Assembly (NCBI GenBank): GCA_902793605.1
Contig: CADBEB010000008.1
Span: 1-64,000, forward strand
DNA length: 64,000 nucleotides
Reading direction: 5' to 3'
Source of the DNA: an uncultured Eubacteriales bacterium
Lineage (GTDB): Bacteria; Bacillota; Clostridia; Christensenellales; Aristaeellaceae
Part shown: positions 1 through 64,000 of the stretch, one piece after another
Numbering within the stretch: position 1 is the first letter of the stretch
Layout of the letters: every line of letters starts with the position of its first letter
The notes under the pieces: generated by a model
What the model saw: only the letters and a program-made list of their open reading frames with translations
Databases searched by the model: none
Told to the model about the DNA's origin: nothing
Made by a program: the position numbers and the translations under genes

Positions 1-194
1 GGCTCCCCGACTTCGATCTCCGTATCCAGTTCCTCCCGGATCTCGCGCTTCAGGGCCTCCTCCGGGGTCTCCCCCGGTTCGATCTTTCCGCCCGGAAACT
101 CCCAGCCGTCCTTGTAGGGGCCGTATCCGCGCTGTGTTGCGAAGATCCGGCCCTTGTCGCGGATGATCGCCGCGACGACCCGTATGGTCTTCAT
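1..194 (-). CDS. Nudix hydrolase, MutT/8-oxo-dGTP diphosphatase type (partial)
   Basis: The N-terminal 64 codons of a minus-strand gene that continues past the left edge. The translation begins MKTIRVVAAIIRDKGRIFAT and contains a Nudix box starting GGKIEPGE and continuing through REIREEL, the metal-binding helix that hydrolyses nucleoside diphosphate-X bonds. The segment KDGWEFPGGKIEPGE is characteristic of MutT-like enzymes that sanitise oxidised dGTP or CTP analogues. The ATG at 194 lies 16 bases after the M29 aminopeptidase stop, so it is probably co-transcribed as the last visible gene of the minus-strand directon. The exact substrate cannot be read from the fragment. Confidence 0.85.
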   Translation of the reverse strand, partial: MKTIRVVAAIIRDKGRIFATQRGYGPYKDGWEFPGGKIEPGETPEEALKREIREELDTEIEVGE

Positions 195-210
195 GTGTGT
201 TCTCCCGTCC

Positions 211-1434
211 TCAGAATGCCCAGTTGCCGTTGCGGAAGACCGGAACGGTTTTTCCCTCGCGGGTAATCGCGTCGATATTCAGGTCCTCCGTGCCGATCAT
301 GAAGTCAACATGGACCATGGAGTCGTTGACGCCGAGATCCCGGCACTCTTCGAGGGTCTTGTGCTCGAAGTCCTTAATCGTGTCCGCAAAGCCCATACCC
401 AACGCCAGATGGCAGGCCGCGTTTTCATCGAAGAGCGTATTGTAGAACAGCAGGCCGCTGTTGCGGATGGGTGAATCAAACGGGACCAGCGCGCACTCAC
501 CGAGATAGGCGGCGCCTTCGTCCGCGGTGATGATGTTGGTCAGGAGCTGCTCGTTCTTCTCGGCGTGCCACTCGACAGCCTTGCCGTTTTCAAAGCGGAT
601 CCAGAAATCTTCGATCAGCTGGCCCTCCCTGCTCAGGGGCATGCTGGCGACCACCTTGCCGTCGGCCAGTCCCTTTTTCGGGGAGATGAAGCATTCCTCC
701 GTCGGAATGTTGGGATTGAAGAAGATCCCCTGCAGGCTGGTATCCCCGCCGCCCTTGAACAGGGCCTCGGGAATCATGCCGACGGTGAAGTCGGTGCCGT
801 TGGAAGCAGTGTAATGGAGCTTGTCAATACCGAGGCTGTTCAGGTATGCGCAGCGCTCATGCAGGTCCTGATTGTGCTTCTCCCATTCGGCGACCGGATC
901 GTCATATACGCGGCTTGTGGAGAGAATGGCCTCCCAGAGCTTCTCGACCGCCTGGTGCTTCGTGAGTTCGGGGAACATCTTCTTTGCCCAGGCAGAACCG
1001 GGAACCGCGGCGATGCACCACTGGTATCTGTTTTCAAGCTGATCCCGGTAGCCTTTGATCAGCGGGTAGCGCATCTGCTGGGCTTTCAGCATCTTGTTCT
1101 GGTTGATGCCCTTCAGGCCGTCCGGATCGTCCGAATCGATATAAATCCGGCAGGGGAATTTCTCGACATAGTGCTCCCAGCGGGCTTTCTGGTAATTGGT
1201 CAGGCTGCCGAGCACCTTCAGGCTGCAGTAGCGGACATGGAGCTTCTCCAGCGGCTGATAGTCAAAGTCCACCTCGACCATGCTGGCGCCGAGCCTGTAG
1301 CATTCCTCCACAACCATTTTCACAAATTCCGGCTGGTCCAGCCCGGCCAGGATAAAGACCTCCTGGCCTTTCTGTACGTTGACGCCTGCTTTGGCGATCA
1401 GCTGCGCATATTTCCTGAGTCTGGTTTTCTGCAT
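211..1434 (-). CDS. M29 family metallo-aminopeptidase (AmpS/PepS-like)
   Basis: A 407-residue cytoplasmic aminopeptidase of the M29 (aminopeptidase T/AmpS/PepS) family, which removes N-terminal residues from peptides using a dinuclear metal centre. Length and the order of likely ligands match the family: Glu246 or Glu247 in PTEECF, Glu313 in YLGECAL, His342 in AACHLALG, and His375 and Asp377 in VHVDFMIGTED. No signal peptide is present. The ATG at 1434 is preceded by GGGAGG at 8 bases, which supports this start. It follows the uncharacterised gene at 1465-2739 by 30 bases and precedes the Nudix gene by 16, so it belongs to the same directon. Family assignment is firm; the physiological substrate is unknown. 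Confidence 0.9.
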   Translation of the reverse strand: MQKTRLRKYAQLIAKAGVNVQKGQEVFILAGLDQPEFVKMVVEECYRLGASMVEVDFDYQPLEKLHVRYCSLKVLGSLTNYQKARWEHYVEKFPCRIYIDSDDPDGLKGINQNKMLKAQQMRYPLIKGYRDQLENRYQWCIAAVPGSAWAKKMFPELTKHQAVEKLWEAILSTSRVYDDPVAEWEKHNQDLHERCAYLNSLGIDKLHYTASNGTDFTVGMIPEALFKGGGDTSLQGIFFNPNIPTEECFISPKKGLADGKVVASMPLSREGQLIEDFWIRFENGKAVEWHAEKNEQLLTNIITADEGAAYLGECALVPFDSPIRNSGLLFYNTLFDENAACHLALGMGFADTIKDFEHKTLEECRDLGVNDSMVHVDFMIGTEDLNIDAITREGKTVPVFRNGNWAF

Positions 1435-1464
1435 GGCATGTTCCTCCCAATCCTTTGTCGGTGA

Positions 1465-2739
1465 TTATTCAAGAATTGATCTTACTTTCTTCGCGACGCG
1501 CGCAGGCAGCAGTCCGCTTTCTGCCATGTTCAGGATCTGTGCAACCATAAAATCCGGCATTGCCCGCAGTTCCTTGTCAGTCATGGCTTCCAGCATTTCG
1601 ACGATTTCGTCCGGTCCGAAATCATCTTCCTCATCTTCCATGCTGGTCCATCTATCCAGCATGGTGTCCGTCGCCTCGCCCAGAAGTTCCAGATTCTCAT
1701 CCCGCACCAAGCTGATCCCGGCTTTTTTGCAGAAGGTTTCCAGCAGGGAGATCGTTTCATCTGTTCCGGCGTGGATCTCCGCCGGTCTGAACCGTTCTGC
1801 GATCATCCCCTTCATGAGGTCATTGATCGCCTCATTCGGATCATATTCCGCATGTCTCATCATCACCGGCAGCCGTACCATGCCGTCTTCATCCACCGAG
1901 AACAGGATGGCCGGCAGATAGGGAGCTGTATCTGCTGCTTCCTCTTTGGTCGGTTCGGGAATACGAAGAACCTGACTCTCGATAAATCCTTGCTTTGGTA
2001 TTTTCTTCAGCGTCTTCAGTTTCAGTTCATCAATAACAGTCGCTCTGGGATAATCCGGTGCAGTATCTTCCGGCAGCGGGATCATTTCATCAACAGCCAG
2101 TTTTCCCTCTTCCAGGGTGAATACCGGAATCTGCTGGTTTTTTTCCGCTTCATCGATCTCCTGAAGAAGGGATTCCAGCATTATCTGATCGCCAAGCATC
2201 TCGCGCGTGCTCAGGATCCTGATGTTCTTCAGTCCGATCTCACTCTTGTCGTGATCCGTCAGGTATTCTGCAAGAGCGATCGTTACCCGCAGTGCGATCG
2301 TCAGAATTTCCTCGTCCTTTGGATCTGTTAGATGCCACGGGACGCAATAAGGACGATAGCGCGAAAACTGAGGATAGGGAGAGCGCATTTTTCTCTTTTT
2401 TGTCTCTTCCCTGATGAATTCCAGTTCCTCAGGCAGAAACTGCTCTGCTGTTTCAAGGGAGCACTGAATGCAGTCCTGGGAAAGCAGATTCTCGAGAGCG
2501 TCATCATCCGGATTTCTATGGATGGCTCTGAGCGAAGCAAATCCGCGTTTTCCCATATTGACGGATAACGCCCGATGCTCCCCGTTTCGTCCCATGATCG
2601 CACAATAGACATATTCACTGCCATCCGCCAGAATCAGATGTTCAGGAAGATGGATCGCAAAGAGTTCGTCCTCATAGACCGTTTTCCAAAGCTGTGAGTG
2701 TTTAAATGCAAATCCCAGATCCAAAAGTTTCTTATTCAT
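1465..2739 (-). CDS. Uncharacterised protein, DUF7309/DUF6930-like
   Basis: A 424-residue acidic, apparently soluble protein with no signal peptide or membrane segment. The N-terminal part (about 1-120) carries a pattern of the form FAIHLPEHLILADGSEYVYC followed by IMGRNGEHRALSVNMG. I associate this with domains of unknown function DUF7309 and DUF6930; that assignment is from memory and untested. The C-terminal 60 residues are strongly acidic and helical (EDEEDDFGPDEIVEMLEAM). A longer frame starts at 2814, but the ATG at 2739 has GGAGAGG upstream and avoids overlap with the esterase, so I prefer it. It lies between an esterase and an aminopeptidase gene with short gaps. No function is proposed. 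Confidence 0.7.
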   Translation of the reverse strand: MNKKLLDLGFAFKHSQLWKTVYEDELFAIHLPEHLILADGSEYVYCAIMGRNGEHRALSVNMGKRGFASLRAIHRNPDDDALENLLSQDCIQCSLETAEQFLPEELEFIREETKKRKMRSPYPQFSRYRPYCVPWHLTDPKDEEILTIALRVTIALAEYLTDHDKSEIGLKNIRILSTREMLGDQIMLESLLQEIDEAEKNQQIPVFTLEEGKLAVDEMIPLPEDTAPDYPRATVIDELKLKTLKKIPKQGFIESQVLRIPEPTKEEAADTAPYLPAILFSVDEDGMVRLPVMMRHAEYDPNEAINDLMKGMIAERFRPAEIHAGTDETISLLETFCKKAGISLVRDENLELLGEATDTMLDRWTSMEDEEDDFGPDEIVEMLEAMTDKELRAMPDFMVAQILNMAESGLLPARVAKKVRSILE

Positions 2740-2791
2740 TGCACCTGTTTCCTCTCCGTTTTTCTGTTGCCAGGGCCGGCTTTTCGCTTCA

Positions 2792-4360
2792 TCAGTGTTG
2801 GATGTCTCCGGCATTTCCGGACATTCTCCGGATGATCTCCTCCGCGGAGCGCACGCAGGCTTCCTGCAGACGGTGATCGAAGTTTTCCTTCACGCGGGTA
2901 TTCCTGTCGATGACGAGGACCGCTTCCCTGCCCGGCCTGCACGCCGGCCATTCCGGAATGGCGGCGTTCTTCGGGTTACCCGTCCTTGCAAAAGCCAGAA
3001 GGGATCCGAAGGCCTCGTCCTGCAGGCGGTACGCGAGATCCGGTTCGCTCTGATCCCCGTGGGGATACTCCACCAGATCGATGTTGCGGAAGAAATACGG
3101 GATGTCACAGCAGTGCCAGGGGGTATTTCCGCCGTCGATCGGCTGGTCCTGGTTGAACAGATAGGACCAGGTGCTGCTGTTCAGTCTGCTCCTCTCCCGG
3201 ATGTAGCGGATTTCGGGTGCCCGGAAGACAAAGTCGAGCCGAAGGAGATCGATCGTCTTCCGCTCCGGATAGGCTTCCCGGAACAGCGGAATCAACGCAT
3301 TAGCGATCTCCTCCCCCAGGGCTTTGCGGATCATGCCCTCCTGTGTATCCTCCGAAAGGTTCTCCCGGTCATAAGGCAGCGGGGCAAAGGAGGTAAACTC
3401 ACCGAAGACGCTGCCGACGAGTAGCGGGACCTGCGCGGTCTCCTTCCGGAATCCGTGGAGCAGCGGATCCCCGAGGTAGAATGCGTTGGGATGCGGGGCG
3501 CCGCCGGTATACTTCCCGGCTTTCTGCAGCGCCGGCCGGACCTTGAGATAGGCCCGGGCAAAGGCCGCGTAGTCCGCTTTCTCAAGCTCTTTCACGCTGT
3601 GGATGCCCAGCTCCCTCATGACCGCCTCAGCCAGTTCCTTCCCGCTTCCTGTGGCGTCCGCAAGCACGGGACCGATCACGCCGCTCATGACAAATCCCTT
3701 GGCGTATAGGCCATCCGCAGCCGGTGACTGCAGGAGGGTCGTGACCTTGGCGCCACCGCCGGACTGGCCGAAGACCGTCACATTTTCCGGATCCCCGCCG
3801 AAGGCGGCAATATTCGCCTTCACCCAGCGAAGCGCCGCGATGATGTCGTCCCCGCCGGCATTGCCGGAGTTCGCATATTCCCCGCCGAAATCAGACAGGT
3901 CGAAGTAACCGAGGATGTTCAGGCGGTGGTTGATGGATACGACCACCGTATCCCCGCAGCGGCTGAAATTGGCGCCGTCATACGCGATATGCTCGATCGC
4001 GGAGCCGGCTTCATATCCGCCGCCGTGGAGCCAGACGAGCACCGGGCGCTTTTTGTCATCCGTCCCCGGTGTCCAGACATTCAGGTTCAGACAGTTCTCG
4101 TCCATCGGCCAGAAGCGGTGAGGCACGTAAAGTTCGCCGCGCGGCGGGTCGTTGGTCAGCAGCGGGCAGACATAGCCGTAGCTGCAGGCATCGAAGATCC
4201 CGTCCCGGGGGTCGACCGGCTGCGGCGCGTGGAAACGCTCCGCCGTAGCATACGGAATCCCCTTGAAGATCTGCAGGCCGTCGTGTTCATAGCCCCGTAC
4301 TTTCCCCTGCTCCGTCTGTACGACGGCGGTCTGTCCGTCTCTCCGGAATGTATGTAACAT
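2792..4360 (-). CDS. Type B carboxylesterase (alpha/beta hydrolase)
   Basis: A 522-residue esterase of the carboxylesterase/para-nitrobenzyl esterase family. It shows the oxyanion-hole motif LHGGG (111-115) and the nucleophile elbow FGQSGGG with Ser200 as the expected catalytic serine. The segment DENCLNLNVWTP (about 87-98) is a family signature. Family members hydrolyse carboxylic esters. No signal peptide is evident, so a cytoplasmic location is likely. The frame is open further upstream, but the ATG at 4360 is preceded by GGAGG at about 6 bases and lies 17 bases after the YbaK/PrdX-type stop, so the longer start is rejected. In a plant-fibre degrader it might act on acylated sugars, but nothing here proves a substrate. 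Confidence 0.9.
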   Translation of the reverse strand: MLHTFRRDGQTAVVQTEQGKVRGYEHDGLQIFKGIPYATAERFHAPQPVDPRDGIFDACSYGYVCPLLTNDPPRGELYVPHRFWPMDENCLNLNVWTPGTDDKKRPVLVWLHGGGYEAGSAIEHIAYDGANFSRCGDTVVVSINHRLNILGYFDLSDFGGEYANSGNAGGDDIIAALRWVKANIAAFGGDPENVTVFGQSGGGAKVTTLLQSPAADGLYAKGFVMSGVIGPVLADATGSGKELAEAVMRELGIHSVKELEKADYAAFARAYLKVRPALQKAGKYTGGAPHPNAFYLGDPLLHGFRKETAQVPLLVGSVFGEFTSFAPLPYDRENLSEDTQEGMIRKALGEEIANALIPLFREAYPERKTIDLLRLDFVFRAPEIRYIRERSRLNSSTWSYLFNQDQPIDGGNTPWHCCDIPYFFRNIDLVEYPHGDQSEPDLAYRLQDEAFGSLLAFARTGNPKNAAIPEWPACRPGREAVLVIDRNTRVKENFDHRLQEACVRSAEEIIRRMSGNAGDIQH

Positions 4361-4377
4361 AGGCTGCCTCCGTTCTG

Positions 4378-4932
4378 TCAGTCCTCGCCCACCAGGTGCA
4401 CGGTCTGATAGCCGTGCCCGGTCGCCGGGAGATAGGTATCGATGATATCCCTTGTCCGGATCTTCAGGCTGGAAGTGCAGACGCACGGATGGCAGCCGAC
4501 ATACTCATCCTTCAGCACATCCTCGTCAATCAGCAGACGCACGGCATGTTCATGATCGTTCATCAGGCCCATGATGCTGACCGCGCCCGGTTCGATATCC
4601 AGGTACTTCAGCATTTCCTCCGGGCTGGCAAAGGACAGGCGGGCGGAGTTGATCTGGCTGGAAAGCTCCTTCGTCTTGAACTTCTTGTCGCCGGGCATCA
4701 TCAGAAGATAAAAATCCGTCCGCTGCCGGTTGCAGAGGAAAAGGTTCTTGCAGATGATGACGCCAAGGATCGCGTCGATCTCGTTGCAGGCTTCCATGTT
4801 GTCCGCACGGTCGTGGTCCGTCCGCCGGTATGCGATCCCCAGCCGATCCAGGAAGTCGTAGGTGCGGATCTCCCGCGGGAGCCGTCCTTCTTCTGATTCA
4901 GGCCGTCCCTGATACATTTCCACGGTGGTCAT
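4378..4932 (-). CDS. YbaK/PrdX-type aminoacyl-tRNA editing protein
   Basis: A 184-residue stand-alone editing domain of the YbaK/ProX/PrdX superfamily, homologous to the insertion domain of bacterial prolyl-tRNA synthetase. Members deacylate mischarged tRNAs, typically Ala-tRNA(Pro). Visible family features are an N-terminal helix ending in LGIAYRRTDH, CKNLFLCNRQRTDFYLL, the lysine-rich KKFKTKELSS, and GAVSIMGLMND near residue 125, a PrdX hallmark. Its start codon overlaps the stop of the zinc-ribbon gene (4929-5297) by four bases, indicating translational coupling. Which tRNA it edits cannot be told from sequence alone. Confidence 0.88.
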   Translation of the reverse strand: MTTVEMYQGRPESEEGRLPREIRTYDFLDRLGIAYRRTDHDRADNMEACNEIDAILGVIICKNLFLCNRQRTDFYLLMMPGDKKFKTKELSSQINSARLSFASPEEMLKYLDIEPGAVSIMGLMNDHEHAVRLLIDEDVLKDEYVGCHPCVCTSSLKIRTRDIIDTYLPATGHGYQTVHLVGED

Positions 4933-5297
4933 CCTTCCTTCTTCCGGCTGTACTTTGCCTTCTGCGCTTCCTTATGCCGCTTCCTGCAGTTCGGGCAGTA
5001 GCTCGGATAGCGCGCGAGCGTGCTGTCGAACGTAAAGTAATTCCCGCATTCCCTGCACTTCCGTTTGATCTTCCGCGGCGCGCCGGCCCGCTGCTTTTCC
5101 TCCTTCTCCTTCACGAACTTCTGCTTGCATTCCTTGCAGTAGTTCGGAACAAAGTCCCAGGAAGGATCATAGGAGAATTGCTTTCCGCAGCCCTTGCAGG
5201 TCTTCCTCTGCCGGGCTGCCTTCTCCGGAGCTTCCGGGGCCTTTTCGGGTTCCGGTTCTTTTTTGAACAGTTCTTTCAGTTTGTCGATCAGTCCCAT
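4929..5297 (-). CDS. Small protein with two tandem zinc ribbons
   Basis: A 122-residue basic protein made of an N-terminal amphipathic helix, a Pro/Glu linker (about 14-27) and two similar treble-clef/ribbon units. Cysteines fall at 34, 37, 54, 57 and again at 81, 84, 101, 104, so each unit is C-x2-C-x16-C-x2-C. The aromatic/Asp signature between the pairs is shared (FSYDPSWDFVPNYC and FTFDSTLARYPSYC), which indicates internal duplication. Such ribbons usually bind zinc and often nucleic acid. The gene overlaps the following editing-protein gene by four bases, which suggests, but does not show, a role near translation. AGGTG lies 8 bases upstream of the ATG. Confidence 0.8.
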   Translation of the reverse strand: MGLIDKLKELFKKEPEPEKAPEAPEKAARQRKTCKGCGKQFSYDPSWDFVPNYCKECKQKFVKEKEEKQRAGAPRKIKRKCRECGNYFTFDSTLARYPSYCPNCRKRHKEAQKAKYSRKKEG

Positions 5298-5348
5298 GTT
5301 TTCTTCACCTGCATTCTTTTTGAATGATCCTTTATCTTTGCGGTTCTT

Positions 5349-6995
5349 TTATGCATCCTTTGAACGGAAAACGTCCAGGTCCAGCTTGTGTTCCGCCTTG
5401 GCCGTGATCAGGGTAATGACGGCGTCCCCCGTGACGTTCACGCAGGCGAGCATCATGCCCACAAGCGTATAGAGGCCCATGACGATGCTGATCGCTTCCG
5501 GCGGGATCCCGATCTGCGGCAGGAGGATCGAGATGCAGATGAGCGCGGATCCCGGCACTCCGGGCGCCCCGACGGACAGGACAAAGATGGACACGAACAG
5601 CGTGAGCATCATGGAAGGCGTCACCTGGACGCCGAAGATCTTTGCCATGAACAGCGCGCTGATCATGAGAGTGATGCAGGTGCCGTCCATGTTGATGGTT
5701 GCCCCCAGCGGGAGGGAGAAGGAATAAACCTGTTTGGAAATCCCGAGCTTCGTCCCGCAGATCTCCATGGAGGTCGGCAGGGTGGCATTGCTCGATCCGA
5801 GGGTATACCCCGTCAGCATGACGGGATAGAACTTCCGGTAGAACGTGAACGGGTTTTCCCGGCCAACGATCCGGATGATCAGGCCGTAGATCACGAGCAT
5901 GATCCACTGGCCGGCATAGACCACCGGGATCCAGAGCAGTACGGAGGCCAGCTGGCCGAGCTGCATGGTCTGCATCAGCTTGGCCATGTTGCAGAAGACA
6001 GCCAGCGGCATAAAGCTGATGATCATCGCCGTGATCCGGGAGAAGATCATGTTGCATTCGTTCAGGAAGGTCCTGAATACCTGCAGCCGGGCCGACAGCA
6101 TGCCGGCGGCGATCCCTGTCATGACGGCGATAAAGATGATCTGCAGCATATCGAGCGAAACGAAGGGGCTGATGATGTCCTTCGGCACGATATTGACGAC
6201 CGTATCGATCAGGGAAACAGAGGTATTCTGAGCCTGCGTGACAATGGCGCTTCCTGAGGCTGTGACGGCGTTTTTCAACACCGGGTCGCCGATCGGGAAA
6301 ACGAGCCAAACCGCAAGGCCGACAAAGATCGCGATGACGCTGGTGATGCTGTAGCCGCCCAGGATCCGGGCCGCGATCCTCCCCAGCGAGCGCAGGTCGT
6401 TGAACTCTGCGACGCTCGAGGCGATCGAGAACAGCACAAGCGGCGCGACCACCATCTTCAGCGCGTTGAGGAACATCGTGGAGATCGGCGTGAACAGGTT
6501 GGTATTGATGGCGGCGTTCACGCCTTCCGGCAGGATCTTCCGAAGAAGGATCCCGACAAGAATGCCGGCCGCCAGCGAGCCCAGGGTCAGGATCAGATGC
6601 CTGTAGCGGGGCGCTGCCACCTGAAGTGACGCATAATTGATACCGTTTCGGTTTTTCAGGGACAGGGTATTGCTCATGATCCGGCTGAACAGATCGCTGA
6701 TCACGGCATCCGTTTCCGGATCCCCGCCGGTCTGCAGGGAAGACTGTACTTCAGAAAGATCAAAGGCTGTCCCCCGGCAGGTGATCCGGACGGAGGTATT
6801 GTGCATCAATGAGACGACCCGCACGTTGACCGATTCCTCCGCGGAGGGAGCATGACGGATCATGGCATTCAGGATCTCCTCTGCTGCCAGCATAGCCCGG
6901 GTGACTCCTTCGGACCTGATCCTGCGCTTTTTCAGTTCATCGCGCACATAGTCCACGGCTTTGCTGATCTGGCTTGCGTCACAGGCAAAGAGCAT
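5349..6995 (-). CDS. SLC1/DAACS-fold transporter with N-terminal ATPase-like domain
   Basis: A 548-residue fusion. Residues 1 to about 125 resemble a GHKL/HATPase domain: an N-box-like AAEEILNAMIRHA (37-49), a degenerate G1 region (VRITCRGTAFD) and GINYASLQV. From about 133 to the end it is a sodium:dicarboxylate/amino-acid symporter with the NMDGT motif in TM7, hairpin-1 TLGSSNATLP and hairpin-2 GVPGSA. TM8 aligns without gaps to the family consensus and keeps the sodium-site Asn520 and Asp524. However, the Asp and Arg that hold the substrate amino and carboxylate groups are Gly513 and Leu516. The substrate is therefore unlikely to be aspartate or glutamate. GGATGG precedes the start, and short repeats lie upstream. 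Confidence 0.85.
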   Translation of the reverse strand: MLFACDASQISKAVDYVRDELKKRRIRSEGVTRAMLAAEEILNAMIRHAPSAEESVNVRVVSLMHNTSVRITCRGTAFDLSEVQSSLQTGGDPETDAVISDLFSRIMSNTLSLKNRNGINYASLQVAAPRYRHLILTLGSLAAGILVGILLRKILPEGVNAAINTNLFTPISTMFLNALKMVVAPLVLFSIASSVAEFNDLRSLGRIAARILGGYSITSVIAIFVGLAVWLVFPIGDPVLKNAVTASGSAIVTQAQNTSVSLIDTVVNIVPKDIISPFVSLDMLQIIFIAVMTGIAAGMLSARLQVFRTFLNECNMIFSRITAMIISFMPLAVFCNMAKLMQTMQLGQLASVLLWIPVVYAGQWIMLVIYGLIIRIVGRENPFTFYRKFYPVMLTGYTLGSSNATLPTSMEICGTKLGISKQVYSFSLPLGATINMDGTCITLMISALFMAKIFGVQVTPSMMLTLFVSIFVLSVGAPGVPGSALICISILLPQIGIPPEAISIVMGLYTLVGMMLACVNVTGDAVITLITAKAEHKLDLDVFRSKDA

Positions 6996-7009
6996 CGCTG
7001 CACCATCCT

Positions 7010-7044
7010 TTATGCTTATATGCTTATATCAGTTTTATATCAGT
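7010..7044 (-). repeat. Short AT-rich direct repeats before the transporter gene
   Basis: Between the sortase stop and the transporter start lie two pairs of direct repeats on a GC-rich background. TTATATCAGT occurs at 7024-7033 and 7035-7044, and ATGCTTAT is tandem at 7012-7019 and 7020-7027 (plus-strand reading). On the coding strand this gives closely spaced TATAAA/TATAAG hexamers, so the segment may be a promoter, a regulator site or simple slippage. The first repeat overlaps the sortase stop codon. Confidence 0.6.
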
Positions 7045-8017
7045 AACGCGATCTTCTTCTCCGGCCGGCAAACAGGACGACCCAGATGATCATCAGCAGC
7101 AGGACCGGTCCGGCAATGAACGGCACCACATACAGCGGATCAATCTTCAGCGCGTCAGCCGTTACACGGACATCGAGCAGTTCCTTGTCGTTCTCCACCC
7201 TGATCCCGCGGACCAGCAGGCGGTGCGTATTGATGCCGTAAGGCGTACAGGTCATCAGGGTACAGTAGTCCTTTCCCGGGAACAGCACCAGTTCGCTGCT
7301 GTCCTCCGGGACGATGACGGTAATCTTGTCCACCTGATAAGTCAGGGTCTGGTCCAGGATGGTCAGGTAGAACACATCCCCCACTTCCATCGCGTCCAGG
7401 TCGCTGAACAGCTTCGCGCTCGGCAGGCCGCGGTGTCCGCTCAACACGCTGTGGGAGGCGAATTCGACCTCGCTGTAGTCGTCCGGGTTGCTGTGTACAC
7501 TGCCGGACGGGAGCGAGGTACCGTCAATGTGGCCGATGGAGGTCTGCAGGACGGCGTCGCTGGTTCCGTGGTAGACCGGCAGGTCCACGTTGATCTTCGG
7601 GATGGTGATGAATCCCATGTTGCCGGTACCGTCGACGTTCAGCTGCTTCTCGTATTCATCCATCTCCTCATCCGTCATATCCCACGGATTCGGATCGGAA
7701 GCCATTTTTCGGTTGTATTCAAGGGAGTCGTTCCAAACATCCATGTATTCTTCGTTGCTCAGCTCGGCCACGCGCTCGGCATAACCCATGATCGCCCGGG
7801 ACTGGTGCATGCTGTTCCAGTATTCACTGAACGCGGGATAGCCGGCGATCGCGGCGCCGATCAGCAGGATCAGCAAAAGAAGCATGTTGGACCCGCGATG
7901 GCTCTTTTTCTTCTTATTGGAGCCACCCGCATCCTGCGTCGGGTTCTGTACCTGTTTCTGCTTCTTCATGCGCCGTGCGGCCGCCCGGAAACGGCCTTCC
8001 TTCCCGTTTTGCTTCAC
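7040..8017 (-). CDS. Class C sortase
   Basis: A 325-residue membrane cysteine transpeptidase. It has a cytoplasmic basic N-terminus, TM1 (about 44-60), an extracellular sortase domain and a C-terminal TM (about 296-318) followed by RRRRSRY, the topology of pilin-polymerising class C enzymes. The catalytic triad is His195 (SGHRG), Cys257 (TLMTCTPYG) and Arg266 (THRLLVRG). A DPNPW motif at 108-112 resembles the class C lid. The start used is GTG at 8017 with AAGG about 10 bases upstream; an ATG at 7969 lacks a Shine-Dalgarno site. No LPxTG pilin gene is in the window, so its substrates lie elsewhere. Confidence 0.9.
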   Translation of the reverse strand: MKQNGKEGRFRAAARRMKKQKQVQNPTQDAGGSNKKKKSHRGSNMLLLLILLIGAAIAGYPAFSEYWNSMHQSRAIMGYAERVAELSNEEYMDVWNDSLEYNRKMASDPNPWDMTDEEMDEYEKQLNVDGTGNMGFITIPKINVDLPVYHGTSDAVLQTSIGHIDGTSLPSGSVHSNPDDYSEVEFASHSVLSGHRGLPSAKLFSDLDAMEVGDVFYLTILDQTLTYQVDKITVIVPEDSSELVLFPGKDYCTLMTCTPYGINTHRLLVRGIRVENDKELLDVRVTADALKIDPLYVVPFIAGPVLLLMIIWVVLFAGRRRRSRY

Positions 8018-8109
8018 TGTGGATATACCTTAACACTGCAAAAATCGACTGTCAAGGCAGCATATTTGCAAATTTGTACTTTTCGGTCAATACATCGACA
8101 GCCAGGCGA

Positions 8110-8138
8110 TTGGATTCAGGTCCTCTTCGCGGTAGAAT
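8110..8138 (+). promoter_or_regulatory. Sigma-A-type promoter for the 75-residue gene
   Basis: TTGGAT at 8110-8115 and TAGAAT at 8133-8138 are separated by 17 bases, and the downstream gene starts at 8198. The leader contains a GC hairpin (GGGCctcccGCCC region, about 8152-8166). Confidence 0.6.
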
Positions 8139-8197
8139 ACTTCCCGGAGAGCGGGCCTCCCGCCCTCAACACCACAGGTAAAGGAAGTGTTTTGAAG

Positions 8198-8425
8198 ATG
8201 AAGATTTGTAATAAGGAAGAGCTCAGGCTGTTCGAGGACACGCTGGAGCAGTGCAGGGATTCCGTGCTGGTGCTGACACCGGAAGGAAATCAGTACGATC
8301 TGAAAAACCCGATGGAAAAGTATCTCGGCATCGCGAGCCTGATCGGCAACGAAGATCCCGAGCTTTACGCCTCCAGCTACGCGGATGAAATGAAACTCTT
8401 CAGGTATCTCGAAAAGACCGCCTGA
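8198..8425 (+). CDS. Small uncharacterised protein
   Basis: A 75-residue protein beginning MKICNKEELRLFEDTLEQC, with a predicted helix-strand-helix layout and a short strand-like VLVLTPEG. It has no signal peptide, membrane segment or metal-binding cluster. I do not recognise the family. The ATG at 8198 is preceded by AAAGGAAG about 10 bases upstream. The gene stands alone on the plus strand, between two minus-strand genes, with its own recognisable promoter and a strong terminator immediately downstream. This monocistronic arrangement argues that it is a real gene. Confidence 0.7.
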   Translation: MKICNKEELRLFEDTLEQCRDSVLVLTPEGNQYDLKNPMEKYLGIASLIGNEDPELYASSYADEMKLFRYLEKTA

Positions 8426-8434
8426 CAGAAGCTT

Positions 8435-8466
8435 CCCCGGAGAGAACCTCTCCGGGGATCTTTTTA
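8435..8466 (+). terminator. Intrinsic terminator
   Basis: A nine-base-pair stem (CCCCGGAGA at 8435-8443 with TCTCCGGGG at 8449-8457) and a five-base loop are followed by ATCTTTTTAT. It ends the 75-residue gene and overlaps the 3' end of the convergent SDR gene. Confidence 0.85.
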
Positions 8467-9486
8467 TACCTTTTTCTTTGCTTCCTCGATCGCGGCGATG
8501 ACCCGGTCGCACCAGGCGTCGAATTCAGGATCCTCCCGCTGGCATTCCGGATGCGAGAGCACGTAGTCGAGCGATCTGCGCACGCCGATATGGAACGGGA
8601 CTTCCGTCCGCATCTCCGGCACGGCCCGCTTCAGTTTCCGGTTGTCAAAGACGACGGAAACCGCTTTGTCGCCGAGCAGGCTGCCCTCAAAGTCGTAGCC
8701 GTATTTCCTGCCGGTCTCCGCCAGGAAATCCGATGCCACGTGGACCGCATGCAGTTCGACGCCAAGCGCGTCCGCAACGGTCCTGTAAATCTGGTCCCAG
8801 GTCAGCGTCTCGTCCCCCGTGATCTGGAAGGCTTCGCCGATCGCGTGCCGGTTTCCCATCAGGCCGATGAACCCCCGGGCAAAGTCCCCGTTCCAGGTCA
8901 TCGTCCACAGGGAGGAACCGTCGCCCTGGATGATCACGGGCTTTCCTTCCTTCATTCGCTTTATGACCTGCCAGAAGCCCAGATTGCCGTGAACCCCCAG
9001 CGGGATCGTCCGCTCGTCATAGGTATGGCTGGGGCGGACAATGGTCACCGGAAACCCGTCCTCACGGTATTTCCGCATGAGGAATTCCTCGCAGGCGATC
9101 TTGTTGCGGGAGTATTCCCAGTGGGGATTGGACAAGGTCGTCCCTTCCGTGACGCGGTAGTCCGCCGCCGGCTTGTGATAGGCGGAGGCGGAGCTGATAT
9201 AGATATACTGCCGGGTTTTCCCGCGGAACAGCCGGTAGTCGCGCTCCACCTGGTCACGGGTGAACCCGATGAACTCGCAGACCGTGTCGAAGGTCATCCC
9301 TTTGAGTTTCTCAGCCGTGTCCGCCTCATCGCTGATATCCGCGATGATCTGCCTTACGCCCGCGGGGACCTCCGCCTTCCGGTTCCCCCGGTTCAGCAGC
9401 CAGACCTCCCAGTCCGTCTCCGCCGCAAGCCTGCGGACAATCCCCATGCTGATGGTTCCCGTTCCCCCGATGAACAGCGCCTTCAT
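8464..9486 (-). CDS. NAD-dependent epimerase/dehydratase family protein (extended/atypical SDR)
   Basis: A 340-residue Rossmann-fold enzyme of the COG0451 superfamily. The nucleotide-binding motif GGTGTISMG sits at 7-15 and the catalytic YSRNK (YxxxK) near residue 125, after the SSASAY segment that supplies the serine. The C-terminal half (WDQIYRTVADALGVE, and a region interacting with a nucleotide-sugar-like substrate) matches extended SDRs that epimerise, reduce or dehydrate sugar nucleotides. No sugar-nucleotide genes are adjacent, so the substrate is open. It reads convergently to the small gene at 8198 and divergently from the ABC exporter operon. Confidence 0.87.
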   Translation of the reverse strand: MKALFIGGTGTISMGIVRRLAAETDWEVWLLNRGNRKAEVPAGVRQIIADISDEADTAEKLKGMTFDTVCEFIGFTRDQVERDYRLFRGKTRQYIYISSASAYHKPAADYRVTEGTTLSNPHWEYSRNKIACEEFLMRKYREDGFPVTIVRPSHTYDERTIPLGVHGNLGFWQVIKRMKEGKPVIIQGDGSSLWTMTWNGDFARGFIGLMGNRHAIGEAFQITGDETLTWDQIYRTVADALGVELHAVHVASDFLAETGRKYGYDFEGSLLGDKAVSVVFDNRKLKRAVPEMRTEVPFHIGVRRSLDYVLSHPECQREDPEFDAWCDRVIAAIEEAKKKV

Positions 9487-9544
9487 CTGCCGGCACCTCC
9501 CTGTTTCTGTGATTGTCTTTCCACCATCATATAATAACTCTTGC

Positions 9545-9573
9545 TTTCAATCAATTGGTTTTTGATGTATAAT
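9545..9573 (+). promoter_or_regulatory. Promoter of the ABC exporter operon
   Basis: A perfect TATAAT at 9568-9573 lies 17 bases after TTTCAA (9545-9550), inside a markedly AT-rich intergenic segment. The exporter gene begins 20-35 bases downstream. Confidence 0.6.
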
Positions 9574-9592
9574 TATATATTATTCAGAACTA

Positions 9593-11347
9593 ATGGGAGT
9601 CATGCCTGTGAAACGATTCTGGAGCGGATTGAAGGAGTACCGGAAGGAATGCATCCTCGGGCCGGCCTTTAAGCTGCTGGAAGCGGTTTTTGAGCTGATC
9701 GTGCCGCTGATCATCGCGCGTCTGGTGGATGAAGGCCTGCGGCAGCAGGCTTTGCCCGTGGTCTGGCGGTGTGTCCTCCAGCTTGTCCTGATGGCGCTGC
9801 TCGGCCTGGCTGCCTCGGTCACCGCCCAGTATTTCGCCGCGCGCGCGGCCATCGGCTTCTCCACCGCGCTCCGGCATGACCTCTTTGCCCATATCCAGTC
9901 CTTTTCCTACGCGGATCTGGACCGTTTCGGTTCCTCCACCCTGATCACCCGGATCACCGGGGACATCAACCAGGTGCAGACGGGGATCAACCTCGGCCTG
10001 CGCCTGCTGCTGCGCTCTCCCTTCGTGGTCTTCGGCGCGCTCATCATGGCCTGCTCCATTGACCCGGGTAGTGCGCTGGTCTTCGGCGGCGTCATCCTGG
10101 CCCTGTTCCTGATTGTCTTCGGCATCATCCTTGGCACGATGCCCCTGCAGAAGAAGGTCCGCGAAGGGCTGGACAGCGTCACCGCCGCCACGCGGGAAAA
10201 CCTCTCCGGCGTGCGCGTGATCCGCGCCTTCGTACAGGAGGAAAACCAGTCTGAACGCTTTACCCGCCTGAACCGGCTGCTGACGAAGATCCAGCTGTTC
10301 ACAGGCCGGCTGACGGCCGCCATGAACCCGATGACCTTCCTGGCCCTGAATGCCGGCATCCTCCTCCTGATCCATACCGGCGCGCTGAAGGTGGACGGCG
10401 GCGGGCTGACCCAGGGTCAACTGATCGCCCTGTACAACTATATGGGACAGATCCTGGTGGAGCTGATCAAACTGGCCAACCTGATCGTTACGCTGACCAA
10501 GTCCGCCGCCTGTGCCCGGCGTGTCAATGACATCCTGCTGACCCCGTCCTCCCAGGAAGACGGCGAAGCCCTTCTGCCGGAAGGTCCGGTCAGCCTGTCC
10601 TTTGAGGACGTCTCCGTCCGCTACAGTGCGACCGGCGACCCGAGCCTTGAGCATGTTTCCTTCTCCGCCGCGCCCGGGGAGACCGTCGGGATCATCGGCG
10701 GCACCGGCAGCGGCAAGACGACGCTGGTCAGCCTGGTTCCCCGCTTTTACGACGTTTCCGCCGGCTCCGTGAAGCTCGGCGGCCGGGATGTCCGGGAATA
10801 CCGCCTGGCCTCCCTGCGGAAAGCTGTCGGCATCGTACCGCAGCATGCGGTCCTCTTCCGGGGAACGATCCGCTCGAATCTCCTCTGGCGGGATCCGGAC
10901 GCGACCGAGGAAGAGCTGCGGGAAGCCCTGCGCACGGCGCAGGCCTCCGATGTTATCGAAAAAAAGGAACTGGGGCTCGATGAGCCCGTCCGGCAGGGCG
11001 GCACCAACTTCTCGGGCGGCCAGCGCCAGCGCCTGACCATTGCCCGGGCTCTGACCGGGCGGCCGGCCGTCCTGATCCTGGACGACAGTTCCTCAGCCCT
11101 GGACTACGCCACGGACGCGGCCCTCCGCCGTTCCCTGCGGGAGCTCTCCTGGAAGCCCGTGACCCTGATCGTCTCCCAGCGGACGGCATCTGTCCGCTTT
11201 GCCGACCGGATCCTGGTCCTGGACGACGGTGCATGTATCGCCCAGGGCACGCATGAGGAGCTGCTGGAAACCTGCCCGGTCTACCGGGAGATCCATGAAG
11301 CCCAGCAGGAACTGCCTTCCGACGAAAAGGGAGGTGGCCGCAGGTGA
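9593..11347 (+). CDS. ABC exporter half-transporter, degenerate-site subunit
   Basis: A 584-residue half-transporter with six transmembrane helices (about 1-320) fused to a nucleotide-binding domain. Walker A is GGTGSGKTT, the signature is NFSGGQRQR, and Walker B ends LILDDSS, so the catalytic glutamate position (residue 498) is Asp. This, together with a partner that keeps Glu, marks a heterodimeric exporter of the TM287/288 or BmrCD kind with one degenerate ATP site; such pumps export drugs, peptides or lipids. A GTG at 9608 has GGGAG at 8 bases and gives the usual MKRFW start, so translation may really begin there. It overlaps the next gene by four bases. Confidence 0.92.
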   Translation: MGVMPVKRFWSGLKEYRKECILGPAFKLLEAVFELIVPLIIARLVDEGLRQQALPVVWRCVLQLVLMALLGLAASVTAQYFAARAAIGFSTALRHDLFAHIQSFSYADLDRFGSSTLITRITGDINQVQTGINLGLRLLLRSPFVVFGALIMACSIDPGSALVFGGVILALFLIVFGIILGTMPLQKKVREGLDSVTAATRENLSGVRVIRAFVQEENQSERFTRLNRLLTKIQLFTGRLTAAMNPMTFLALNAGILLLIHTGALKVDGGGLTQGQLIALYNYMGQILVELIKLANLIVTLTKSAACARRVNDILLTPSSQEDGEALLPEGPVSLSFEDVSVRYSATGDPSLEHVSFSAAPGETVGIIGGTGSGKTTLVSLVPRFYDVSAGSVKLGGRDVREYRLASLRKAVGIVPQHAVLFRGTIRSNLLWRDPDATEEELREALRTAQASDVIEKKELGLDEPVRQGGTNFSGGQRQRLTIARALTGRPAVLILDDSSSALDYATDAALRRSLRELSWKPVTLIVSQRTASVRFADRILVLDDGACIAQGTHEELLETCPVYREIHEAQQELPSDEKGGGRR

Positions 11348-13080
11348 ACAATAAAACCATCCGGCGGGTCCTCGCCTATATCCGCCCCCGTTTCGCCATG
11401 GCGCTGCTGTCCCTGCTGCTGAACCTGCTGACCGTCGTCCTGACCCTCCTGATCCCGATCCTCGTCGGCCGGTGCATCGACTGTATCGTCGGGCCCGGAC
11501 AGGTCGACTTTGCCCGCCTGGCGGACCTGCTGGTGAAAGCCGGGATCTGTATCGCAGCAGCCGCGCTCCTGCAGTGGCTGACCGGGCTGCTGAACAACCG
11601 GCTGACCTTCTGCACTGTGCAGGATATCCGGCAGGACGCTTTCCGGCATATCCACCGGCTGCCCCTCCGCTATCTGGATTCCCATCCGTCCGGCGACCTG
11701 GTCTCCCGGATGATCACGGACGTGGATACCTTTGCCGACGGGCTGCTAATGGGCTTTACCCAGTTGTTCTCGGGCGTGATGACGATCCTCGGCACGCTGG
11801 TCTTCATGCTCACGCTGAACCCGCTGATCACCCTGGTGGTTGTGGTGCTGACCCCGGTCTCCCTGCTGGTCGCGCGGTTCATCGCCCGGCGGACCTACGG
11901 GATGTTCCGGCAGCAGTCGGTCACCCGCGGCGAACAGACCGCCCTGATCGACGAAGTACTCGGGAACGAGAAACTGGTGCGGGCTTTCTGCCGGGAAGAC
12001 GCCGTTGTCGAAGAGTTCGACGGGATCAACGAACGCCTGGCCGACTGCTCGCTGAAGGCCACGTTCTTCTCCTCCCTGGTCAATCCGTCCACCCGATTCG
12101 TGAACGCCCTGGTCTATGCGGCTGTTGCGCTGACCGGCGCGCTGACGGTGCTCGCCGGCGGCGGGCTGACCATCGGCGGGCTGACAAGCTTCCTGAGCTA
12201 CGCCAACCAGTACACCAAGCCCTTCAATGAGATTTCCGGCGTGGTCACCGAGCTGCAGAACGCGCTGGCCTGCGCCGCCCGGATCTTTGAAATGATCGAC
12301 GCCGAGCCGATCGTACCCGATCCGGAGAACGCCCTCTCCCCGGAAAGCACGGAAGGACGGTTTTCACTGGAGCATGTACGCTTCTCCTACGATCCCGCCC
12401 GCCCGCTGATCACGGACCTGAACCTGAACGCGGAGCCCGGGAAACGCGTGGCGATCGTCGGTCCGACCGGCTGCGGGAAGACCACGCTCATCAACCTGCT
12501 GATGCGCTTTTACGATATCGACAGCGGAGCGATCCGTCTGGACGGGACTGAAACGCGCGGCATCCGCAGAGAAGCCCTCCGCAGGAACATCGGCATGGTC
12601 CTGCAGGATACCTGGCTGCCGGCCGGTACGGTCCGGGAGATCATCTCCTTCGGCCGCCCGGAAGCGACGGACGACGAGATCATCGCCGCCGCCAAAGCGT
12701 CCCATGCCCACAGCTTTATCCGCCGGCTGCCGGAAGGCTACGACACCTTCATTCCGGAAAACGGCGGTTCCCTGTCCCAGGGTCAGCAGCAGCTGCTGTG
12801 CATCACCCGCGTGATGCTCCGCCTGCCCCCGGTGCTGATCCTTGACGAAGCGACCTCCTCCATCGACGTCCGCACAGAACAGCGGATCCAGAAGGCCTTT
12901 GCCTCCATGATGGAAGGCCGCACCTCCTTTATCGTCGCCCACCGCCTGTCCACCATCCGGAACGCGGATACGATCCTGGTCATGCGGGACGGCGATGTGA
13001 TCGAGCAGGGCACCCATGAGGAGCTGCTCGCCGCCGAAGGCGCCTATGCCACGCTCTACCGCTCCCAGTTTGAGCATTAA
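11344..13080 (+). CDS. ABC exporter half-transporter, catalytic-site subunit
   Basis: A 578-residue partner of the preceding gene, translationally coupled through a GTGA overlap. It has six predicted membrane helices, then an ATPase domain with Walker A GPTGCGKTT, signature SLSQGQQQ and Walker B LILDEATSSID carrying the catalytic Glu502. The intact glutamate here and Asp in the partner predict one hydrolytic and one degenerate ATP site in the heterodimer. The exported compound cannot be inferred; no peptide precursor or regulator is adjacent. No clear terminator follows; a short dispersed repeat lies in the 64-base gap before the GH67 gene. Confidence 0.93.
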   Translation: MNNKTIRRVLAYIRPRFAMALLSLLLNLLTVVLTLLIPILVGRCIDCIVGPGQVDFARLADLLVKAGICIAAAALLQWLTGLLNNRLTFCTVQDIRQDAFRHIHRLPLRYLDSHPSGDLVSRMITDVDTFADGLLMGFTQLFSGVMTILGTLVFMLTLNPLITLVVVVLTPVSLLVARFIARRTYGMFRQQSVTRGEQTALIDEVLGNEKLVRAFCREDAVVEEFDGINERLADCSLKATFFSSLVNPSTRFVNALVYAAVALTGALTVLAGGGLTIGGLTSFLSYANQYTKPFNEISGVVTELQNALACAARIFEMIDAEPIVPDPENALSPESTEGRFSLEHVRFSYDPARPLITDLNLNAEPGKRVAIVGPTGCGKTTLINLLMRFYDIDSGAIRLDGTETRGIRREALRRNIGMVLQDTWLPAGTVREIISFGRPEATDDEIIAAAKASHAHSFIRRLPEGYDTFIPENGGSLSQGQQQLLCITRVMLRLPPVLILDEATSSIDVRTEQRIQKAFASMMEGRTSFIVAHRLSTIRNADTILVMRDGDVIEQGTHEELLAAEGAYATLYRSQFEH

Positions 13081-13097
13081 TCCCATTCCAGTAAGGG

Positions 13098-13126
13098 TGT
13101 CATCCTGAACGAAGCGAAGGATCTTT
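13098..13126. repeat. Short dispersed repeat (GTCATCCTGA..CGAAGGATC type)
   Basis: The segment GTCATCCTGAACGAAGCG followed by AAGGATCTT is an imperfect palindrome (ATCCT near the left end, AGGAT at the right). It closely resembles a family of short interspersed repeats seen in many bacterial genomes, whose reverse frames give spurious peptides such as ILRFAQDD or DPSLRSG. Both kinds of peptide occur at this spot in the antisense frames. It occupies the gap between the ABC exporter and GH67 genes. It is the only copy I found in the window. Confidence 0.6.
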
Positions 13127-13144
13127 CCCGAAAGGAGTTCCATC

Positions 13145-14968
13145 ATGAATCTTTGGCTCACTCGTCTGAAAGAACCCGTCCCCGCCGGCCTGGAAACCCC
13201 GGCCGAACTGGCCCGCTTTGAACTGTCCCGCGCCTTTCCGGATGTGCAGGTCGAGCTGGCGGAGCAATCCGCCATGGGAGAAGGCTACCGGATCGATCCC
13301 CTGCCCGGCGGCAGCATCCGCATCACCGGCGGAAGCACCGGCGTGCTTTACGGCGCCTACCGGCTGATCCTGGACCGCTTCTGCGGCGAAACGGCCGCCG
13401 CGGTGGAATCCGCCCCGAAGTACGCCCTGCGGATGATCGACTGCTGGGACAACCCGGACGGGACCATTGAACGGGGCTATGCCGGGCGCAGCCTTTTCTT
13501 CCGGGACGGGAAGCTGTCCTGGGATCCGCTCCGGATCCGCGAGCTCGGGCGCCTGCTGGCCTCCGCCGGCCTGAACGTCCTGTGCATCAATAACGTGAAC
13601 GTGCATTTCCCCGCCCAGCTGCTGCTGGAGGATGACCTGCCTGCCCTTTCCGCCCTGGCGGAAGCATTCCGTCCCTTCGGCGTCCGTCTGATGGTTTCCG
13701 TCGATTTCTCGCAGCCCATGCGCTCCGGGATCCCGACGGCGGATCCCCTGGATCCCGCGGTCCGGGAATGGTGGAAACAGACTGCCGGACGCGTCTGGGC
13801 GGAGATTCCCGACCTGGCCGGTTTCCTGGTCAAGGCGGACAGCGAAGGCCGCCCCGGTCCCTTCACCTACGGGCGGAACCATGCGGACGGCGCGAACATG
13901 CTGGCCGAAGCGGTCGCGCCCTACGGCGGCACGGTGGTCTGGCGCTGCTTTGTCTACAACTGCCGCCAGGACTGGCGCGATACGAAGACGGACCGCCCAA
14001 AGGCTGCCTGGGAAAACTATGCGTTCCTGGACGGTGAATTTGCCGCTAACGTGATCCTGCAGGTCAAGCACGGCCCCTTTGATTTCCAGGTCCGGGAGCC
14101 GCTCAGCCCGCTGCTGCTCGGAATGAAGAAGACAAAACTTGCCATGGAACTGCAGCTGGCCCAGGAGTATACCGGCCACCAGATCGATCTCTATACCATG
14201 ATCCCCATGTGGAAGGAGCTGTACGAGGAGCTGCCGGCGGACAGCATCATGTCCCTTGCCGCCGTCTCCAACCTCGGCGACGACGCGAACTATACCGGCC
14301 ATCCGCTGGCCGCGGTCAACCTCTATACCTACGGCCTGCTGGCCTGGGATCCCGGAACGGATCCCGAGGAGGCCGTCGCCCGCTGGTGCCGGCTCACCTA
14401 CGGGTTTGCCCCCGCACAGGAAAAGGCGCTGACAAGCCTCCTGCTTTCCTCCCGCAGGATCTATGAGAAATACACCGCGCCGCTGGGAATCGGCTGGATG
14501 GTCAATCCGCACGATCACTACGGCCCCAATCCCTCCGGCTATGAATACGACCTCTGGGGAACCTACCACAAAGCGGACCGGAACGCGGTCGGGATCGACC
14601 GGACGGAAGCGGGCACCGGCTACCTGGCTCAGTATCCGGAAGAGATCGCGAAGAAATACCGGGATCCGAATACCTGCCCGGACCTGTACCTCCTGTTCTA
14701 CCACCGCCTGTCCTATACATTCCGGATGCGGGACGGCCGGACGCTGATCCAGCGGATCTACGACGATCACTTCGAAGGGCTGGAGGAGACGCGTGCGATG
14801 GCCGGGGCGCTGACGGGACTCCCCTTCCCGGAGCCGGATGCCGGCGTCATCCGGGAACGGATGGAAAAACAGCTGTACAATGCCCGGGAGTGGTGCGATA
14901 TCATCAACACCTTCTTCCACCGTCTGAGCGGTATCCCGGACGAACGCGGCCGCACGATCTATGACTGA
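13145..14968 (+). CDS. Alpha-glucuronidase, GH67
   Basis: A 607-residue glycoside hydrolase of family 67, which removes (4-O-methyl)glucuronic acid from the non-reducing end of xylo-oligosaccharides. Family hallmarks are MIDCWDNPDGTIERGYAG (97-114), GFLVKADSEGRPGP with the probable acid Glu234, and LDGEF with Asp296 and VREP with Glu318. The last two are spaced by 22 residues, as for the base pair in characterised GH67 enzymes. It has no signal peptide, so it acts inside the cell on imported oligosaccharides. At 607 residues it is shorter than the usual 670-710. AAAGGAG precedes the ATG. No xylanase, xylosidase or sugar importer is adjacent. Confidence 0.92.
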   Translation: MNLWLTRLKEPVPAGLETPAELARFELSRAFPDVQVELAEQSAMGEGYRIDPLPGGSIRITGGSTGVLYGAYRLILDRFCGETAAAVESAPKYALRMIDCWDNPDGTIERGYAGRSLFFRDGKLSWDPLRIRELGRLLASAGLNVLCINNVNVHFPAQLLLEDDLPALSALAEAFRPFGVRLMVSVDFSQPMRSGIPTADPLDPAVREWWKQTAGRVWAEIPDLAGFLVKADSEGRPGPFTYGRNHADGANMLAEAVAPYGGTVVWRCFVYNCRQDWRDTKTDRPKAAWENYAFLDGEFAANVILQVKHGPFDFQVREPLSPLLLGMKKTKLAMELQLAQEYTGHQIDLYTMIPMWKELYEELPADSIMSLAAVSNLGDDANYTGHPLAAVNLYTYGLLAWDPGTDPEEAVARWCRLTYGFAPAQEKALTSLLLSSRRIYEKYTAPLGIGWMVNPHDHYGPNPSGYEYDLWGTYHKADRNAVGIDRTEAGTGYLAQYPEEIAKKYRDPNTCPDLYLLFYHRLSYTFRMRDGRTLIQRIYDDHFEGLEETRAMAGALTGLPFPEPDAGVIRERMEKQLYNAREWCDIINTFFHRLSGIPDERGRTIYD

Positions 14969-15005
14969 TCCCTGATGACGGATTCCCGGGAAAGGAGGCG
15001 TTTTC

Positions 15006-16454
15006 ATGCCCCTGTGGATGAACTGGCTGGATGACAAGTCCGGCATTGCGGTCACGATCATCTCGATCGCGCTGATGCTGGCCTGCGGATTCCTGATGAC
15101 CCGCATCACAAAGAAGCTGCGCCTGCCGAATGTCACAGCCTATATCGTCGGCGGGATCCTGGCGGGGCCTTACTGCCTGAACCTGATCCCGCAGAAAGTC
15201 ATCGAAGGGTCTTCCTTCCTGCCGGATATCGCCCTGGCTTTTATCGCGTTCAGCACCGGCGAATTCTTCCGCCTCTCGTCGCTGAGGAAGAACGGCGGCA
15301 AAGTCGTTACGATCACTGTGCTGGAAGCCGTCGGTGCGGCGGTCCTGGTGTTCGTGACCTGCCACTTCATCCTCGGCCTGAACTTTGCCTTTTCCGTGGT
15401 CCTCGGCGCGCTGGCCACCGCCACGGCGCCGGCCTCCACGATCATGACGATCCGGCAGACCGGGGCAAAGGGTGATTTTGTCGAAACGCTGCTGCAGGTC
15501 GTCGCCCTGGATGACGTGGTCGGCCTGATCCTCTATTCCATGGCGATCTCGGTCGCCACCGCCGTCTTTTCCAGTACCGGTTTCCACATTTCCCATGTGC
15601 TGCTCCCGATCGGAAAGAACCTGCTGCTGGTCGGCCTGGGCTGCCTCTTCGGCATCCTGATGAAGCTGATCATCGGCCGCCGCAGCACCGACAACCGCCT
15701 GATCGTCGCCATCGCCCTGCTGTTCTCCTACTGCGGGATCTGCGCCGTGCTCGACATCTCTCCCCTGCTCGGCTGCATGGCCATGGGCATGGTCTATATC
15801 AACACGTCGGAGGATGAGCGTCTCTTCCGCCAGCTGAACTACTTCAGCCCGCCGATCCTGCTGCTCTTCTTCTTCCGCAGCGGACTGTCCTTTGACCTGG
15901 GCCTGCTTGTCGGCAGTTCGGAAGCCATCGGTTCAGTATCGCTCCTGGGGATCGGCATGATCTACTTCTTCGTCCGGATCATCGGCAAGTACATCGGTGC
16001 CTGGTCCGGCTGCAGACTGGCCGGCAAACCGCAGAAGGTCTGCCGGTATCTCGGCCTGGCCCTGATCCCGCAGGCCGGCGTCGCGATCGGCCTGGCGGCC
16101 CTCGGCGCCCGCGAACTGGGCGGCGCGATGGGCCGTGCCCTGGAAACGATCATCCTGTCCTCCAGCGTCCTGTACGAGCTGATCGGCCCCGGCGCCGCGA
16201 AACTGTCGCTCTGGCTCTCCGGCTCCTATTCCAGCGAACTGGAAGAGATGGCGCCCGTCCAGGAGACGGCCGAGGACGGCCGGAAGAAATCCGAGGTGGA
16301 CCTGCTCATCGAACGGATCCAGAAGATCCAGAGCGAGCTGCCCGCCCATACCGAGAACGAGAACGAGCGTGCCTTCACCGAAGCCGCGGAAGAGTACCAT
16401 CGTAACCAGAACCTCCCGGCTCCGCGCCGCACACCCCGCAGAAGACTGATCTGA
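15006..16454 (+). CDS. Cation:proton antiporter, CPA2 family
   Basis: A 482-residue integral membrane protein with about 12-13 hydrophobic helices of the Na+/H+ exchanger fold (KefB/NapA-like). Conserved stretches include AYIVGGILAGPY in the early helices, the helix-5 region VALDDVVGLILYSMAIS with paired Asp residues expected for proton-coupled antiport, and GVAIGLAALGARELGG near the C-terminal end. The last 80 residues are hydrophilic and charged, without a recognisable TrkA-N domain. It likely exchanges sodium or potassium for protons. AAAGGAGG lies 8 bases before the ATG; the MgtC-type gene follows after 17 bases. Confidence 0.88.
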   Translation: MPLWMNWLDDKSGIAVTIISIALMLACGFLMTRITKKLRLPNVTAYIVGGILAGPYCLNLIPQKVIEGSSFLPDIALAFIAFSTGEFFRLSSLRKNGGKVVTITVLEAVGAAVLVFVTCHFILGLNFAFSVVLGALATATAPASTIMTIRQTGAKGDFVETLLQVVALDDVVGLILYSMAISVATAVFSSTGFHISHVLLPIGKNLLLVGLGCLFGILMKLIIGRRSTDNRLIVAIALLFSYCGICAVLDISPLLGCMAMGMVYINTSEDERLFRQLNYFSPPILLLFFFRSGLSFDLGLLVGSSEAIGSVSLLGIGMIYFFVRIIGKYIGAWSGCRLAGKPQKVCRYLGLALIPQAGVAIGLAALGARELGGAMGRALETIILSSSVLYELIGPGAAKLSLWLSGSYSSELEEMAPVQETAEDGRKKSEVDLLIERIQKIQSELPAHTENENERAFTEAAEEYHRNQNLPAPRRTPRRRLI

Positions 16455-16471
16455 CCAAAGGAGGCTGCCCC

Positions 16472-17206
16472 ATGAACCCCGTCTTTACGGATCCCATTGC
16501 GTCGCAGCTCGGAAACTGGGCCGCGGACATCACCATCGGCTCGATCCTGCTGCGCCTGCTGCTTTCCCTGGTGCTCGGCGCCATCATCGGCTGGGAGCGT
16601 TCCAACAAACGGCACTCCGCCGGCCTGCGTACCTTCATGCTCGCCTTCCTGATCGGTACCCTGGCGGCCCTGCTGGACAGCTATGTTTTTGCTGATTCCG
16701 GAAAAGGCAGCCTGTTCCTGCTCTCGGGTGCAACGATCATCGGTGCCTCCGTGATCGCTGTTCATTCGGTCTTCTACTCTTCCAGGAACCAGATCAAGGG
16801 CCTGACCACCGCCGTCGGCCTCTGGGTCGCTGTCGCCATCGGCATCGCCCTGGGCATGGGCTACTATACCGTCGCCCTGGCCTCCTTTGCCGCGCTCCTG
16901 TGCGCACTTCTCTGGTTCCCCGCCCTGGAAATCGCATTCAAAAACCGTTCCAATCACTTTGAGATCCACCTGGAGCTGACCAACAGCGTCAGCCTGCAGG
17001 ACTTTGTGACCGTGCTCCGCCGCCTGGGGATCACCATCGATGAGATCGAACAGAATCCCGCCTATGTGGGCAGCGGACTTTCCGTCTATTCGATCGCGAT
17101 CTCAGTCAGCAATGAGATGCTGAAGAAATACAAGTCCCACGGCGAGATCATCGAAGCCCTGAAAACGCTCGATTATGTCTACCATATTGAGGAGATGCGC
17201 TCCTGA
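16472..17206 (+). CDS. MgtC/SapB family membrane protein
   Basis: A 244-residue protein with an N-terminal MgtC domain of about five membrane helices (about 20-150). It contains the family signature SLVLGAIIGWERSNKRHSAG and LRTFMLAFLIGTLAALLDS. The soluble C-terminal domain (about 160-244) is predicted to be ACT-like. MgtC proteins in pathogens support growth at low magnesium, partly by modulating F-type ATPase; in free-living bacteria the role is less clear. The gene is 17 bases after the cation antiporter, with AAAGGAGG at its start. The pairing suggests ion or proton homeostasis. A strong hairpin terminator follows. Confidence 0.88.
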   Translation: MNPVFTDPIASQLGNWAADITIGSILLRLLLSLVLGAIIGWERSNKRHSAGLRTFMLAFLIGTLAALLDSYVFADSGKGSLFLLSGATIIGASVIAVHSVFYSSRNQIKGLTTAVGLWVAVAIGIALGMGYYTVALASFAALLCALLWFPALEIAFKNRSNHFEIHLELTNSVSLQDFVTVLRRLGITIDEIEQNPAYVGSGLSVYSIAISVSNEMLKKYKSHGEIIEALKTLDYVYHIEEMRS

Positions 17207-17223
17207 AACGCGATCGACGCGAA

Positions 17224-17256
17224 AGCGGCCGGCATCATGCCGGCCGCTGTTTGTTT
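17224..17256. terminator. Terminator between convergent genes
   Basis: An 11-12 base-pair GC-rich inverted repeat (AGCGGCCGGCAT at 17224-17235, ATGCCGGCCGCT at 17237-17248) is followed on the plus strand by GTTTGTTTCC. It sits between the mgtC stop and the 3' end of the convergent ABC ATPase gene and may act in both directions, although the U tract is weak. Confidence 0.7.
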
Positions 17257-17267
17257 CCTCTGCGGGA

Positions 17268-18359
17268 TCAGGTTTCGAGCAGGTGCGCGCATTCACTGCG
17301 GAAGGAAATGTACGCGTCGTCTCCCACCTGGAAGGTCTTTTTTCCGATCGGGCAGTTGTCCGCGATCTTAACGAGCGTATCGCCGACCCGCACATGGTAG
17401 TTCTGATAGGAACCCATGAAGCAGCTCAGCTCCACCTTGCAGGGCAGCTGGCCCTCGTCGGCGATCCCGATCGCTTCCGGACGCAGCACGATCTCCGCGT
17501 TTCCGGTGATACCCGGTTTATCGCACCGGACCCGGACAGGACGGCCGTCCACTTCGGCGACGGCGTCCCCTCCCTCGTGTCCCTTCACGGTACACTTCAG
17601 GAAATTGCATTCACCGATGAAGTCCGCCACGAATTCGCTGTTCGGATGATAGTAGATCTCCGTCGGAGAACCCATCTGGGCGATCACGCCGCCCTTCATG
17701 AGGATGATATTGTCGGAGATGGCCATCGCTTCACTCTGGTCGTGCGTGACATAGATGGCGGTGATCCCCAGCGCCTGCTGGATCCTCCGGATCTCGGTGC
17801 GCATCTGCACGCGAAGCTTCGCGTCCAGGTTGCTCAGCGGTTCGTCAAACAGCAGCACGCCCGGTTCGACCACCAGCGCCCTGGCCAGGGCCACGCGCTG
17901 CTGCTGCCCGCCGGAGAGCTGGTTGGTCATCCGCTGTTCCATGTCGGAAAGCTCGACCAGCTTCAGGATATTGGTCACCCGCTCCCTGATCTCATCCTTC
18001 GGGACTTTCCGAAGCCGCAGACCGTAGGCGACGTTGTCGAACACGTTGTAGTGCGGGAACAGGGCGTAACTCTGGAACACCATCGCCGTATCGCGCTTGT
18101 TCGGCGTCAGCTGGTTGATCGGTTCGCCGCCCAGATAGATCTCGCCTTCATCCGGGCTTTCAAAGCCGGCGATCATCCGGAGCGTGGTCGTCTTGCCGCA
18201 GCCGCTGGGGCCGAGCAGCGTGACAAAGCTGCCGGGTTCAATGTCAAGTTCCACGTCGTGCACCGCGTAGAAATCCTGGCCGGTCTTCGGATTCTGATAG
18301 ATCTTGCTGATATGATCGAGCCGGACGCCCTTGGGCTCCTTTTTACGCATATCACTCAT
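17268..18359 (-). CDS. ABC importer ATP-binding protein (PotA/FbpC-like)
   Basis: A 363-residue ATPase of the Fe3+/spermidine/2-aminoethylphosphonate importer class. It has Walker A GPSGCGKTT (about 54-62), a Q-loop FQSYALFPH, signature LSGGQQQRVALARAL, Walker B LLFDEPLSNLD and a C-terminal TOBE-type regulatory domain (about 280-360). It energises the membrane permease encoded two bases upstream (18362-20074). Together with the binding protein at 20155-21243 this makes a complete importer. Substrate cannot be assigned from the ATPase; annotation pipelines often call such systems iron transporters, but that is not proven here. Confidence 0.92.
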   Translation of the reverse strand: MSDMRKKEPKGVRLDHISKIYQNPKTGQDFYAVHDVELDIEPGSFVTLLGPSGCGKTTTLRMIAGFESPDEGEIYLGGEPINQLTPNKRDTAMVFQSYALFPHYNVFDNVAYGLRLRKVPKDEIRERVTNILKLVELSDMEQRMTNQLSGGQQQRVALARALVVEPGVLLFDEPLSNLDAKLRVQMRTEIRRIQQALGITAIYVTHDQSEAMAISDNIILMKGGVIAQMGSPTEIYYHPNSEFVADFIGECNFLKCTVKGHEGGDAVAEVDGRPVRVRCDKPGITGNAEIVLRPEAIGIADEGQLPCKVELSCFMGSYQNYHVRVGDTLVKIADNCPIGKKTFQVGDDAYISFRSECAHLLET

Positions 18360-18361
18360 GT

Positions 18362-20074
18362 TTATTCTACCTCCTTCACTTTACGGCTGGTACCGAAATG
18401 CTTGATGATAAAGTTCATCAGCAGAACCGAGCCGTAGGTGATAATGATCAGGATCGTAGCGAAGGCGCAGGCTATGCTGAACGCGCCTTTTTCTGCAAAC
18501 TCATTGATCTGCACCGTGATCAGCAGGTAACTGGGGGTGACCAGCAGGATGATCGCGGAGATGGCGGTGATCGACCGTACGAAGGCCGTGACCAGGCCGG
18601 ACAGAAAGGAATCCTTGATCAGCGGCAGCGTCACGGAGGTAAAGACCTTCAGGCTGTCAGCGCCCATATCGTAGGCGCTTTCCTCAATTGATTTGTCGAT
18701 CTGCCGCAGGGCGGAAATACCGGACCGTGTACCTGTCGGCAGGGACCGGACAATGAACACGATGATCAGGATCAGCCCTGTTCCGTAGATTCCGCTCAGG
18801 ACACCTGTATGGAACAGTCCGTTCGCGAAACCCCGGATATAGCCGACGCCGAGAACAGTTCCGGGAACGGCCATGGCCAGCATGGAAACCGCCTCGATGA
18901 AGCCTTTGCCCCTGAATTTCCGTTTGACCACGAGATAGGAGATGATCATGGACAGCAGGGCGGTGATCGGCGCAGCGATCAGGGACAGCACGAAGGAATC
19001 CCGGAACGCCTGCAGTCCACGGTACCTGGTGAACACCTGCTCAAACCACTTGAAGGTGAGCGGGGTGAATTTGTATCCCCATGTGGGGAAGAGCGCGCCG
19101 ATCGGCACGCAGATATACATCATGATGACGAATGCCGCGCCGACAGCGCAGAAGATCGTCAGCGGAATCTTCACGCTCTTGTCCTCGATCAGCATCCGGG
19201 CGCGGCTGGCCTTGCCGGTCAGCGTTGCCGCCGTCTTCCTCTCCAGATAGTACTTCTGTACCGCGAACATACCCAGGGTAATGATCAGCAGCACGACGGC
19301 CATCGCCGCGGCTCCGGCCTTGTCGTAGGCGCCGGTGATCTGCAGGTAGATCGTCGTGGCCAGCGTATCATAGCTGCCGCCGATGATCATCGGGTTGGCA
19401 AAGTCCGCGATGGATTCAATGAAGGTCACCAGGAACGCATTGCCGATGCCGGGCAGCAGCAGCGGCAGCGTCACGTCCGCGAAAACCTTCCAGCGGCTGG
19501 CGCCCATATCGCGCGCCGCTTCCTCCAGGGAAGGATCGATGTTCTTCAGCAGGCCCTTGAGCATCATATAGCATACCGGGAAGAAGGTCAGCGTCTGAAC
19601 GACGACGATGCCCCAGTAGCCGTATACATTGTTGTCGTAGATCCCCAGCAGGAAGCGGGTGATCAGGCCCGCCTTGCCGAAGAGCATGATCATCGACAGG
19701 GAAAGCACGAAAGGCGGCGATACGACCGGCAGCATGGAAACCACCTTGAACAGGCCTCCGACGCACCGGTTCATGCGCAGGTAAACTTCCACATAAGCAA
19801 ACAGCAGCCCCAGCAGCGATGAAAGGATACCTACCACAAACCCGACCTTCAGCGTGTTCGTGATCGCCCTCGTAAAGTTGGACATTTTGAAGATCCGTTC
19901 AAAAACGCTGAAGCTGAAACCGCCGTCCCCTACAAAGCTGTCGACCAGCAGGATGGCCAGCGGATAGAGAATGAATAATGTCAGAAATGCGATCAGCACC
20001 ACGATGGTCGTCACCATGATCGGATCGCCCATCAGTTTTTTGCGATCCAGCGCGGCGCTTTGGGCCTTCGCCAT
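18362..20074 (-). CDS. ABC importer permease, fused double-domain (FbpB-like)
   Basis: A 570-residue permease in which two binding-protein-dependent transport domains are fused, each with about six membrane helices. Two EAA loops that dock the ATPase are visible: EEAARDMGASRWKVFADVTL in the first half and EESAYDMGADSLKVFTSVTL in the second. Fused permeases of this form are typical of ferric iron and 2-aminoethylphosphonate systems. The gene starts 80 bases after the binding-protein stop, beyond a terminator hairpin, and is followed by the ATPase after two bases. Read-through of that hairpin would set its expression relative to the binding protein. Confidence 0.93.
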   Translation of the reverse strand: MAKAQSAALDRKKLMGDPIMVTTIVVLIAFLTLFILYPLAILLVDSFVGDGGFSFSVFERIFKMSNFTRAITNTLKVGFVVGILSSLLGLLFAYVEVYLRMNRCVGGLFKVVSMLPVVSPPFVLSLSMIMLFGKAGLITRFLLGIYDNNVYGYWGIVVVQTLTFFPVCYMMLKGLLKNIDPSLEEAARDMGASRWKVFADVTLPLLLPGIGNAFLVTFIESIADFANPMIIGGSYDTLATTIYLQITGAYDKAGAAAMAVVLLIITLGMFAVQKYYLERKTAATLTGKASRARMLIEDKSVKIPLTIFCAVGAAFVIMMYICVPIGALFPTWGYKFTPLTFKWFEQVFTRYRGLQAFRDSFVLSLIAAPITALLSMIISYLVVKRKFRGKGFIEAVSMLAMAVPGTVLGVGYIRGFANGLFHTGVLSGIYGTGLILIIVFIVRSLPTGTRSGISALRQIDKSIEESAYDMGADSLKVFTSVTLPLIKDSFLSGLVTAFVRSITAISAIILLVTPSYLLITVQINEFAEKGAFSIACAFATILIIITYGSVLLMNFIIKHFGTSRKVKEVE

Positions 20075-20103
20075 GTTCCCCCTCCTCTTCTTTATGATAT
20101 CTC

Positions 20104-20138
20104 AAAAAGGCGAGGATGGCGGAACCGCCATCCTCGCG
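20104..20138 (-). terminator. Intercistronic terminator/attenuator after the binding-protein gene
   Basis: A perfect 13-base-pair stem (20110-20122 with 20125-20137, two-base loop) is followed on the minus strand by CCTTTTTGAG. It lies between the binding-protein stop and the permease start, so most transcripts should end here and part should read through. This is a common way to make more binding protein than permease. Confidence 0.88.
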
Positions 20139-20154
20139 GAAAGGTCAGACCGGA

Positions 20155-21243
20155 TTACTCCGTCTTGAAGCGGTCGTCTCCGCCGCCCAGGGCTTCCATA
20201 ACATCCTTCACGTTCTGCTCGGTGTCCTTGGCCGCCGCAGCGAAGTCATAGCCGTCCCAGACCAGGCTCGGATCGAGGCCGAACTGGATGGCGGCTTCAG
20301 GCTGGGTCGCGTTGTCCAGCACCAGGAACTGATAGGAGCCGTTCTTCGCGCCCAGTTCCACGCACTCGGGGCTCAGGGCATATTCCACGAAGAGCTTCGC
20401 GGCATTGGGATGCGCGGCACCCTTGAAGATCGCCACCGGGCCGACTTCGCAGGCCGTTCCGTCGGAGGGAACAACCAGGCCGACATTCTCGTAGCCGTTG
20501 TCCAGGATCTGGGTAATGCCGTCATGCAGGAAGCCGATGCCGATGACGCATTCGCCGGTACCCACATTCTTGGAGGGGCCGGAACCGGACTTGGTGTAGA
20601 CCTGGATGTTCTTGTCCAGATCCACCAGGTACTTGATGCCCTCGTCATGGCCCTTCAGCTGGATCATCAGGTTGGCGACCAGTTTCGGGGTGCCGGCGGT
20701 GTTGTAGTTGGACAGCCAGATCAGGCCCTTGTACTCTTCCTTCAGCAGGTCGTCCCAGCTGGCGGGAGCTTCAAGGTTCATGCGGGCCAGTTCATCCTTG
20801 TTGACCATGAATCCCAGGATGCCGGTATAGATGCCGTACCAATAGCCGTTGGGATCCTTATAGATATCCTTGCTGATATGCGAAGCGTTCTTCGGCACAT
20901 AGCTGTTGTCCAGCAGGCCCTTGGCCGCCGCGCCGTCGTAGGGATTGTTCGTGCCGCCGAACCAGACGTCCGCAGAGGGCTTGCCGTTTTCTTCCTCGAT
21001 CTTGGTGGGCACCTCGCCGGTGCTCAGCCGCTGATACTGGGTCTTGATGCCGTACAGTTCCGCGAAATGATTCACGGCCGCGGCCAGGTAATCTTCTTCG
21101 CAGGAACCGTAGACCACCAGCTCGCTTTCAGCCTGGGCCGCAGCGACCAGATCGGGATCCGCGCCGACAACGTCTTCCGCCAGCACAGCGGTGCAGCTCA
21201 GCAGCATGGCCAGTGCAAGCAATACAGCAAACAGTTTCTTCAT
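20155..21243 (-). CDS. ABC importer substrate-binding protein (family 1, FbpA/AfuA-like)
   Basis: A 362-residue secreted binding protein. The signal sequence MKKLFAVLLALAMLLSC contains a possible lipobox (LLSC), though cleavage after VLA is also plausible. The mature part has the two-lobed family features ELVVYGSCEEDYL, PSADVWFGG, NTAGTPK and GTGECVIGIGF. Ferric-binding relatives usually use adjacent tyrosines to hold iron; no such Tyr-Tyr pair is visible here, so iron is uncertain and a phosphonate, sugar-phosphate or other anion is possible. It has a good promoter 120 bases upstream, AAGGAGG at the start and a terminator after its stop. Confidence 0.88.
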   Translation of the reverse strand: MKKLFAVLLALAMLLSCTAVLAEDVVGADPDLVAAAQAESELVVYGSCEEDYLAAAVNHFAELYGIKTQYQRLSTGEVPTKIEEENGKPSADVWFGGTNNPYDGAAAKGLLDNSYVPKNASHISKDIYKDPNGYWYGIYTGILGFMVNKDELARMNLEAPASWDDLLKEEYKGLIWLSNYNTAGTPKLVANLMIQLKGHDEGIKYLVDLDKNIQVYTKSGSGPSKNVGTGECVIGIGFLHDGITQILDNGYENVGLVVPSDGTACEVGPVAIFKGAAHPNAAKLFVEYALSPECVELGAKNGSYQFLVLDNATQPEAAIQFGLDPSLVWDGYDFAAAAKDTEQNVKDVMEALGGGDDRFKTE

Positions 21244-21363
21244 GGAAAAGAACCTCCTTATCTTATTTCGCCGTGTCTCTGCACGACGTAATAGACGCGT
21301 GAATAAATATGGAAAGAAAAGGCCATCGACCCGGCCCTGTTCAGTTTCACTTTCGCTGCGAAT

Positions 21364-21393
21364 ATTCTATCACCGGGCTCCGACCGATGTCAA
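21364..21393 (-). promoter_or_regulatory. Promoter of the ABC importer operon
   Basis: On the minus strand TTGACA (21388-21393) and TAGAAT (21364-21369) are 18 bases apart. The -35 overlaps the stop of the upstream small gene. A leader of about 115 bases precedes the binding-protein start; I see no recognised riboswitch in it. Confidence 0.75.
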
Positions 21394-21692
21394 GGAGAAT
21401 GATCAGTTTCCGGTTTCCAGTTCAGGGTAAAAATCCACTCGCTCGGCTGGATGTACTGGAAATTCGGCGCAATACTCACGTCATAGCCCTGGTTCAGGTA
21501 GATCTCCCTGAAGACCTCCCTGTGCAGGACCACGTAATGTCTCGGAGGAAAACGAAGCTCCAGGCTGGTCTCGCCCAGCTTTGCCGCTTTCCGGATCTCT
21601 TCATTGATCTTTCCGCAGTACCAGATGCACCGCAGCGACCGGCTCCCCGGCGGATTCCTGCGGCTCTCCTCATAGGCCTGTTCCCGGTCCAT
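21390..21692 (-). CDS. Uncharacterised small protein downstream of the M16 protease
   Basis: A 100-residue protein starting MDREQAYEESRRNPPGS, with a basic N-terminal half, the segment SLELRFPPRHYVVLHREVF and a beta-rich C-terminus ending WIFTLNWKPE. No signal peptide, membrane segment or known motif is visible. I do not recognise the family. A GTG at 21737 in the same frame would add 15 residues and overlap the protease; I prefer the ATG at 21692, 16 bases after the protease stop, although its ribosome site is weak. Its 3' end contains the -35 element of the ABC importer promoter. Probably co-transcribed with the protease. Confidence 0.6.
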   Translation of the reverse strand: MDREQAYEESRRNPPGSRSLRCIWYCGKINEEIRKAAKLGETSLELRFPPRHYVVLHREVFREIYLNQGYDVSIAPNFQYIQPSEWIFTLNWKPETDHSP

Positions 21693-21708
21693 ATCAACAC
21701 CAGCTTTC

Positions 21709-24579
21709 TCAGAGGTCGCTGATTTCCAGGCCTTCACAGGCCTTCAGGGCATCATCGTGGGCGACGACGCAAACAGCGCCTTCCTTCGCAAAGGTCTCCA
21801 GCCACTCGGCGCATCGGACAAGGTCTTCCGGAGTCGCGTGCAGGATCTGCTTTCGGATCTTCTCCGCTTCCTCACGCCGGTAGCCTGTCATCCACCGTCC
21901 GTCCGCCAGCGACCCTTTGTCCCTGGGGCTCAGCAGCGGATTCAGTTCGTTCAGGGCGGAGATGATGTACGGATCCAGGGCGTCCCCCTGTTCCGCAAAC
22001 TCGCGGAGGAAGTCCGCTGCTCCGCTGTCCGCTGTCAGGGTCCTGGCCGGTGTCGGATCGCGATAGGAATAGGAGAACAGGTTCCCGGCCCGGTCGATCT
22101 GGATCCCGGCTCCGTAGGCGCTGCCCTGGACGCGTACCACTTTCCAAAGATATCCGAGGCTCAGGATGGAAGTTGCAAGCCACATGCTGCCCTCAAACTC
22201 CTGCCCGATCCGCCATCCGCGCACCGCAAAGCCGATCTGTGCCGGGATCCGGAATCCGGCTTTCATCGGTCCGTCGTTCCGGTATTCTGCGGTCTCCGGC
22301 ACCTCTGTTCCCTCCGGGAGTGTCCGGATCAGCGTTTCCGGAAGCATGGCGGAAGTGGCGGTAATGCTCACTGTCATCCGACGGCGGCAGAAGGTGCGGG
22401 TCATCAGCCGTCCGGCCAGTTCCATCAGACCGGGCAGTTCTTTTTCCGGTTCCTTCGCCAGCGCATGTATGTACCGGGCAGCCGGGTCACCGTCCAGGGC
22501 GTTTTTGACCGCGCCGTCGGCGCTGTAATGGCTGAGAACGTTCTTTACGCCGATCAGATACCCGGCGCCCAGGATCCGCTGCCGCGCCCCCAGCTCGTTC
22601 TGCCGGAACATTTCGATCATCTTTCCCTGGTCTTCAAAGCGGGTGGAGGTCATGATCTCCGCCAGCAGGTCCCAGGCCTGCTCCCGGCTTTCCTCCAGCG
22701 CACTGGCAAACGCCGTCAGGTACGGCGTGCAGGTCCTGTTCTGCCCGGTTTCTGCGCGGGTGATGATCGCAAATCCCAGCGATCCCGTCCAGCGCTTGAT
22801 CTCCTGCTGCAGGGTCAGGGCATTGTACCGGGCTGTCGGCAGGCGGCCGAGCAGGCCGGCCAGCTGTGAGATCCCGGTCAGCTCCTCCAGGCTGTAGTCC
22901 GTCAGGCGGAAATAAGCGCGCAGATGGACGACACCGTTACAGTTCAGTTCATGGAACATCACGGGCACACCGCAGCAGTCCCGGACTTCCGTTTCCGTCC
23001 AGGCCGGTTCCACATCCGCGTCTTCCTTTGTCAGACGCGGCAGGGTTCCCAGCGCCTCCGCGCTGTCCGGCGACTCCTGCCAGCATTCGATTTCTTCGAT
23101 CAGGCGGTCGTTCGCCTGCCGCTCCTCTTCGGTCCAGGCGCCGGTGATCTCCCGCAGTCTCTGTTCCTCCGCCCTGCGTTTTTCCTCTCCCAGGGTCAGG
23201 GAAGGCAGGGTATGCAGGACAGCCATGTTCTCCCGGTTCAGCAGCATATCCGCTGCCAGCTCGTCAAAACGGCCGTCTTCCAGCAGTTGCTTCAGTTCCT
23301 TCACCAACTGTCCGGATTCAAGCGCATCCGTCGGATCGCCCCCGTAGATCCAGGATCCAAGGCAGCGGATACAGCGCCCGATCCCCTGCGGTTCCTCTTC
23401 CTCCCGCAGAGCATAGATGGCGCGGTTCATGGAGGCCTCCGCCGCATGGCGGTCCAGGCCTTCCTTCCGGATCTTCCCGCCAGTCTCTTCCAGCAGGTCC
23501 AGGATCTCCCGCTCCCGGCCCTCGGTCACGTTCTCCGCGTGAATCGTGATCCAACTCTGAAGCACCGTGTCGTCCACGGAAATGGTCAGGTCCTGCGCCA
23601 GGCCCCGTTCCAGAGCCATGCGCTTCAGGGGTGCCTCGTTACTGCCCGTCAGCACGTCGCAGATGATCCCGCGCGCCATGTTTTCCGCGCGGTCCTTCCA
23701 GGTGCCGGTGATCCGGGCCAGGGTCAGGTACCCGCGGTTCTCCGGCGTCTCTTCACGGCCCAGTTCATATTGGATCGTCTCCTCCGAGCCCACGGGAGCC
23801 TGCAGGCTGCATGCCGGCAGTTCCGGCATCCGGTCATAACCGTCCAGATAGGAAGCGATCAACGGGAGCATCTCCTCCATCGGGACATTTCCATCCAGGA
23901 AGAAGTAAGCATTGCTCGGGTGGTAGTGCCGCCGGTACTGTTCCCTGAACTGCTCATAAGTCAGGTCCGGGATCTTCTCCGGATCGCCGCCGCTGTTGAA
24001 TCCGTAGCAGGTATCCGGAAAGAGCTGGCGCATAATCTGCCGGTCGATCAGAGTATCCGTGTCGCTCATCGAGCCTTTCATCTCATTGAATACGACGCCT
24101 TTGTAAACGGGATTTCCTTCCCCGTCCCGGTCAATATGCCAGCCTTCCTGGCAGAAGCGTTTCCGGTCCTCCATGACCGTCGGGGCAAATACCGCGTCCA
24201 GGTACACGCCGGCCAGGTTCAGCAGGTCCCGCGGATTCCGGCTGGACACCGGATACATCGTCATGTCCTGGAAAGTCATCGCGTTCAGGAAGGTATTCAT
24301 GCTGCTTTTCAGCAGTTCGACAAACGGTTCCCGGACCGGATACTTTTTGCTGCCGCACAGGACGCTGTGCTCCAGGATATGAAAGACGCCCGTATCGTCC
24401 TCCGGAAGCGTACGGAAGGTCACGGAGAAGACCATGTTCTCCGCGCCGTTGTCCACCCAGAAAAGGCGGGCGCCGGTCTTCATGTGCTCCATCTGCACAG
24501 TCTTTCCCCGCAGCTCGCTGCTTTCCCGGATCTCCTTTATACAAAAGCCAAAGGCATTCTGTTCCTTTTCAAATGTCAT
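21709..24579 (-). CDS. M16C zinc metalloprotease (PreP/falcilysin-like)
   Basis: A 956-residue single-chain peptidase of subfamily M16C. The inverted zinc site HILEH (His67, Glu70, His71) lies in FHILEHSVLCGS, and the distal glutamate is expected in the downstream NEMKGSMSD segment. PreP-type enzymes form a closed two-half chamber that degrades short unfolded peptides. No signal peptide is visible, so it is cytoplasmic or exported by another route. The ATG at 24579 has GGGAG at 7 bases. A TTGACA-16-TACAAT promoter lies 70-95 bases upstream. It diverges from dgt. Confidence 0.94.
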   Translation of the reverse strand: MTFEKEQNAFGFCIKEIRESSELRGKTVQMEHMKTGARLFWVDNGAENMVFSVTFRTLPEDDTGVFHILEHSVLCGSKKYPVREPFVELLKSSMNTFLNAMTFQDMTMYPVSSRNPRDLLNLAGVYLDAVFAPTVMEDRKRFCQEGWHIDRDGEGNPVYKGVVFNEMKGSMSDTDTLIDRQIMRQLFPDTCYGFNSGGDPEKIPDLTYEQFREQYRRHYHPSNAYFFLDGNVPMEEMLPLIASYLDGYDRMPELPACSLQAPVGSEETIQYELGREETPENRGYLTLARITGTWKDRAENMARGIICDVLTGSNEAPLKRMALERGLAQDLTISVDDTVLQSWITIHAENVTEGREREILDLLEETGGKIRKEGLDRHAAEASMNRAIYALREEEEPQGIGRCIRCLGSWIYGGDPTDALESGQLVKELKQLLEDGRFDELAADMLLNRENMAVLHTLPSLTLGEEKRRAEEQRLREITGAWTEEERQANDRLIEEIECWQESPDSAEALGTLPRLTKEDADVEPAWTETEVRDCCGVPVMFHELNCNGVVHLRAYFRLTDYSLEELTGISQLAGLLGRLPTARYNALTLQQEIKRWTGSLGFAIITRAETGQNRTCTPYLTAFASALEESREQAWDLLAEIMTSTRFEDQGKMIEMFRQNELGARQRILGAGYLIGVKNVLSHYSADGAVKNALDGDPAARYIHALAKEPEKELPGLMELAGRLMTRTFCRRRMTVSITATSAMLPETLIRTLPEGTEVPETAEYRNDGPMKAGFRIPAQIGFAVRGWRIGQEFEGSMWLATSILSLGYLWKVVRVQGSAYGAGIQIDRAGNLFSYSYRDPTPARTLTADSGAADFLREFAEQGDALDPYIISALNELNPLLSPRDKGSLADGRWMTGYRREEAEKIRKQILHATPEDLVRCAEWLETFAKEGAVCVVAHDDALKACEGLEISDL

Positions 24580-24647
24580 GCTCGTTCTCCCGTTGTGATT
24601 GCGGCAGACCGGGTGATCCGGCCCTCTCCGTTTCTTGTGTTTTTTTC

Positions 24648-24675
24648 ATTGTATCCGTTTCCCCCTGCTTGTCAA
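24648..24675 (-). promoter_or_regulatory. Promoter of the M16C protease gene
   Basis: Minus-strand TTGACA (24670-24675) and TACAAT (24648-24653) with a 16-base spacer, about 70 bases before the protease start. Confidence 0.75.
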
Positions 24676-24770
24676 GGACTTCAGCGGCCGGAAGGATTTT
24701 CGCGCCTGATGTTGTATATATACATAGTATCTTTCCGATAGCATGCATGATCAGGAAGGGAGGGATTCCG

Positions 24771-25775
24771 GTGAGCATACGGGAGCGGCTGGAGCAGCAG
24801 GAATACCAAATCCTTGCGCCCTGGGCGGCCCATGCTGCCGAAACCGCCGGGCGCGACGCCCCGGCCACTCCTGATGATCTTCGCACGGAATACCAGCGGG
24901 ACCGGGACCGGATCATCCACTGCAAATCCTTCCGCCGCCTGAAGTTCAAGACCCAGGTCTTTCTCTCGCCGGAAGGGGATCACTACCGTACCCGCCTGAC
25001 CCATACGCTCGAGGTGGCACAGGTCGCGCGCACGCTGGCCCGCTCCCTCCGCCTGAATGAGGACCTGACCGAGGCCATTGCCCTCGGTCATGACCTGGGG
25101 CATACCCCCTACGGCCATATCGGGGAGCGGACGCTGAACGAGCTCCTGCCCGAAGGATTCCGCCACAACGAACAGAGCCTGCGGGTCGTGGAAGTGCTCG
25201 AGAACCGGGGGACCGGGCTGAACCTGACCAAAGAGGTCCGCCAGGGCATTCTCTCCCATTCCGGCAGTGTACAGCCTGAGACCGCGGAAGCCGAATGCGT
25301 CCGCCGGGCAGACCGGATCGCCTACCTGAACCACGATCTGGACGACGCGCTGCGCGCCGGGATCCTCAAGCCCTTTGAGCTTCCTGCTGACTGCCTGCGC
25401 ATTCTGGGACAGACCCACGGGGAACGGATCAACACCATGATCCGGAACATCGTTTCCAACAGCGAAGGCCAGCCGCATCTGAGCATGTCCGAAGAAGTGG
25501 AGAACGCCATGAACGGCCTGCGGGAGTTCATGTTTGACCGGGTTTACCGTGACGGATGGCGCGATCCGGAGGAAGCCCGCTGTGATTATGTCCTCCGCCA
25601 CCTGTTCGAGTACTATTGCGCGCATCCCGGTGAAATGCCCGAGGAGTTTGTGATGATCGGCTACCGTGACGGCACGGAGCGGAGCGTCTGTGATTTCCTT
25701 TCCTGCATGACAGACCGCTATGCCACCCGCAAGTTCAGGGACCTTTTTGTTCCCTCCGCCTTCCCTGCCTTCTGA
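24771..25775 (+). CDS. dgt: Deoxyguanosinetriphosphate triphosphohydrolase-like HD protein
   Basis: A 334-residue HD-domain enzyme of the dNTP triphosphohydrolase family, which splits dNTPs to deoxynucleoside and triphosphate. The metal site is readable as His78 in RTRLTHTLEV, His107-Asp108 in LGHDLGHTPYGH and a later Asp in RADRIAYLNHD. The frame extends upstream to 24573, but a GTG at 24771 has GGGAGG at 7 bases and gives the expected N-terminus, so the longer form is rejected. It opens a plus-strand run dgt-dnaG-rpoD-trmK-nif3, an arrangement known in clostridia, linking nucleotide-pool control to replication and transcription initiation. Confidence 0.9.
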   Translation: MSIRERLEQQEYQILAPWAAHAAETAGRDAPATPDDLRTEYQRDRDRIIHCKSFRRLKFKTQVFLSPEGDHYRTRLTHTLEVAQVARTLARSLRLNEDLTEAIALGHDLGHTPYGHIGERTLNELLPEGFRHNEQSLRVVEVLENRGTGLNLTKEVRQGILSHSGSVQPETAEAECVRRADRIAYLNHDLDDALRAGILKPFELPADCLRILGQTHGERINTMIRNIVSNSEGQPHLSMSEEVENAMNGLREFMFDRVYRDGWRDPEEARCDYVLRHLFEYYCAHPGEMPEEFVMIGYRDGTERSVCDFLSCMTDRYATRKFRDLFVPSAFPAF

Positions 25776-25816
25776 TCTTTCCCTGTGACCAGCAACCGAT
25801 GAGGTGATCATTTTAT

Positions 25817-27577
25817 ATGGCTTCCCGTTATCCCGCTTCATGGCTGGACGAGCTCCGAAGCCGGTCTGACATTGTCCAGATCGTCTCCGGCTATGTTGCC
25901 CTGACGAAAAAAGGACGGAATTACTGGGGGCTTTGTCCCTTTCACGGGGAGAAGACCGCTTCCTTTTCCGTGGACGGGGAGCATCAGCTGTATTACTGCT
26001 TCGGCTGCAAAGCCGGAGGCGACGTGATCCATTTCATCATGGATATGGAGCGTCTCTCCTTTCCGGAGGCAGTGGAGCAGTTGGCTGACCGGGCGCACAT
26101 GACCCTGCCCGAGATGGAGAAGGACGAAGATTACGAGCGCCGCCGCACCCAGCGGGAGCGTCTCCTCAATGCCAACCGGGAGGCGGCACGGTTCTATCAT
26201 GAAACGCTCTTCACGCCTGCCGGCGAAGCCGCCCTCGCCTATCTGCGCAGACGCGGTCTTTCCGACGGTGTGATCCGGAAATTCGGCCTGGGCGCCTCGC
26301 CCGATTCCTGGTCTTCCCTCAGCGACCGCCTCCTGGAAAAAGGCTGGAAACTGGACGAGCTGGTCCTGGCCGGGCTGACGGTGAAAAAAAAGAACGAGGA
26401 CGGCCGGGAACGGTATTTCGATATGTTCCGGAACCGGGCAATGTTTCCGATCATCAACACCCACGGAAACGTCATCGCTTTCGGCGGGCGCACGCTTGAG
26501 AAGCGGGAGCCGAAATACCTCAACACATCCGACACCCCGGTGTTCAACAAGCGCCAGGGTGTTTACGCGGCAAACCTGCTGCGCCAACAGCGTCATCTGG
26601 AGCGGGTGATCCTGGTCGAAGGCTATATGGACGTGGTCAGCCTAACCCAGTATGGGGTGGAGGGCGTCTGTGCCACCCTCGGGACCGCCCTGACCAATGA
26701 ACAGGCCCGCCTGCTGCATCGTTTTGCCCCGCAGGTCTACCTGGGATACGACGGCGACTCCGCCGGTCAGCACGCCATCCTTCGGGGCCTGGAGATCCTT
26801 GAGCAGGAAGGTGTTCCCGCCCGTGTCCTTGATTTCCCGGACGGCCTGGATCCGGACGAGTTCATCCGCCGGGATGGGATCGAAGGGTTCCGGAAACTAC
26901 CCGCGATCTCCCCGGCCGCTTACCGTCTCCGCCGCCTGAAGGAGCAGCTCGACCTTTCCGGGCAGGACGGAAAGCTGTCCTACGCGCGCGCGGCCTCCGG
27001 CATCATTGCCGCCGTGGATCCGGTCGAACGGGAGGTCCACCTGAAGGATCTTTCCCTCGCAACCGGTTTCACGCGCGAAACACTCCTGGAACAGATGAAC
27101 CTGTCAGCCGCGCGACAGCCGGGAGGCAAAGCGCCTGCCGCGCAGCCCGCACGCCTTCACGCAGTTCCGGCGGAACCCGGATCCGACGACCTGAAGGCCC
27201 AGGAACTCCTCCTCAGCCTCTTCGCTTCCGGTCAGATTCCGAAAGAAATGATCGACGAAAAGGATTTTGAGGATGACGAGTTGAAATCATTATACAGGGA
27301 ACTTCTGGCCGGCGCCTCCCCGGCGTCGCTGCCGGATCTCGCACCGGATGATGCGACCCGTTCCCGCTTCACCCGCGTCCTGCTCAGTCCTTCCGCCGGG
27401 GATACGGATCAGATGATCACCATGGCGAATGACTGCCTGAACCGGATCCGGAAGACCCGGCTGGAAAAACGCTTTGAGGAGCTCAGCCGGATGCTGGATA
27501 CCGCACCTGACGACACACTGCCCGCGCTGCTGAAAGAGGCGCAGGAGATCTCAGACAAGCTGAAAAAGCTGAAATAA
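25817..27577 (+). CDS. dnaG: DNA primase
   Basis: A 586-residue primase that makes RNA primers at the replication fork. It has an N-terminal CHC2 zinc ribbon with ligands Cys40, His43, Cys61 and Cys64, then the RNA polymerase core and a Toprim domain with VEGYMDVVSL, a conserved catalytic Glu, and GYDGDSAG. The C-terminal part is the helicase-interacting region, with low similarity among species. Length fits the family. It starts 41 bases after dgt and is followed by rpoD, so it is the classical macromolecular synthesis arrangement without rpsU. Confidence 0.96.
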   Translation: MASRYPASWLDELRSRSDIVQIVSGYVALTKKGRNYWGLCPFHGEKTASFSVDGEHQLYYCFGCKAGGDVIHFIMDMERLSFPEAVEQLADRAHMTLPEMEKDEDYERRRTQRERLLNANREAARFYHETLFTPAGEAALAYLRRRGLSDGVIRKFGLGASPDSWSSLSDRLLEKGWKLDELVLAGLTVKKKNEDGRERYFDMFRNRAMFPIINTHGNVIAFGGRTLEKREPKYLNTSDTPVFNKRQGVYAANLLRQQRHLERVILVEGYMDVVSLTQYGVEGVCATLGTALTNEQARLLHRFAPQVYLGYDGDSAGQHAILRGLEILEQEGVPARVLDFPDGLDPDEFIRRDGIEGFRKLPAISPAAYRLRRLKEQLDLSGQDGKLSYARAASGIIAAVDPVEREVHLKDLSLATGFTRETLLEQMNLSAARQPGGKAPAAQPARLHAVPAEPGSDDLKAQELLLSLFASGQIPKEMIDEKDFEDDELKSLYRELLAGASPASLPDLAPDDATRSRFTRVLLSPSAGDTDQMITMANDCLNRIRKTRLEKRFEELSRMLDTAPDDTLPALLKEAQEISDKLKKLK

Positions 27578-27653
27578 CATCATTCCCGGCAGCTTTGCTG
27601 CTGCGACTCTTTCGGAACCTGACTGACCGACGCATCAGAAGGAGAGGATTCCA

Positions 27654-28817
27654 TTGCCTAAGAAACCCGCCAAGGAGAAGGTCCCGGCGACACCCACCCC
27701 CGAAGAAAAGAAAAAGAACTGCCTGGACGAGTTATACGAATACGGCAAGTCCAAGGGGACCATTACCTATAAAGAGATCATGGACCGCCTGGTCGAGCTC
27801 GAGATGGATGCCGACCAGCTGGATCATGTCCTGGAGACGCTCGAAGCCTACGGAGTGAACGTAATCAACGAGACCGCAGACCGCCAGGTCATCCTGACGG
27901 AAGAGCAGGCTGCCGACCAGGCTGCCGAAGCTGCGCGCATCGGCGGGGAAGATAATGCGCAGATCGACCTGTCGGTTCCGGAAGGCATCAGCATTGACGA
28001 TCCGGTCCGGATGTACCTGAAGGAGATCGGCAAGGTTCCGCTGCTGACCGCAGAGGAAGAGATCGAGATCGCCAAGCAGCTGGAAGCCGGCGACGAGAGC
28101 GCCAAGCAGAAGCTGGCCGAGGCCAACCTGCGTCTCGTGGTTTCCATCGCCAAGCGTTATGTCGGCCGCGGCATGCTTTTCCTGGACCTGATCCAGGAGG
28201 GCAACCTCGGCCTGATCAAAGCCGTGGAGAAATTTGACTACCGGAAAGGCTTCAAGTTCTCCACCTACGCCACCTGGTGGATCCGCCAGGCCATCACCCG
28301 CGCCATCGCAGACCAGGCGCGGACGATCCGCATTCCGGTTCATATGGTCGAGACGATCAATAAGCTGATCCGCGTATCCCGGCAGCTGCTGCAGGAATAC
28401 GGCCGCGAGCCCACACCGGAAGAGATTGCCAAGGAAATGGGCATCTCCGAAGCGAAGGTCCGCGAAATCATCAAGATCGCCCAGGAGCCGGTCTCCCTGG
28501 AGACCCCCATCGGCGAGGAAGAGGACAGCCATCTGGGCGACTTCATTCCGGATGAAGACGCGCCTGCCCCGGCGGAAGCCGCATCCTTCGCGCTCATGAA
28601 GGAGCAGCTCATGGATGTGCTCGATACCCTCACCCCCCGCGAGGAAAAGGTCCTGCGCCTGCGCTTCGGCCTGGATGACGGGCATCAGCGCACGCTGGAA
28701 GAAGTCGGAAAGGAATTCAATGTGACCCGTGAGCGCATCCGCCAGATCGAAGCCAAAGCCCTGCGGAAGCTCCGCCATCCGTCACGCAGCAAAAAACTGC
28801 GCGATTATCTTGACTGA
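27654..28817 (+). CDS. rpoD: Primary RNA polymerase sigma factor
   Basis: A 387-residue sigma-70 (SigA) factor. Region 1.1-like residues lie before 100, region 1.2-2 includes [17 protein letters not shown], the core-binding and -10 recognition helices include [19 protein letters not shown] and [16 protein letters not shown], and region 4.2 ends [20 protein letters not shown]. It directs the polymerase to the TTGACA/TATAAT promoters seen elsewhere in this window. The start is a TTG with GGAGAGG at 6 bases. It follows dnaG by 76 bases and is followed by trmK after five bases. Confidence 0.97.
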
Positions 28818-28822
28818 ACCCT

Positions 28823-29545
28823 ATGGCCATCACGCTTGACGACCGCCTGTCCCTCGCATTTGATCTGTACGATCCCTGTGAGCTGGCGGCGGATATCGGA
28901 ACCGATCACGCCCATTTACCGGCCGCGCTCCTGCAGCGCGGCCGCTGTCAGCATATGATCCTGACGGACATAAGTGAGAGCGCCCTGGACAACGCCCGGG
29001 GAGAGATCATCCGCCTCCGCCTGTCCGACAGGGTCACCTTTCGCTGTGGTGACGGCTTCCTGCCGCTCCGGGAAGCATGCGGGATGATCTCTGTAACGGG
29101 CATGGGCGGCCGGACCATCCGGGACATCCTGCTTGCCGGACAGGAACGTCTGCAGGGCGCTTCCCTCATCCTCTCCGCGCATACAGACCTGCCCCTGATC
29201 CGGGAAGCAGTCTGCCGCATCGGATACCACCTGGACCGGGAAGAGCCCTGTTTCTGTGCCGGACGCTTTTACCTGGTCCTTCGGGCCCGTCCCGGCGCGG
29301 CAGAGATGACGCCGCGGGAGATCCGCCTCGGCGGCCCCCTGTTCGATTCCGCCTCCGGTCATCTGATCCCATATCTCCGCCGCCGCCGCGATGTCCTTCA
29401 GGAAAAGCTGAACGGCCTTCGCTCCGCCGGCATGCCGGATAAGGAACAGATCGCGCTCCTCCGGGAAGACATCGCCTTCTACAACGAGCGCATCGCCTCC
29501 CCCGCACCATCGCTGACATCATCCCGCTTCACTCCTGATCCCTGA
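28823..29545 (+). CDS. trmK: tRNA (adenine(22)-N1)-methyltransferase
   Basis: A 240-residue SAM-dependent methyltransferase of the TrmK (YqfN) family that makes m1A at position 22 in tRNA D-loops. The SAM motif is AADIGTDHAHLP, and TDISESALDNAR and SVTGMGGRTIRDIL follow as in characterised relatives. The C-terminal third is a helical coiled-coil region (RRRRDVLQEKLNGLRSAG). It starts five bases after rpoD, the normal place for trmK in Firmicutes, and is followed by the Nif3-like gene, also the usual neighbour (yqfO). Confidence 0.93.
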   Translation: MAITLDDRLSLAFDLYDPCELAADIGTDHAHLPAALLQRGRCQHMILTDISESALDNARGEIIRLRLSDRVTFRCGDGFLPLREACGMISVTGMGGRTIRDILLAGQERLQGASLILSAHTDLPLIREAVCRIGYHLDREEPCFCAGRFYLVLRARPGAAEMTPREIRLGGPLFDSASGHLIPYLRRRRDVLQEKLNGLRSAGMPDKEQIALLREDIAFYNERIASPAPSLTSSRFTPDP

Positions 29546-29575
29546 ACCCCAAATCCCTGAAAGCGGAGGTCCCCC

Positions 29576-30340
29576 ATGACAGTATATGATTTCTATCTCC
29601 TGATGGATCAGATCGCTCCCTTCGACACCCAGGCGGAATTCGACAATTCCGGTCTGCTGGTCGGTTCCCCGTCTGCAGAAGTCTCCGCCGTCCTGCTCGC
29701 GCTGGATGTCACGGAGGCGGTGATCGATGAGGCTGTCGCTCTTGGCGCGCAGCTGATCATCACCCATCATCCGCTGATGTTCTCCGCCCGCCGGCAGATG
29801 ACTGACGAGGATTACGAAGGCCGCCTCATCCGCCGTCTGGTCCGGGAGGATATCAGCCTGATCGCTGCCCATACCAATTTGGACCAGGCCCCCTGCGGCA
29901 TCAACGATACCCTGGCGGAACTCTGCGGTCTCACGGAGATCACGGGTGAAGGTTTCTTCCGCAGCGGTCTGCTGCCCGAAGCGATGACGGCTGCCGCCTG
30001 TGCGGAAGAACTCGGCCGCCGGCTCGGGACGGTCGTCCGCCTCATGGGTCCGGAGGATGCTGTGATCCGCCGGATCGGACTGTGCAGCGGCGGCGGGAGT
30101 GATGAGTGGGCCTCCGCCGCGGAAACCGGCTGCGACGCCTTCCTGTCCGGAGAGATCAAGCATCATCTCGCCCTGGCGCTGGCCGACCGCGGGATCGTCG
30201 CCTTCGAATGCGGTCATTTCGCCACCGAAGAGCCGGGTATGGAGGTTCTTGCCGTTGCTTTACAAAAGGCGCTTCCTGCGTTAGAATGTAATGTGAGGGT
30301 TTATGTGTCAGAGGTTCCGGCCTATGCCTTCCCTCGCTGA
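29576..30340 (+). CDS. Nif3-like dinuclear metal centre protein (YqfO type)
   Basis: A 254-residue protein of the NIF3/GTP cyclohydrolase I type 2-like family, which forms a hexameric toroid with two metals per subunit. Likely ligands are in the HHPLMF motif (about 63-68), AAHTNLD (about 99-105) and the C-terminal CGHFATEEPG. Bacillus YqfO contains an inserted PII-like domain; this short version lacks it. The molecular function of the family is unsettled. Gene order after trmK is conserved in Firmicutes, which supports the call. GGAGG lies upstream of the ATG. Confidence 0.92.
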   Translation: MTVYDFYLLMDQIAPFDTQAEFDNSGLLVGSPSAEVSAVLLALDVTEAVIDEAVALGAQLIITHHPLMFSARRQMTDEDYEGRLIRRLVREDISLIAAHTNLDQAPCGINDTLAELCGLTEITGEGFFRSGLLPEAMTAAACAEELGRRLGTVVRLMGPEDAVIRRIGLCSGGGSDEWASAAETGCDAFLSGEIKHHLALALADRGIVAFECGHFATEEPGMEVLAVALQKALPALECNVRVYVSEVPAYAFPR

Positions 30341-30387
30341 CCGTGACAGGCGGTTTACATGATTCCTGTCAGAAGGAGGCTCCTTGT

Positions 30388-31089
30388 ATGGAAAAGTACG
30401 AAGCGCTGTGGGCTTATCAGACAGAAGATATGAAGGCGGACGCCATCGCCAATGCGATCAAGCGTTCCCCCACCCGCCAGAAGCTTGAAAAGGCCCGTGA
30501 TTTTATTCTCGACCGGCAGAAGAAGTACAAGCAGATCGAAGAAGACGTTTCCGCCATGGTTGACCGGAAGGACATCATTGCCCAGGCCGTTGACCGCGCC
30601 AGGGAGCAGCTCCAGGTCCTGCAGACCCGCTATGAGAACGAAGCCCTCGCCACGCCTGAAGAAGTCAAGGCCCTGCTGTCCGAAGTCAGCCGCTGCCGCG
30701 ACACGATCCGCCAGTATGAGGCGGAAATCAGCCGCATCGTTAAGGAGACCGACTCGAACGACAAGCTTCAGCGCAGCGTAAGGCTGGAAGCAGCGAACGC
30801 CAAGAAGGCTTTTGACCAGCTGAAAGCTGATTATGAGGAAGAATCCAAGAGTAAGAAGGGAGAGCTGGACGCCCAGCGTGCCAGGGCCAGAGAGCTGATG
30901 GACCAGGTGGATCCCGCCCTGCTGGAGGAGTACGAGACGATCAAGAAGCATATCTCTCCTCCGGTCGCCCGGCTGACCAACGGCCAGTGCTCCGGCTGCA
31001 ATACATCCCTTCCCTCCGCTACGCTTTCGAAGATCAAGAACGGTGCGCTCATCGAGTGCGAGACCTGCGGGCGGATGATCATCCAGTAA
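30388..31089 (+). CDS. COG1579-like coiled-coil protein with C4 zinc ribbon
   Basis: A 233-residue protein in which residues about 30-190 form a long antiparallel coiled coil and the end is a zinc ribbon with Cys201, Cys204, Cys224 and Cys227. This layout matches COG1579, whose members are thought to bind nucleic acid; a precise role is not established. The frame opens at 30343, but the ATG at 30388 with AGAAGGAGG upstream is clearly the start. It is the last gene of the dgt-rpoD operon and is followed by a strong terminator. Confidence 0.9.
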   Translation: MEKYEALWAYQTEDMKADAIANAIKRSPTRQKLEKARDFILDRQKKYKQIEEDVSAMVDRKDIIAQAVDRAREQLQVLQTRYENEALATPEEVKALLSEVSRCRDTIRQYEAEISRIVKETDSNDKLQRSVRLEAANAKKAFDQLKADYEEESKSKKGELDAQRARARELMDQVDPALLEEYETIKKHISPPVARLTNGQCSGCNTSLPSATLSKIKNGALIECETCGRMIIQ

Positions 31090-31104
31090 CACGAAGGCAA
31101 ACTG

Positions 31105-31150
31105 AACGGGCGGTTCATTGTGAACCGCCCGTTTTCTGTCTCTCGTTCTT
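31105..31150 (+). terminator. Terminator of the dgt-dnaG-rpoD operon
   Basis: A 13-base-pair perfect stem (AACGGGCGGTTCA at 31105-31117 with TGAACCGCCCGTT at 31121-31133) is followed by TTCTGTCTCTCGTTC. The symmetric stem could also stop the convergent LRR transcript. Confidence 0.88.
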
Positions 31151-31209
31151 TTTCCTTATCAGAAGGTTCGGACCGACGGGTTCCAAAAGGAGACCGGAAA
31201 GCCCTTTGG

Positions 31210-31917
31210 TCATTGTTTGACGATCTCCAGATTCGGAGAGCAGTCAGTAAATGCATTTTCCCCGATCTCGGCTGTTTCCGGCAGCGTGACCCTGCTCAGC
31301 ATCGCGCACATCTGGAACGCGCTTGTGCCGATCTTCTTCAGTGATGCGCCGAAGGAAACCTCCTGCAGGCTTGCGCAGGCCAGGAAGGCGAAATCTTCCA
31401 CCGTTTCCACCGTTTCCGGGATCGTGACATCAGCAAGCATCGGGTCCCCGCCGAAGCAGCAGGTACCGATACTGGTCACGCCGTCCGGGATCGTCACCTG
31501 TTTCAGGCTGGCGCACTGGTAAAACGCCATGCTGCCGATATGCTTGATCGTGTTTGGCAGGATTGCCGTCTCGATCGTCAGGAAATTGAAAGCCTGGTCC
31601 CCGATGGCGACGACCGGGTGATCGTCCAGCGTATCCGGAATGACCATTTCAGCCGAAGTGCCGGTATAGCTGATGACGACGGCACCGTCTTCGCCTTCCG
31701 GCAGCTGGTAGATGAAATCCCCGCTGGTATACTTTTCTCCCGTATCATATCCGGCGATCGTCTTGAAGTCGGCCTTGCCTTCCTCTTCCTCGAATTCCTC
31801 TTCCTCAAACTCCTCGTCGCCGAAATCCTCGTCGTCCCAATCGTCTTCCGCGAAGGTGACCGTGAAACTGAACATAACCGCCACTGCAAGAAGCAGCGCA
31901 AAGAGACGCTTTTTCAG
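31210..31917 (-). CDS. Secreted BspA-like leucine-rich repeat protein
   Basis: A 235-residue exported protein. A signal peptide (about 1-23, KKRLFALLLAVAVMFSFTV) is followed by an extremely acidic stretch (about 24-47, mostly Glu and Asp) and then four to five LRR_5/BspA repeats of about 23 residues containing patterns like AFYQCASLKQVTIPDGVTSI. Such proteins are surface or secreted binding modules, common in gut Clostridia and treponemes. The frame runs to 32097, but the only well-spaced start after AGGAGG is a CTG at 31917 (8 bases), which gives MKKRLFALLL; a GTG at 31926 is too close to the Shine-Dalgarno site. It lacks a visible cell-wall anchor. Confidence 0.85.
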   Translation of the reverse strand: MKKRLFALLLAVAVMFSFTVTFAEDDWDDEDFGDEEFEEEEFEEEEGKADFKTIAGYDTGEKYTSGDFIYQLPEGEDGAVVISYTGTSAEMVIPDTLDDHPVVAIGDQAFNFLTIETAILPNTIKHIGSMAFYQCASLKQVTIPDGVTSIGTCCFGGDPMLADVTIPETVETVEDFAFLACASLQEVSFGASLKKIGTSAFQMCAMLSRVTLPETAEIGENAFTDCSPNLEIVKQ

Positions 31918-31950
31918 TTTGATCACCTCCTGAATCCTACAGCTTTCATT

Positions 31951-31979
31951 ATTATACTTCCTGTATGCAAAAAAAGCAA
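31951..31979 (-). promoter_or_regulatory. Promoter of the LRR protein gene
   Basis: Minus-strand TTGCTT (31974-31979) and perfect TATAAT (31951-31956) with a 17-base spacer. It lies back to back with the lacI-type promoter that begins at 32006. Confidence 0.75.
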
Positions 31980-32005
31980 CCTCCCTCCTGATTTCATACA
32001 GGCTA

Positions 32006-32034
32006 TTGACGAACCGCCGAACCTGTGATATTCT
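32006..32034 (+). promoter_or_regulatory. Promoter of the lacI-malQ-glgP operon
   Basis: TTGACG (32006-32011) and TATTCT (32029-32034) with a 17-base spacer. Transcription would start near 32041, at the edge of the operator-like sequence. Confidence 0.75.
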
Positions 32035-32042
32035 TTCGCCGA

Positions 32043-32062
32043 AAACGTTACCGTTACCGTTT
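32043..32062. promoter_or_regulatory. Putative LacI-family operator
   Basis: AAACGTTACCGTTACCGTTT has AAACG and CGTTT at its ends as an inverted pair with 10 bases between. Its internal part is three near-tandem GTTACC/GTTTCC units continuing to 32064. LacI-family operators often have AACG/CGTT half-sites. The location at the predicted transcription start suggests autorepression of the operon. Confidence 0.5.
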
Positions 32063-32095
32063 CCGGAAATCTGCAAAAACGGAGGTAATACAACC

Positions 32096-33112
32096 ATGAA
32101 AGTCTATACGATCCGGGACATCGCCGAAATGGCCGGGGTTTCCGTCACCACGGTCAGCCGCGTCCTGAATCACCGGCCGGACGTTAACCAGGCTACACGC
32201 AAAAAGGTGGAAGAGATCATCCGCGACTGCCATTTTGTCGGCAACTCCAACGCGAGGGGCCTGAAACAGGGAAACGAAGTGATCGGCGTGGTGATCCGCG
32301 GACGCTCCAATCCATTCCTCAGTTCCCTGGCTGAAGCGATCCTCGACCGGGCGGATACAGTGCCCGACAATTTTGTGACCGAGTACATCGACGAAAAGGA
32401 CGATGAGTTCCAGACCGCCGTCCGGATGACCCGGCAGAATCATGTCAAGGGACTGATCTTTGTCGGCAGCCTGATCGACGACCGGGTCCGCGCGATTAAG
32501 GGGATGGACGTACCGATGGTTTTCACCACCGTCAACGCCGAAACGGCAGCCCTGCCCCGTGCCTCTTCCATCGCTGTGGACGATCGCGCCATGGGCCGGC
32601 TGGTCGCCGAGGAGCTCCTCTCCCTCGGACATACGCGGATAGCTGTTTTCGGGTCCAATCCGGTTGCGGGAGACTCGCTTGCCATGCGTTTTTCAGGCTT
32701 CTGTGAAGCTTTTGCGGAGCGTGGTCTCACCTATGACAAAACGCTGTATCGCGAAACCCGGTTCTCCTATGATGCCGGGTATGAAGTCGCAAAGGTTTTC
32801 TTCGAGGAACGCCCGGACGCCACAGCGCTCTTTGCCATGAGCGATACGGTCGCAGTCGGCGCGATCCGCGCGCTGAAGGATCTCGGGCGCTCCGTTCCCG
32901 GGGATGTCAGCATCGTCGGTTTTGACGGGATCGACATCAGCCGGTTCATGGTACCGCGCCTGACCACGGTCGAACAGCCCGTCGGCGAGATCGCCCGCCG
33001 CAGTGTCAATCTCCTCCTGGACATGATGGAAAAGAGAGCTGCCCCGCGCCACATCCTGGTGGAGGCCCTGTTCCGGAAGCGCGAATCCATCGCCCAATGT
33101 TCACGCACCTGA
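32096..33112 (+). CDS. LacI-family transcriptional regulator
   Basis: A 338-residue repressor with an N-terminal LacI helix-turn-helix (about 4-25, TIRDIAEMAGVSVTTVSRV), a hinge and a periplasmic-binding-protein-like ligand domain. The ligand domain has MSDTVAVGAIRALKDLG and VSIVGFDGIDISRF, typical of sugar-responsive members. The frame extends upstream but the ATG at 32096 has GGAGGT at 9 bases. It is the first gene before malQ and glgP, so the likely effector is a maltodextrin or glucose derivative. A putative operator overlaps its own promoter. Confidence 0.93.
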   Translation: MKVYTIRDIAEMAGVSVTTVSRVLNHRPDVNQATRKKVEEIIRDCHFVGNSNARGLKQGNEVIGVVIRGRSNPFLSSLAEAILDRADTVPDNFVTEYIDEKDDEFQTAVRMTRQNHVKGLIFVGSLIDDRVRAIKGMDVPMVFTTVNAETAALPRASSIAVDDRAMGRLVAEELLSLGHTRIAVFGSNPVAGDSLAMRFSGFCEAFAERGLTYDKTLYRETRFSYDAGYEVAKVFFEERPDATALFAMSDTVAVGAIRALKDLGRSVPGDVSIVGFDGIDISRFMVPRLTTVEQPVGEIARRSVNLLLDMMEKRAAPRHILVEALFRKRESIAQCSRT

Positions 33113-33132
33113 TTGAAAGGTAGGTATTGTTC

Positions 33133-34605
33133 ATGCGTACCAGCGGCATCCTGATGCATATTTCCTCCCTTCCTTCTCCCGGCGGCATCGGCTCTATGGG
33201 GCAGGAAGCATACGAGTTTGCGGATTTCCTGCAGGCTTCCGGAATGACCATCTGGCAGGTACTCCCTGTCGGTCCGACCGGTTATGGCGAGAGTCCTTAC
33301 CAGTCTTCCTCCGTCTTTGCAGGCAACCCGCTGCTGATCTCCTGTGAACGGCTCCGTGAAGAAGGTCTCCTGCAATTCACGGATGAAGAGGAATTCCAGC
33401 CGGAGGATCCGGAAACCGTCGATTACGAATCCGTCCGGAAGAACAAGGACATGCTCCTGCGCCGCTGTTTCGCGCAGTCCGCCGGAAGGCTCAGCGGCCA
33501 GATCCGGGAATTTGTGTCCATGAACCCCTGGGTGGAGGATTTTGCCCTCTTCACCGCGGTCAAGAATCATTTTGATCAGGTCATGTGGACCAAATGGCCC
33601 GATGAAGGCATCCGCTGCCGCCGGCCGGAAGCCGTGAAGAAATACTCAGAACTGCTCCGCAGTGAGATCGAATACCATATCTTCTGCCAGTATCTGTTCC
33701 GCCGCCAGTGGTTCGATCTTAAAAAATACTGCAATGACCGATCGATCCTGCTCTTCGGGGATATGCCCATCTATGTAGCAGAAGATTCAGCCGACACATG
33801 GACGCACCCGGAGATCTTCCAGCTGGACCGGGGCCTGATCCCGAAAAAGGTCGCCGGCGTTCCCCCGGATTACTTCTCGGAGGACGGCCAGCTCTGGGGT
33901 AATCCGCTCTACCGCTGGACCTATCTCCGTTTCTGCCGGCACTTTGACTGGTGGGTGGACCGGATGCGCGGCATGGCCGAGCTGTATGATATGATCCGGA
34001 TCGATCATTTTATCGGCTTTGCCAATTACTATTCCGTAAAGCACGGCATGCCAAACGCCCGGAAGGGCAAATGGGTCATCGGTCCCGGAAAGTCGCTCTT
34101 CAAGCGTCTGAACAGGGAAGTCCCGGGGATCCGCATCATCGCCGAAGATCTCGGCTGTGTCAACGCCAGGGTTCGCCGCCTGCTGAACTGGTGCGGATAT
34201 CCCGGCATGAAAGTACTGACCTTCGGCTTCGATTCGGATGAGACCAACCCGCACCATCCGGATAATTACAGTGAAAACACGGTCGCCTATACCGGCACCC
34301 ATGACAACGATACGACGCGCGGCTGGGCTGAAAAGGCGGATCCGAAAGTCCTTGCCTACGCGGAAAAAACGCTGGGTTTCAAAACGCCTGAGGAAGCGCC
34401 TGACGCCTTTATCCGTTTCCTTTTCAGAGGCCCCTGCGATACGGTGATCATCCCGATGCAGGACATCCTCGGTCTGGACGGCTCCGCGCGTATGAACTAT
34501 CCCGGCACGATCGGCGGAAACTGGCTCTGGCGCATGAAACCGGACATGCTTTCCCTGGACCTGTCCATGAAATACTACCGGCTGAACAAAGAAACCAACA
34601 GATAA
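33133..34605 (+). CDS. malQ: 4-alpha-glucanotransferase (amylomaltase)
   Basis: A 490-residue GH77 enzyme that transfers alpha-1,4-glucan segments between maltodextrins, releasing glucose. Catalytic residues align with the family: nucleophile Asp291 in RIDHFIGF, acid/base Glu338 in AEDLG and transition-state stabiliser Asp391 in THDNDT. The N-terminus RTSGILMHISSLPSPGGIG is the usual bacterial MalQ start. The ATG at 33133 is preferred to an in-frame TTG six bases earlier. It lies between the LacI regulator and glycogen phosphorylase, so the three act together to mobilise or remodel glycogen and imported maltodextrins. Confidence 0.96.
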   Translation: MRTSGILMHISSLPSPGGIGSMGQEAYEFADFLQASGMTIWQVLPVGPTGYGESPYQSSSVFAGNPLLISCERLREEGLLQFTDEEEFQPEDPETVDYESVRKNKDMLLRRCFAQSAGRLSGQIREFVSMNPWVEDFALFTAVKNHFDQVMWTKWPDEGIRCRRPEAVKKYSELLRSEIEYHIFCQYLFRRQWFDLKKYCNDRSILLFGDMPIYVAEDSADTWTHPEIFQLDRGLIPKKVAGVPPDYFSEDGQLWGNPLYRWTYLRFCRHFDWWVDRMRGMAELYDMIRIDHFIGFANYYSVKHGMPNARKGKWVIGPGKSLFKRLNREVPGIRIIAEDLGCVNARVRRLLNWCGYPGMKVLTFGFDSDETNPHHPDNYSENTVAYTGTHDNDTTRGWAEKADPKVLAYAEKTLGFKTPEEAPDAFIRFLFRGPCDTVIIPMQDILGLDGSARMNYPGTIGGNWLWRMKPDMLSLDLSMKYYRLNKETNR

Positions 34606-34622
34606 CGGAGGAAGAACACAGA

Positions 34623-36962
34623 ATGAATGCCAAGCAATTGATGAAGGATGCTGAGCAGCGCCTGATGACCGAATGCCACAAGGAACTTCCGCAGGCGACC
34701 GCCGCGGAACTCCACAACGCGCTTTCCGGCGCCGCCATGGACGCGCTTGCCCCCCTCTGGGCAAAAAAGGAAGCTGAGCGTTTCCCCCGCCGCCAGGCAG
34801 CTTACCTGTCCATGGAATTCCTGGTCGGCCGGCTGATCTATAACAACCTGTACTGTATGGGCCTGCTGGATGAAGTCCGGGACCTGCTGAAAGCAAAAGG
34901 CGTCGATATCGCGCTGCTGGAAGACGTTGAGGACGACGCTTTCGGTAACGGCGGCCTCGGCCGTCTGGCAGCCTGCTTCCTGGACAGCGCCGTCACCTGC
35001 AATGTGCCGCTGACCGGCTATGGCCTGCGTTTCCGCTACGGCCTGTTCAAACAGGACTTCGTGGACGGCCGCCAGGTCGAAGAACCGGATGACTGGTCAA
35101 AGTTCGGCGATCCATGGTCTATCCGCCGCCCGGATGAAGCCGTCGTCGTTCCCATGAAGACCGGCGATGTGCTCGCTGTTCCCTATGATATGCCGGTCGT
35201 CGGCTTCGGCGCGAAGAATATCGGCACGCTCCGTCTCTGGCAGACTGAAAGCCTCCATGAGATCGACTTTGCCCTCTTCAATTCCCAGAACTACCCGAAG
35301 GCTGCCGCAGACAAGAACAAGGCCGAGGATATCACCAAGTTCCTCTATCCCAACGACACCCGTCGGGAAGGCAAACAGCTGCGCGTCCGCCAGCAGTATG
35401 TTCTGGTCTCCGCGACCATGCAGGATATCCTGCGGGGATACCGGAAACGCCATGGCAGCGACTATTCCTTCTTTGCGAAGGAAGTAGCCGCCCAACTGAA
35501 TGATACCCATCCCACAATGGCAATCCCGGAACTGATCCGCCTGCTGGGCGAGGACGGGGTTCCCTTTGAACAGGCTTTCCTGATCGCACGGGACACCTTT
35601 GCTTATACCAACCATACCGTCATGCAGGAAGCCCTGGAAAAGTGGGACCTGAGCCTGCTCTCCTCCGTCTGCCCGCAGATCGTTTCCATCATCCGGAAGA
35701 TCGACGCCCGTTTCCGGAAAGAGATGAAGAAGCTCGGGAAAGAGATCACTCCTTCCCTGTGCATCGTCCTGGACGGACGGGTACATATGGCGGAGCTGGC
35801 CGTCTACGCGACCCACGCCACCAATGGCGTTGCCGCCCTGCACAGTGAAATCCTGAAGAACGATCTTTTTGCCGACTGGTATGCCATCTGGCCGGAACGC
35901 TTCCAGAACAAGACCAACGGCATCACCCAGCGCCGCTGGCTGGGTCTGTGCAATCCCGAACTCTGCAGGCTGATCACCGATCAGATCGGTCCGGGCTTTG
36001 AGACGGACCTGGACCTGCTGAAAAAGCTGGTCCCGAAGATCAACGCCTCCCTTTGCAACAAGTTCCGTACCGTGAAGAAAACAAAGAAGAAGCAGCTGGC
36101 CGCCGAGATCAGCCGCCGGGAGGGTGTCACCCTGGATCCGGACATGGTCTTTGACGTGCAGGTAAAGCGCCTGCATGAATACAAACGCCAGTTCATGAAC
36201 GCCCTGAGCATCCTCGCGATCTACGACCAGCTGAAACGCGGCCAGCTCAGGGATCTGCCGCCGGTCGCCTTCATCTTCGGCGCCAAGGCAGCACCGGGCT
36301 ATGACCGGGCCAAAGCGGTCATCCACTGGATCAACATGATCGCAGATAAGGTCAACAACGATCCGAAGACCAGGGACCGCCTGAAGGTCGTCTTCGTCCG
36401 GAACTATAACTGCTCCTGGGCGGAGAAGATCATCCCTGCCGCGGACATCTCCGAGCAGATCTCCCCTGCCGGAACGGAAGCATCCGGCACCGGCAACATG
36501 AAGCTCATGCTCAACGGTGCCGTAACCCTCGGCACCTTCGACGGGGCGAATGTGGAGATCGTCGAGGAGGCAGGCAGGGAGAACAATTATATCTTCGGCG
36601 CCACGGTGGAAGAACTGGAAAAGATCAAAGCCACCTATGACCCGAAGGCGATCTATAAGAAGAACGCCCTGCTCCGCCGGGCCCTGGACACCCTGACCGA
36701 CGGCACCTTCCCGGATGACGACGGCGCGCTGAAAGAACTGCACGACGCGATTCTCAAAGGTGCGTCCTGGCACAAGCCGGATCATTACTTTGTCATGAAG
36801 GATTTTGACAGTTACTACGAGGCCAAGCTGCAGGCTATCCGCGACGCGAAGCAGGACGAGAACGCCTTTGCCCGGAAGTGCCTGATGAACGTAGCCTGCG
36901 CCGGTAAGTTCTCCTCCGACCGGACCATCCGCCAGTACGCGAAGGAAATCTGGTCGGTCTGA
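34623..36962 (+). CDS. glgP: Glycogen/maltodextrin phosphorylase
   Basis: A 779-residue GT35 enzyme that cleaves terminal alpha-1,4-linked glucose with phosphate to glucose-1-phosphate. The pyridoxal-phosphate lysine is Lys627 in EASGTGNMKLMLNGA. Other family segments are LSMEFLVGRLIYNN, GNGGLGRLAACFLDS and VAAQLNDTHPTMAIPEL. It begins 17 bases after malQ with GGAGG upstream and ends three bases before the convergent NuoL-like gene, with no obvious terminator between. MalQ generates longer chains that GlgP shortens, so co-expression makes biochemical sense. Confidence 0.97.
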   Translation: MNAKQLMKDAEQRLMTECHKELPQATAAELHNALSGAAMDALAPLWAKKEAERFPRRQAAYLSMEFLVGRLIYNNLYCMGLLDEVRDLLKAKGVDIALLEDVEDDAFGNGGLGRLAACFLDSAVTCNVPLTGYGLRFRYGLFKQDFVDGRQVEEPDDWSKFGDPWSIRRPDEAVVVPMKTGDVLAVPYDMPVVGFGAKNIGTLRLWQTESLHEIDFALFNSQNYPKAAADKNKAEDITKFLYPNDTRREGKQLRVRQQYVLVSATMQDILRGYRKRHGSDYSFFAKEVAAQLNDTHPTMAIPELIRLLGEDGVPFEQAFLIARDTFAYTNHTVMQEALEKWDLSLLSSVCPQIVSIIRKIDARFRKEMKKLGKEITPSLCIVLDGRVHMAELAVYATHATNGVAALHSEILKNDLFADWYAIWPERFQNKTNGITQRRWLGLCNPELCRLITDQIGPGFETDLDLLKKLVPKINASLCNKFRTVKKTKKKQLAAEISRREGVTLDPDMVFDVQVKRLHEYKRQFMNALSILAIYDQLKRGQLRDLPPVAFIFGAKAAPGYDRAKAVIHWINMIADKVNNDPKTRDRLKVVFVRNYNCSWAEKIIPAADISEQISPAGTEASGTGNMKLMLNGAVTLGTFDGANVEIVEEAGRENNYIFGATVEELEKIKATYDPKAIYKKNALLRRALDTLTDGTFPDDDGALKELHDAILKGASWHKPDHYFVMKDFDSYYEAKLQAIRDAKQDENAFARKCLMNVACAGKFSSDRTIRQYAKEIWSV

Positions 36963-36965
36963 CCT

Positions 36966-39107
36966 CTACCAGGAGACCAGCGCAAGGACGATCAACGCGA
37001 ATACCAGGATGATCCCGATGCACAGCATCATCATCGCAAAAGAGAAATTGTCCGTTACCCTGGAAAGCGCCATCACAGTAGCACGATAGGCAGGTTTCAG
37101 CCGCGGCTCGCGCAGGACCATGTCTTCTGTCTTCCGTTTTTCCTCACGCAGCACTGTACGGCGCAGCAAGAGGGTAAGTCTGTCAAGGCTCCCCTCCAGA
37201 ACGCGGCCGATTGCTGACCCGATTAGCACGGCCGCTTTTGTTATCCTGCGGGTTACCGTGTTTTCACCCATCGCCTGGCTGATGGCAGATCCCGTCCAGA
37301 CAGTCGCTCTGGAAATCTGCCGGATCGCCAGGTTTTCTCCCATCAGGCGGCTCAGTCCGATCGGAATCGCCATCGGGAACCGCTTCAGCAGAAGATTCTC
37401 CCCAAGCAGCCGCGCGGGAAGGCTGAACACAGCGGGCAGCCATCTCAGCAGCAACGGGCGGTAGAATTGATCTTCCAGATCAAACTTGCCTGTAATATTC
37501 AGCTTTTTCTTCAGCAGGACCGGCCGGATAAAGCCGAGATACACCACCAGCCCGACGGACAGTGAGATCAGGGCTCCTTTCAGGTTTTCCCAGGCAAAAG
37601 CTTCCAGATGAACAGCATGCTCTCCGCTCATCACAGCGCCCAGTTTCAGGGCGAATTCCGGCAGTCCCATCACGGGCAGAAATACGGCAGAACAGATCAG
37701 GACACCTGCGGACAGAGGCGTCAGATAAGGTTTTTCCCGGTCATAGGATGCCTGGACCGCCGGATCTGTATTGCGCTCAACAAACACGCAGAAGAACAGG
37801 CGCAGCATATAGGCAAAAGTCAGCCCGCCGGAGAACAGGAACAGGATTTCCGCGATACGGAGCAATCCGGCTCCTTCCACGCCCGCGGAGATCAGATGCG
37901 CGAGCCCTTCGTGCAGCAGCGTCTTCGACAGATAACCGTTCAGTCCGGGGACACCGCCGATCCCGATCACACCTGCCGCAAAACAGATCTTAAGCAGCGG
38001 TTTGTTTCTTCCCCATCCGCGGATATCGTCCAGCCGGAGTTTATGCAGGTTCATCGCGACAGCGCCTGCGCTCAGGAACAGGAGCAGCTTCAGCAGCGAG
38101 TGATTCACCATATGCAGCAGCGCGCCGGTCAGCGCGAGCCCGGAAGCATGCGTTTCCCCGTATGAATTCGCCAGGATCATCGCGGCCAGGCCTGTCAGGA
38201 TAAACCCGATCTGGGACATGGATGAGCATGCAAGCGTACGCTTTAGGTTTTCCGAAAAGACTGCCAATACTGCTCCAAGCACCATGGTGATCACTGCCAG
38301 AATCAGAAGAATCAGGCCAAAAACCCGGTCTCCGAAGAGGGCATGCAGCGTCAGCTGCAGGATCCCGAACACTCCGACCTTCGTCAGCATGCCGGACAGC
38401 AGCGCGGATGCCGGGGCAGGCGCAACCGGATGGGCTTTGGGCAGCCAGATGTGGAGCGGAAACATACCCGCTTTCGCGCCGAAGCCGAGAAGAATGCATA
38501 CACCTGCCGCAATCGCCCTTCGGCGGGATAATCCGGCAACCGCATTATTCAGTTCACTGAAGAACAGTGTTCCGGTCGCATCCCGCAAAAGCCAGATCCC
38601 CATCAGCAGGATCAGGCCTCCGATGACTGCGACCGCCAGATAAGTCTTTGCCGCGCAGATCGCGTCTTCTTCCCTCTCCTGCGCGACCCACGGGAAAGAA
38701 CTCAGGGAGAGCATCTCAAAAAAGCAGAACGCGGTCAGGAAATCCGCGGAGAGAAACAGTCCCTCTGTCGCCCCGAGGGTGATCAATACAAAGAACCAGT
38801 AACCTGCGATCCCTTCCCGCTCATGCTTGAAATACTGCCGGCCAAAGAGTGTCGTAAAACACCAGAGCAGCGCAGCCAGCAGGCAATAGACCAGCCGGAA
38901 GCCATCCGCCCGGAAATGCAGGCCGCCTGGAAGAACAGCCGCCAGATCAAGCGGATCATGATACTTCCAGAGTAAAACTGCGAGCAGCAATTCCACCGCG
39001 GTAACCACTGAAGCCGCGATCTCAACCGCTTCATTCCGCTTTCGGCCGATCATCCAGACGATCGGTGCCGCAAGCATCGGGAAAAAGATCAGGCATGCAA
39101 TCAACAT
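36966..39107 (-). CDS. NuoL/MrpA-type antiporter subunit with C-terminal lateral-helix repeats
   Basis: A 713-residue membrane protein, the last gene of the Mrp-like cluster. About 14 transmembrane helices (1-530) carry the proton-path residues of the family: Glu131 (FEMLSLSSFP), Lys212 (GAKAGMFPLH), Lys243 (LTKVG) and Lys395 (GYLSKTLL). Residues about 540-670 are a charged, amphipathic region built from tandem 24-residue units (588-611 and 612-635, with degraded copies on either side), each starting MGEN. A final helix (about 690-712) anchors the end. This layout, helices-amphipathic arm-last helix, is that of NuoL, whose lateral helix runs along the antiporter subunits. Confidence 0.88.
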   Translation of the reverse strand: MLIACLIFFPMLAAPIVWMIGRKRNEAVEIAASVVTAVELLLAVLLWKYHDPLDLAAVLPGGLHFRADGFRLVYCLLAALLWCFTTLFGRQYFKHEREGIAGYWFFVLITLGATEGLFLSADFLTAFCFFEMLSLSSFPWVAQEREEDAICAAKTYLAVAVIGGLILLMGIWLLRDATGTLFFSELNNAVAGLSRRRAIAAGVCILLGFGAKAGMFPLHIWLPKAHPVAPAPASALLSGMLTKVGVFGILQLTLHALFGDRVFGLILLILAVITMVLGAVLAVFSENLKRTLACSSMSQIGFILTGLAAMILANSYGETHASGLALTGALLHMVNHSLLKLLLFLSAGAVAMNLHKLRLDDIRGWGRNKPLLKICFAAGVIGIGGVPGLNGYLSKTLLHEGLAHLISAGVEGAGLLRIAEILFLFSGGLTFAYMLRLFFCVFVERNTDPAVQASYDREKPYLTPLSAGVLICSAVFLPVMGLPEFALKLGAVMSGEHAVHLEAFAWENLKGALISLSVGLVVYLGFIRPVLLKKKLNITGKFDLEDQFYRPLLLRWLPAVFSLPARLLGENLLLKRFPMAIPIGLSRLMGENLAIRQISRATVWTGSAISQAMGENTVTRRITKAAVLIGSAIGRVLEGSLDRLTLLLRRTVLREEKRKTEDMVLREPRLKPAYRATVMALSRVTDNFSFAMMMLCIGIILVFALIVLALVSW

Positions 39108-39121
39108 CGTTCATTCCGCCT

Positions 39122-40585
39122 CTAATATAAACCGTTCGCGATTCCTGTCAGCCATCCGATCACCGGTTTCTGGCAAATCCCGAAAACCAGATTGGCCAGT
39201 GTGAAGATGCAGATCGGCATCAGCATCCGCCAGTCTGCTTCGGATACCCCGGCAATCTTCGGCGATCCTTCTTTCCGGACCGGGAAATAGGCACGAACAC
39301 TGACGCTCAGCGTATAGATCGCACAGAAAAACGCCGCCAGTAAAAGAGCTCCTGCGCCAAACCATGCCGCCGGTGTCCCGAGTTCCGTACCCGCCTGCAA
39401 AAGAAGCCATTTTGATACGAACCCGCTCAGCGGGGGAATACCGCTGAGGCTTAATGCCCCGATCGTATAGCAGGCGAAAGTGACCGGCATTTTTCTTCCC
39501 ATGCCGTCCAGCTCATAGATGTATTCTTCACCCGAAACACAGATCACAGCGCCGGCGCACAGGAACAGGGAGATCTTGATCACGCTGTGGAACAGCATAT
39601 GGGCAATGCCGCCCAGCAGTCCGGCCGGCGTCATCAGTACAGCGCCGAAGATCATGTAGGAAAGATTGCTCATCGTGGAAAAGGCCAGTCTTCGCTTGAA
39701 TTTTCGCTGTCTCAGCGCCAGTGCCGCACCAATGACCATGGAGCATCCCGCGGTGATGACACATACATCCCGCACCCATGTCCCCGCCAGCATGCCCGGT
39801 CCGAACGTATACCAGGCGAGCCGGGTCACACTAAACATACCGGTATTCACCACCGCAACCGCGTGCAGCAGGGCCGTCACCGGCGTCGGCGCAACAGAGG
39901 CCGTCGGAAGCCATGGATAAAGCGGAAAGAGGGCAGCCTTTGTACCGAAGCCGAAAAAGCCCAGGAGGAAAGCGATTCGCATCAATTCAGGCGCGAAGCG
40001 GTTCATGGGTGTGCCGCCATAGGTGAAATCACCCCCGCCGCTCAATGTCACGAGCACAACGGGTACCAGGGCCAGTGCCGCGCCTCCCAGGCAGTATCTG
40101 AGGTATCGCTGGCCGGCGAACAGGCTGTCCCCGTCTTCCTTATGGGTCACAAGCGGGAGCGTCACCAGCGTCAGCATCTCATAAAACACATACAGTGTCA
40201 CGACATTCGCTGAAAAAGCGGCGCCCAGCGTCACACCGTAAGTCATCAGGAAAAAATCGAAAAACCTGTCCTGACGTTCTTCCCGCTCCATATAGCTGAA
40301 AGCGTAAAGCATCACCGCCGGCCAAAGTGCAGACAGCATTCCCGCAAACAGGACAGCAAAACCGTCAATCCGGAACGCGATCGAAAAGTCGTCAATGAAA
40401 GAGTATACCTTAGCGGTTTCCCGTCCCGCAAGGCTGAGCAGGACAACTGTCAGGACGCTCGTCAGGACGGTCAGCAACATCAAAACCCTGTTGCGGCGGC
40501 CGGCATTCCTGACAGGATGTGCGAGCAGCGCAAACCCTCCCGCGATCGGCAGCAGCACAGGCATCAGAAGTAGAATCGGTGACAT
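39122..40585 (-). CDS. MrpD/NuoM-type antiporter subunit lacking the TM8 lysine
   Basis: A 487-residue membrane protein with about 14 helices. It keeps Glu136 (YEMLTLVTLP) and Lys216 (GTKAALFPLYPWLP), the TM5/TM7 pair of the family. At the TM8 position where the two MrpD paralogues and the NuoL-like subunit have lysine, it has Asn247 (VVNTGMF). The protein may therefore have altered ion coupling or a structural role. It starts two bases before the stop of the upstream paralogue on the coding strand (gap of one base) and is followed after 14 bases by the NuoL-like gene. Confidence 0.88.
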   Translation of the reverse strand: MSPILLLMPVLLPIAGGFALLAHPVRNAGRRNRVLMLLTVLTSVLTVVLLSLAGRETAKVYSFIDDFSIAFRIDGFAVLFAGMLSALWPAVMLYAFSYMEREERQDRFFDFFLMTYGVTLGAAFSANVVTLYVFYEMLTLVTLPLVTHKEDGDSLFAGQRYLRYCLGGAALALVPVVLVTLSGGGDFTYGGTPMNRFAPELMRIAFLLGFFGFGTKAALFPLYPWLPTASVAPTPVTALLHAVAVVNTGMFSVTRLAWYTFGPGMLAGTWVRDVCVITAGCSMVIGAALALRQRKFKRRLAFSTMSNLSYMIFGAVLMTPAGLLGGIAHMLFHSVIKISLFLCAGAVICVSGEEYIYELDGMGRKMPVTFACYTIGALSLSGIPPLSGFVSKWLLLQAGTELGTPAAWFGAGALLLAAFFCAIYTLSVSVRAYFPVRKEGSPKIAGVSEADWRMLMPICIFTLANLVFGICQKPVIGWLTGIANGLY

Positions 40586-40586
40586 C

Positions 40587-42020
40587 TTACCAGCCTCCGA
40601 TCAGGGTGTAGCCGAACAAACCCGCCACCAGCGTACCGCAGCACAGGATCAGCATCGGCACCGTCATCAGCGGTGATATCTTTTCCCGTTTCAATTCTTC
40701 TCCCGGTATCCCCGTCGGGAAGAAACCCTCCACCACGACCGGCAGGAGATAGCCGGCTGTCAGCAGCGCGCTGAGAAGCAGAATGGCCGGAGCAAGATAG
40801 GAAAACGGTGCCGGAGCTGAATCCAGGGCTGTAACCGCGATCTGCCATTTGCTCGCGAATCCGCCGAAGGGCGGAATGCCGACAAGGGATAAAGAAGCCA
40901 GCGTGAAGCCCCAGAGGACCAGCGGGACCCGTTTCCCGACACCTTTGAGTTTCTCTACTTCCCCGCTTCCAAACATATGGAGGAATACACCCGCGCAAAG
41001 GAACAGCGCGCCTTTCGCGCAGGCATGCTGCATCGCGTGCAGCAGGGCGCCCTGCAGGCCGCCCTCACAGAGCAGGGAAAGCGCCAGCATAATGTAGGAC
41101 AGCTGGCTGACCGTTGAATAAGCCAGCCGCTTTTTCAGAATCTTTTCCCGCCAGGCCATCATGGATCCCATGAACACGGTAGCCATCGCAAGACACATCC
41201 ATGCCACCTGCACCCAGCTTCCGCGCAGCAGATCCGGTCCCGCGGAGAAGTATACCAGTCGGATAACCGCCAGGATACCGGCCTTCGCGATCAGGCCGGA
41301 CAGCAGTGCCGATGCCGGTGCCGGCGCCACAGGGTGTGCCGTTGGCAGCCATCCGTGCAGCGGATACATACCTGCTTTTGCGCCGAAACCGACAATCCCC
41401 AGGAACACAGCGGCCAGTACCAGCCCTTCATGTCCGGCGACCGCCGATGTATCCAGGGTTCCGCCGAAGACAAACGCCTTTCCTCCGTACGGAACCAGCA
41501 CGATAACGGCAAACAGGCCCAGCAGCGCGCCTCCGATTGAATAAAACAGATATTTCTGGGCCGCTGCAACTGACTCTTTTGTCCGGTCATGAAGCACCAG
41601 CGGCATGCTGGTAAGTGTTGCCATCTCAAAGCAAAGATAAAGACTCACCAGATTCTCCGCCATGCAGGTTGCAAGGATCGCTCCGAAGGAGACAAACCAG
41701 AAAACAAAAAACTGCTGCGGCCGTTCATCATGTTCCAGATAACCAAGGGCATAGATTCCCGCCGCAGTATAAAGAACCATGGTGAGGATCATAAAGAACT
41801 TCCCCATCGCATCCACGGAAAAAGCCAGCGACACCGTATCTGTCAGTGAAAACAGTGATATGCTTCCGCCCTTCAGCGCAACGGTCAGCCCCAGGCCGTC
41901 CGTTATCGCCAAAGCGATCCAGACGAACAGCCTGTAGCGCTGCTTCGGCATCGGTACCTTTGCCATCAGGATTCCCGCTGCGATCGGAAACAGAATCGTC
42001 AGTAACAGCATCTTGCACAT
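40587..42020 (-). CDS. MrpD/NuoN-type antiporter subunit
   Basis: A 477-residue membrane protein of the proton-translocating NADH dehydrogenase/Mrp antiporter family. Key residues are Glu132 (FEMATLTSMP), Lys215 (GAKAGMYPLHGWLP) and Lys246 (LIAKAG). About 14 helices are expected. It is one of three tandem MrpD-like paralogues (42027-43544, 40587-42020, 39122-40585) that share this core but are well diverged, so they are not recent copies. Short gaps of six and one bases on either side support one transcript. Confidence 0.88.
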   Translation of the reverse strand: MCKMLLLTILFPIAAGILMAKVPMPKQRYRLFVWIALAITDGLGLTVALKGGSISLFSLTDTVSLAFSVDAMGKFFMILTMVLYTAAGIYALGYLEHDERPQQFFVFWFVSFGAILATCMAENLVSLYLCFEMATLTSMPLVLHDRTKESVAAAQKYLFYSIGGALLGLFAVIVLVPYGGKAFVFGGTLDTSAVAGHEGLVLAAVFLGIVGFGAKAGMYPLHGWLPTAHPVAPAPASALLSGLIAKAGILAVIRLVYFSAGPDLLRGSWVQVAWMCLAMATVFMGSMMAWREKILKKRLAYSTVSQLSYIMLALSLLCEGGLQGALLHAMQHACAKGALFLCAGVFLHMFGSGEVEKLKGVGKRVPLVLWGFTLASLSLVGIPPFGGFASKWQIAVTALDSAPAPFSYLAPAILLLSALLTAGYLLPVVVEGFFPTGIPGEELKREKISPLMTVPMLILCCGTLVAGLFGYTLIGGW

Positions 42021-42026
42021 CTCCTC

Positions 42027-43544
42027 TTATTGAAACATCGACAAACCCTGCCGGATCATATTCACCGAAACCGGCGCGAATAAACCGAGAAACAGATTCC
42101 CGAGAACCAGGATAACAGACGCGGCATAATAGGTTGCTGAGCCACAGGGCACCTTTCCTGAAGTCACGGATCCGGCTTCCGTTTCAGCCGGGTCCTTCCT
42201 GTCTGCGTAGATCAGGACCACCGTGCGGATGAAGTACATTGCGTTCAGTACGCTGCTGATCCCGAGCACCGCCATAACACCCGCGAACACTGCCGGATTG
42301 CCGTATTCCGCCGCGGAAACAGCCATAAACAGTTTCACGGAAAAGCCTGCGAAAAACGGAATGCCGACCATGGACAAAGCGGCTGCTGTAAAGAACACCC
42401 CGGCATTCTTTGCTCTTTTCCCGCTGCCTCTCAGCTTCTCAAACAGCAGACTCTCCCCGGAAACAGCCGCCAGCCGCGGCGTCGTGATGAACAGAAGCGA
42501 CTTCGTTACCGCGTGAACCAGGATCTGGAAGAGCGCGACCGTGTATCCGGCCGTCCCGCCGATCCCGATCCCAAGGTATATGTATCCGATCTGCGCTGCG
42601 GATGAATAAGCCGCCATCCGGTTGATATTCCTGGCACGGATAGCGGTGACCGATCCGGCAACCATTCCGGCCATCCCAAGCACCGCCAGCACCCAGCGAA
42701 GCGGAAGATCCTTCCATATCTCATCACCGACCACCCGCAGGAAGATTTTCAGCAGGAGGAAAATATACCCTTTCGAAACCAGTGAGCTCAGGATGGCCGC
42801 TCCCGTCGGGGTGGAACTGCCGTAAGTGTCCGGCATCCAGAAATACGAGGGAAAAAGGCCGCTCTTTATTCCTAGCCCGATCGTCATCACAGCCAGTGTA
42901 AAGATCAGCGGAACCTTTCCTCCCTCCGCGGCGATCTCCGTGATTGCCTCGTGCGCCGGAACCATCAGCAGGTGGCCGGTCAGGGCATACATCAACACGA
43001 CCCCCAGCAGGAACAGACCGGAGCCAAGCAGGTTCATCACCATGTATCGTACTGCCGCGAGTGTCGTCCGGCCCGTTTCCCTTGCTGCGATCAGTCCGCA
43101 TGAGGACAGCGTCAGGATCTCCACAAACACATAACCGGTAAACATATCGTTGGTCCAGACCAATGCCATCAGCGCGGATGTCATCAGATTGACCAGCGTA
43201 TAGAACAGGTTCTGCTTGCTTCCGTCCACATCGATGCGGACATAATCCTGACCGCCGAGCACACAGCAGATCAGCACAGCGGAAAATGCCGTTGCCATCA
43301 GCGCTTCCAGCGCTCCGCCGCGCAGTTCATTCCCCCACGGAGCCGGGAATTCACCCAGGACATAGGTAAACGGTTTTCCCGTATTCAGCGTGAATGCCAG
43401 CACCGCCGTGCTCATTGCCAGCACAGCGATCTCTGTCCCGAAAGTCAGTCTTCGGGCCTGCTTCGGAGAGATCAGTGTGCACAGCACACAGGAGATCATG
43501 CACAACAGGATCGAAAGCAGAGGAAAATTGCAGACAAAATCCAT
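42027..43544 (-). CDS. mrpD: MrpD-type antiporter subunit
   Basis: A 505-residue membrane protein with about 14 helices, directly after mrpC as in canonical Mrp operons, which makes it the best MrpD counterpart. Family residues are Glu142 (VEILTLSSCG), Lys227 (GIKSGLFPSYFWMP) and Lys258 (LVSKGY). Gap to mrpC is two bases. In the complex it would form one of the cation/proton channels. It could also be called NuoN-like. Confidence 0.9.
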   Translation of the reverse strand: MDFVCNFPLLSILLCMISCVLCTLISPKQARRLTFGTEIAVLAMSTAVLAFTLNTGKPFTYVLGEFPAPWGNELRGGALEALMATAFSAVLICCVLGGQDYVRIDVDGSKQNLFYTLVNLMTSALMALVWTNDMFTGYVFVEILTLSSCGLIAARETGRTTLAAVRYMVMNLLGSGLFLLGVVLMYALTGHLLMVPAHEAITEIAAEGGKVPLIFTLAVMTIGLGIKSGLFPSYFWMPDTYGSSTPTGAAILSSLVSKGYIFLLLKIFLRVVGDEIWKDLPLRWVLAVLGMAGMVAGSVTAIRARNINRMAAYSSAAQIGYIYLGIGIGGTAGYTVALFQILVHAVTKSLLFITTPRLAAVSGESLLFEKLRGSGKRAKNAGVFFTAAALSMVGIPFFAGFSVKLFMAVSAAEYGNPAVFAGVMAVLGISSVLNAMYFIRTVVLIYADRKDPAETEAGSVTSGKVPCGSATYYAASVILVLGNLFLGLFAPVSVNMIRQGLSMFQ

Positions 43545-43546
43545 AG

Positions 43547-43927
43547 TCAGCGGTCCTCCAGCTTGTGCTTCGACAACGCATAGATCGCGTCAATATCCAG
43601 CGTATGATAACGTCTGTAAAGCCGAACAGACAGCGACAGCATGACGGCCGTAACGGAAACTGAAACGACGATGCCCGTCAGCACAAGCCCTGCCGGAACG
43701 GGATTAACGTAGTCCGTCCCCTGCGCGGGCAAAGCGGTCAGGATCGGTGCCTTACGGCCTGAAATGTAGCCCATGCTGGCAAGAAACAGAAAACATCCGG
43801 TATCCATGATGTTCATACCGATCAGTTTCATGATCAGGTTCCTTCTGAACAGCAGCATGCCCAGACCTGCAACAAAGAGGATAACCGCTACAGCTTCCTC
43901 ATAATTGTTGAGTATACCCTTAATCAT
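43547..43927 (-). CDS. mrpC: Mrp antiporter subunit C (NuoK/MbhG-like)
   Basis: A 126-residue protein with three transmembrane helices homologous to NuoK. Recognisable parts are VAGLGMLLFRRNLIMKLIGM, NVNPVP-like VNPVPAGLVLTGIVVSVS and a charged C-tail. NuoK-like subunits link the MrpA/B region to MrpD. It overlaps the upstream MbhE/MrpB fusion by eight bases, indicating translational coupling. Confidence 0.92.
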   Translation of the reverse strand: MIKGILNNYEEAVAVILFVAGLGMLLFRRNLIMKLIGMNIMDTGCFLFLASMGYISGRKAPILTALPAQGTDYVNPVPAGLVLTGIVVSVSVTAVMLSLSVRLYRRYHTLDIDAIYALSKHKLEDR

Positions 43928-44876
43928 CTGTTTCGTCTCCTCCGATCCCGCCCCTTCGAAAGAGGCTGTAGAATCCGAACATCGTACATGCGACGATCAC
44001 CCCGACGGCAATATCCAGCGGAAGGATCAGTCCCGCAGAAAGGATTGCTCCCGGTGTGCCCTTTGGTATATGGTTGTCCAGTCCGTTTGCCCCGCTGAAG
44101 AAAACATAGCCCTTGGCCAGTATATAAAAGATCAGTGCTGAAGCCGTAAAAACCCGAAAGCGCTTTTCCGTCAGAAAATGATCGATATCCGCGTCTCCGA
44201 GTGAGGAAGCCAGGATGATCAGTCCGGTACCGAGCACAGCGCCACCGGAAAAGCCGCCCCCCGGACCCAGGTGGCCGTTCAGGAGAATATAGATCCCGAA
44301 CAGCAGGATAAAACTCCCCTGCAGCGTCCCCGCAAGCCGCAGGATCGGGTCCTTATCCGTCGGATAATACTTTTCAAAGCGTACACGGTAGTAATCTTCC
44401 CTGTCCTTCCGGGTGTTGGTTTCATCCAGTTTCAGCATCAGCATCACGACCACAAGCGCAGTAAACAGGACATGGCTTTCCCCCAGCGTGTCAAAAGCAC
44501 GATAATCCAGGATCATCCCTGCCACGGCATTCACCGCGCCGGTTTCCTCCGTCCCGCGCTCGATATAGCGGTCCGCGATCGCTTCAGCCCTCGGATTCTC
44601 GCGACCGTAAGCTGTGATATGCGCTGTCATGTACAGAAATACCAGCGCAAGCGTCAGGCAGCAGGCGAATGCCGCGATCACATACCAAAGATGAAAGGCT
44701 TTTCGCTCTTTTTCAGCGATCTGCCGGGTTTGGGGAAGCGATTCGATTCGTTCTGCTGCCGATCGTTCCAGTTCATGCTTTCTGTCAAGCGAGATATCAT
44801 AGCCTTCCTGAAGTTCCGGCATCCGTTCAAACGCGTCAAACTCACCGTCCAGCCAGCGGTTCAGCAAGTCTTTCAT
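43920..44876 (-). CDS. MbhE-MrpB fusion subunit
   Basis: A 318-residue protein combining two antiporter modules. Residues 1-60 are a hydrophilic helical N-terminus not usual for either part. Residues about 60-155 resemble MbhE/the C-terminal end of MrpA, with GTEETGAVNAVAGMILDYRA and FDTLGE. Residues about 180-305 are an MnhB/MrpB domain, with GHLGPGGGFSGGAVLGTG. In Mbh hydrogenases these are separate genes mbhE and mbhF; here they are joined. It overlaps the DUF4040 gene by four bases upstream and mrpC by eight downstream. Confidence 0.88.
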   Translation of the reverse strand: MKDLLNRWLDGEFDAFERMPELQEGYDISLDRKHELERSAAERIESLPQTRQIAEKERKAFHLWYVIAAFACCLTLALVFLYMTAHITAYGRENPRAEAIADRYIERGTEETGAVNAVAGMILDYRAFDTLGESHVLFTALVVVMLMLKLDETNTRKDREDYYRVRFEKYYPTDKDPILRLAGTLQGSFILLFGIYILLNGHLGPGGGFSGGAVLGTGLIILASSLGDADIDHFLTEKRFRVFTASALIFYILAKGYVFFSGANGLDNHIPKGTPGAILSAGLILPLDIAVGVIVACTMFGFYSLFRRGGIGGDETDD

Positions 44877-45139
44877 GACTTCTCACCGCCCTTCCGGTCG
44901 ATCTCCCGGAGTTTCTTCAGCGTCAGCAGAAAAAGCATACCGCTGACGCCCGCGCCGACGGCCGCTTCCGTGATTGCAAGGTCGGGTGACTCCATCAGGA
45001 TCCAGAGCACACACATGACCGAGCTGTATGCCATAAACACAAGGACAGACTGCAGCAGGCTCCTGGCAAGATTGACACCGATCACACAGCCCAGGAGCAA
45101 AACCAGCAGCAGGATCCTGCATATTTCGATCAGTTCCAT
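44873..45139 (-). CDS. DUF4040/MbhD subunit (MrpA C-terminal piece)
   Basis: An 88-residue protein with about three transmembrane helices and the segment SPDLAITEAAVGAGVSGMLF, the hallmark of DUF4040, which in classical MrpA lies near the C-terminus and in Mbh is the separate MbhD. It has a four-base overlap with the fusion gene downstream and overlaps mrpG by ten bases upstream. The frame extends to 45433, but the ATG at 45139 avoids most overlap and has a usable Shine-Dalgarno site (GGAAAAG). Confidence 0.88.
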   Translation of the reverse strand: MELIEICRILLLVLLLGCVIGVNLARSLLQSVLVFMAYSSVMCVLWILMESPDLAITEAAVGAGVSGMLFLLTLKKLREIDRKGGEKS

Positions 45140-45441
45140 ATCTTTTCCGACTCCCTCATATTCCTGGATTCCACCATGGACAGAAAATGGGTTGATACCG
45201 GAGAAGTGATCCACAGGAATATCAGCGGAAGAAACAGCTTCGCGCATACCGGCACGGAAGGTGCGCTGACCGCCAGGGCAACCGTTGTGAACATCAGGCC
45301 CATAGTGTCTCCCAGTCCGGCAGCATGCAGACGGTTCATCGCGCAGCCAAACCGGCAATTCCCCAGCACCCCGGCAGTCAGGAACAGGAGGCCGGCCACC
45401 AGTGCCGCTGCTGTTGCCCAGAAGCAGATCCACTCACTCAT
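45130..45441 (-). CDS. mrpG: Mrp antiporter subunit G (MbhC-like)
   Basis: A 103-residue, three-helix membrane protein. Family features include the central RLHAAGLGDTMG (about 37-48) and KLFLPLIFLWITSPVSTH. It overlaps mrpF by eight bases and the DUF4040 gene by ten. The ATG at 45441 is preferred over a start ten codons upstream. Confidence 0.92.
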   Translation of the reverse strand: MSEWICFWATAAALVAGLLFLTAGVLGNCRFGCAMNRLHAAGLGDTMGLMFTTVALAVSAPSVPVCAKLFLPLIFLWITSPVSTHFLSMVESRNMRESEKIWN

Positions 45442-45742
45442 GGTTTTCCTCCTTTCCGGGTCCGATCGCATGTGCCGGGATAATCACCCGGGTCAGGATC
45501 AGCACCGTAACAAAACTGATCATGGTATAGATCAGCGCCACGTCGATCAGCCAGCTTTCCTTCAGCATGGACGAAAGGATCAGGATTGCGGCATTTACCA
45601 TCGTGCCGATCATATTCGTGGCGATCAGCCGGTTCGCAACCCCCGGTACGCAGATCGCCCGCATCAGCATGACCGCCATCAGGATCGCCAGGTAGACAAG
45701 CGCCGCGGAGTACAGATAAGTATAGGCAGTTGAGATATTCAT
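45434..45742 (-). CDS. mrpF: Mrp antiporter subunit F (MbhB-like)
   Basis: A 102-residue, three-helix membrane protein with the typical NRLIATNMIGTM segment (about 37-48) and VALIYTMISFVTVLILTR. It overlaps mrpE by four bases and mrpG by eight. Subunits E, F and G form a membrane layer at one end of Mrp complexes. Confidence 0.92.
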   Translation of the reverse strand: MNISTAYTYLYSAALVYLAILMAVMLMRAICVPGVANRLIATNMIGTMVNAAILILSSMLKESWLIDVALIYTMISFVTVLILTRVIIPAHAIGPGKEENHE

Positions 45743-46197
45743 CGCGGAAATCTCCTCAGCAGTCGCACAAATGACGAGTTTTCAATGTGATCAGCATATT
45801 CGCTTCGCAGTGCGTGGATGATAAAGCGGTCTCCTTCCTGGCGCACCGTGATGGTTCCCGGCGTCAGGGTGATCGAGTTGGCCAGGATCACATTCAGTCC
45901 CATGCGGCCGAGGCCGGAATTGAACTCTTTGATGATCGGCTCCGGCTTTTTCCCGGGGCTGAAGGACAGAAGCGCGACCCGGACCGCCGCGACCGCCGCT
46001 TCGCGCAGCAGGTTCAGCAGATAAAGAAGAAAGATCGGGAGCGAACGGAGAAGAAGCAGATCACGCCTGAGCGTCCAGTGAAAAACACGTATCATGAAAA
46101 GATACACAAGTGCAATAACAATCATGCCGATCGCCATGATCTCCACTGTGATCCGTCCGTTCAGCACTATCCACAGCAAAAACAGCAAGACCGGCAT
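45739..46197 (-). CDS. mrpE: Mrp antiporter subunit E (MbhA-like)
   Basis: A 152-residue protein, the first gene of the cluster. Two hydrophobic helices (about 1-65) precede a soluble domain with NVILANSITLTPGTITV (about 102-118), a strong MrpE signature. An extended -10 promoter lies about 35 bases upstream and the downstream genes all overlap or nearly touch, so the ten genes to 36966 are one operon. Confidence 0.93.
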   Translation of the reverse strand: MPVLLFLLWIVLNGRITVEIMAIGMIVIALVYLFMIRVFHWTLRRDLLLLRSLPIFLLYLLNLLREAAVAAVRVALLSFSPGKKPEPIIKEFNSGLGRMGLNVILANSITLTPGTITVRQEGDRFIIHALRSEYADHIENSSFVRLLRRFPR

Positions 46198-46229
46198 GGC
46201 TTCGCCCCTCTTTCATTCCGTTTCATCGT

Positions 46230-46238
46230 ATTATAACA
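46230..46238 (-). promoter_or_regulatory. Extended -10 promoter of the Mrp-like operon
   Basis: Minus-strand TGTTATAAT (TGn plus perfect TATAAT, -10 at 46230-46235). No good -35 is seen at 16-18 bases, consistent with an extended -10 promoter. It diverges from the aquaporin promoter. Confidence 0.65.
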
Positions 46239-46280
46239 CAGTTATTCTCTCCGTACCATCATCATCCTGTGATGATTCTC

Positions 46281-46309
46281 TTGTAAAACACATGATATTG
46301 AGTTATAAT
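46281..46309 (+). promoter_or_regulatory. Promoter of the aquaporin gene
   Basis: TTGTAA (46281-46286) and TATAAT (46304-46309) with a 17-base spacer, about 35 bases upstream of the start at 46352. Confidence 0.75.
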
Positions 46310-46351
46310 ACACCCCGGTTCTACAACAGGTAGAAAAAAGGAGGAAGAAAA

Positions 46352-47002
46352 ATGAAGGAAATCAAAAAGTACCTGGCTGAGTTCATCGGCACGGCTGTCC
46401 TGGTGCTCTTCGCCTGCGGCGTCGCGGGCCAGATCTGCGCCACCGGCGTCTCCGGGCTAATCGGGACCGCCCTGGCGTTCGGTCTCGTGATCGTCGCCAT
46501 GGCTTACTCCATCGGCAATGTTTCCGGCTGCCATATCAACCCGGCCGTATCCATCGCCATGCTGATCAGCAAAAAGATCTCCGTGAAGGATTTCTGCGGC
46601 TACATCGTGGCCCAATTCCTGGGTGCCATCGCCGGTGCCGCAGTCCTGAACTTTATCGTGAAGGATCCTTCCAAGCTCGGCTGCAATGCACTCTATAACG
46701 GCAGCGCCCTGATGAGCTTCGGGATCGAAGTGATCCTGACCTTCGTCTTCGTGATCGCGATCCTGGGCGTTACCTCCAAGGAGTCCAACGGAAACATCGC
46801 CGGCCTGGTCATCGGCGGCGCCCTGGTGCTTGTGCACCTGCTGGGTATCAACTTCACCGGCACTTCCGTAAACCCCGCCCGTTCCTTCGGCCCGGCCCTG
46901 ATCGCCGGTAACCTGGACGGGATCTGGGTCTTCCTGCTGGCTCCCCTCGTCGGCGGTGCCCTGGCGGCTGTGGTCTACAGCTTCCTGTCCTCCGACAAGT
47001 GA
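46352..47002 (+). CDS. MIP-family aquaporin (AqpZ-like)
   Basis: A 216-residue channel with six membrane helices and two NPA boxes: HINPAVS (about 60-66) and SVNPARSFGPAL (about 170-181). The second box followed by Arg-Ser-Phe-Gly-Pro and the absence of an Asp after NPAR favour a water channel over a glycerol facilitator. It is monocistronic, with its own promoter and a terminator. Its divergent placement from a cation antiporter operon fits osmotic balance but could be chance. Confidence 0.92.
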   Translation: MKEIKKYLAEFIGTAVLVLFACGVAGQICATGVSGLIGTALAFGLVIVAMAYSIGNVSGCHINPAVSIAMLISKKISVKDFCGYIVAQFLGAIAGAAVLNFIVKDPSKLGCNALYNGSALMSFGIEVILTFVFVIAILGVTSKESNGNIAGLVIGGALVLVHLLGINFTGTSVNPARSFGPALIAGNLDGIWVFLLAPLVGGALAAVVYSFLSSDK

Positions 47003-47021
47003 TTGATCCCATCCCAAAAGC

Positions 47022-47060
47022 AACGGAACCTGCCATCCGACCGGCAGGTTCCGTTTTTAT
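47022..47060. terminator. Bidirectional terminator between aqp and rsmI
   Basis: A 13-base-pair stem (AACGGAACCTGCC at 47022-47034 with GGCAGGTTCCGTT at 47043-47055) is followed by TTTAT on the plus strand and by TGCTTTTGGG on the minus strand. It overlaps the rsmI stop codon region. Confidence 0.88.
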
Positions 47061-47914
47061 TCCTCAAACAGTTTTTTCAGCGTCAGCGCCGCCTGCTTAA
47101 CGGCGTTTTTCTTTTCCCCTGCGACGATCAGTTCCTCCTGTGCCTCCCGCAGGCTCCGGCCCTGTTTCATCGCTTCGATCAGTTTTGCTTCCATGGGCCA
47201 TTCGACTGTTTCCGGTTTCGCTTCCGGAATCGTCACCCCGTGCAGATCAAGGATCACGCAATACTCGCCCTTCTCGGTTTTCTCGTTGGCCTTCAGTTCG
47301 GCAAGCACTTCCTCCGGACTTCCCCAGATTGTTTTTTCATGCAGCTTGGTCAGGTCACAGCAGACCGTCATCCGGGATTCCGGCAGTGTTTCCAGGATCG
47401 CTTCGGTCAGGTCGATGATCCGGAACGGTGATTCGTGAAGGATCGCTACCTTCACGCCTTTCCCGATCTCCTTCAGGCGCTCCTTCAGGTCTTTCTTTTC
47501 CCGCGGCAGGAAACCGTAGAAAGCGAATTCCCGCGCGTCAGACCCGCTCACGGAAACCGCCGCGATCCCGGCGCAGCATCCTGGGATCGGGATCACGGGG
47601 ATCTTCTGCGCGATGCATTCCCGGACGACTTCACAGCCGGGGTCGGAGATACACGGCGTTCCCGCGTCCGTCACCAGTGCGGCTGAAAGATCCTCCCCGA
47701 GGATCTTCGCTGCCAGTTCCGCCGCCTTGCTCTCCTCGTTGTGACGGTGACAGCTGACCAGCGTGGCATGAAAGCCGAACACCTGGCACAGTTTCATCGT
47801 CACCCGGGTATCCTCGGCAATGATCAGGTCCGCAGCCCGCAGCGTATCCGTCGCCCGTGGTGAAAGATCCTGCAGGTTGCCGATCGGGGTCGCGACCACA
47901 TACAGAACAGCCAT
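47057..47914 (-). CDS. rsmI: 16S rRNA (cytidine(1402)-2'-O)-methyltransferase
   Basis: A 285-residue SAM-dependent enzyme of the tetrapyrrole-methylase fold. The N-terminus VVATPIGNLQDLSPRA and the central AEDTRVT and LVTDAGTPCISDPG segments are diagnostic for RsmI, which methylates the ribose of C1402 in the ribosomal P site. Its start codon lies one base after the rsmH stop. Since RsmH makes N4-methyl on the same cytidine, the two genes together yield m4Cm1402. The C-terminal helix KQAALTLKKLFEE is typical. Confidence 0.95.
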   Translation of the reverse strand: MAVLYVVATPIGNLQDLSPRATDTLRAADLIIAEDTRVTMKLCQVFGFHATLVSCHRHNEESKAAELAAKILGEDLSAALVTDAGTPCISDPGCEVVRECIAQKIPVIPIPGCCAGIAAVSVSGSDAREFAFYGFLPREKKDLKERLKEIGKGVKVAILHESPFRIIDLTEAILETLPESRMTVCCDLTKLHEKTIWGSPEEVLAELKANEKTEKGEYCVILDLHGVTIPEAKPETVEWPMEAKLIEAMKQGRSLREAQEELIVAGEKKNAVKQAALTLKKLFEE

Positions 47915-47915
47915 G

Positions 47916-48863
47916 TCAAGCCTCCGTTACGAGTTTTTCCGCCACCCGCAGTTTGGCGCTGCGTGCCCTGGGGTTTCGTTCCGTCTCTTCGGCAGAAGGC
48001 GGCACCGCGCCGCCTGCCAGCACCTTTACCGCCGGCTTCCGTCCGCAGGTGCAGATCGGAGCCTTCGGCGGGCAGATACACGGGTTCTCAAGCTGCTTAA
48101 AGCAGCGTTTTACGATCCGGTCTTCCAGCGAATGGAAGGTGATCACACAAAGCCTTCCCCCCGGTTTCAGGCAGTCCATCAGGTCCCGGAGCGCCTGCTC
48201 CAGGGGCTTTAGTTCGTCGTTCACCGCAATCCGGACCGCCTGGAAAGTCCGCCGGGCCGGATGGCCTTCCTCTTTCCGGCGGACCGCCTTCGGGATCGCC
48301 GCATCGACCGCATGGACCAGGTCAAAGGTGGTTTCAAAGGGCTTCTGCGCCCGGTGTTCACAGATCATCCGGGCGATCCTTGCCGCCCATTTTTCTTCTC
48401 CGTAATCGCGGATGATCTCCGTCAGTTCATGCTCGTCCGCAGTGTTCAGCAGTTCCGCCGCCGTCATGCCCTGGCTCTGATCCATCCGCATATCCAGCGG
48501 AGCTTCCTCATGATAGCTGAAACCGCGCTCTGCCGTATCCAGCTGCGGGCTGGAAACACCAAGGTCCAGCAGCGCGCCGTCCAGCGGACCTGCCCCGGCT
48601 TCTGCAAGCAAGGCTTTCGCATCATGGAAGTTCCCCCGGATCGCCGTAAACCCGGGAAACCCGGAAAGCCGTTCGGAAGCGGCGCGGATCGCATTCGCGT
48701 CCCGGTCGATACCGTACAGCTTCGCGGTCCCGCCGGAAGCCTTCAGGATCGCTTCGCTGTGGCCTCCGCCTCCCAGCGTGCCGTCACAGTAGACCCCGTT
48801 TTGCCGGACATTCATCCATGCCAGTACTTCCTGCAGCAAAACCGGCTCATGCCTGAATTCCAT
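47916..48863 (-). CDS. rsmH: 16S rRNA (cytosine(1402)-N4)-methyltransferase
   Basis: A 315-residue methyltransferase (MraW). The N-terminus MEFRHEPVLLQEVLAWM, the SAM-binding YCDGTLGGGGHSEAIL and LDLGVSSPQLD are classical. It methylates N4 of C1402. The frame extends to 48923 but MEFRHEP is the family start. The gene is usually in the division and cell wall cluster after mraZ; here it sits between valS and rsmI, with no mraZ, ftsL or pbp genes in view. Confidence 0.95.
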   Translation of the reverse strand: MEFRHEPVLLQEVLAWMNVRQNGVYCDGTLGGGGHSEAILKASGGTAKLYGIDRDANAIRAASERLSGFPGFTAIRGNFHDAKALLAEAGAGPLDGALLDLGVSSPQLDTAERGFSYHEEAPLDMRMDQSQGMTAAELLNTADEHELTEIIRDYGEEKWAARIARMICEHRAQKPFETTFDLVHAVDAAIPKAVRRKEEGHPARRTFQAVRIAVNDELKPLEQALRDLMDCLKPGGRLCVITFHSLEDRIVKRCFKQLENPCICPPKAPICTCGRKPAVKVLAGGAVPPSAEETERNPRARSAKLRVAEKLVTEA

Positions 48864-48927
48864 TGCGCAGTGTTTTCTCCTTTCGGACATGAGAGGGCTG
48901 CGGAAATCCGCAGCCCCCTGCATCAGG

Positions 48928-51582
48928 TCAGATGTTCTCTTTCAGTTCCGCGATGCGGTTCAGCAGAGCCGCCGCCTTGGCTTTCGCCGCTTCAAGCTTG
49001 TCCTTCTCCGCCTGCACCAGGTGCGCCGGCGCCTTGCTCAGGAAACCCGGATTCTTCAGCATGCCTTCAGAACGGGCAGTTTCCTTCTTCAGGTTCTCCA
49101 GTTCCTTGGTCAGCCGGGCCACTTCCTTCTCAAAGTCCACCAGGTCACCCAGCGGGATGAACAGTTCGCCGGCGGTGATCACCGCGCTCACGGTCTTTTC
49201 GGTTACCTCGTTCCGGTCGGTCAGGATCTCCACCTGTTCCGCTCCTGCCAGGCGGCGGAAATAGCCGTCGCCTCCCCGCAGAGTCTCTGCCCAGCCTTCC
49301 GCCGGCAGCAGCATCAGCCGCGTCCGTTTCGAAGGTGCCACATTCATTTCGCTGCGAAGGTTCCGGATCGACCGGATGATCTCCATCACACCCTGCATCT
49401 TCTGCTCGTCCTCGGCAAACACAAGGCCTTCTTCATATTCCGGCCACTTCTGCAGCATCAGGAACCCTTCGCTGTCCGGCAGGTATTTGTAAACCTGTTC
49501 CGTCAGGAACGGCATAAAGGGATGCAGCAGCTTCAGCAGGTTCTCCAGCACGAAGAGCAATACGCCCTTCACGGTCTCCTTGCTCTCACCGTCCTCGCCC
49601 AGCAGGCGGGACTTGCTCAGCTCGATGTACCAGTCGCAGAACTCGCTCCACGCAAAGTCATAGATCTTGGTGGCAGCCAGGCCGAAGTCGCCGTCTTCCA
49701 TATGGTCCGACACGTCCCTGATCGCTTCCTGGAGCCGCGTCAGAATCCATTTATCGGCAGTTTCCAGTTTCGCGGGATCAAAAGCCTTCCGCTCGTTCAC
49801 ATTCATCAGCACAAAGCGGCTCGCGTTCCACACCTTGTTGGCAAAGTTCCGGGCAGCTTCCACCTTGTCCTTGCTGTAGCGGGTATCGTTGCCGGGGCTC
49901 ACGCCCATCACCAGGCTGAAGCGCAGCGCGTCCGCGCCGTATTCCTCGACAACTTCCAGCGGGTCCACACCGTTGCCCAGGGACTTGGACATCTTCCTGC
50001 CCAGTTCGTCCCGCACCAGTCCGTGGATCAGCACGGTCTCAAACGGCGTCTCACCCATGTTCTCGATGCCGCTGAAGATCATCCGCGCCACCCAGAAAAA
50101 GATGATGTCATACCCTGTCACCAGCATGCTCGTCGGATAGAAGTACCTGAGATCTTCCGTCTGGTCAGGCCATCCCAGCGTGGAGAAGGGCCAGAGTGCG
50201 CTGGAGAACCAGGTATCCAGGACGTCCTCATCCTGGTGCACCTTGCCGCCGCATTTCGGGCAGGCGGTCAGATCCGTCCGGCTCACACTCATCTCACCGC
50301 AGTCGTCGCAGTACCAGGCGGGGATCCGGTGACCCCACCAGAGCTGACGGCTGATGCACCAGTCGCGAATATTCTCCATCCAGTTGTAGTAGATCTTGCT
50401 GAACCGGTCCGGCACAAAGCGGGTCTTGCCCTCTTTCACTGCCGCGATCGCCGGCTCAGCCAGCGGCTTCATTTTTACGAACCACTGCTCGCTCAGCCGC
50501 GGTTCAACGGGCGTGTCGCCGTGACGGTAGCAGAAACCGACGTTATGGCTGTAATCCTCGATCTTCACCAGCAGGCCCAGGCGTTCCAGTTCTTCCACCA
50601 CAGCCTTGCGGCATTCCAGGGGACCCATGCCCGCGTACTTCCCGGCGTTCTCGTTCATGGTGCCGTCGTCGTTGGTCACCGTGATGATCTCCAGGTCATG
50701 GCGCTGAGCCACTTCGAAGTCGTTCGGGTCGTGGGCAGGCGTCATCTTGACCGCACCGGTTCCGAATTCCATCTCCACATAGTCGTCTGCGACCACAGGG
50801 ATCTCTTTGTTCATGATCGGCAGGATGACTTTCTTTCCCACCAGGTCCGTATAGCGTTCATCCGCGGGGTTCACCGCCACGCCGGTATCGCCGAGCATCG
50901 TCTCCGGGCGGGTCGTAGCCACCACCACACCCTCGCTGCCGTCAGCGCCGGGATAGCGGATATGCCACAGGTGACTCGCCTGCTCCTTATATTCCACTTC
51001 AGCGTCGCTCAGGGCACTGCGGCACGCCGGACACCAGTTGATCATCCGCTGTCCGCGATAGATCAGTCCTTTTTCATACAGGCGCACAAACACTTCGCGC
51101 ACGGCTTTGCTGCAGCCCTCGTCCATCGTGAAGCGCTCGCGGCTCCAGTCGCAGCTGACGCCCATCTTCCGCTGCTGGTGCACGATCCGTCCGCCGTATT
51201 CCTTTTTCCAGTTCCAGGCACGTTCGAGGAAGGCTTCCCGGCCGAGCTGCTTCTTGCTCAGGCCCTCCTTGCGCATCGCCTCCACGATCTTGACTTCTGT
51301 CGCGATCGCGGCATGGTCCGTACCCGGCAGCCACAGCGTGGGATCTCCCTTCATCCGGTGATAGCGGACCGGCGCGTCCTGCAGGATGCAGTCCATCGCG
51401 TGACCCATATGCAGCTGCCCGGTAATGTTGGGCGGCGGCATCACGATCGTGAAGGGTTTCTTCCCTTCTTCCCGGTGCGCCACAAAGGCACCGGCATCTT
51501 CCCAGGCCTGGTAAAGCCCGGCTTCGATCTCCTGGGGGCTGAATCGGGTCGCCATATCGGCGCCGGTCATTTTCTTCTCCAT
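48928..51582 (-). CDS. valS: Valyl-tRNA synthetase
   Basis: An 884-residue class I synthetase that charges tRNA(Val). The HIGH motif is HMGH in PNITGQLHMGHAMD, and KMSKS lies in GRKMSKSLGNG. Two cysteine pairs (CPAC with the family spacing, and CDDCGE with CPKCGG) are likely zinc sites. The C-terminal coiled-coil arm (about 820-884, DFEKEVARLTKELENLKKE) is typical. The start is preceded by AGGAGGTTCACC. It lies 82 bases after rpmF; no T-box leader is recognisable in that gap. Confidence 0.97.
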   Translation of the reverse strand: MEKKMTGADMATRFSPQEIEAGLYQAWEDAGAFVAHREEGKKPFTIVMPPPNITGQLHMGHAMDCILQDAPVRYHRMKGDPTLWLPGTDHAAIATEVKIVEAMRKEGLSKKQLGREAFLERAWNWKKEYGGRIVHQQRKMGVSCDWSRERFTMDEGCSKAVREVFVRLYEKGLIYRGQRMINWCPACRSALSDAEVEYKEQASHLWHIRYPGADGSEGVVVATTRPETMLGDTGVAVNPADERYTDLVGKKVILPIMNKEIPVVADDYVEMEFGTGAVKMTPAHDPNDFEVAQRHDLEIITVTNDDGTMNENAGKYAGMGPLECRKAVVEELERLGLLVKIEDYSHNVGFCYRHGDTPVEPRLSEQWFVKMKPLAEPAIAAVKEGKTRFVPDRFSKIYYNWMENIRDWCISRQLWWGHRIPAWYCDDCGEMSVSRTDLTACPKCGGKVHQDEDVLDTWFSSALWPFSTLGWPDQTEDLRYFYPTSMLVTGYDIIFFWVARMIFSGIENMGETPFETVLIHGLVRDELGRKMSKSLGNGVDPLEVVEEYGADALRFSLVMGVSPGNDTRYSKDKVEAARNFANKVWNASRFVLMNVNERKAFDPAKLETADKWILTRLQEAIRDVSDHMEDGDFGLAATKIYDFAWSEFCDWYIELSKSRLLGEDGESKETVKGVLLFVLENLLKLLHPFMPFLTEQVYKYLPDSEGFLMLQKWPEYEEGLVFAEDEQKMQGVMEIIRSIRNLRSEMNVAPSKRTRLMLLPAEGWAETLRGGDGYFRRLAGAEQVEILTDRNEVTEKTVSAVITAGELFIPLGDLVDFEKEVARLTKELENLKKETARSEGMLKNPGFLSKAPAHLVQAEKDKLEAAKAKAAALLNRIAELKENI

Positions 51583-51596
51583 GGTGAACCTCCTAA

Positions 51597-51627
51597 AGAA
51601 ATAGCTCCGTCCCTGATGGGCGGAGCT
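51597..51627 (-). terminator. Weak terminator-like hairpin between rpmF and valS
   Basis: A seven-base-pair stem (51603-51609 with 51621-51627) is followed on the minus strand by ATTTCTTT. It could attenuate read-through from rpmF into valS. Confidence 0.45.
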
Positions 51628-51664
51628 GCATTTCTTGCATTCTGGCCAAAATAGCAGTCGACAA

Positions 51665-51859
51665 TCAGGCGTTCTTCGCTTCGTCCTTTGCGACGACTAC
51701 CTGGACGCCGTTATAATAACCGCAATTCTTGCACACGCGATGAGACAACTTCATCTGATGGCACTGGGGGCATTCACCGATGCCCGGCAGGCTCAGCTTC
51801 CAGTTGGCGCGGCGGCTGTGCTTGCGAGCCTTTGAGATTTTCCCTTTCGGAAGAGCCAT
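51665..51859 (-). CDS. rpmF: 50S ribosomal protein L32
   Basis: A 64-residue ribosomal protein. The N-terminus [19 protein letters not shown] and the zinc ribbon [20 protein letters not shown] with four cysteines mark the zinc-binding (C+) form of L32. It starts three bases after the yceD stop, the conserved arrangement. In many Firmicutes plsX follows; here valS does. Confidence 0.97.
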
Positions 51860-51862
51860 GCT

Positions 51863-52354
51863 TCACACCTCCTCATTGTTTTCAAGCAATTGCTGCAACC
51901 CTGCGAACGGATATTGAATACCCGGTTCAGCGGGGGCAACATCCGGGTCCCTGTATTCAAAGCCCGGACAATCCTCTCTGCAGAGAAAGCGGATCGGCAG
52001 AGCCATGACGGCGTATGACATGACCAGTTTGTCCAGCGAAACCTCATGCCCTTCGTAGGCAAAGATCTCGTCGTCCTCCGGGTCGCCTCCCCTTTGGAAC
52101 ACCTCGTCGAACTCGTTCTCGATCTCGGCGATGGCGTCTTCCAGGCAGTTGGCGCAGGGAGCATGGGCAATGGTCCTGAGCTTGCCCCTGACCGAAATGT
52201 TTCCTTCCTCGTCCGACAGGAAAGAACCCTCGACGGTACAATCGTCGATCCGGACGATCATGCCGCTGATCTCCTGGTCCGCAATGGCCTGCGAACCTGA
52301 GAAGGAAATCTCCTGGCCGGGATGGGCTAAAGCATCCGATACGTCAAGCTTCAT
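51863..52354 (-). CDS. yceD: YceD family protein (DUF177)
   Basis: A 163-residue protein of the DUF177 family, almost always encoded just before rpmF. The CANCLEDA motif (about 65-72) and a second cysteine pair further on (FLCREDCPG) are characteristic. Homologues have been linked to 23S rRNA processing or accumulation in plants and bacteria. It has a perfect sigma-A promoter 29-57 bases upstream. Confidence 0.92.
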   Translation of the reverse strand: MKLDVSDALAHPGQEISFSGSQAIADQEISGMIVRIDDCTVEGSFLSDEEGNISVRGKLRTIAHAPCANCLEDAIAEIENEFDEVFQRGGDPEDDEIFAYEGHEVSLDKLVMSYAVMALPIRFLCREDCPGFEYRDPDVAPAEPGIQYPFAGLQQLLENNEEV

Positions 52355-52382
52355 GTCCTCACCTCAAAAGTGACCGTTTGAC

Positions 52383-52411
52383 ATTATAATTCCTTGAAAA
52401 CCTTTTGTCAA
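52383..52411 (-). promoter_or_regulatory. Consensus promoter of yceD-rpmF
   Basis: Minus-strand TTGACA (52406-52411) and TATAAT (52383-52388) with a spacer of exactly 17 bases, matching the sigma-A consensus at all 12 positions. The -35 lies 20 bases past the ackA stop. Confidence 0.9.
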
Positions 52412-52432
52412 CAAAGAATTTCAAGGTTTTTT
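52392..52432 (+). promoter_or_regulatory. Inverted repeat across the yceD promoter
   Basis: CCTTGAAA (52392-52399) and TTTCAAGG (52419-52426) are perfect inverted arms, extended inward by ACCTTTTG and CAAAG, so the stem is about 13-14 pairs with a four-base loop. On the plus strand six Ts follow (52427-52432), giving an intrinsic terminator shape directed against ackA. On the minus strand no U tract follows. The element covers the -35 and spacer and could be an operator. Confidence 0.6.
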
Positions 52433-53669
52433 ACTCGTCCCGGACCTTCCCGGTCGTAACCAGGTCGAGCGTGTCCCGCGCGATCATGATCTCTTCGTTT
52501 GTGGGGATCACGCAGACGGTGACCTTGCTGTCGTCCGCTGAGATCACGGCTTCCTGACGGGTCTTGTTCTTTTCGGGATCGATCTTCGCGCCCATGAACT
52601 CCAGCCCGTCAATGACCCGCTCACGCAGATAGGCATTGTTCTCGCCGATGCCGGCCGTGAAGCAGATGATGTCCACGCCGCCCATTGCCGCAGCATAGCT
52701 GCCGATATACTTCTTGATGCCGTAGATCAGCATCTCGCGGGCCAGCTGCGCATCCGGATCGCCCTTGTCGGACAGGTCGTCGATATCGCGGCAGTCGCTG
52801 CTCTTTCCGCTGATCCCCAGCAGGCCGCTCTTCTTGTTCATCATCGTCAGCACTTCATCCACGCTGATCGGATGGCCGACGGGCGTCCCGTCATCGTTCA
52901 GGGGATTGTTGGCGATGAACTGCACCACCGCGGGATCGCAGCTGCCGCAGCGGGTCCCCATCAGCAGGCCTTCCAGAGGCGTCAGGCCCATGGAGGTGTC
53001 CTGGCACTTGCCGTCCATCACAGCGCTCAGGCTGGAGCCGTTGCCCAGGTGGCAGATGATGATCTTCTTACCCTTCGGGCTGACACCGAGGAATTCACAG
53101 ACCCGGCGGCTCACAAATCGGTGGCTCGTTCCGTGGAAGCCGTAGCGGCGCACGTGCAGCTTTTCCTCATACATCTTCGGAACGCCGTACATATAGGCCT
53201 TCGGGGGCATCGTCTGATGGAAAGCCGTATCGAATACCGCCACCTGGGGCGTACCCTTCATGACCTTCTCGCAGGCTTCGATCCCCATGAGGTTGGCCGG
53301 GTTGTGAAGAGGCCCGAGCGGGAAGCAGTCACGGATCGCCTGCTTGGCCGCGTCGTTGACGATAACGGAAGCCGTGAACGCGCTGCCGCCATGCAGTACC
53401 CGGTGACCCACCGCGCCGATCTCATCAGTGCTTTTGATCACGCCGAACTCGGGATCCTGGAGGATCTTAAGCATCAGCTGGGCTGCCGCTTCATGATCCG
53501 GGATTTCCTCGATGATCTCCGTCTTTTTATCTCCGGCGCTGTGCTTCAGCCTGCTGCCATCGATACCGATGCGCTCTACCAGGCCCTTGGCCAGTTCCTT
53601 CTCGCCGTCCATGTCGATCAGCTGGTATTTCAGGGATGAAGAACCCGCGTTCACAACCAGGATTTTCAT
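52431..53669 (-). CDS. ackA: Acetate kinase
   Basis: A 412-residue enzyme of the ASKHA fold that converts acetyl phosphate and ADP into acetate and ATP, the main fermentative ATP step in Clostridia. The N-terminus MKILVVNAGSSSLKYQ and the segments VFDTAFHQTMP, RRYGFHGTSHRFV and CHLGNGSSLSA are diagnostic. An in-frame TTG two codons earlier is less likely than ATG at 53669, which has AAAGGAG 10 bases upstream. No pta gene is adjacent. Confidence 0.97.
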   Translation of the reverse strand: MKILVVNAGSSSLKYQLIDMDGEKELAKGLVERIGIDGSRLKHSAGDKKTEIIEEIPDHEAAAQLMLKILQDPEFGVIKSTDEIGAVGHRVLHGGSAFTASVIVNDAAKQAIRDCFPLGPLHNPANLMGIEACEKVMKGTPQVAVFDTAFHQTMPPKAYMYGVPKMYEEKLHVRRYGFHGTSHRFVSRRVCEFLGVSPKGKKIIICHLGNGSSLSAVMDGKCQDTSMGLTPLEGLLMGTRCGSCDPAVVQFIANNPLNDDGTPVGHPISVDEVLTMMNKKSGLLGISGKSSDCRDIDDLSDKGDPDAQLAREMLIYGIKKYIGSYAAAMGGVDIICFTAGIGENNAYLRERVIDGLEFMGAKIDPEKNKTRQEAVISADDSKVTVCVIPTNEEIMIARDTLDLVTTGKVRDE

Positions 53670-53725
53670 AGTCAAACTTCTCCTTTGTCTTTAATGAGTC
53701 CGCATCGATTATACACGTTTTTGCC

Positions 53726-53754
53726 TTGAAAAGAAACCCCTAAAATGCTACACT
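53726..53754 (+). promoter_or_regulatory. Promoter of tmcAL
   Basis: TTGAAA (53726-53731) and TACACT (53749-53754) with a 17-base spacer and TGC just before the -10. A minus-strand TATAAT (53708-53713) facing ackA lies next to it. Confidence 0.65.
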
Positions 53755-53793
53755 CACCCCATAGCCACCCTTTGAAAAAAGGAGGAATCCCGT

Positions 53794-54963
53794 ATGGCAG
53801 TCCTCGGCATTGTTGCGGAATACGATCCGCTTCACAACGGTCACCTGTATCACCTGAACGAGGCAAAGTCCCTGGTGAAACCGGACCTGACCTATGTCGT
53901 CCTCTCTCCCTGTATGAAGCAGCGCGGAGATCTTCCACTGCTCTCGCCCCTGGACCGGGCGCGTCTCGCACTGGAAGCCGGGGCGGATGCCGTCTTCGCC
54001 CTGCCGGTCCTCTGGACTGTCCGGGATGCGGAGCACTATGCCCTCGGAGCAGTATCGCTCCTTGCCTCTCTCGGCGTGACCCACCTGGCCTTCGGTGCGG
54101 AGACGAACGACCTGCCGCTGCTCAGCAAGGCGGCTAAACTCCTGGAATCCCCGGCCCCGTCTCTCCGGTCCGCCCTGAAGACCGGTCTTTCATCCGGTCT
54201 CGGTTTTCCGGCCGCTCTTTCCCGGGCCGCCGGCGATCTCCTGCAGGGTGCTGAAGCCCTCCTGAGCCGGCCGAACAACATCCTGGCTGTCAGCTATCTC
54301 CGTGCGATCCTGAACGGAAATCTGAAGGTGGAACCCGTCCTGATCCCACGGAGAGGAAATTACCATGCCGCCGGCATTGACCCGGATGCTCCGTCTGCCT
54401 CCGCCCTGCGTGAGGCGCTCCTTCGCGGGAATTACCGGGAGGCCTTTGCCGCCGTTCCGGATCAGACAGCCGGTATCCTCCGCCGGCGTTTTCTGGACCG
54501 GAACATCCCGGACGACCGGACCCTGGACACCATCCTGCTCTACCGCCTCCGTTCCATGACAACGGAGGAGTATGCCAGCCTGCCAGACCTTTCCGAAGGC
54601 CTGGAGAACGCCCTCCGGAATGCCGCCGTTACCGCACGCACCCGGCAGGAGCTCCTGGATGCTGTCTCCTGCTCCCGCTACCCCGCCTCCCGCATCAGCA
54701 GGCTCTGCGCATACGCTCTCCTGCAGGTCAGCCGGAAGGACCTGGCCTCCGTTCCCCTGCCGGAGAACGCCCTGCTGCTGGGGCTGCGAAAGAACCCGGA
54801 CATGACAGCCCGCTGGAAGCAGCTGTCTCTGCCGGTTATCTCTTCCTTCACAGAATGGAAGAAGGCAGCGCATCCCGCAGACCTGCTCGCATGGCGCCTC
54901 TGGGCCCAGTGCTGCCGCCTGCCGGCTACGCTGCCCTTCTCTGAAAAGACAGTTTCCCTGTAA
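53794..54963 (+). CDS. tmcAL: tRNA(Met) cytidine acetate ligase
   Basis: A 389-residue enzyme (YlbM) that uses acetate and ATP to form N4-acetylcytidine at the wobble position of elongator tRNA(Met). The N-terminal nucleotidyltransferase domain has GIVAEYDPLHNGHLYHL, with the HNGH active site (14-17), then AFGAETNDLPLL. The C-terminal part contains RPNNILAVSYLRAI and the FLDRN region for tRNA binding. AAAGGAGG precedes the ATG. It diverges from ackA, whose product makes acetate. Confidence 0.94.
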   Translation: MAVLGIVAEYDPLHNGHLYHLNEAKSLVKPDLTYVVLSPCMKQRGDLPLLSPLDRARLALEAGADAVFALPVLWTVRDAEHYALGAVSLLASLGVTHLAFGAETNDLPLLSKAAKLLESPAPSLRSALKTGLSSGLGFPAALSRAAGDLLQGAEALLSRPNNILAVSYLRAILNGNLKVEPVLIPRRGNYHAAGIDPDAPSASALREALLRGNYREAFAAVPDQTAGILRRRFLDRNIPDDRTLDTILLYRLRSMTTEEYASLPDLSEGLENALRNAAVTARTRQELLDAVSCSRYPASRISRLCAYALLQVSRKDLASVPLPENALLLGLRKNPDMTARWKQLSLPVISSFTEWKKAAHPADLLAWRLWAQCCRLPATLPFSEKTVSL

Positions 54964-54969
54964 TGATAT

Positions 54970-54994
54970 TCACCGGGCTGTTCAGGCCCGGTGA
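54970..54994. terminator. Hairpin between convergent tmcAL and phosphodiesterase genes
   Basis: A nine-base-pair stem (TCACCGGGC at 54970-54978, GCCCGGTGA at 54986-54994) lies in the 18-base gap and the 3' end of the convergent gene. U tracts are poor on both sides, so termination is uncertain. Confidence 0.45.
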
Positions 54995-55518
54995 TACGTT
55001 TCTCCGTCCAGTTTTTTCCAGATAAACATCCCGTCTTCCAGCATCATGTATCCCCGCTCGCTGCCTTCCTTCGGAATGGAAACGGAGCCGGGATTATAGT
55101 AAAGGTAACGGCCTTTGTCCTCCCATGCCGGTACATGTGTATGCCCGCACAGCAGGATATCTCCCTGCTTAAGGGGCGGCAGCTGCATGGGATTGTACAG
55201 GTGCCCGTGCGTCGCAAAGATCGTATGGCCGTCCGTTTCGATCAGCGCATAATCCGCCATGACCGGAAACGTAAGCACCATCTGGTCCACTTCCGTGTCG
55301 CAGTTGCCCCGTACGCACAGCGGCGCGTCTGCCAGACCGTTCAGCAGGGCGATGACTGCTTTCGGATCATATTCCTCCGGCAGGTCGTTCCTCGGCCCGT
55401 GGTACAGGATATCCCCCAGGAGCAGGAGCCGCTCAGCGCGTTCCTTTTCAAAGGCTTCCAGCATCTTCCTGCAGCAGGAGGCGGATCCGTGGATATCCGA
55501 TGCGATCATCAGCCTCAT
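54982..55518 (-). CDS. YfcE/MJ0936-type metallophosphodiesterase
   Basis: A 178-residue calcineurin-like phosphoesterase. The dimetal motifs are in order: SDIHGS (8-13), GDILYHGPRN, RGNCD, THGHLYNP and GHTHVPA. Homologues hydrolyse phosphodiesters with manganese; the physiological substrate is not settled. The stop of the gene lies inside a hairpin. It follows the FAD protein gene by three bases. Confidence 0.93.
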   Translation of the reverse strand: MRLMIASDIHGSASCCRKMLEAFEKERAERLLLLGDILYHGPRNDLPEEYDPKAVIALLNGLADAPLCVRGNCDTEVDQMVLTFPVMADYALIETDGHTIFATHGHLYNPMQLPPLKQGDILLCGHTHVPAWEDKGRYLYYNPGSVSIPKEGSERGYMMLEDGMFIWKKLDGETYHRA

Positions 55519-55521
55519 CCG

Positions 55522-56895
55522 TCATACCCCCAGGATCTTCCTCGCCACGTGCACCCCGCTGGCGCTGGCATGGCTGAGGCTGTGGGTCACGCCGCTGCCG
55601 TCGCCGATCACATACAGGCCAGGATACTGCGTCTCAAGGTTTTCATCCAGTTCCACTTCCATGTTGTAGAACTTGACCTCAACGCCGTAGAGCAGCGTAT
55701 CGTCGTTGGCTGTTCCGGGAGCGATCTTGTCAAGTGCGTAGATCATCTCGATGATGCCGTCCAGGATCCGCTTGGGAATCACCAGGCTCAGGTCTCCCGG
55801 TGTCGCGGTCAGTGTCGGTGTGACAAAGGAATCAGCGATCCGTCCGGGCGTACTGCGGCGGCCGCGGACCAGGTCACCGAAACGCTGCACGATCACGCCG
55901 CCTCCCAGCATATTGCTCAGCCGTGCGATGGACTCGCCGTAACCGTTGGAATCCTTGAAGGGCTCCGAAAAATGCTTGCTGACCAGCAAAGCAAAATTGG
56001 TGTTTTCCGTATGTTTCGCCGGATCCTCATAGCTATGGCCGTTTACCGTCACGATCCCGTTCGTGTTCTCGCTGACGACTGCGCCATGCGGGTTCATACA
56101 GAAGGTTCGCACAAGATCCTCGAACTTCTCCGTCCGGTAGACGATCTTGCTCTCATACAGCTCATCGGTCAGATGGCTGAACACGACTGCCGGAAGCTCC
56201 ACCCTCACGCCGATATCGACCCGGTTGCTCTTGGTCGGGATCCGCATTTCCCGGCAAATCCCCTCCATCCATTTGCTGCCGCTCCGGCCGACCGAGATCA
56301 CGCATTGCGAAGATGTGAAAACGCTTCCGTCCTCCAGCGTCACGGTGTATCCGTTTTCCATCCGGGAAACGTCTTTTACCGGTGTGCCGAAATGGAAATC
56401 CACCTTGTCTTTCAGTTCCTGGTAAATGTTGCTGAGTACGACGTAATTGATATCCGTTCCCAGGTGGCGCACCTGTGCGTCCAGCAGATGCAAGCCGTTC
56501 TGCAGGCAGGTTTTCCGGATCTGCGTGTTCGCAGTGGAGTAAAGCTTTGTTGCTTCGCCGCCGTACTTCAGGTTGATCTCATCCACATAGCGCATCAGCT
56601 CGAGCGCCCGGGGCTTCCCCACATGCTCATGGAGGCTCCCGCCGAAATCATTGGTGATGTTGTATTTCCCGTCGGAGAATGCACCGGCGCCGCCGAACCC
56701 GCTCATGATCGAGCAGGTTTTGCACCGTATGCAGCTCCTGATCTTTTCCCCGTCGATCGGGCATTTGCGTTTATCCAGCGGATTTCCCAGTTCGAACACG
56801 CCGACCTTCATCGGTTTCCTGGCTCTGCTGGTCAGTTCATAGGCTGTGAAGATCCCTCCGGGTCCTGCCCCGATGATCAGAACATCATAATCCAT
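55522..56895 (-). CDS. COG2509-type FAD-dependent dehydrogenase
   Basis: A 457-residue flavoprotein with an N-terminal dinucleotide motif GAGPGGIFTAYEL (9-21) and a C-terminal FAD segment YVIGDGSGVTHSLSHA. Cysteines 45, 55, 58 and 61 lie in KCPIDGEKIRSCIRCKTC, just before GFGGAGAFSDGKYN; this is a conserved family block that might hold metal or undergo redox. The reaction is unknown. The frame extends to 57024, but the ATG at 56895 is the only start just before the dinucleotide fold and has GGA about 6 bases upstream. Confidence 0.9.
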   Translation of the reverse strand: MDYDVLIIGAGPGGIFTAYELTSRARKPMKVGVFELGNPLDKRKCPIDGEKIRSCIRCKTCSIMSGFGGAGAFSDGKYNITNDFGGSLHEHVGKPRALELMRYVDEINLKYGGEATKLYSTANTQIRKTCLQNGLHLLDAQVRHLGTDINYVVLSNIYQELKDKVDFHFGTPVKDVSRMENGYTVTLEDGSVFTSSQCVISVGRSGSKWMEGICREMRIPTKSNRVDIGVRVELPAVVFSHLTDELYESKIVYRTEKFEDLVRTFCMNPHGAVVSENTNGIVTVNGHSYEDPAKHTENTNFALLVSKHFSEPFKDSNGYGESIARLSNMLGGGVIVQRFGDLVRGRRSTPGRIADSFVTPTLTATPGDLSLVIPKRILDGIIEMIYALDKIAPGTANDDTLLYGVEVKFYNMEVELDENLETQYPGLYVIGDGSGVTHSLSHASASGVHVARKILGV

Positions 56896-56974
56896 TTTTG
56901 TTCCATTCTTTCTGCCTGCAGTGACTGTTTTCCCCTTCGCAGGGCCTGCGCAGAAGCGTCTGCAGACGTTGTTG

Positions 56975-56983
56975 ATTATAGCA
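56975..56983 (-). promoter_or_regulatory. Extended -10 promoter of the COG2509 gene
   Basis: Minus-strand TGCTATAAT (-10 at 56975-56980) about 80 bases before the ATG. The -35 region (TTTTCT) is poor. The leader contains a perfect palindrome CGTCTGCAGACG. Confidence 0.6.
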
Positions 56984-57051
56984 TTGAAACATAAAAAAGA
57001 AAAGGTTTTTCGGAATTGTTTCATTTTGTTGTCAAAATTGCGAATTTCCTC

Positions 57052-57080
57052 TTTCGTCTTTTTGCTTTCTATAGTATAAT
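57052..57080 (+). promoter_or_regulatory. Candidate promoter of the LCP gene
   Basis: Perfect TATAAT (57075-57080) with weak TTTCGT (57052-57057) at 17 bases. Together with the minus-strand promoter it fills the 227-base intergenic region, in which I see no other gene. Confidence 0.45.
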
Positions 57081-57122
57081 TAAGGTTGAATCCTTAGTTT
57101 TGTCAAAGGAGTGTTTGCACCC

Positions 57123-58346
57123 ATGCGGAAACTCTTCTGTCTTCTCCTTGTACTGGTTCTCCTGCCCTTTGCCTGTGGCGGGGCGGAAGAAGCTGTCGAT
57201 GCGGAACATGAGGCCGTAGCAGAGCCTGCTGTCACTGAACAGCCTGCTGCTCCTGCGGCAACCGATTCGCCGGAACCGCAGGTGACCCTGACGCCGGAGG
57301 AATGGGCCAACGCGAGGGTGCCTTACAAGCGGATGCCTGAACCGATCAGGATCGTCCCTTATGATGAGCTTCCTCCGGTGGTGGAAGGGCAGCATCACTA
57401 CCTCCTCCTTTGCATCGACCAGTGGAGCCGGGATCCCCGCCCCGCAGGGTCCAAACCGCCGACGGGTTACGGCGGCCGCAGGCGCGATATGTACGGCAAT
57501 ACGGACGGAATCGTCCTGGTCACCCTGGATACCCGGGCTCACCGGATTATGCTGACTTCCTTTATCCGCGACGCGATCATCCAGAAAAGCACTTCCACCG
57601 GGGATGACGAGAAGTTCGGCCGGATCAACTATGTCTACAACGATTACGGGCCTGAGGAGCTCTGCAAAATCATCAGTGAGCACATCGGCGTCCGGATCGA
57701 GAAATATATTCTTTTCACTTTCAAGCAGATCGCCAATATCGTCGATTATCTCGGCGGTGTCGACATCGAGCTGACTGATGCCGAGATCAACGCACTTCAG
57801 TATACCGTCCTCCGTGGCACGGTCACAGGCCCTGACGGAAAGGACCTGCAGGATAAGGGAACCCACCCTGCCGGCGTTTATTCCTTCAGAACCACGCCCT
57901 GGGCGGAAGCGCAGAACGCGAAAACCGATGCAAAGGTGATCAAGCGGACCGGCGGCTGCTCAGCCGTCCTCTACATGCGGATCCGTAAATTCGGCGGCGG
58001 CGGCGACTTTATGCGTACGCAGCGCGCTCGCACGGTTCTGAGCCTTCTGGCAGACAAGTGCCGCGAAATGACCTGGGATGACGCGAAAGCGCTTGCAAAC
58101 AACATTCTCGAAAACAACAACATGACCAATATGAACCTCGATGACATGCTTCAGGCGGCCGAGCAGGCCTACAGCCTGAAGGAATGCACGATGGAGGAGC
58201 TGAGGATCCCCGTGGATGGCGCCGTCCGCGCGATCAACCATGCCAACATGATGGCCCAGGAAGTCAACTGGCCCGTCTGCCGCGAAGCGATGTACGATTT
58301 CCTGCAGAACAGCTGGCTGGTTATGGATGATGACGACGACGATTAA
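57123..58346 (+). CDS. LytR-CpsA-Psr (LCP) family protein
   Basis: A 407-residue exported protein. A signal or anchor segment (about 1-18) and an Ala/Glu/Pro-rich linker (21-60) precede the LCP domain (about 90-340) with HYLLLCIDQWSRD, MYGNTDGIVLVTLDTRA and IMLTSFIRDAII. LCP enzymes transfer undecaprenyl-linked glycopolymers to peptidoglycan or process them. The C-terminus is six consecutive Asp residues. The ATG at 57123 follows AAAGGAG by 11 bases; a GTG four codons earlier is unlikely. It is the first of three envelope-type genes. Confidence 0.9.
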   Translation: MRKLFCLLLVLVLLPFACGGAEEAVDAEHEAVAEPAVTEQPAAPAATDSPEPQVTLTPEEWANARVPYKRMPEPIRIVPYDELPPVVEGQHHYLLLCIDQWSRDPRPAGSKPPTGYGGRRRDMYGNTDGIVLVTLDTRAHRIMLTSFIRDAIIQKSTSTGDDEKFGRINYVYNDYGPEELCKIISEHIGVRIEKYILFTFKQIANIVDYLGGVDIELTDAEINALQYTVLRGTVTGPDGKDLQDKGTHPAGVYSFRTTPWAEAQNAKTDAKVIKRTGGCSAVLYMRIRKFGGGGDFMRTQRARTVLSLLADKCREMTWDDAKALANNILENNNMTNMNLDDMLQAAEQAYSLKECTMEELRIPVDGAVRAINHANMMAQEVNWPVCREAMYDFLQNSWLVMDDDDDD

Positions 58347-58439
58347 CAGGCGCCGGCTTTTCAGGAACATCCCCGAAAAAACACATTGGCAAAGATTCAG
58401 GGGTTCCTAATGCCTTAAGTTTAACGATTCACCGAAGGA

Positions 58440-58465
58440 GCGCAAGGGCGACTGAAAGCCCTCGC
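58440..58465 (+). promoter_or_regulatory. Hairpin between Shine-Dalgarno and start codon of the zinc-ribbon gene
   Basis: GAAGGAG (58434-58440) lies 34 bases before the ATG at 58475. Between them AGGGC (58445-58449) and GCCCT (58458-58462), with flanking GCG and CGC, form a hairpin that could bring the two together. Only a weak GAG (58467-58469) lies closer. Confidence 0.45.
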
Positions 58466-58474
58466 AGAGCAGCC

Positions 58475-60274
58475 ATGAAGTGTCCCGAATGCGGTCAATG
58501 GAACCGTGCTTCCATGCCTCACTGCACAAAATGCGGTACTCCGCTGAATATTGACGAAGCATCCCGCCTTGCCTGGAAGGATTCTCTCCGGGATGGCGGA
58601 GCTTCCACAAAATACCTTCGGGCAGATGAATTCGGGCAGATTGATGCAACGCCTGAAGCGCGCGATGCGCTTGCAGGCGAAATGCAGGAGCTGAAAAAAC
58701 GCAAAAAGGAAGGCGCAGAACGCCAGAGCCGGCTGAGCCGCAATTCTGCCGCAAAAACCGATAGCGAAGTCATTGTCACCGAGGAACTGCTGCCCCAGAC
58801 CCGCCGTTCCCGGCAGGAAACCGCCCCGATCAGCGCCGTCCGGGTACAGCCGAACTCCCGGGACGACCAAGTCCGACGCATCGAATCCGAGAACAGGCAT
58901 CGGGTCCGTTATATGAATGAGAACGGAGCCTTTGCCGAAAGCCGGACCTATGATCCGCCGCTTTCCGGCGGATATCACGAAGGTACCGGTTCCTGGCACC
59001 TTGCCGGTCCCCTTCCCTCTTCGGCCCAGATCCGGCCGGAGAAAAAGCACGGTTTCCTGAAGTTCCTTGTGGTCCTGGTCGTCATCGCAGGCCTCGGTGC
59101 CGGCGGATACTTCGGATATCAGTACTATGTTTCCCACCAGAAGCCCGCTGTCAATCAGAGCGCGATCGTGACCGCATCCATGATGGATGATATGGCTGCC
59201 CATACCATCCTGATCCCCGGAGAGGAAGGCACCACGATCTATATCCGCGAACTGCATTCCAGCTATGTGGTGGTGGACGGGTTTGCCACCGTGGAAGTCG
59301 CCGACCATACCTGGTACGACAACCTGGAAGGAACGCTGGAGGAAACGATGGACGTCACGCTGACGCCATTCCTGAAGGCGTCTTCCGGCCGTCAGACTCC
59401 CCTGGATCCGATCGTTTATCCGATCACGATCCCTATCAGTCCGATCAAACTGGAAACCCCCGAAGCGCTCCGGACGACGGTATCCACCACCATGGCCGCC
59501 ATCAAGATCGTCGTACGCCCCGGTTCCCGGGTCACCGTCAACGACGTGGATTGCAGTGACACTGTCTCCTCCGACACCGGTGAGATGAGCTACAACGCGA
59601 CAGTCCAGCCGATCGGTGATAATGTGTTCAATATCGTCGTCCGTTCCCAGTACTGCCGGGAGAACTCAATCTCTGTCGTCCTGTACCGCGAACCGCAGGA
59701 GATCCCGCTGGATCTCGCCGTCGGGACCTACGGAACGACGGACCAGAAGATCATGAAGGTTACCGCGACCACGCTGCCGGGAGCCAAGGTGGAAGTGACC
59801 ACTCCCCATGCCGACCTGAATATCACGGAACTGGATTCCACCGGCAAATTTACCTTCAACGCGATCTTCGACAAGATCGGGGACAACACGATCAGCATCA
59901 GTTCTTCCTACCCCGGCATGAGGACTTCCGTAGTCAACCACGTGGTTTACTATCTGCCGCCCGCCTCCGAGTATACGAGCAAAGCCTGGCCTCTCTCCGC
60001 AGACGGATACAGCGAGCTCCTGAGCAACATGCCAGTCCGGATTGCCAACTCGCAGGTCTATGTAGTCAAGGGCGTCGTGCAATATTCCGTGTCCGAAAAG
60101 CCGCAGATGGTCGTGATCAACACGAGTGATGACGGCAAATCCCAGCCGGTGCTCGTACAGAATTATACAAAGATCCACTGGGAGGTCGGCACATATTACC
60201 GGATCTATGCCGACGCGTTCAACACCTACAACAGCATGCCATGGCTCAATGCCCGCTATACCTACAGGAAATAA
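58475..60274 (+). CDS. Membrane protein: N-terminal zinc ribbon, one TM, extracellular Ig-like repeats
   Basis: A 599-residue protein with a zinc ribbon at its start (Cys3, Cys6, Cys17, Cys20 in CPECGQWN and HCTKCG). A cytoplasmic charged linker (30-192) and one helix (about 194-214, GFLKFLVVLVVIAGLGAGG) follow. The extracellular part (220-599) contains beta-sandwich-like units (for example AIKIVVRPGSRVTVNDVDC and KVTATTLPGAKVEVTTP). Zinc-ribbon/TM/extracytoplasmic proteins occur in Firmicutes as envelope sensors. The function is unknown. It starts 128 bases after the LCP gene, and the next gene follows closely, so this looks like an envelope operon. Confidence 0.85.
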   Translation: MKCPECGQWNRASMPHCTKCGTPLNIDEASRLAWKDSLRDGGASTKYLRADEFGQIDATPEARDALAGEMQELKKRKKEGAERQSRLSRNSAAKTDSEVIVTEELLPQTRRSRQETAPISAVRVQPNSRDDQVRRIESENRHRVRYMNENGAFAESRTYDPPLSGGYHEGTGSWHLAGPLPSSAQIRPEKKHGFLKFLVVLVVIAGLGAGGYFGYQYYVSHQKPAVNQSAIVTASMMDDMAAHTILIPGEEGTTIYIRELHSSYVVVDGFATVEVADHTWYDNLEGTLEETMDVTLTPFLKASSGRQTPLDPIVYPITIPISPIKLETPEALRTTVSTTMAAIKIVVRPGSRVTVNDVDCSDTVSSDTGEMSYNATVQPIGDNVFNIVVRSQYCRENSISVVLYREPQEIPLDLAVGTYGTTDQKIMKVTATTLPGAKVEVTTPHADLNITELDSTGKFTFNAIFDKIGDNTISISSSYPGMRTSVVNHVVYYLPPASEYTSKAWPLSADGYSELLSNMPVRIANSQVYVVKGVVQYSVSEKPQMVVINTSDDGKSQPVLVQNYTKIHWEVGTYYRIYADAFNTYNSMPWLNARYTYRK

Positions 60275-60293
60275 ACATCCAAAGGAGTCCGAC

Positions 60294-61028
60294 ATGAAAC
60301 GCTTACTTCCGGTCCTGCTCATCCTCTGCCTGTTCACTGCGGCTGCCTTCGCCGATCCCCTTCCCCTGCTGGACGATTATGTCGGCGAGGTCGTGCAGCC
60401 TCTTGATGAGAACGATCCCTCCGCGGGAAAGTTCGAGTTTTCCTACCGTTATCCCCACGTGGATGAGGAAGCGGAAGGCGGCGCCGAGATCAATGCTTTC
60501 TATGACGAACTGGTGACCTATACCGACAGCTTTACCATCCCCATGAACGAGGATTCGGACAGCTCCACGGTCATCACCTATTCGGTCACCTGCAATAATG
60601 ATGACTATTTCTCCGTTCTCGTGCATACCGTCATGTCCTCACCCGAACAATCCTCGGAGCACTGGGAAGGCCATGTCTTTTCCCGGAAAAACGGAAGCCC
60701 GGGTCAGACCTGGACGCTTCCGCGCCTGCTCGGCACACTGAAACAGGGCGAAAACGACTCATGGCTGCAGGACCGGCAGACCGAAAAAGCCGATGCGATT
60801 GTGGTGGACCTGGTCTGGGACCTGATCGAAGACAATGAGGATAATATAGATTATTTCCCTGAGTTTACAAAGGAAGACCTCTCACACGTCTTCTTTCCGG
60901 AGGAAAACTTCTACCTGGATGAGACCGGAAATCCTGTCTTTTATATCCAGCCCGGTATCGCTGCCCCGGAGACAGCCGGTCTCCTGACCTATTCCATTTC
61001 CCTCGAAGACATTCTGGATGAATTATAA
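60294..61028 (+). CDS. Secreted DUF3298/RsiV-like protein
   Basis: A 244-residue exported protein with signal peptide MKRLLPVLLILCLFTAAAFA. The C-terminal segment (about 200-244) NFYLDETGNPVFYIQPGIA and GLLTYSISLEDIL matches the DUF3298 pattern found in RsiV-type anti-sigma ectodomains and PdaC deacetylase regulatory parts. Here there is no transmembrane or sigma-binding part, so it is a free or lipid-independent secreted protein. The frame opens at 60126 inside the upstream gene, but the ATG at 60294 with AAAGGAG at 7-8 bases is the start. Confidence 0.8.
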   Translation: MKRLLPVLLILCLFTAAAFADPLPLLDDYVGEVVQPLDENDPSAGKFEFSYRYPHVDEEAEGGAEINAFYDELVTYTDSFTIPMNEDSDSSTVITYSVTCNNDDYFSVLVHTVMSSPEQSSEHWEGHVFSRKNGSPGQTWTLPRLLGTLKQGENDSWLQDRQTEKADAIVVDLVWDLIEDNEDNIDYFPEFTKEDLSHVFFPEENFYLDETGNPVFYIQPGIAAPETAGLLTYSISLEDILDEL

Positions 61029-61055
61029 GCTTTTAACAGAATACAGGAAAAAACC

Positions 61056-61088
61056 ATGCAATCTTCCCCGAACAGGGGTATAATACCC
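61056..61088 (+). promoter_or_regulatory. Promoter and palindrome before ilvE
   Basis: TATAAT at 61079-61084 lies in a perfect 13-base palindrome GGGTATAATACCC (61076-61088). A weak -35 (ATGCAA, 61056-61061) lies 17 bases upstream. A repressor could bind the palindrome and block the -10. Confidence 0.5.
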
Positions 61089-61117
61089 GTATTAAATTTC
61101 TGAAAGAAGGAATTACG

Positions 61118-62185
61118 ATGCAGGAGATCAAAGTCACGCTTTCACAGAATCTGAAACAGAAGCCCGCGGATGAATCCGCCCTCGGCTTTGGCCGGATCTT
61201 TACCGACCATATGTTCCTCATGGACTATGAAGCAGGTATCGGCTGGCACGACGCCCGCATCGTCCCCTATGAAGATTTCCGGATGGATCCCGCCGCCATG
61301 GTGCTTCACTATGGCCAGGCGATCTTCGAAGGCTGCAAGTGCTATCACCGTGCTGACGGCGGACTGCAGCTGTTCCGTCCGGCGGACAACCTGGCCCGCA
61401 TGACCCGCAGCGCGCAGCGCATGGGAATGCCTGCCCTGGATGAGGAAACCGCCCTCGAAGGTCTGAAGAAGCTGATCCATGTTGAAGAAGCGTGGGTGCC
61501 GCACAAGGACGGGACTTCCCTCTACATCCGCCCGACCATGATCTCCATGGACGTCGGCCTGGGCGTACACGCTTCGAAGAAATACCTGTTCTACATCATC
61601 CTCAGCCCTGTCGGCGCCTACTACAAGGAAGGCCTGAAGCCCGTCAGCATCTATGTGGAGGATGAGTACGTCCGTGCCGTTCGCGGCGGTGTCGGTTTTA
61701 CCAAGTGCGCCGGCAACTATGCCGCTTCGATCCTCGCAGGCGACATAGCGGAAAAGAAAGGCTTCTCCCAGGTCCTGTGGCTTGACGGTGTGGAGCAGAA
61801 ATATGTCGAGGAAGTCGGCTCGATGAACATGATGTTTGCCTACGGCAATAAGATCGTGACCCCGAAGCTGAACGGTTCCATTCTCCCCGGAATCACGCGT
61901 GACAGCGTACTGAAGCTTGCGCGTTCCCTCGGTTATGAAACGGTGGAGGACCGTCTGGACATCAACGAGATCTTTGCCGATGCAAAGTCAGGCAAGCTGA
62001 CCGAGGCTTTCGGTACAGGCACCGCGGCGGTTATCAGCCCTGTCGGCACCCTCGCCATGAAAGATGAAAAGATCACCATCGGTGACGGAAACATCGGCAC
62101 CATTGCCCAGAAGCTCTACGATACCCTGACCGGTATCCAGTACGGGCGTCTGGAAGACAAATTCGGATGGATCGTTAAATGCTGA
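61118..62185 (+). CDS. ilvE: Branched-chain amino acid aminotransferase
   Basis: A 355-residue fold-type IV PLP enzyme that interconverts Leu, Ile and Val with their 2-oxo acids. Family segments are GFGRIFTDHMFLMDY, LHYGQAIFEGCKCY and TKCAGNYAAS with the PLP lysine Lys196. The C-terminal GTGTAAVISPVG binds the cofactor phosphate. Length fits type II BCAT. AAAGAAGGAA lies before the ATG. No other branched-chain biosynthesis gene is adjacent. The next gene overlaps its end by seven bases. Confidence 0.95.
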   Translation: MQEIKVTLSQNLKQKPADESALGFGRIFTDHMFLMDYEAGIGWHDARIVPYEDFRMDPAAMVLHYGQAIFEGCKCYHRADGGLQLFRPADNLARMTRSAQRMGMPALDEETALEGLKKLIHVEEAWVPHKDGTSLYIRPTMISMDVGLGVHASKKYLFYIILSPVGAYYKEGLKPVSIYVEDEYVRAVRGGVGFTKCAGNYAASILAGDIAEKKGFSQVLWLDGVEQKYVEEVGSMNMMFAYGNKIVTPKLNGSILPGITRDSVLKLARSLGYETVEDRLDINEIFADAKSGKLTEAFGTGTAAVISPVGTLAMKDEKITIGDGNIGTIAQKLYDTLTGIQYGRLEDKFGWIVKC

Positions 62186-63225
62186 GAAACGGAAGTTCGC
62201 GCCCGTTGCACTGGGCCGACAAGACCATGAGCGTAATGCGCGCCGATCTGCTGGAAGCCTGCGAGAAGGATCTCGCAGGCCTTCCTTCTCATTGCCTTTT
62301 TGATTCGGACTGCAGCGATGTCGATGCGGAATCCTTCTATGAACTCTCCTTCTTTGCGGAAGAGGACCGCCGCCTTTCAGGCGGTAAACAGGCCCCTGTC
62401 CTGCATACCGTGGAGCAGCTCCGCACGCGTGTCCTTCACCAGTACGCGCAGGAAGCCGCCCTTCTCTCCGTTGAAGAGCACGACCTGCTGGTACGCACAG
62501 TCCTTTTCGGCGGCCGCACGCCGCTCACAGACTGGAATGAACTGCTTCCCGCCCGCGGCCTGGCTCGTCGCCTCTGGTGCCGTGTCGAAGGACAGGGCGG
62601 CGCTTCCGTCCTGGTTATGCCGCATCAGCTGTGTTCGTCTGCACTTCTGCTGCTGGCATCAGACAGCCACAAAAAAGTCCGCGAACTGGTAGAGCAGGTT
62701 CACGAGAGCATCGACAACACCCTGTACCTGCTCGGGGCAGTACAGGCCGCCGCTCCTGTCCGCCATATGGAATCCCTGCTGAAGGACACCTTTGTTGCCG
62801 GCCGGCGTGATCTGTTTGAACGCTTCCTGCGGGTCGGTTACGATTATGTTTATGACCACAGCGGAAAGCTCCTGCTGATTCATCCGGGGCTTGCGGAACC
62901 GGAACGGATGATGGACTATGCCTGTGCGGAGATGGATCCCGAAACGCTCAGCAGCGCCTCCGACAGCGTCGGCGACGTGGAAAGCCCGCTCTATGAGCAG
63001 ATGCTCAGTCTGCTTCTCGACGTTACCCGGCCGGAGATTGCTCCGGAGGACGCCGTGGAGGACCTGATTCTCCTCGCCAAGCAGGAAGCCCCCTATGCGG
63101 ATATGGAGGAGGTTCTCTCCTCCCTGCTCATCTGTCAGGTCACACCGGATATGCGCCGCGCGCTTCGGGAAATCAGCAACCGTGTTCCGCGCTGGCTGAC
63201 GCTGGGCACTTCGAGGGTACAGTAA
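62179..63225 (+). CDS. Uncharacterised 348-residue protein
   Basis: A soluble, mostly helical protein with no signal peptide, membrane segment or nucleotide motif that I can see. Recognisable parts are VLHTVEQLRTRVLHQYAQEA, LLPARGLARRLWCRV and a C-terminal helical part (YADMEEVLSSLLICQVTPDM). The start at 62179 overlaps ilvE; an alternative ATG at 62227 begins MSVMRADLLEAC. Its stop overlaps the start of the following RluA gene (TAATG), so it is translationally coupled to it. I do not recognise the family. Confidence 0.7.
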   Translation: MLRNGSSRPLHWADKTMSVMRADLLEACEKDLAGLPSHCLFDSDCSDVDAESFYELSFFAEEDRRLSGGKQAPVLHTVEQLRTRVLHQYAQEAALLSVEEHDLLVRTVLFGGRTPLTDWNELLPARGLARRLWCRVEGQGGASVLVMPHQLCSSALLLLASDSHKKVRELVEQVHESIDNTLYLLGAVQAAAPVRHMESLLKDTFVAGRRDLFERFLRVGYDYVYDHSGKLLLIHPGLAEPERMMDYACAEMDPETLSSASDSVGDVESPLYEQMLSLLLDVTRPEIAPEDAVEDLILLAKQEAPYADMEEVLSSLLICQVTPDMRRALREISNRVPRWLTLGTSRVQ

Positions 63226-64000
63226 TGATCCTGAAACAAATGACGATCCCACCGGAAGCGGAAGGACAAAGGCTCGGAAACTTCCTTCGCGGCGCCTTGC
63301 CGGAGCTCCCGGAAAGCGCCATCCGCAAGGCTTTTTCCGGCCGGGATGTAAAGCTGGACGGGCGGCGTGTTCCCGCTGAAACAACCGTACACGCCGGGCA
63401 AGAACTCAGGATTTACCTCCCGGATACCGTTGACCCGGGCGCTTCTCAGGCAGCTGCACTCGAGATTGTCTATGAGGATGAGGCGGTTTTGCTGGTCAAC
63501 AAGCGTGCCGGCATCAGTGTGGAAAAGGATGCCCGGGGTGGCGTCACGTTGACGGACCTCTGTGCATCCTATATCGCCGGGAAGGATCCGGATGCATTCC
63601 CTCCCGCCGCCTGTCACCGCCTAGACAATAAAACCTGCGGCCTCTGCCTTTTCGCAAAGACACCGGAAGCCCTCGAAATCCTGCAGGATGCCTTCAGGCG
63701 CCGTTCGCTTGAGAAGTATTATATCTGTCTGGTCCGCGGCATCATGAAGCCGCCGTCCGCGGTCTGCAGCGCCTGGCTGGTGAAGGATCCGCTGCATGCC
63801 GAAGTCCGGATCACCGACCGGGAGATTCCCGGCGCCCGGCCGATCACTACCGGCTATGAAACGCTGGAATCCGGTCCGGTATCGAGACTCCGGGTTCACC
63901 TGATCACCGGAAGAACCCACCAGATCCGGGCTCATCTCGCGGCGCTCGGCCATCCGGTCCTGGGGGACGATCTGTACGGAGACCGGAGCTTTAACCGGCG
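63225..64000 (+). CDS. RluA-family pseudouridine synthase (partial)
   Basis: The first 258 codons of a gene that runs past the right edge. An N-terminal S4-like RNA-binding domain (about 1-70, SAIRKAFSGRDVKLDGRRV) is followed by the catalytic domain with ACHRLDNKT and Asp134 as the expected nucleophile, then LITGRTHQIRAHLAALGHPV and LGDDLYG. RluA enzymes isomerise uridine in 23S rRNA or tRNA; the target cannot be set here. It starts in the TAATG overlap with the preceding gene. The N-terminal part of the S4 domain looks diverged. Confidence 0.9.
   Translation, partial: MILKQMTIPPEAEGQRLGNFLRGALPELPESAIRKAFSGRDVKLDGRRVPAETTVHAGQELRIYLPDTVDPGASQAAALEIVYEDEAVLLVNKRAGISVEKDARGGVTLTDLCASYIAGKDPDAFPPAACHRLDNKTCGLCLFAKTPEALEILQDAFRRRSLEKYYICLVRGIMKPPSAVCSAWLVKDPLHAEVRITDREIPGARPITTGYETLESGPVSRLRVHLITGRTHQIRAHLAALGHPVLGDDLYGDRSFNR

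Follow-up and report, generated by a model that had tools for sequence, protein, structure and literature searches.

The window, a stretch of 64,000 nucleotides from an uncultured gut or rumen member of the Eubacteriales, harbors ten open reading frames (ORFs) at positions 36966 to 46197, all on the minus strand. Coordinates and gene assignments of the original prediction, which reads from mrpE to a NuoL-like gene, were confirmed and are in agreement with Pfam. Neighboring ORFs are closely spaced in a head-to-tail manner, the overlaps and gaps between them not exceeding about 15 bases. The first gene is mrpE (45739..46197; PF01899, MNHE), found at this position in all complete loci, followed by mrpF (45434..45742; PF04066, MrpF_PhaF) and mrpG (45130..45441; PF03334, PhaG_MnhG). 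The longest ORF for mrpG extends to 45471; a second ATG at about 45441 is preceded by a ribosome-binding-like GGAGG and is probably the start. The mbhD gene (DUF4040; 44873..45139; PF13244), starting at 45139, lies upstream of a gene predicted to combine mbhE and mrpB (43920..44876). Both domains (PF20501, MbhE, and PF04039, MnhB) were indeed detected by Pfam in a single ORF of 318 amino acids, in the same order as in MbsE. The gene product of mrpC (43547..43927; PF00420, Oxidored_q2) is NuoK-like. The last four genes encode large antiporter-like subunits containing PF00361, referred to here as D1 (42027..43544; 505 amino acids), D2 (40587..42020; 477), D3 (39122..40585; 487) and L4 (36966..39107; 713), the terminal subunit, which ends in an amphipathic C-terminal linker and a final transmembrane (TM) helix. 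The same families were assigned to the ten ORFs with NCBIfam, every listed row being below the NCBIfam cut-offs. Neither a Na+ riboswitch nor any other Rfam RNA was found upstream of the operon in the window and in seven loci of the family, and a promoter and terminator scan of the operon was uninformative.

A search of related genomes for the same gene order, as proposed in the original prediction, identified E-F-G-D-EB-C-D1-D2-D3-L4 in all 36 complete loci of the bacterial family and in 63 out of 80 contigs from named genomes; most of the other 17 appear to be cut by contig ends. Since the order recurs in both sets, the ten genes are not a chance assembly. The MbhE-MrpB fusion covers both domains in 78 of 79 matches. 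In the scan of named genomes, nearly all of the 80 loci are from genomes labelled as Lachnospiraceae or as other Clostridia, and carriers include Hungatella hathewayi WAL-18680, Lactonifactor longoviformis DSM 17459, Fusibacillus kribbianus and Butyricicoccus pullicaecorum. This form is widespread in Lachnospiraceae of gut and rumen; it is probably an ion exchanger, although annotation is likely to have assigned its parts one by one to NADH dehydrogenase and Mrp. In the source genus its occurrence is patchy (absent from three genomes of 97-99% completeness). The flanks differ between genomes, and no conserved neighbor that could name a function was found. Among the 36 complete family loci, one (L041) has a second L4 and another (L051) has L4 split over several ORFs. 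The tandem duplicate in L041 (2451-6540) results in five antiporter-like subunits.

The lack of linked hydrogenase or Nuo genes and the unrelated flanks described for the window apply to the loci with the same gene order as well. No hydrogenase or Nuo homologue adjoins the operon in the 36 family loci or the 80 named contigs, the only exceptions among the flanks being three weak ferredoxin-like matches (22-25 bits). In the source genome (3.25 Mb, 96% complete), D1, D2, D3 and L4 are the only proteins with PF00361, and no homologues of NuoH (PF00146), NuoB (PF01058) or NuoD (PF00346) were detected; 11 out of 14 control genomes were positive in each of these searches. Rnf is encoded in the source genome. 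Half of the family genomes (75 of 150, source genome included; E < 1e-60) carry D1, while NuoH was found in only three of the 150 and, among the D1 carriers, exclusively in G107. This is the genome of L041, and its NuoH homologue is encoded on another contig. A different, hydrogenase-linked cluster, comprising three antiporter-like genes together with NuoH-, HyfG-, HyfI- and HyfH-like genes, is present in the family member G106 (L066 1070-10401).

With the fused MbhE-MrpB subunit as query, 33 out of 291 genomes from the class and 103 out of 398 from the phylum gave matches. Forty of these class and phylum loci were read; they were chosen mostly among the best matches, and the counts are no unbiased census. 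The cation module E-F-G-D-E-B-C is constant across the loci read, and the antiporter-like genes downstream of it vary. In four loci (L160, L167, L170 and L179), hydrogenase or Nuo genes are linked, the antiporter-like genes number one or two, and L4 is absent. L177 has two antiporter-like genes without such linked genes, most stand-alone loci have three, and the family locus L041 has five. Four are found in the window-like families and, separately, in L164, L165, L184, L190 and L174. Besides two L4-type genes at the end of the operon, L174 has a third one upstream of mrpE (15988-18138). The original prediction had called four antiporter-like subunits unusual. This holds in comparison to published Mrp systems and complex I, whereas within the bacterial family studied here it is normal to have four.

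The relationships of the large subunits were assessed in a tree of 101 antiporter-like proteins under a mixture model, including reference proteins. D1, MrpD, MbhH, MbsH and NuoN are on one side of the tree and L4, D2, D3, MrpA, NuoL and NuoM on the other (98% support for each); D1 groups with MrpD, MbhH and MbsH. L4 forms a single clade that is not joined to MrpA or NuoL. A common clade of L4, MrpA and NuoL was rejected at a cost of 82 log-likelihood units (AU p 1e-58, quick tree). The window-type D2 and D3 are sisters nested among the single D3 proteins of three-subunit loci, which points to a duplication within the D3 lineage as the source of D2. In L164, L184 and L190, D2 falls into another clade, and a single origin of D2 for these loci and the window type was rejected as well (AU p 2e-5), on which basis the four-subunit form arose at least twice. 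Both AU tests were run on sets smaller than the 101-row tree, with test groups named after the first tree was seen; the deep joins, obtained from quick trees with long reference branches, are less secure than the two tests.

Group 3 Mrp (CPA3) systems are defined by the lack of mrpA, an irregular gene order and, in some cases, several mrpD genes (PMC8415708, PMC5703873). The operon lacks a fused MrpA, contains mrpD-type genes (D1 to D3 and L4) and encodes a complete cation module (E, F, G, B and C with the MbhD and MbhE domains). The order mrpA(B)CDEFG of groups 1 and 2 with a fused MrpA of about 800-960 amino acids, the linked MbhJ-N type catalytic subunits and MbhM/NuoH of MBH and MBS, and the NuoH, NuoB and NuoD homologues of complex I are all lacking. 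Among the closest counterparts is the group 3 Mrp of Pyrococcus furiosus (mrpEFGBB'CD), which also is stand-alone, has an Mbh-like order without mrpA and combines the E, F, G, B and C subunits with MrpD; it works with Na+ (PMC8415708). It differs in having one antiporter-like subunit instead of four and no terminal L4, and in a fusion of MbhD with MbhE, whereas in the window MbhE is fused to MrpB. In "Candidatus Nitrospira alkalitolerans", a stand-alone group 3 Mrp is followed by NuoM- and NuoL-like genes, which have been interpreted as extra MrpA/D-type subunits (PMC7784846). By that description, mrpD and two extras apparently amount to three antiporter-like subunits, and the locus is linked to bicA, nhaB and motB. 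MBS, the membrane-bound sulfane sulfur reductase, shares the MbhE-MbhF fusion (MbsE), an MbsH related to D1 and a terminal MbsH' with the helix HL, but has a redox arm, two antiporter-like subunits and an Asp in its MrpF-type subunit. The canonical Mrp systems of groups 1 and 2 (Bacillus, Dietzia) have the same cation-module parts, an MrpD related to D1 and an MrpA with a fold similar to L4. In contrast to the window, their MrpA is one protein of 800-960 amino acids including MbhD/E-like helices, the antiporter-like subunits number two and the gene order is another. Complex I with a duplicated NuoM, cited in PMC7784846, likewise has an extra antiporter-like subunit in the arm but is redox-driven.

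An Mbh-like order, the absence of mrpA and a fusion of MbhE with MbhF have already been described for group 3 Mrp and MBS, and to this extent the organization is not new. The number of antiporter-like subunits is one in MBH, two in MBS and three in complex I, and precedents in print range from one to three. In text searches of open-access literature, four in an Mrp complex were not found.

The four large subunits have retained the residues of the proton channels, namely Glu in TM5, Lys in TM7, His in TM11 and Lys in TM12. In D1, Glu142, Lys227, His344 and Lys404 are invariant. In D3, the Lys of TM8 is replaced by Asn in the window copy and in 23 of 37 family sequences.

Judged from the sequences, the ten genes probably encode one machine, a stand-alone complex of the group 3 Mrp type and candidate multisubunit cation/proton antiporter, as the original prediction had suggested in the first of its two readings. 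MrpE, MrpF, MrpG, MbhD, the MbhE-MrpB fusion and MrpC would form a single cation-translocating end. D1, D2, D3 and L4 would be aligned beside it, their order probably being that of the genes, and would serve as four proton-conducting modules, with the long C-terminal lateral helix of L4 as the strap that holds them together. Gene content, conservation, intact channel residues, the lack of redox partners and the phylogeny were observed; the presence of all four large subunits in one complex, the ion, the direction and the stoichiometry are inferences. The complex would exchange Na+, or another monovalent cation, for H+, most likely in an electrogenic and reversible manner, with the gradients themselves and not a redox reaction as the driving force. 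The MrpF substitution described below, the absence of the TM8 Lys from most D3 proteins of the family, the nearly equal linker length in three-subunit loci and the low confidence of the modelled L4 linker count against this reading. The c subunit of the F-type ATP synthase in the source genome (L193) has a second carboxylate (GIGEGN) and the signature E...ETTGLY, which we take to be that of a Na+-type ATP synthase; this is suggestive of Na+ coupling. Together with Rnf, a Na+ circuit would fit, and the exchanger would link this circuit (Rnf, ATP synthase) to the proton gradient and pH.

A different reading concerns the nature of the cation. Residues of the Na+ path were defined in the B. pseudofirmus Mrp structure paper, in which MrpF Asp38 is proposed for Na+ transfer (PMC9568556). 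In the window, Asn43 of MrpF occupies the site of Asp38, an Asp in characterised Mrp, MBH and MBS, and the Asn is invariant in all 37 family sequences and in every L4-containing locus sampled from the phylum. The four redox-linked loci, in contrast, have Asp, as do three further loci in which no L4 was observed (two being located on short contigs) and all five solved structures. The Asn as a putative signature of stand-alone L4-type loci was noticed post hoc, with no prior prediction. The ion or the mechanism may therefore differ, and the same machine might transport K+ or another cation, or use an altered cation path; some Mrp systems are known to transport K+ or Ca2+ (PMC5703873). We consider this unlikely, given that the other residues of the Na+ path are kept: the conserved Glu58 of MbhD in the ITEA motif (equated with MrpA Glu687 on the basis of its position within the MbhD helix), Glu133 in the MbhE part of the fusion (MrpA Glu780) and Phe209 in its MrpB domain (MrpB Phe41). 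Rnf and the c subunit signature, which we assume to be of the Na+ type, also point to Na+ energetics in the cell.

It is rather improbable that D2, D3 or L4 act as paralogues with an alternative or regulatory role, so that the actual complexes would contain only two or three of the large subunits. Versions with three antiporter-like subunits are frequent in the phylum, and D2 and L4 can exist apart from the others, as a D2-L4 pair occurs alone, without the cation module, D1 and D3, in two family genomes, L067 (6617-10225) and L069 (4970-8115). Against this, all four genes are kept in one operon in each of the 36 complete family loci, and the C-terminus of L4 is strap-like, as in a terminal subunit. 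The other reading of the original prediction, a membrane arm of a hydrogenase- or complex-I-like redox-driven pump with its catalytic arm encoded elsewhere, is effectively excluded: D1 is close to MbhH and MbsH and homologous cation modules are redox-linked in four loci of the phylum sample, but the genome searches for NuoH, NuoB and NuoD rule it out for known redox modules, and the redox-linked relatives differ in their one or two antiporter-like subunits, lack of L4 and retained MrpF Asp.

For the stand-alone exchanger, the number of modules bears on stoichiometry. For canonical Mrp, a ratio of about two H+ per Na+ is assumed (PMC7419157, PMC9568556). Added proton modules would move more H+ per cation; should every module contribute one proton, the ratio would exceed this value, and a weak proton gradient could drive the formation of a steep cation gradient, or vice versa. 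More tentatively, these loci might represent a clade of stand-alone Mrp systems whose gear is adjustable, in which a constant single cation path (with the Asp-to-Asn exchange in MrpF) is combined with two to five proton modules, the H+:cation ratio rises with their number and the four-module form evolved at least twice. It has long been asked whether every antiporter-like subunit in complex I and related complexes carries a single proton, and by what means the modules are coupled. Antiporters that lack a redox partner and bear two, three, four or five such subunits on the same cation module would allow stoichiometry to be determined as a function of module number.

The last gene had been described as NuoL-like, which is true for fold and C-terminal architecture but not for phylogeny, L4 being placed outside the MrpA and NuoL clade. 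In the AlphaFold model of L4, a core of 14 TM helices is confident, residues 570-696 (the linker) are weak, and a final helix is located at the end; the best structural matches, along the whole length, are MrpA and NuoL/ND5. The linker before the last helix comprises 148 residues; measured in the same way, that of E. coli NuoL has 48. Its median length is 101 residues in three-subunit loci versus 108 and 141 in two samples of four-subunit loci, the latter being longer on average (Mann-Whitney p 0.001, relatedness ignored) with overlapping ranges. In the five-subunit L041 it is merely 107 residues long. Helix length as a counter of subunits is, given the overlap and L041, suggestive at best; the weak correlation is compatible with such a role but no proof of it. 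In L069, the C-terminal lateral-helix region of L4 is missing. The linker lengths of the family L4 genes cluster near 107, 128, 150 and 173 residues, with a best period of about 23, and in the window (36966-37470) GEN-type units recur at intervals of about 22-24 residues, as would be expected if the amphipathic helix were extended in repeat units.
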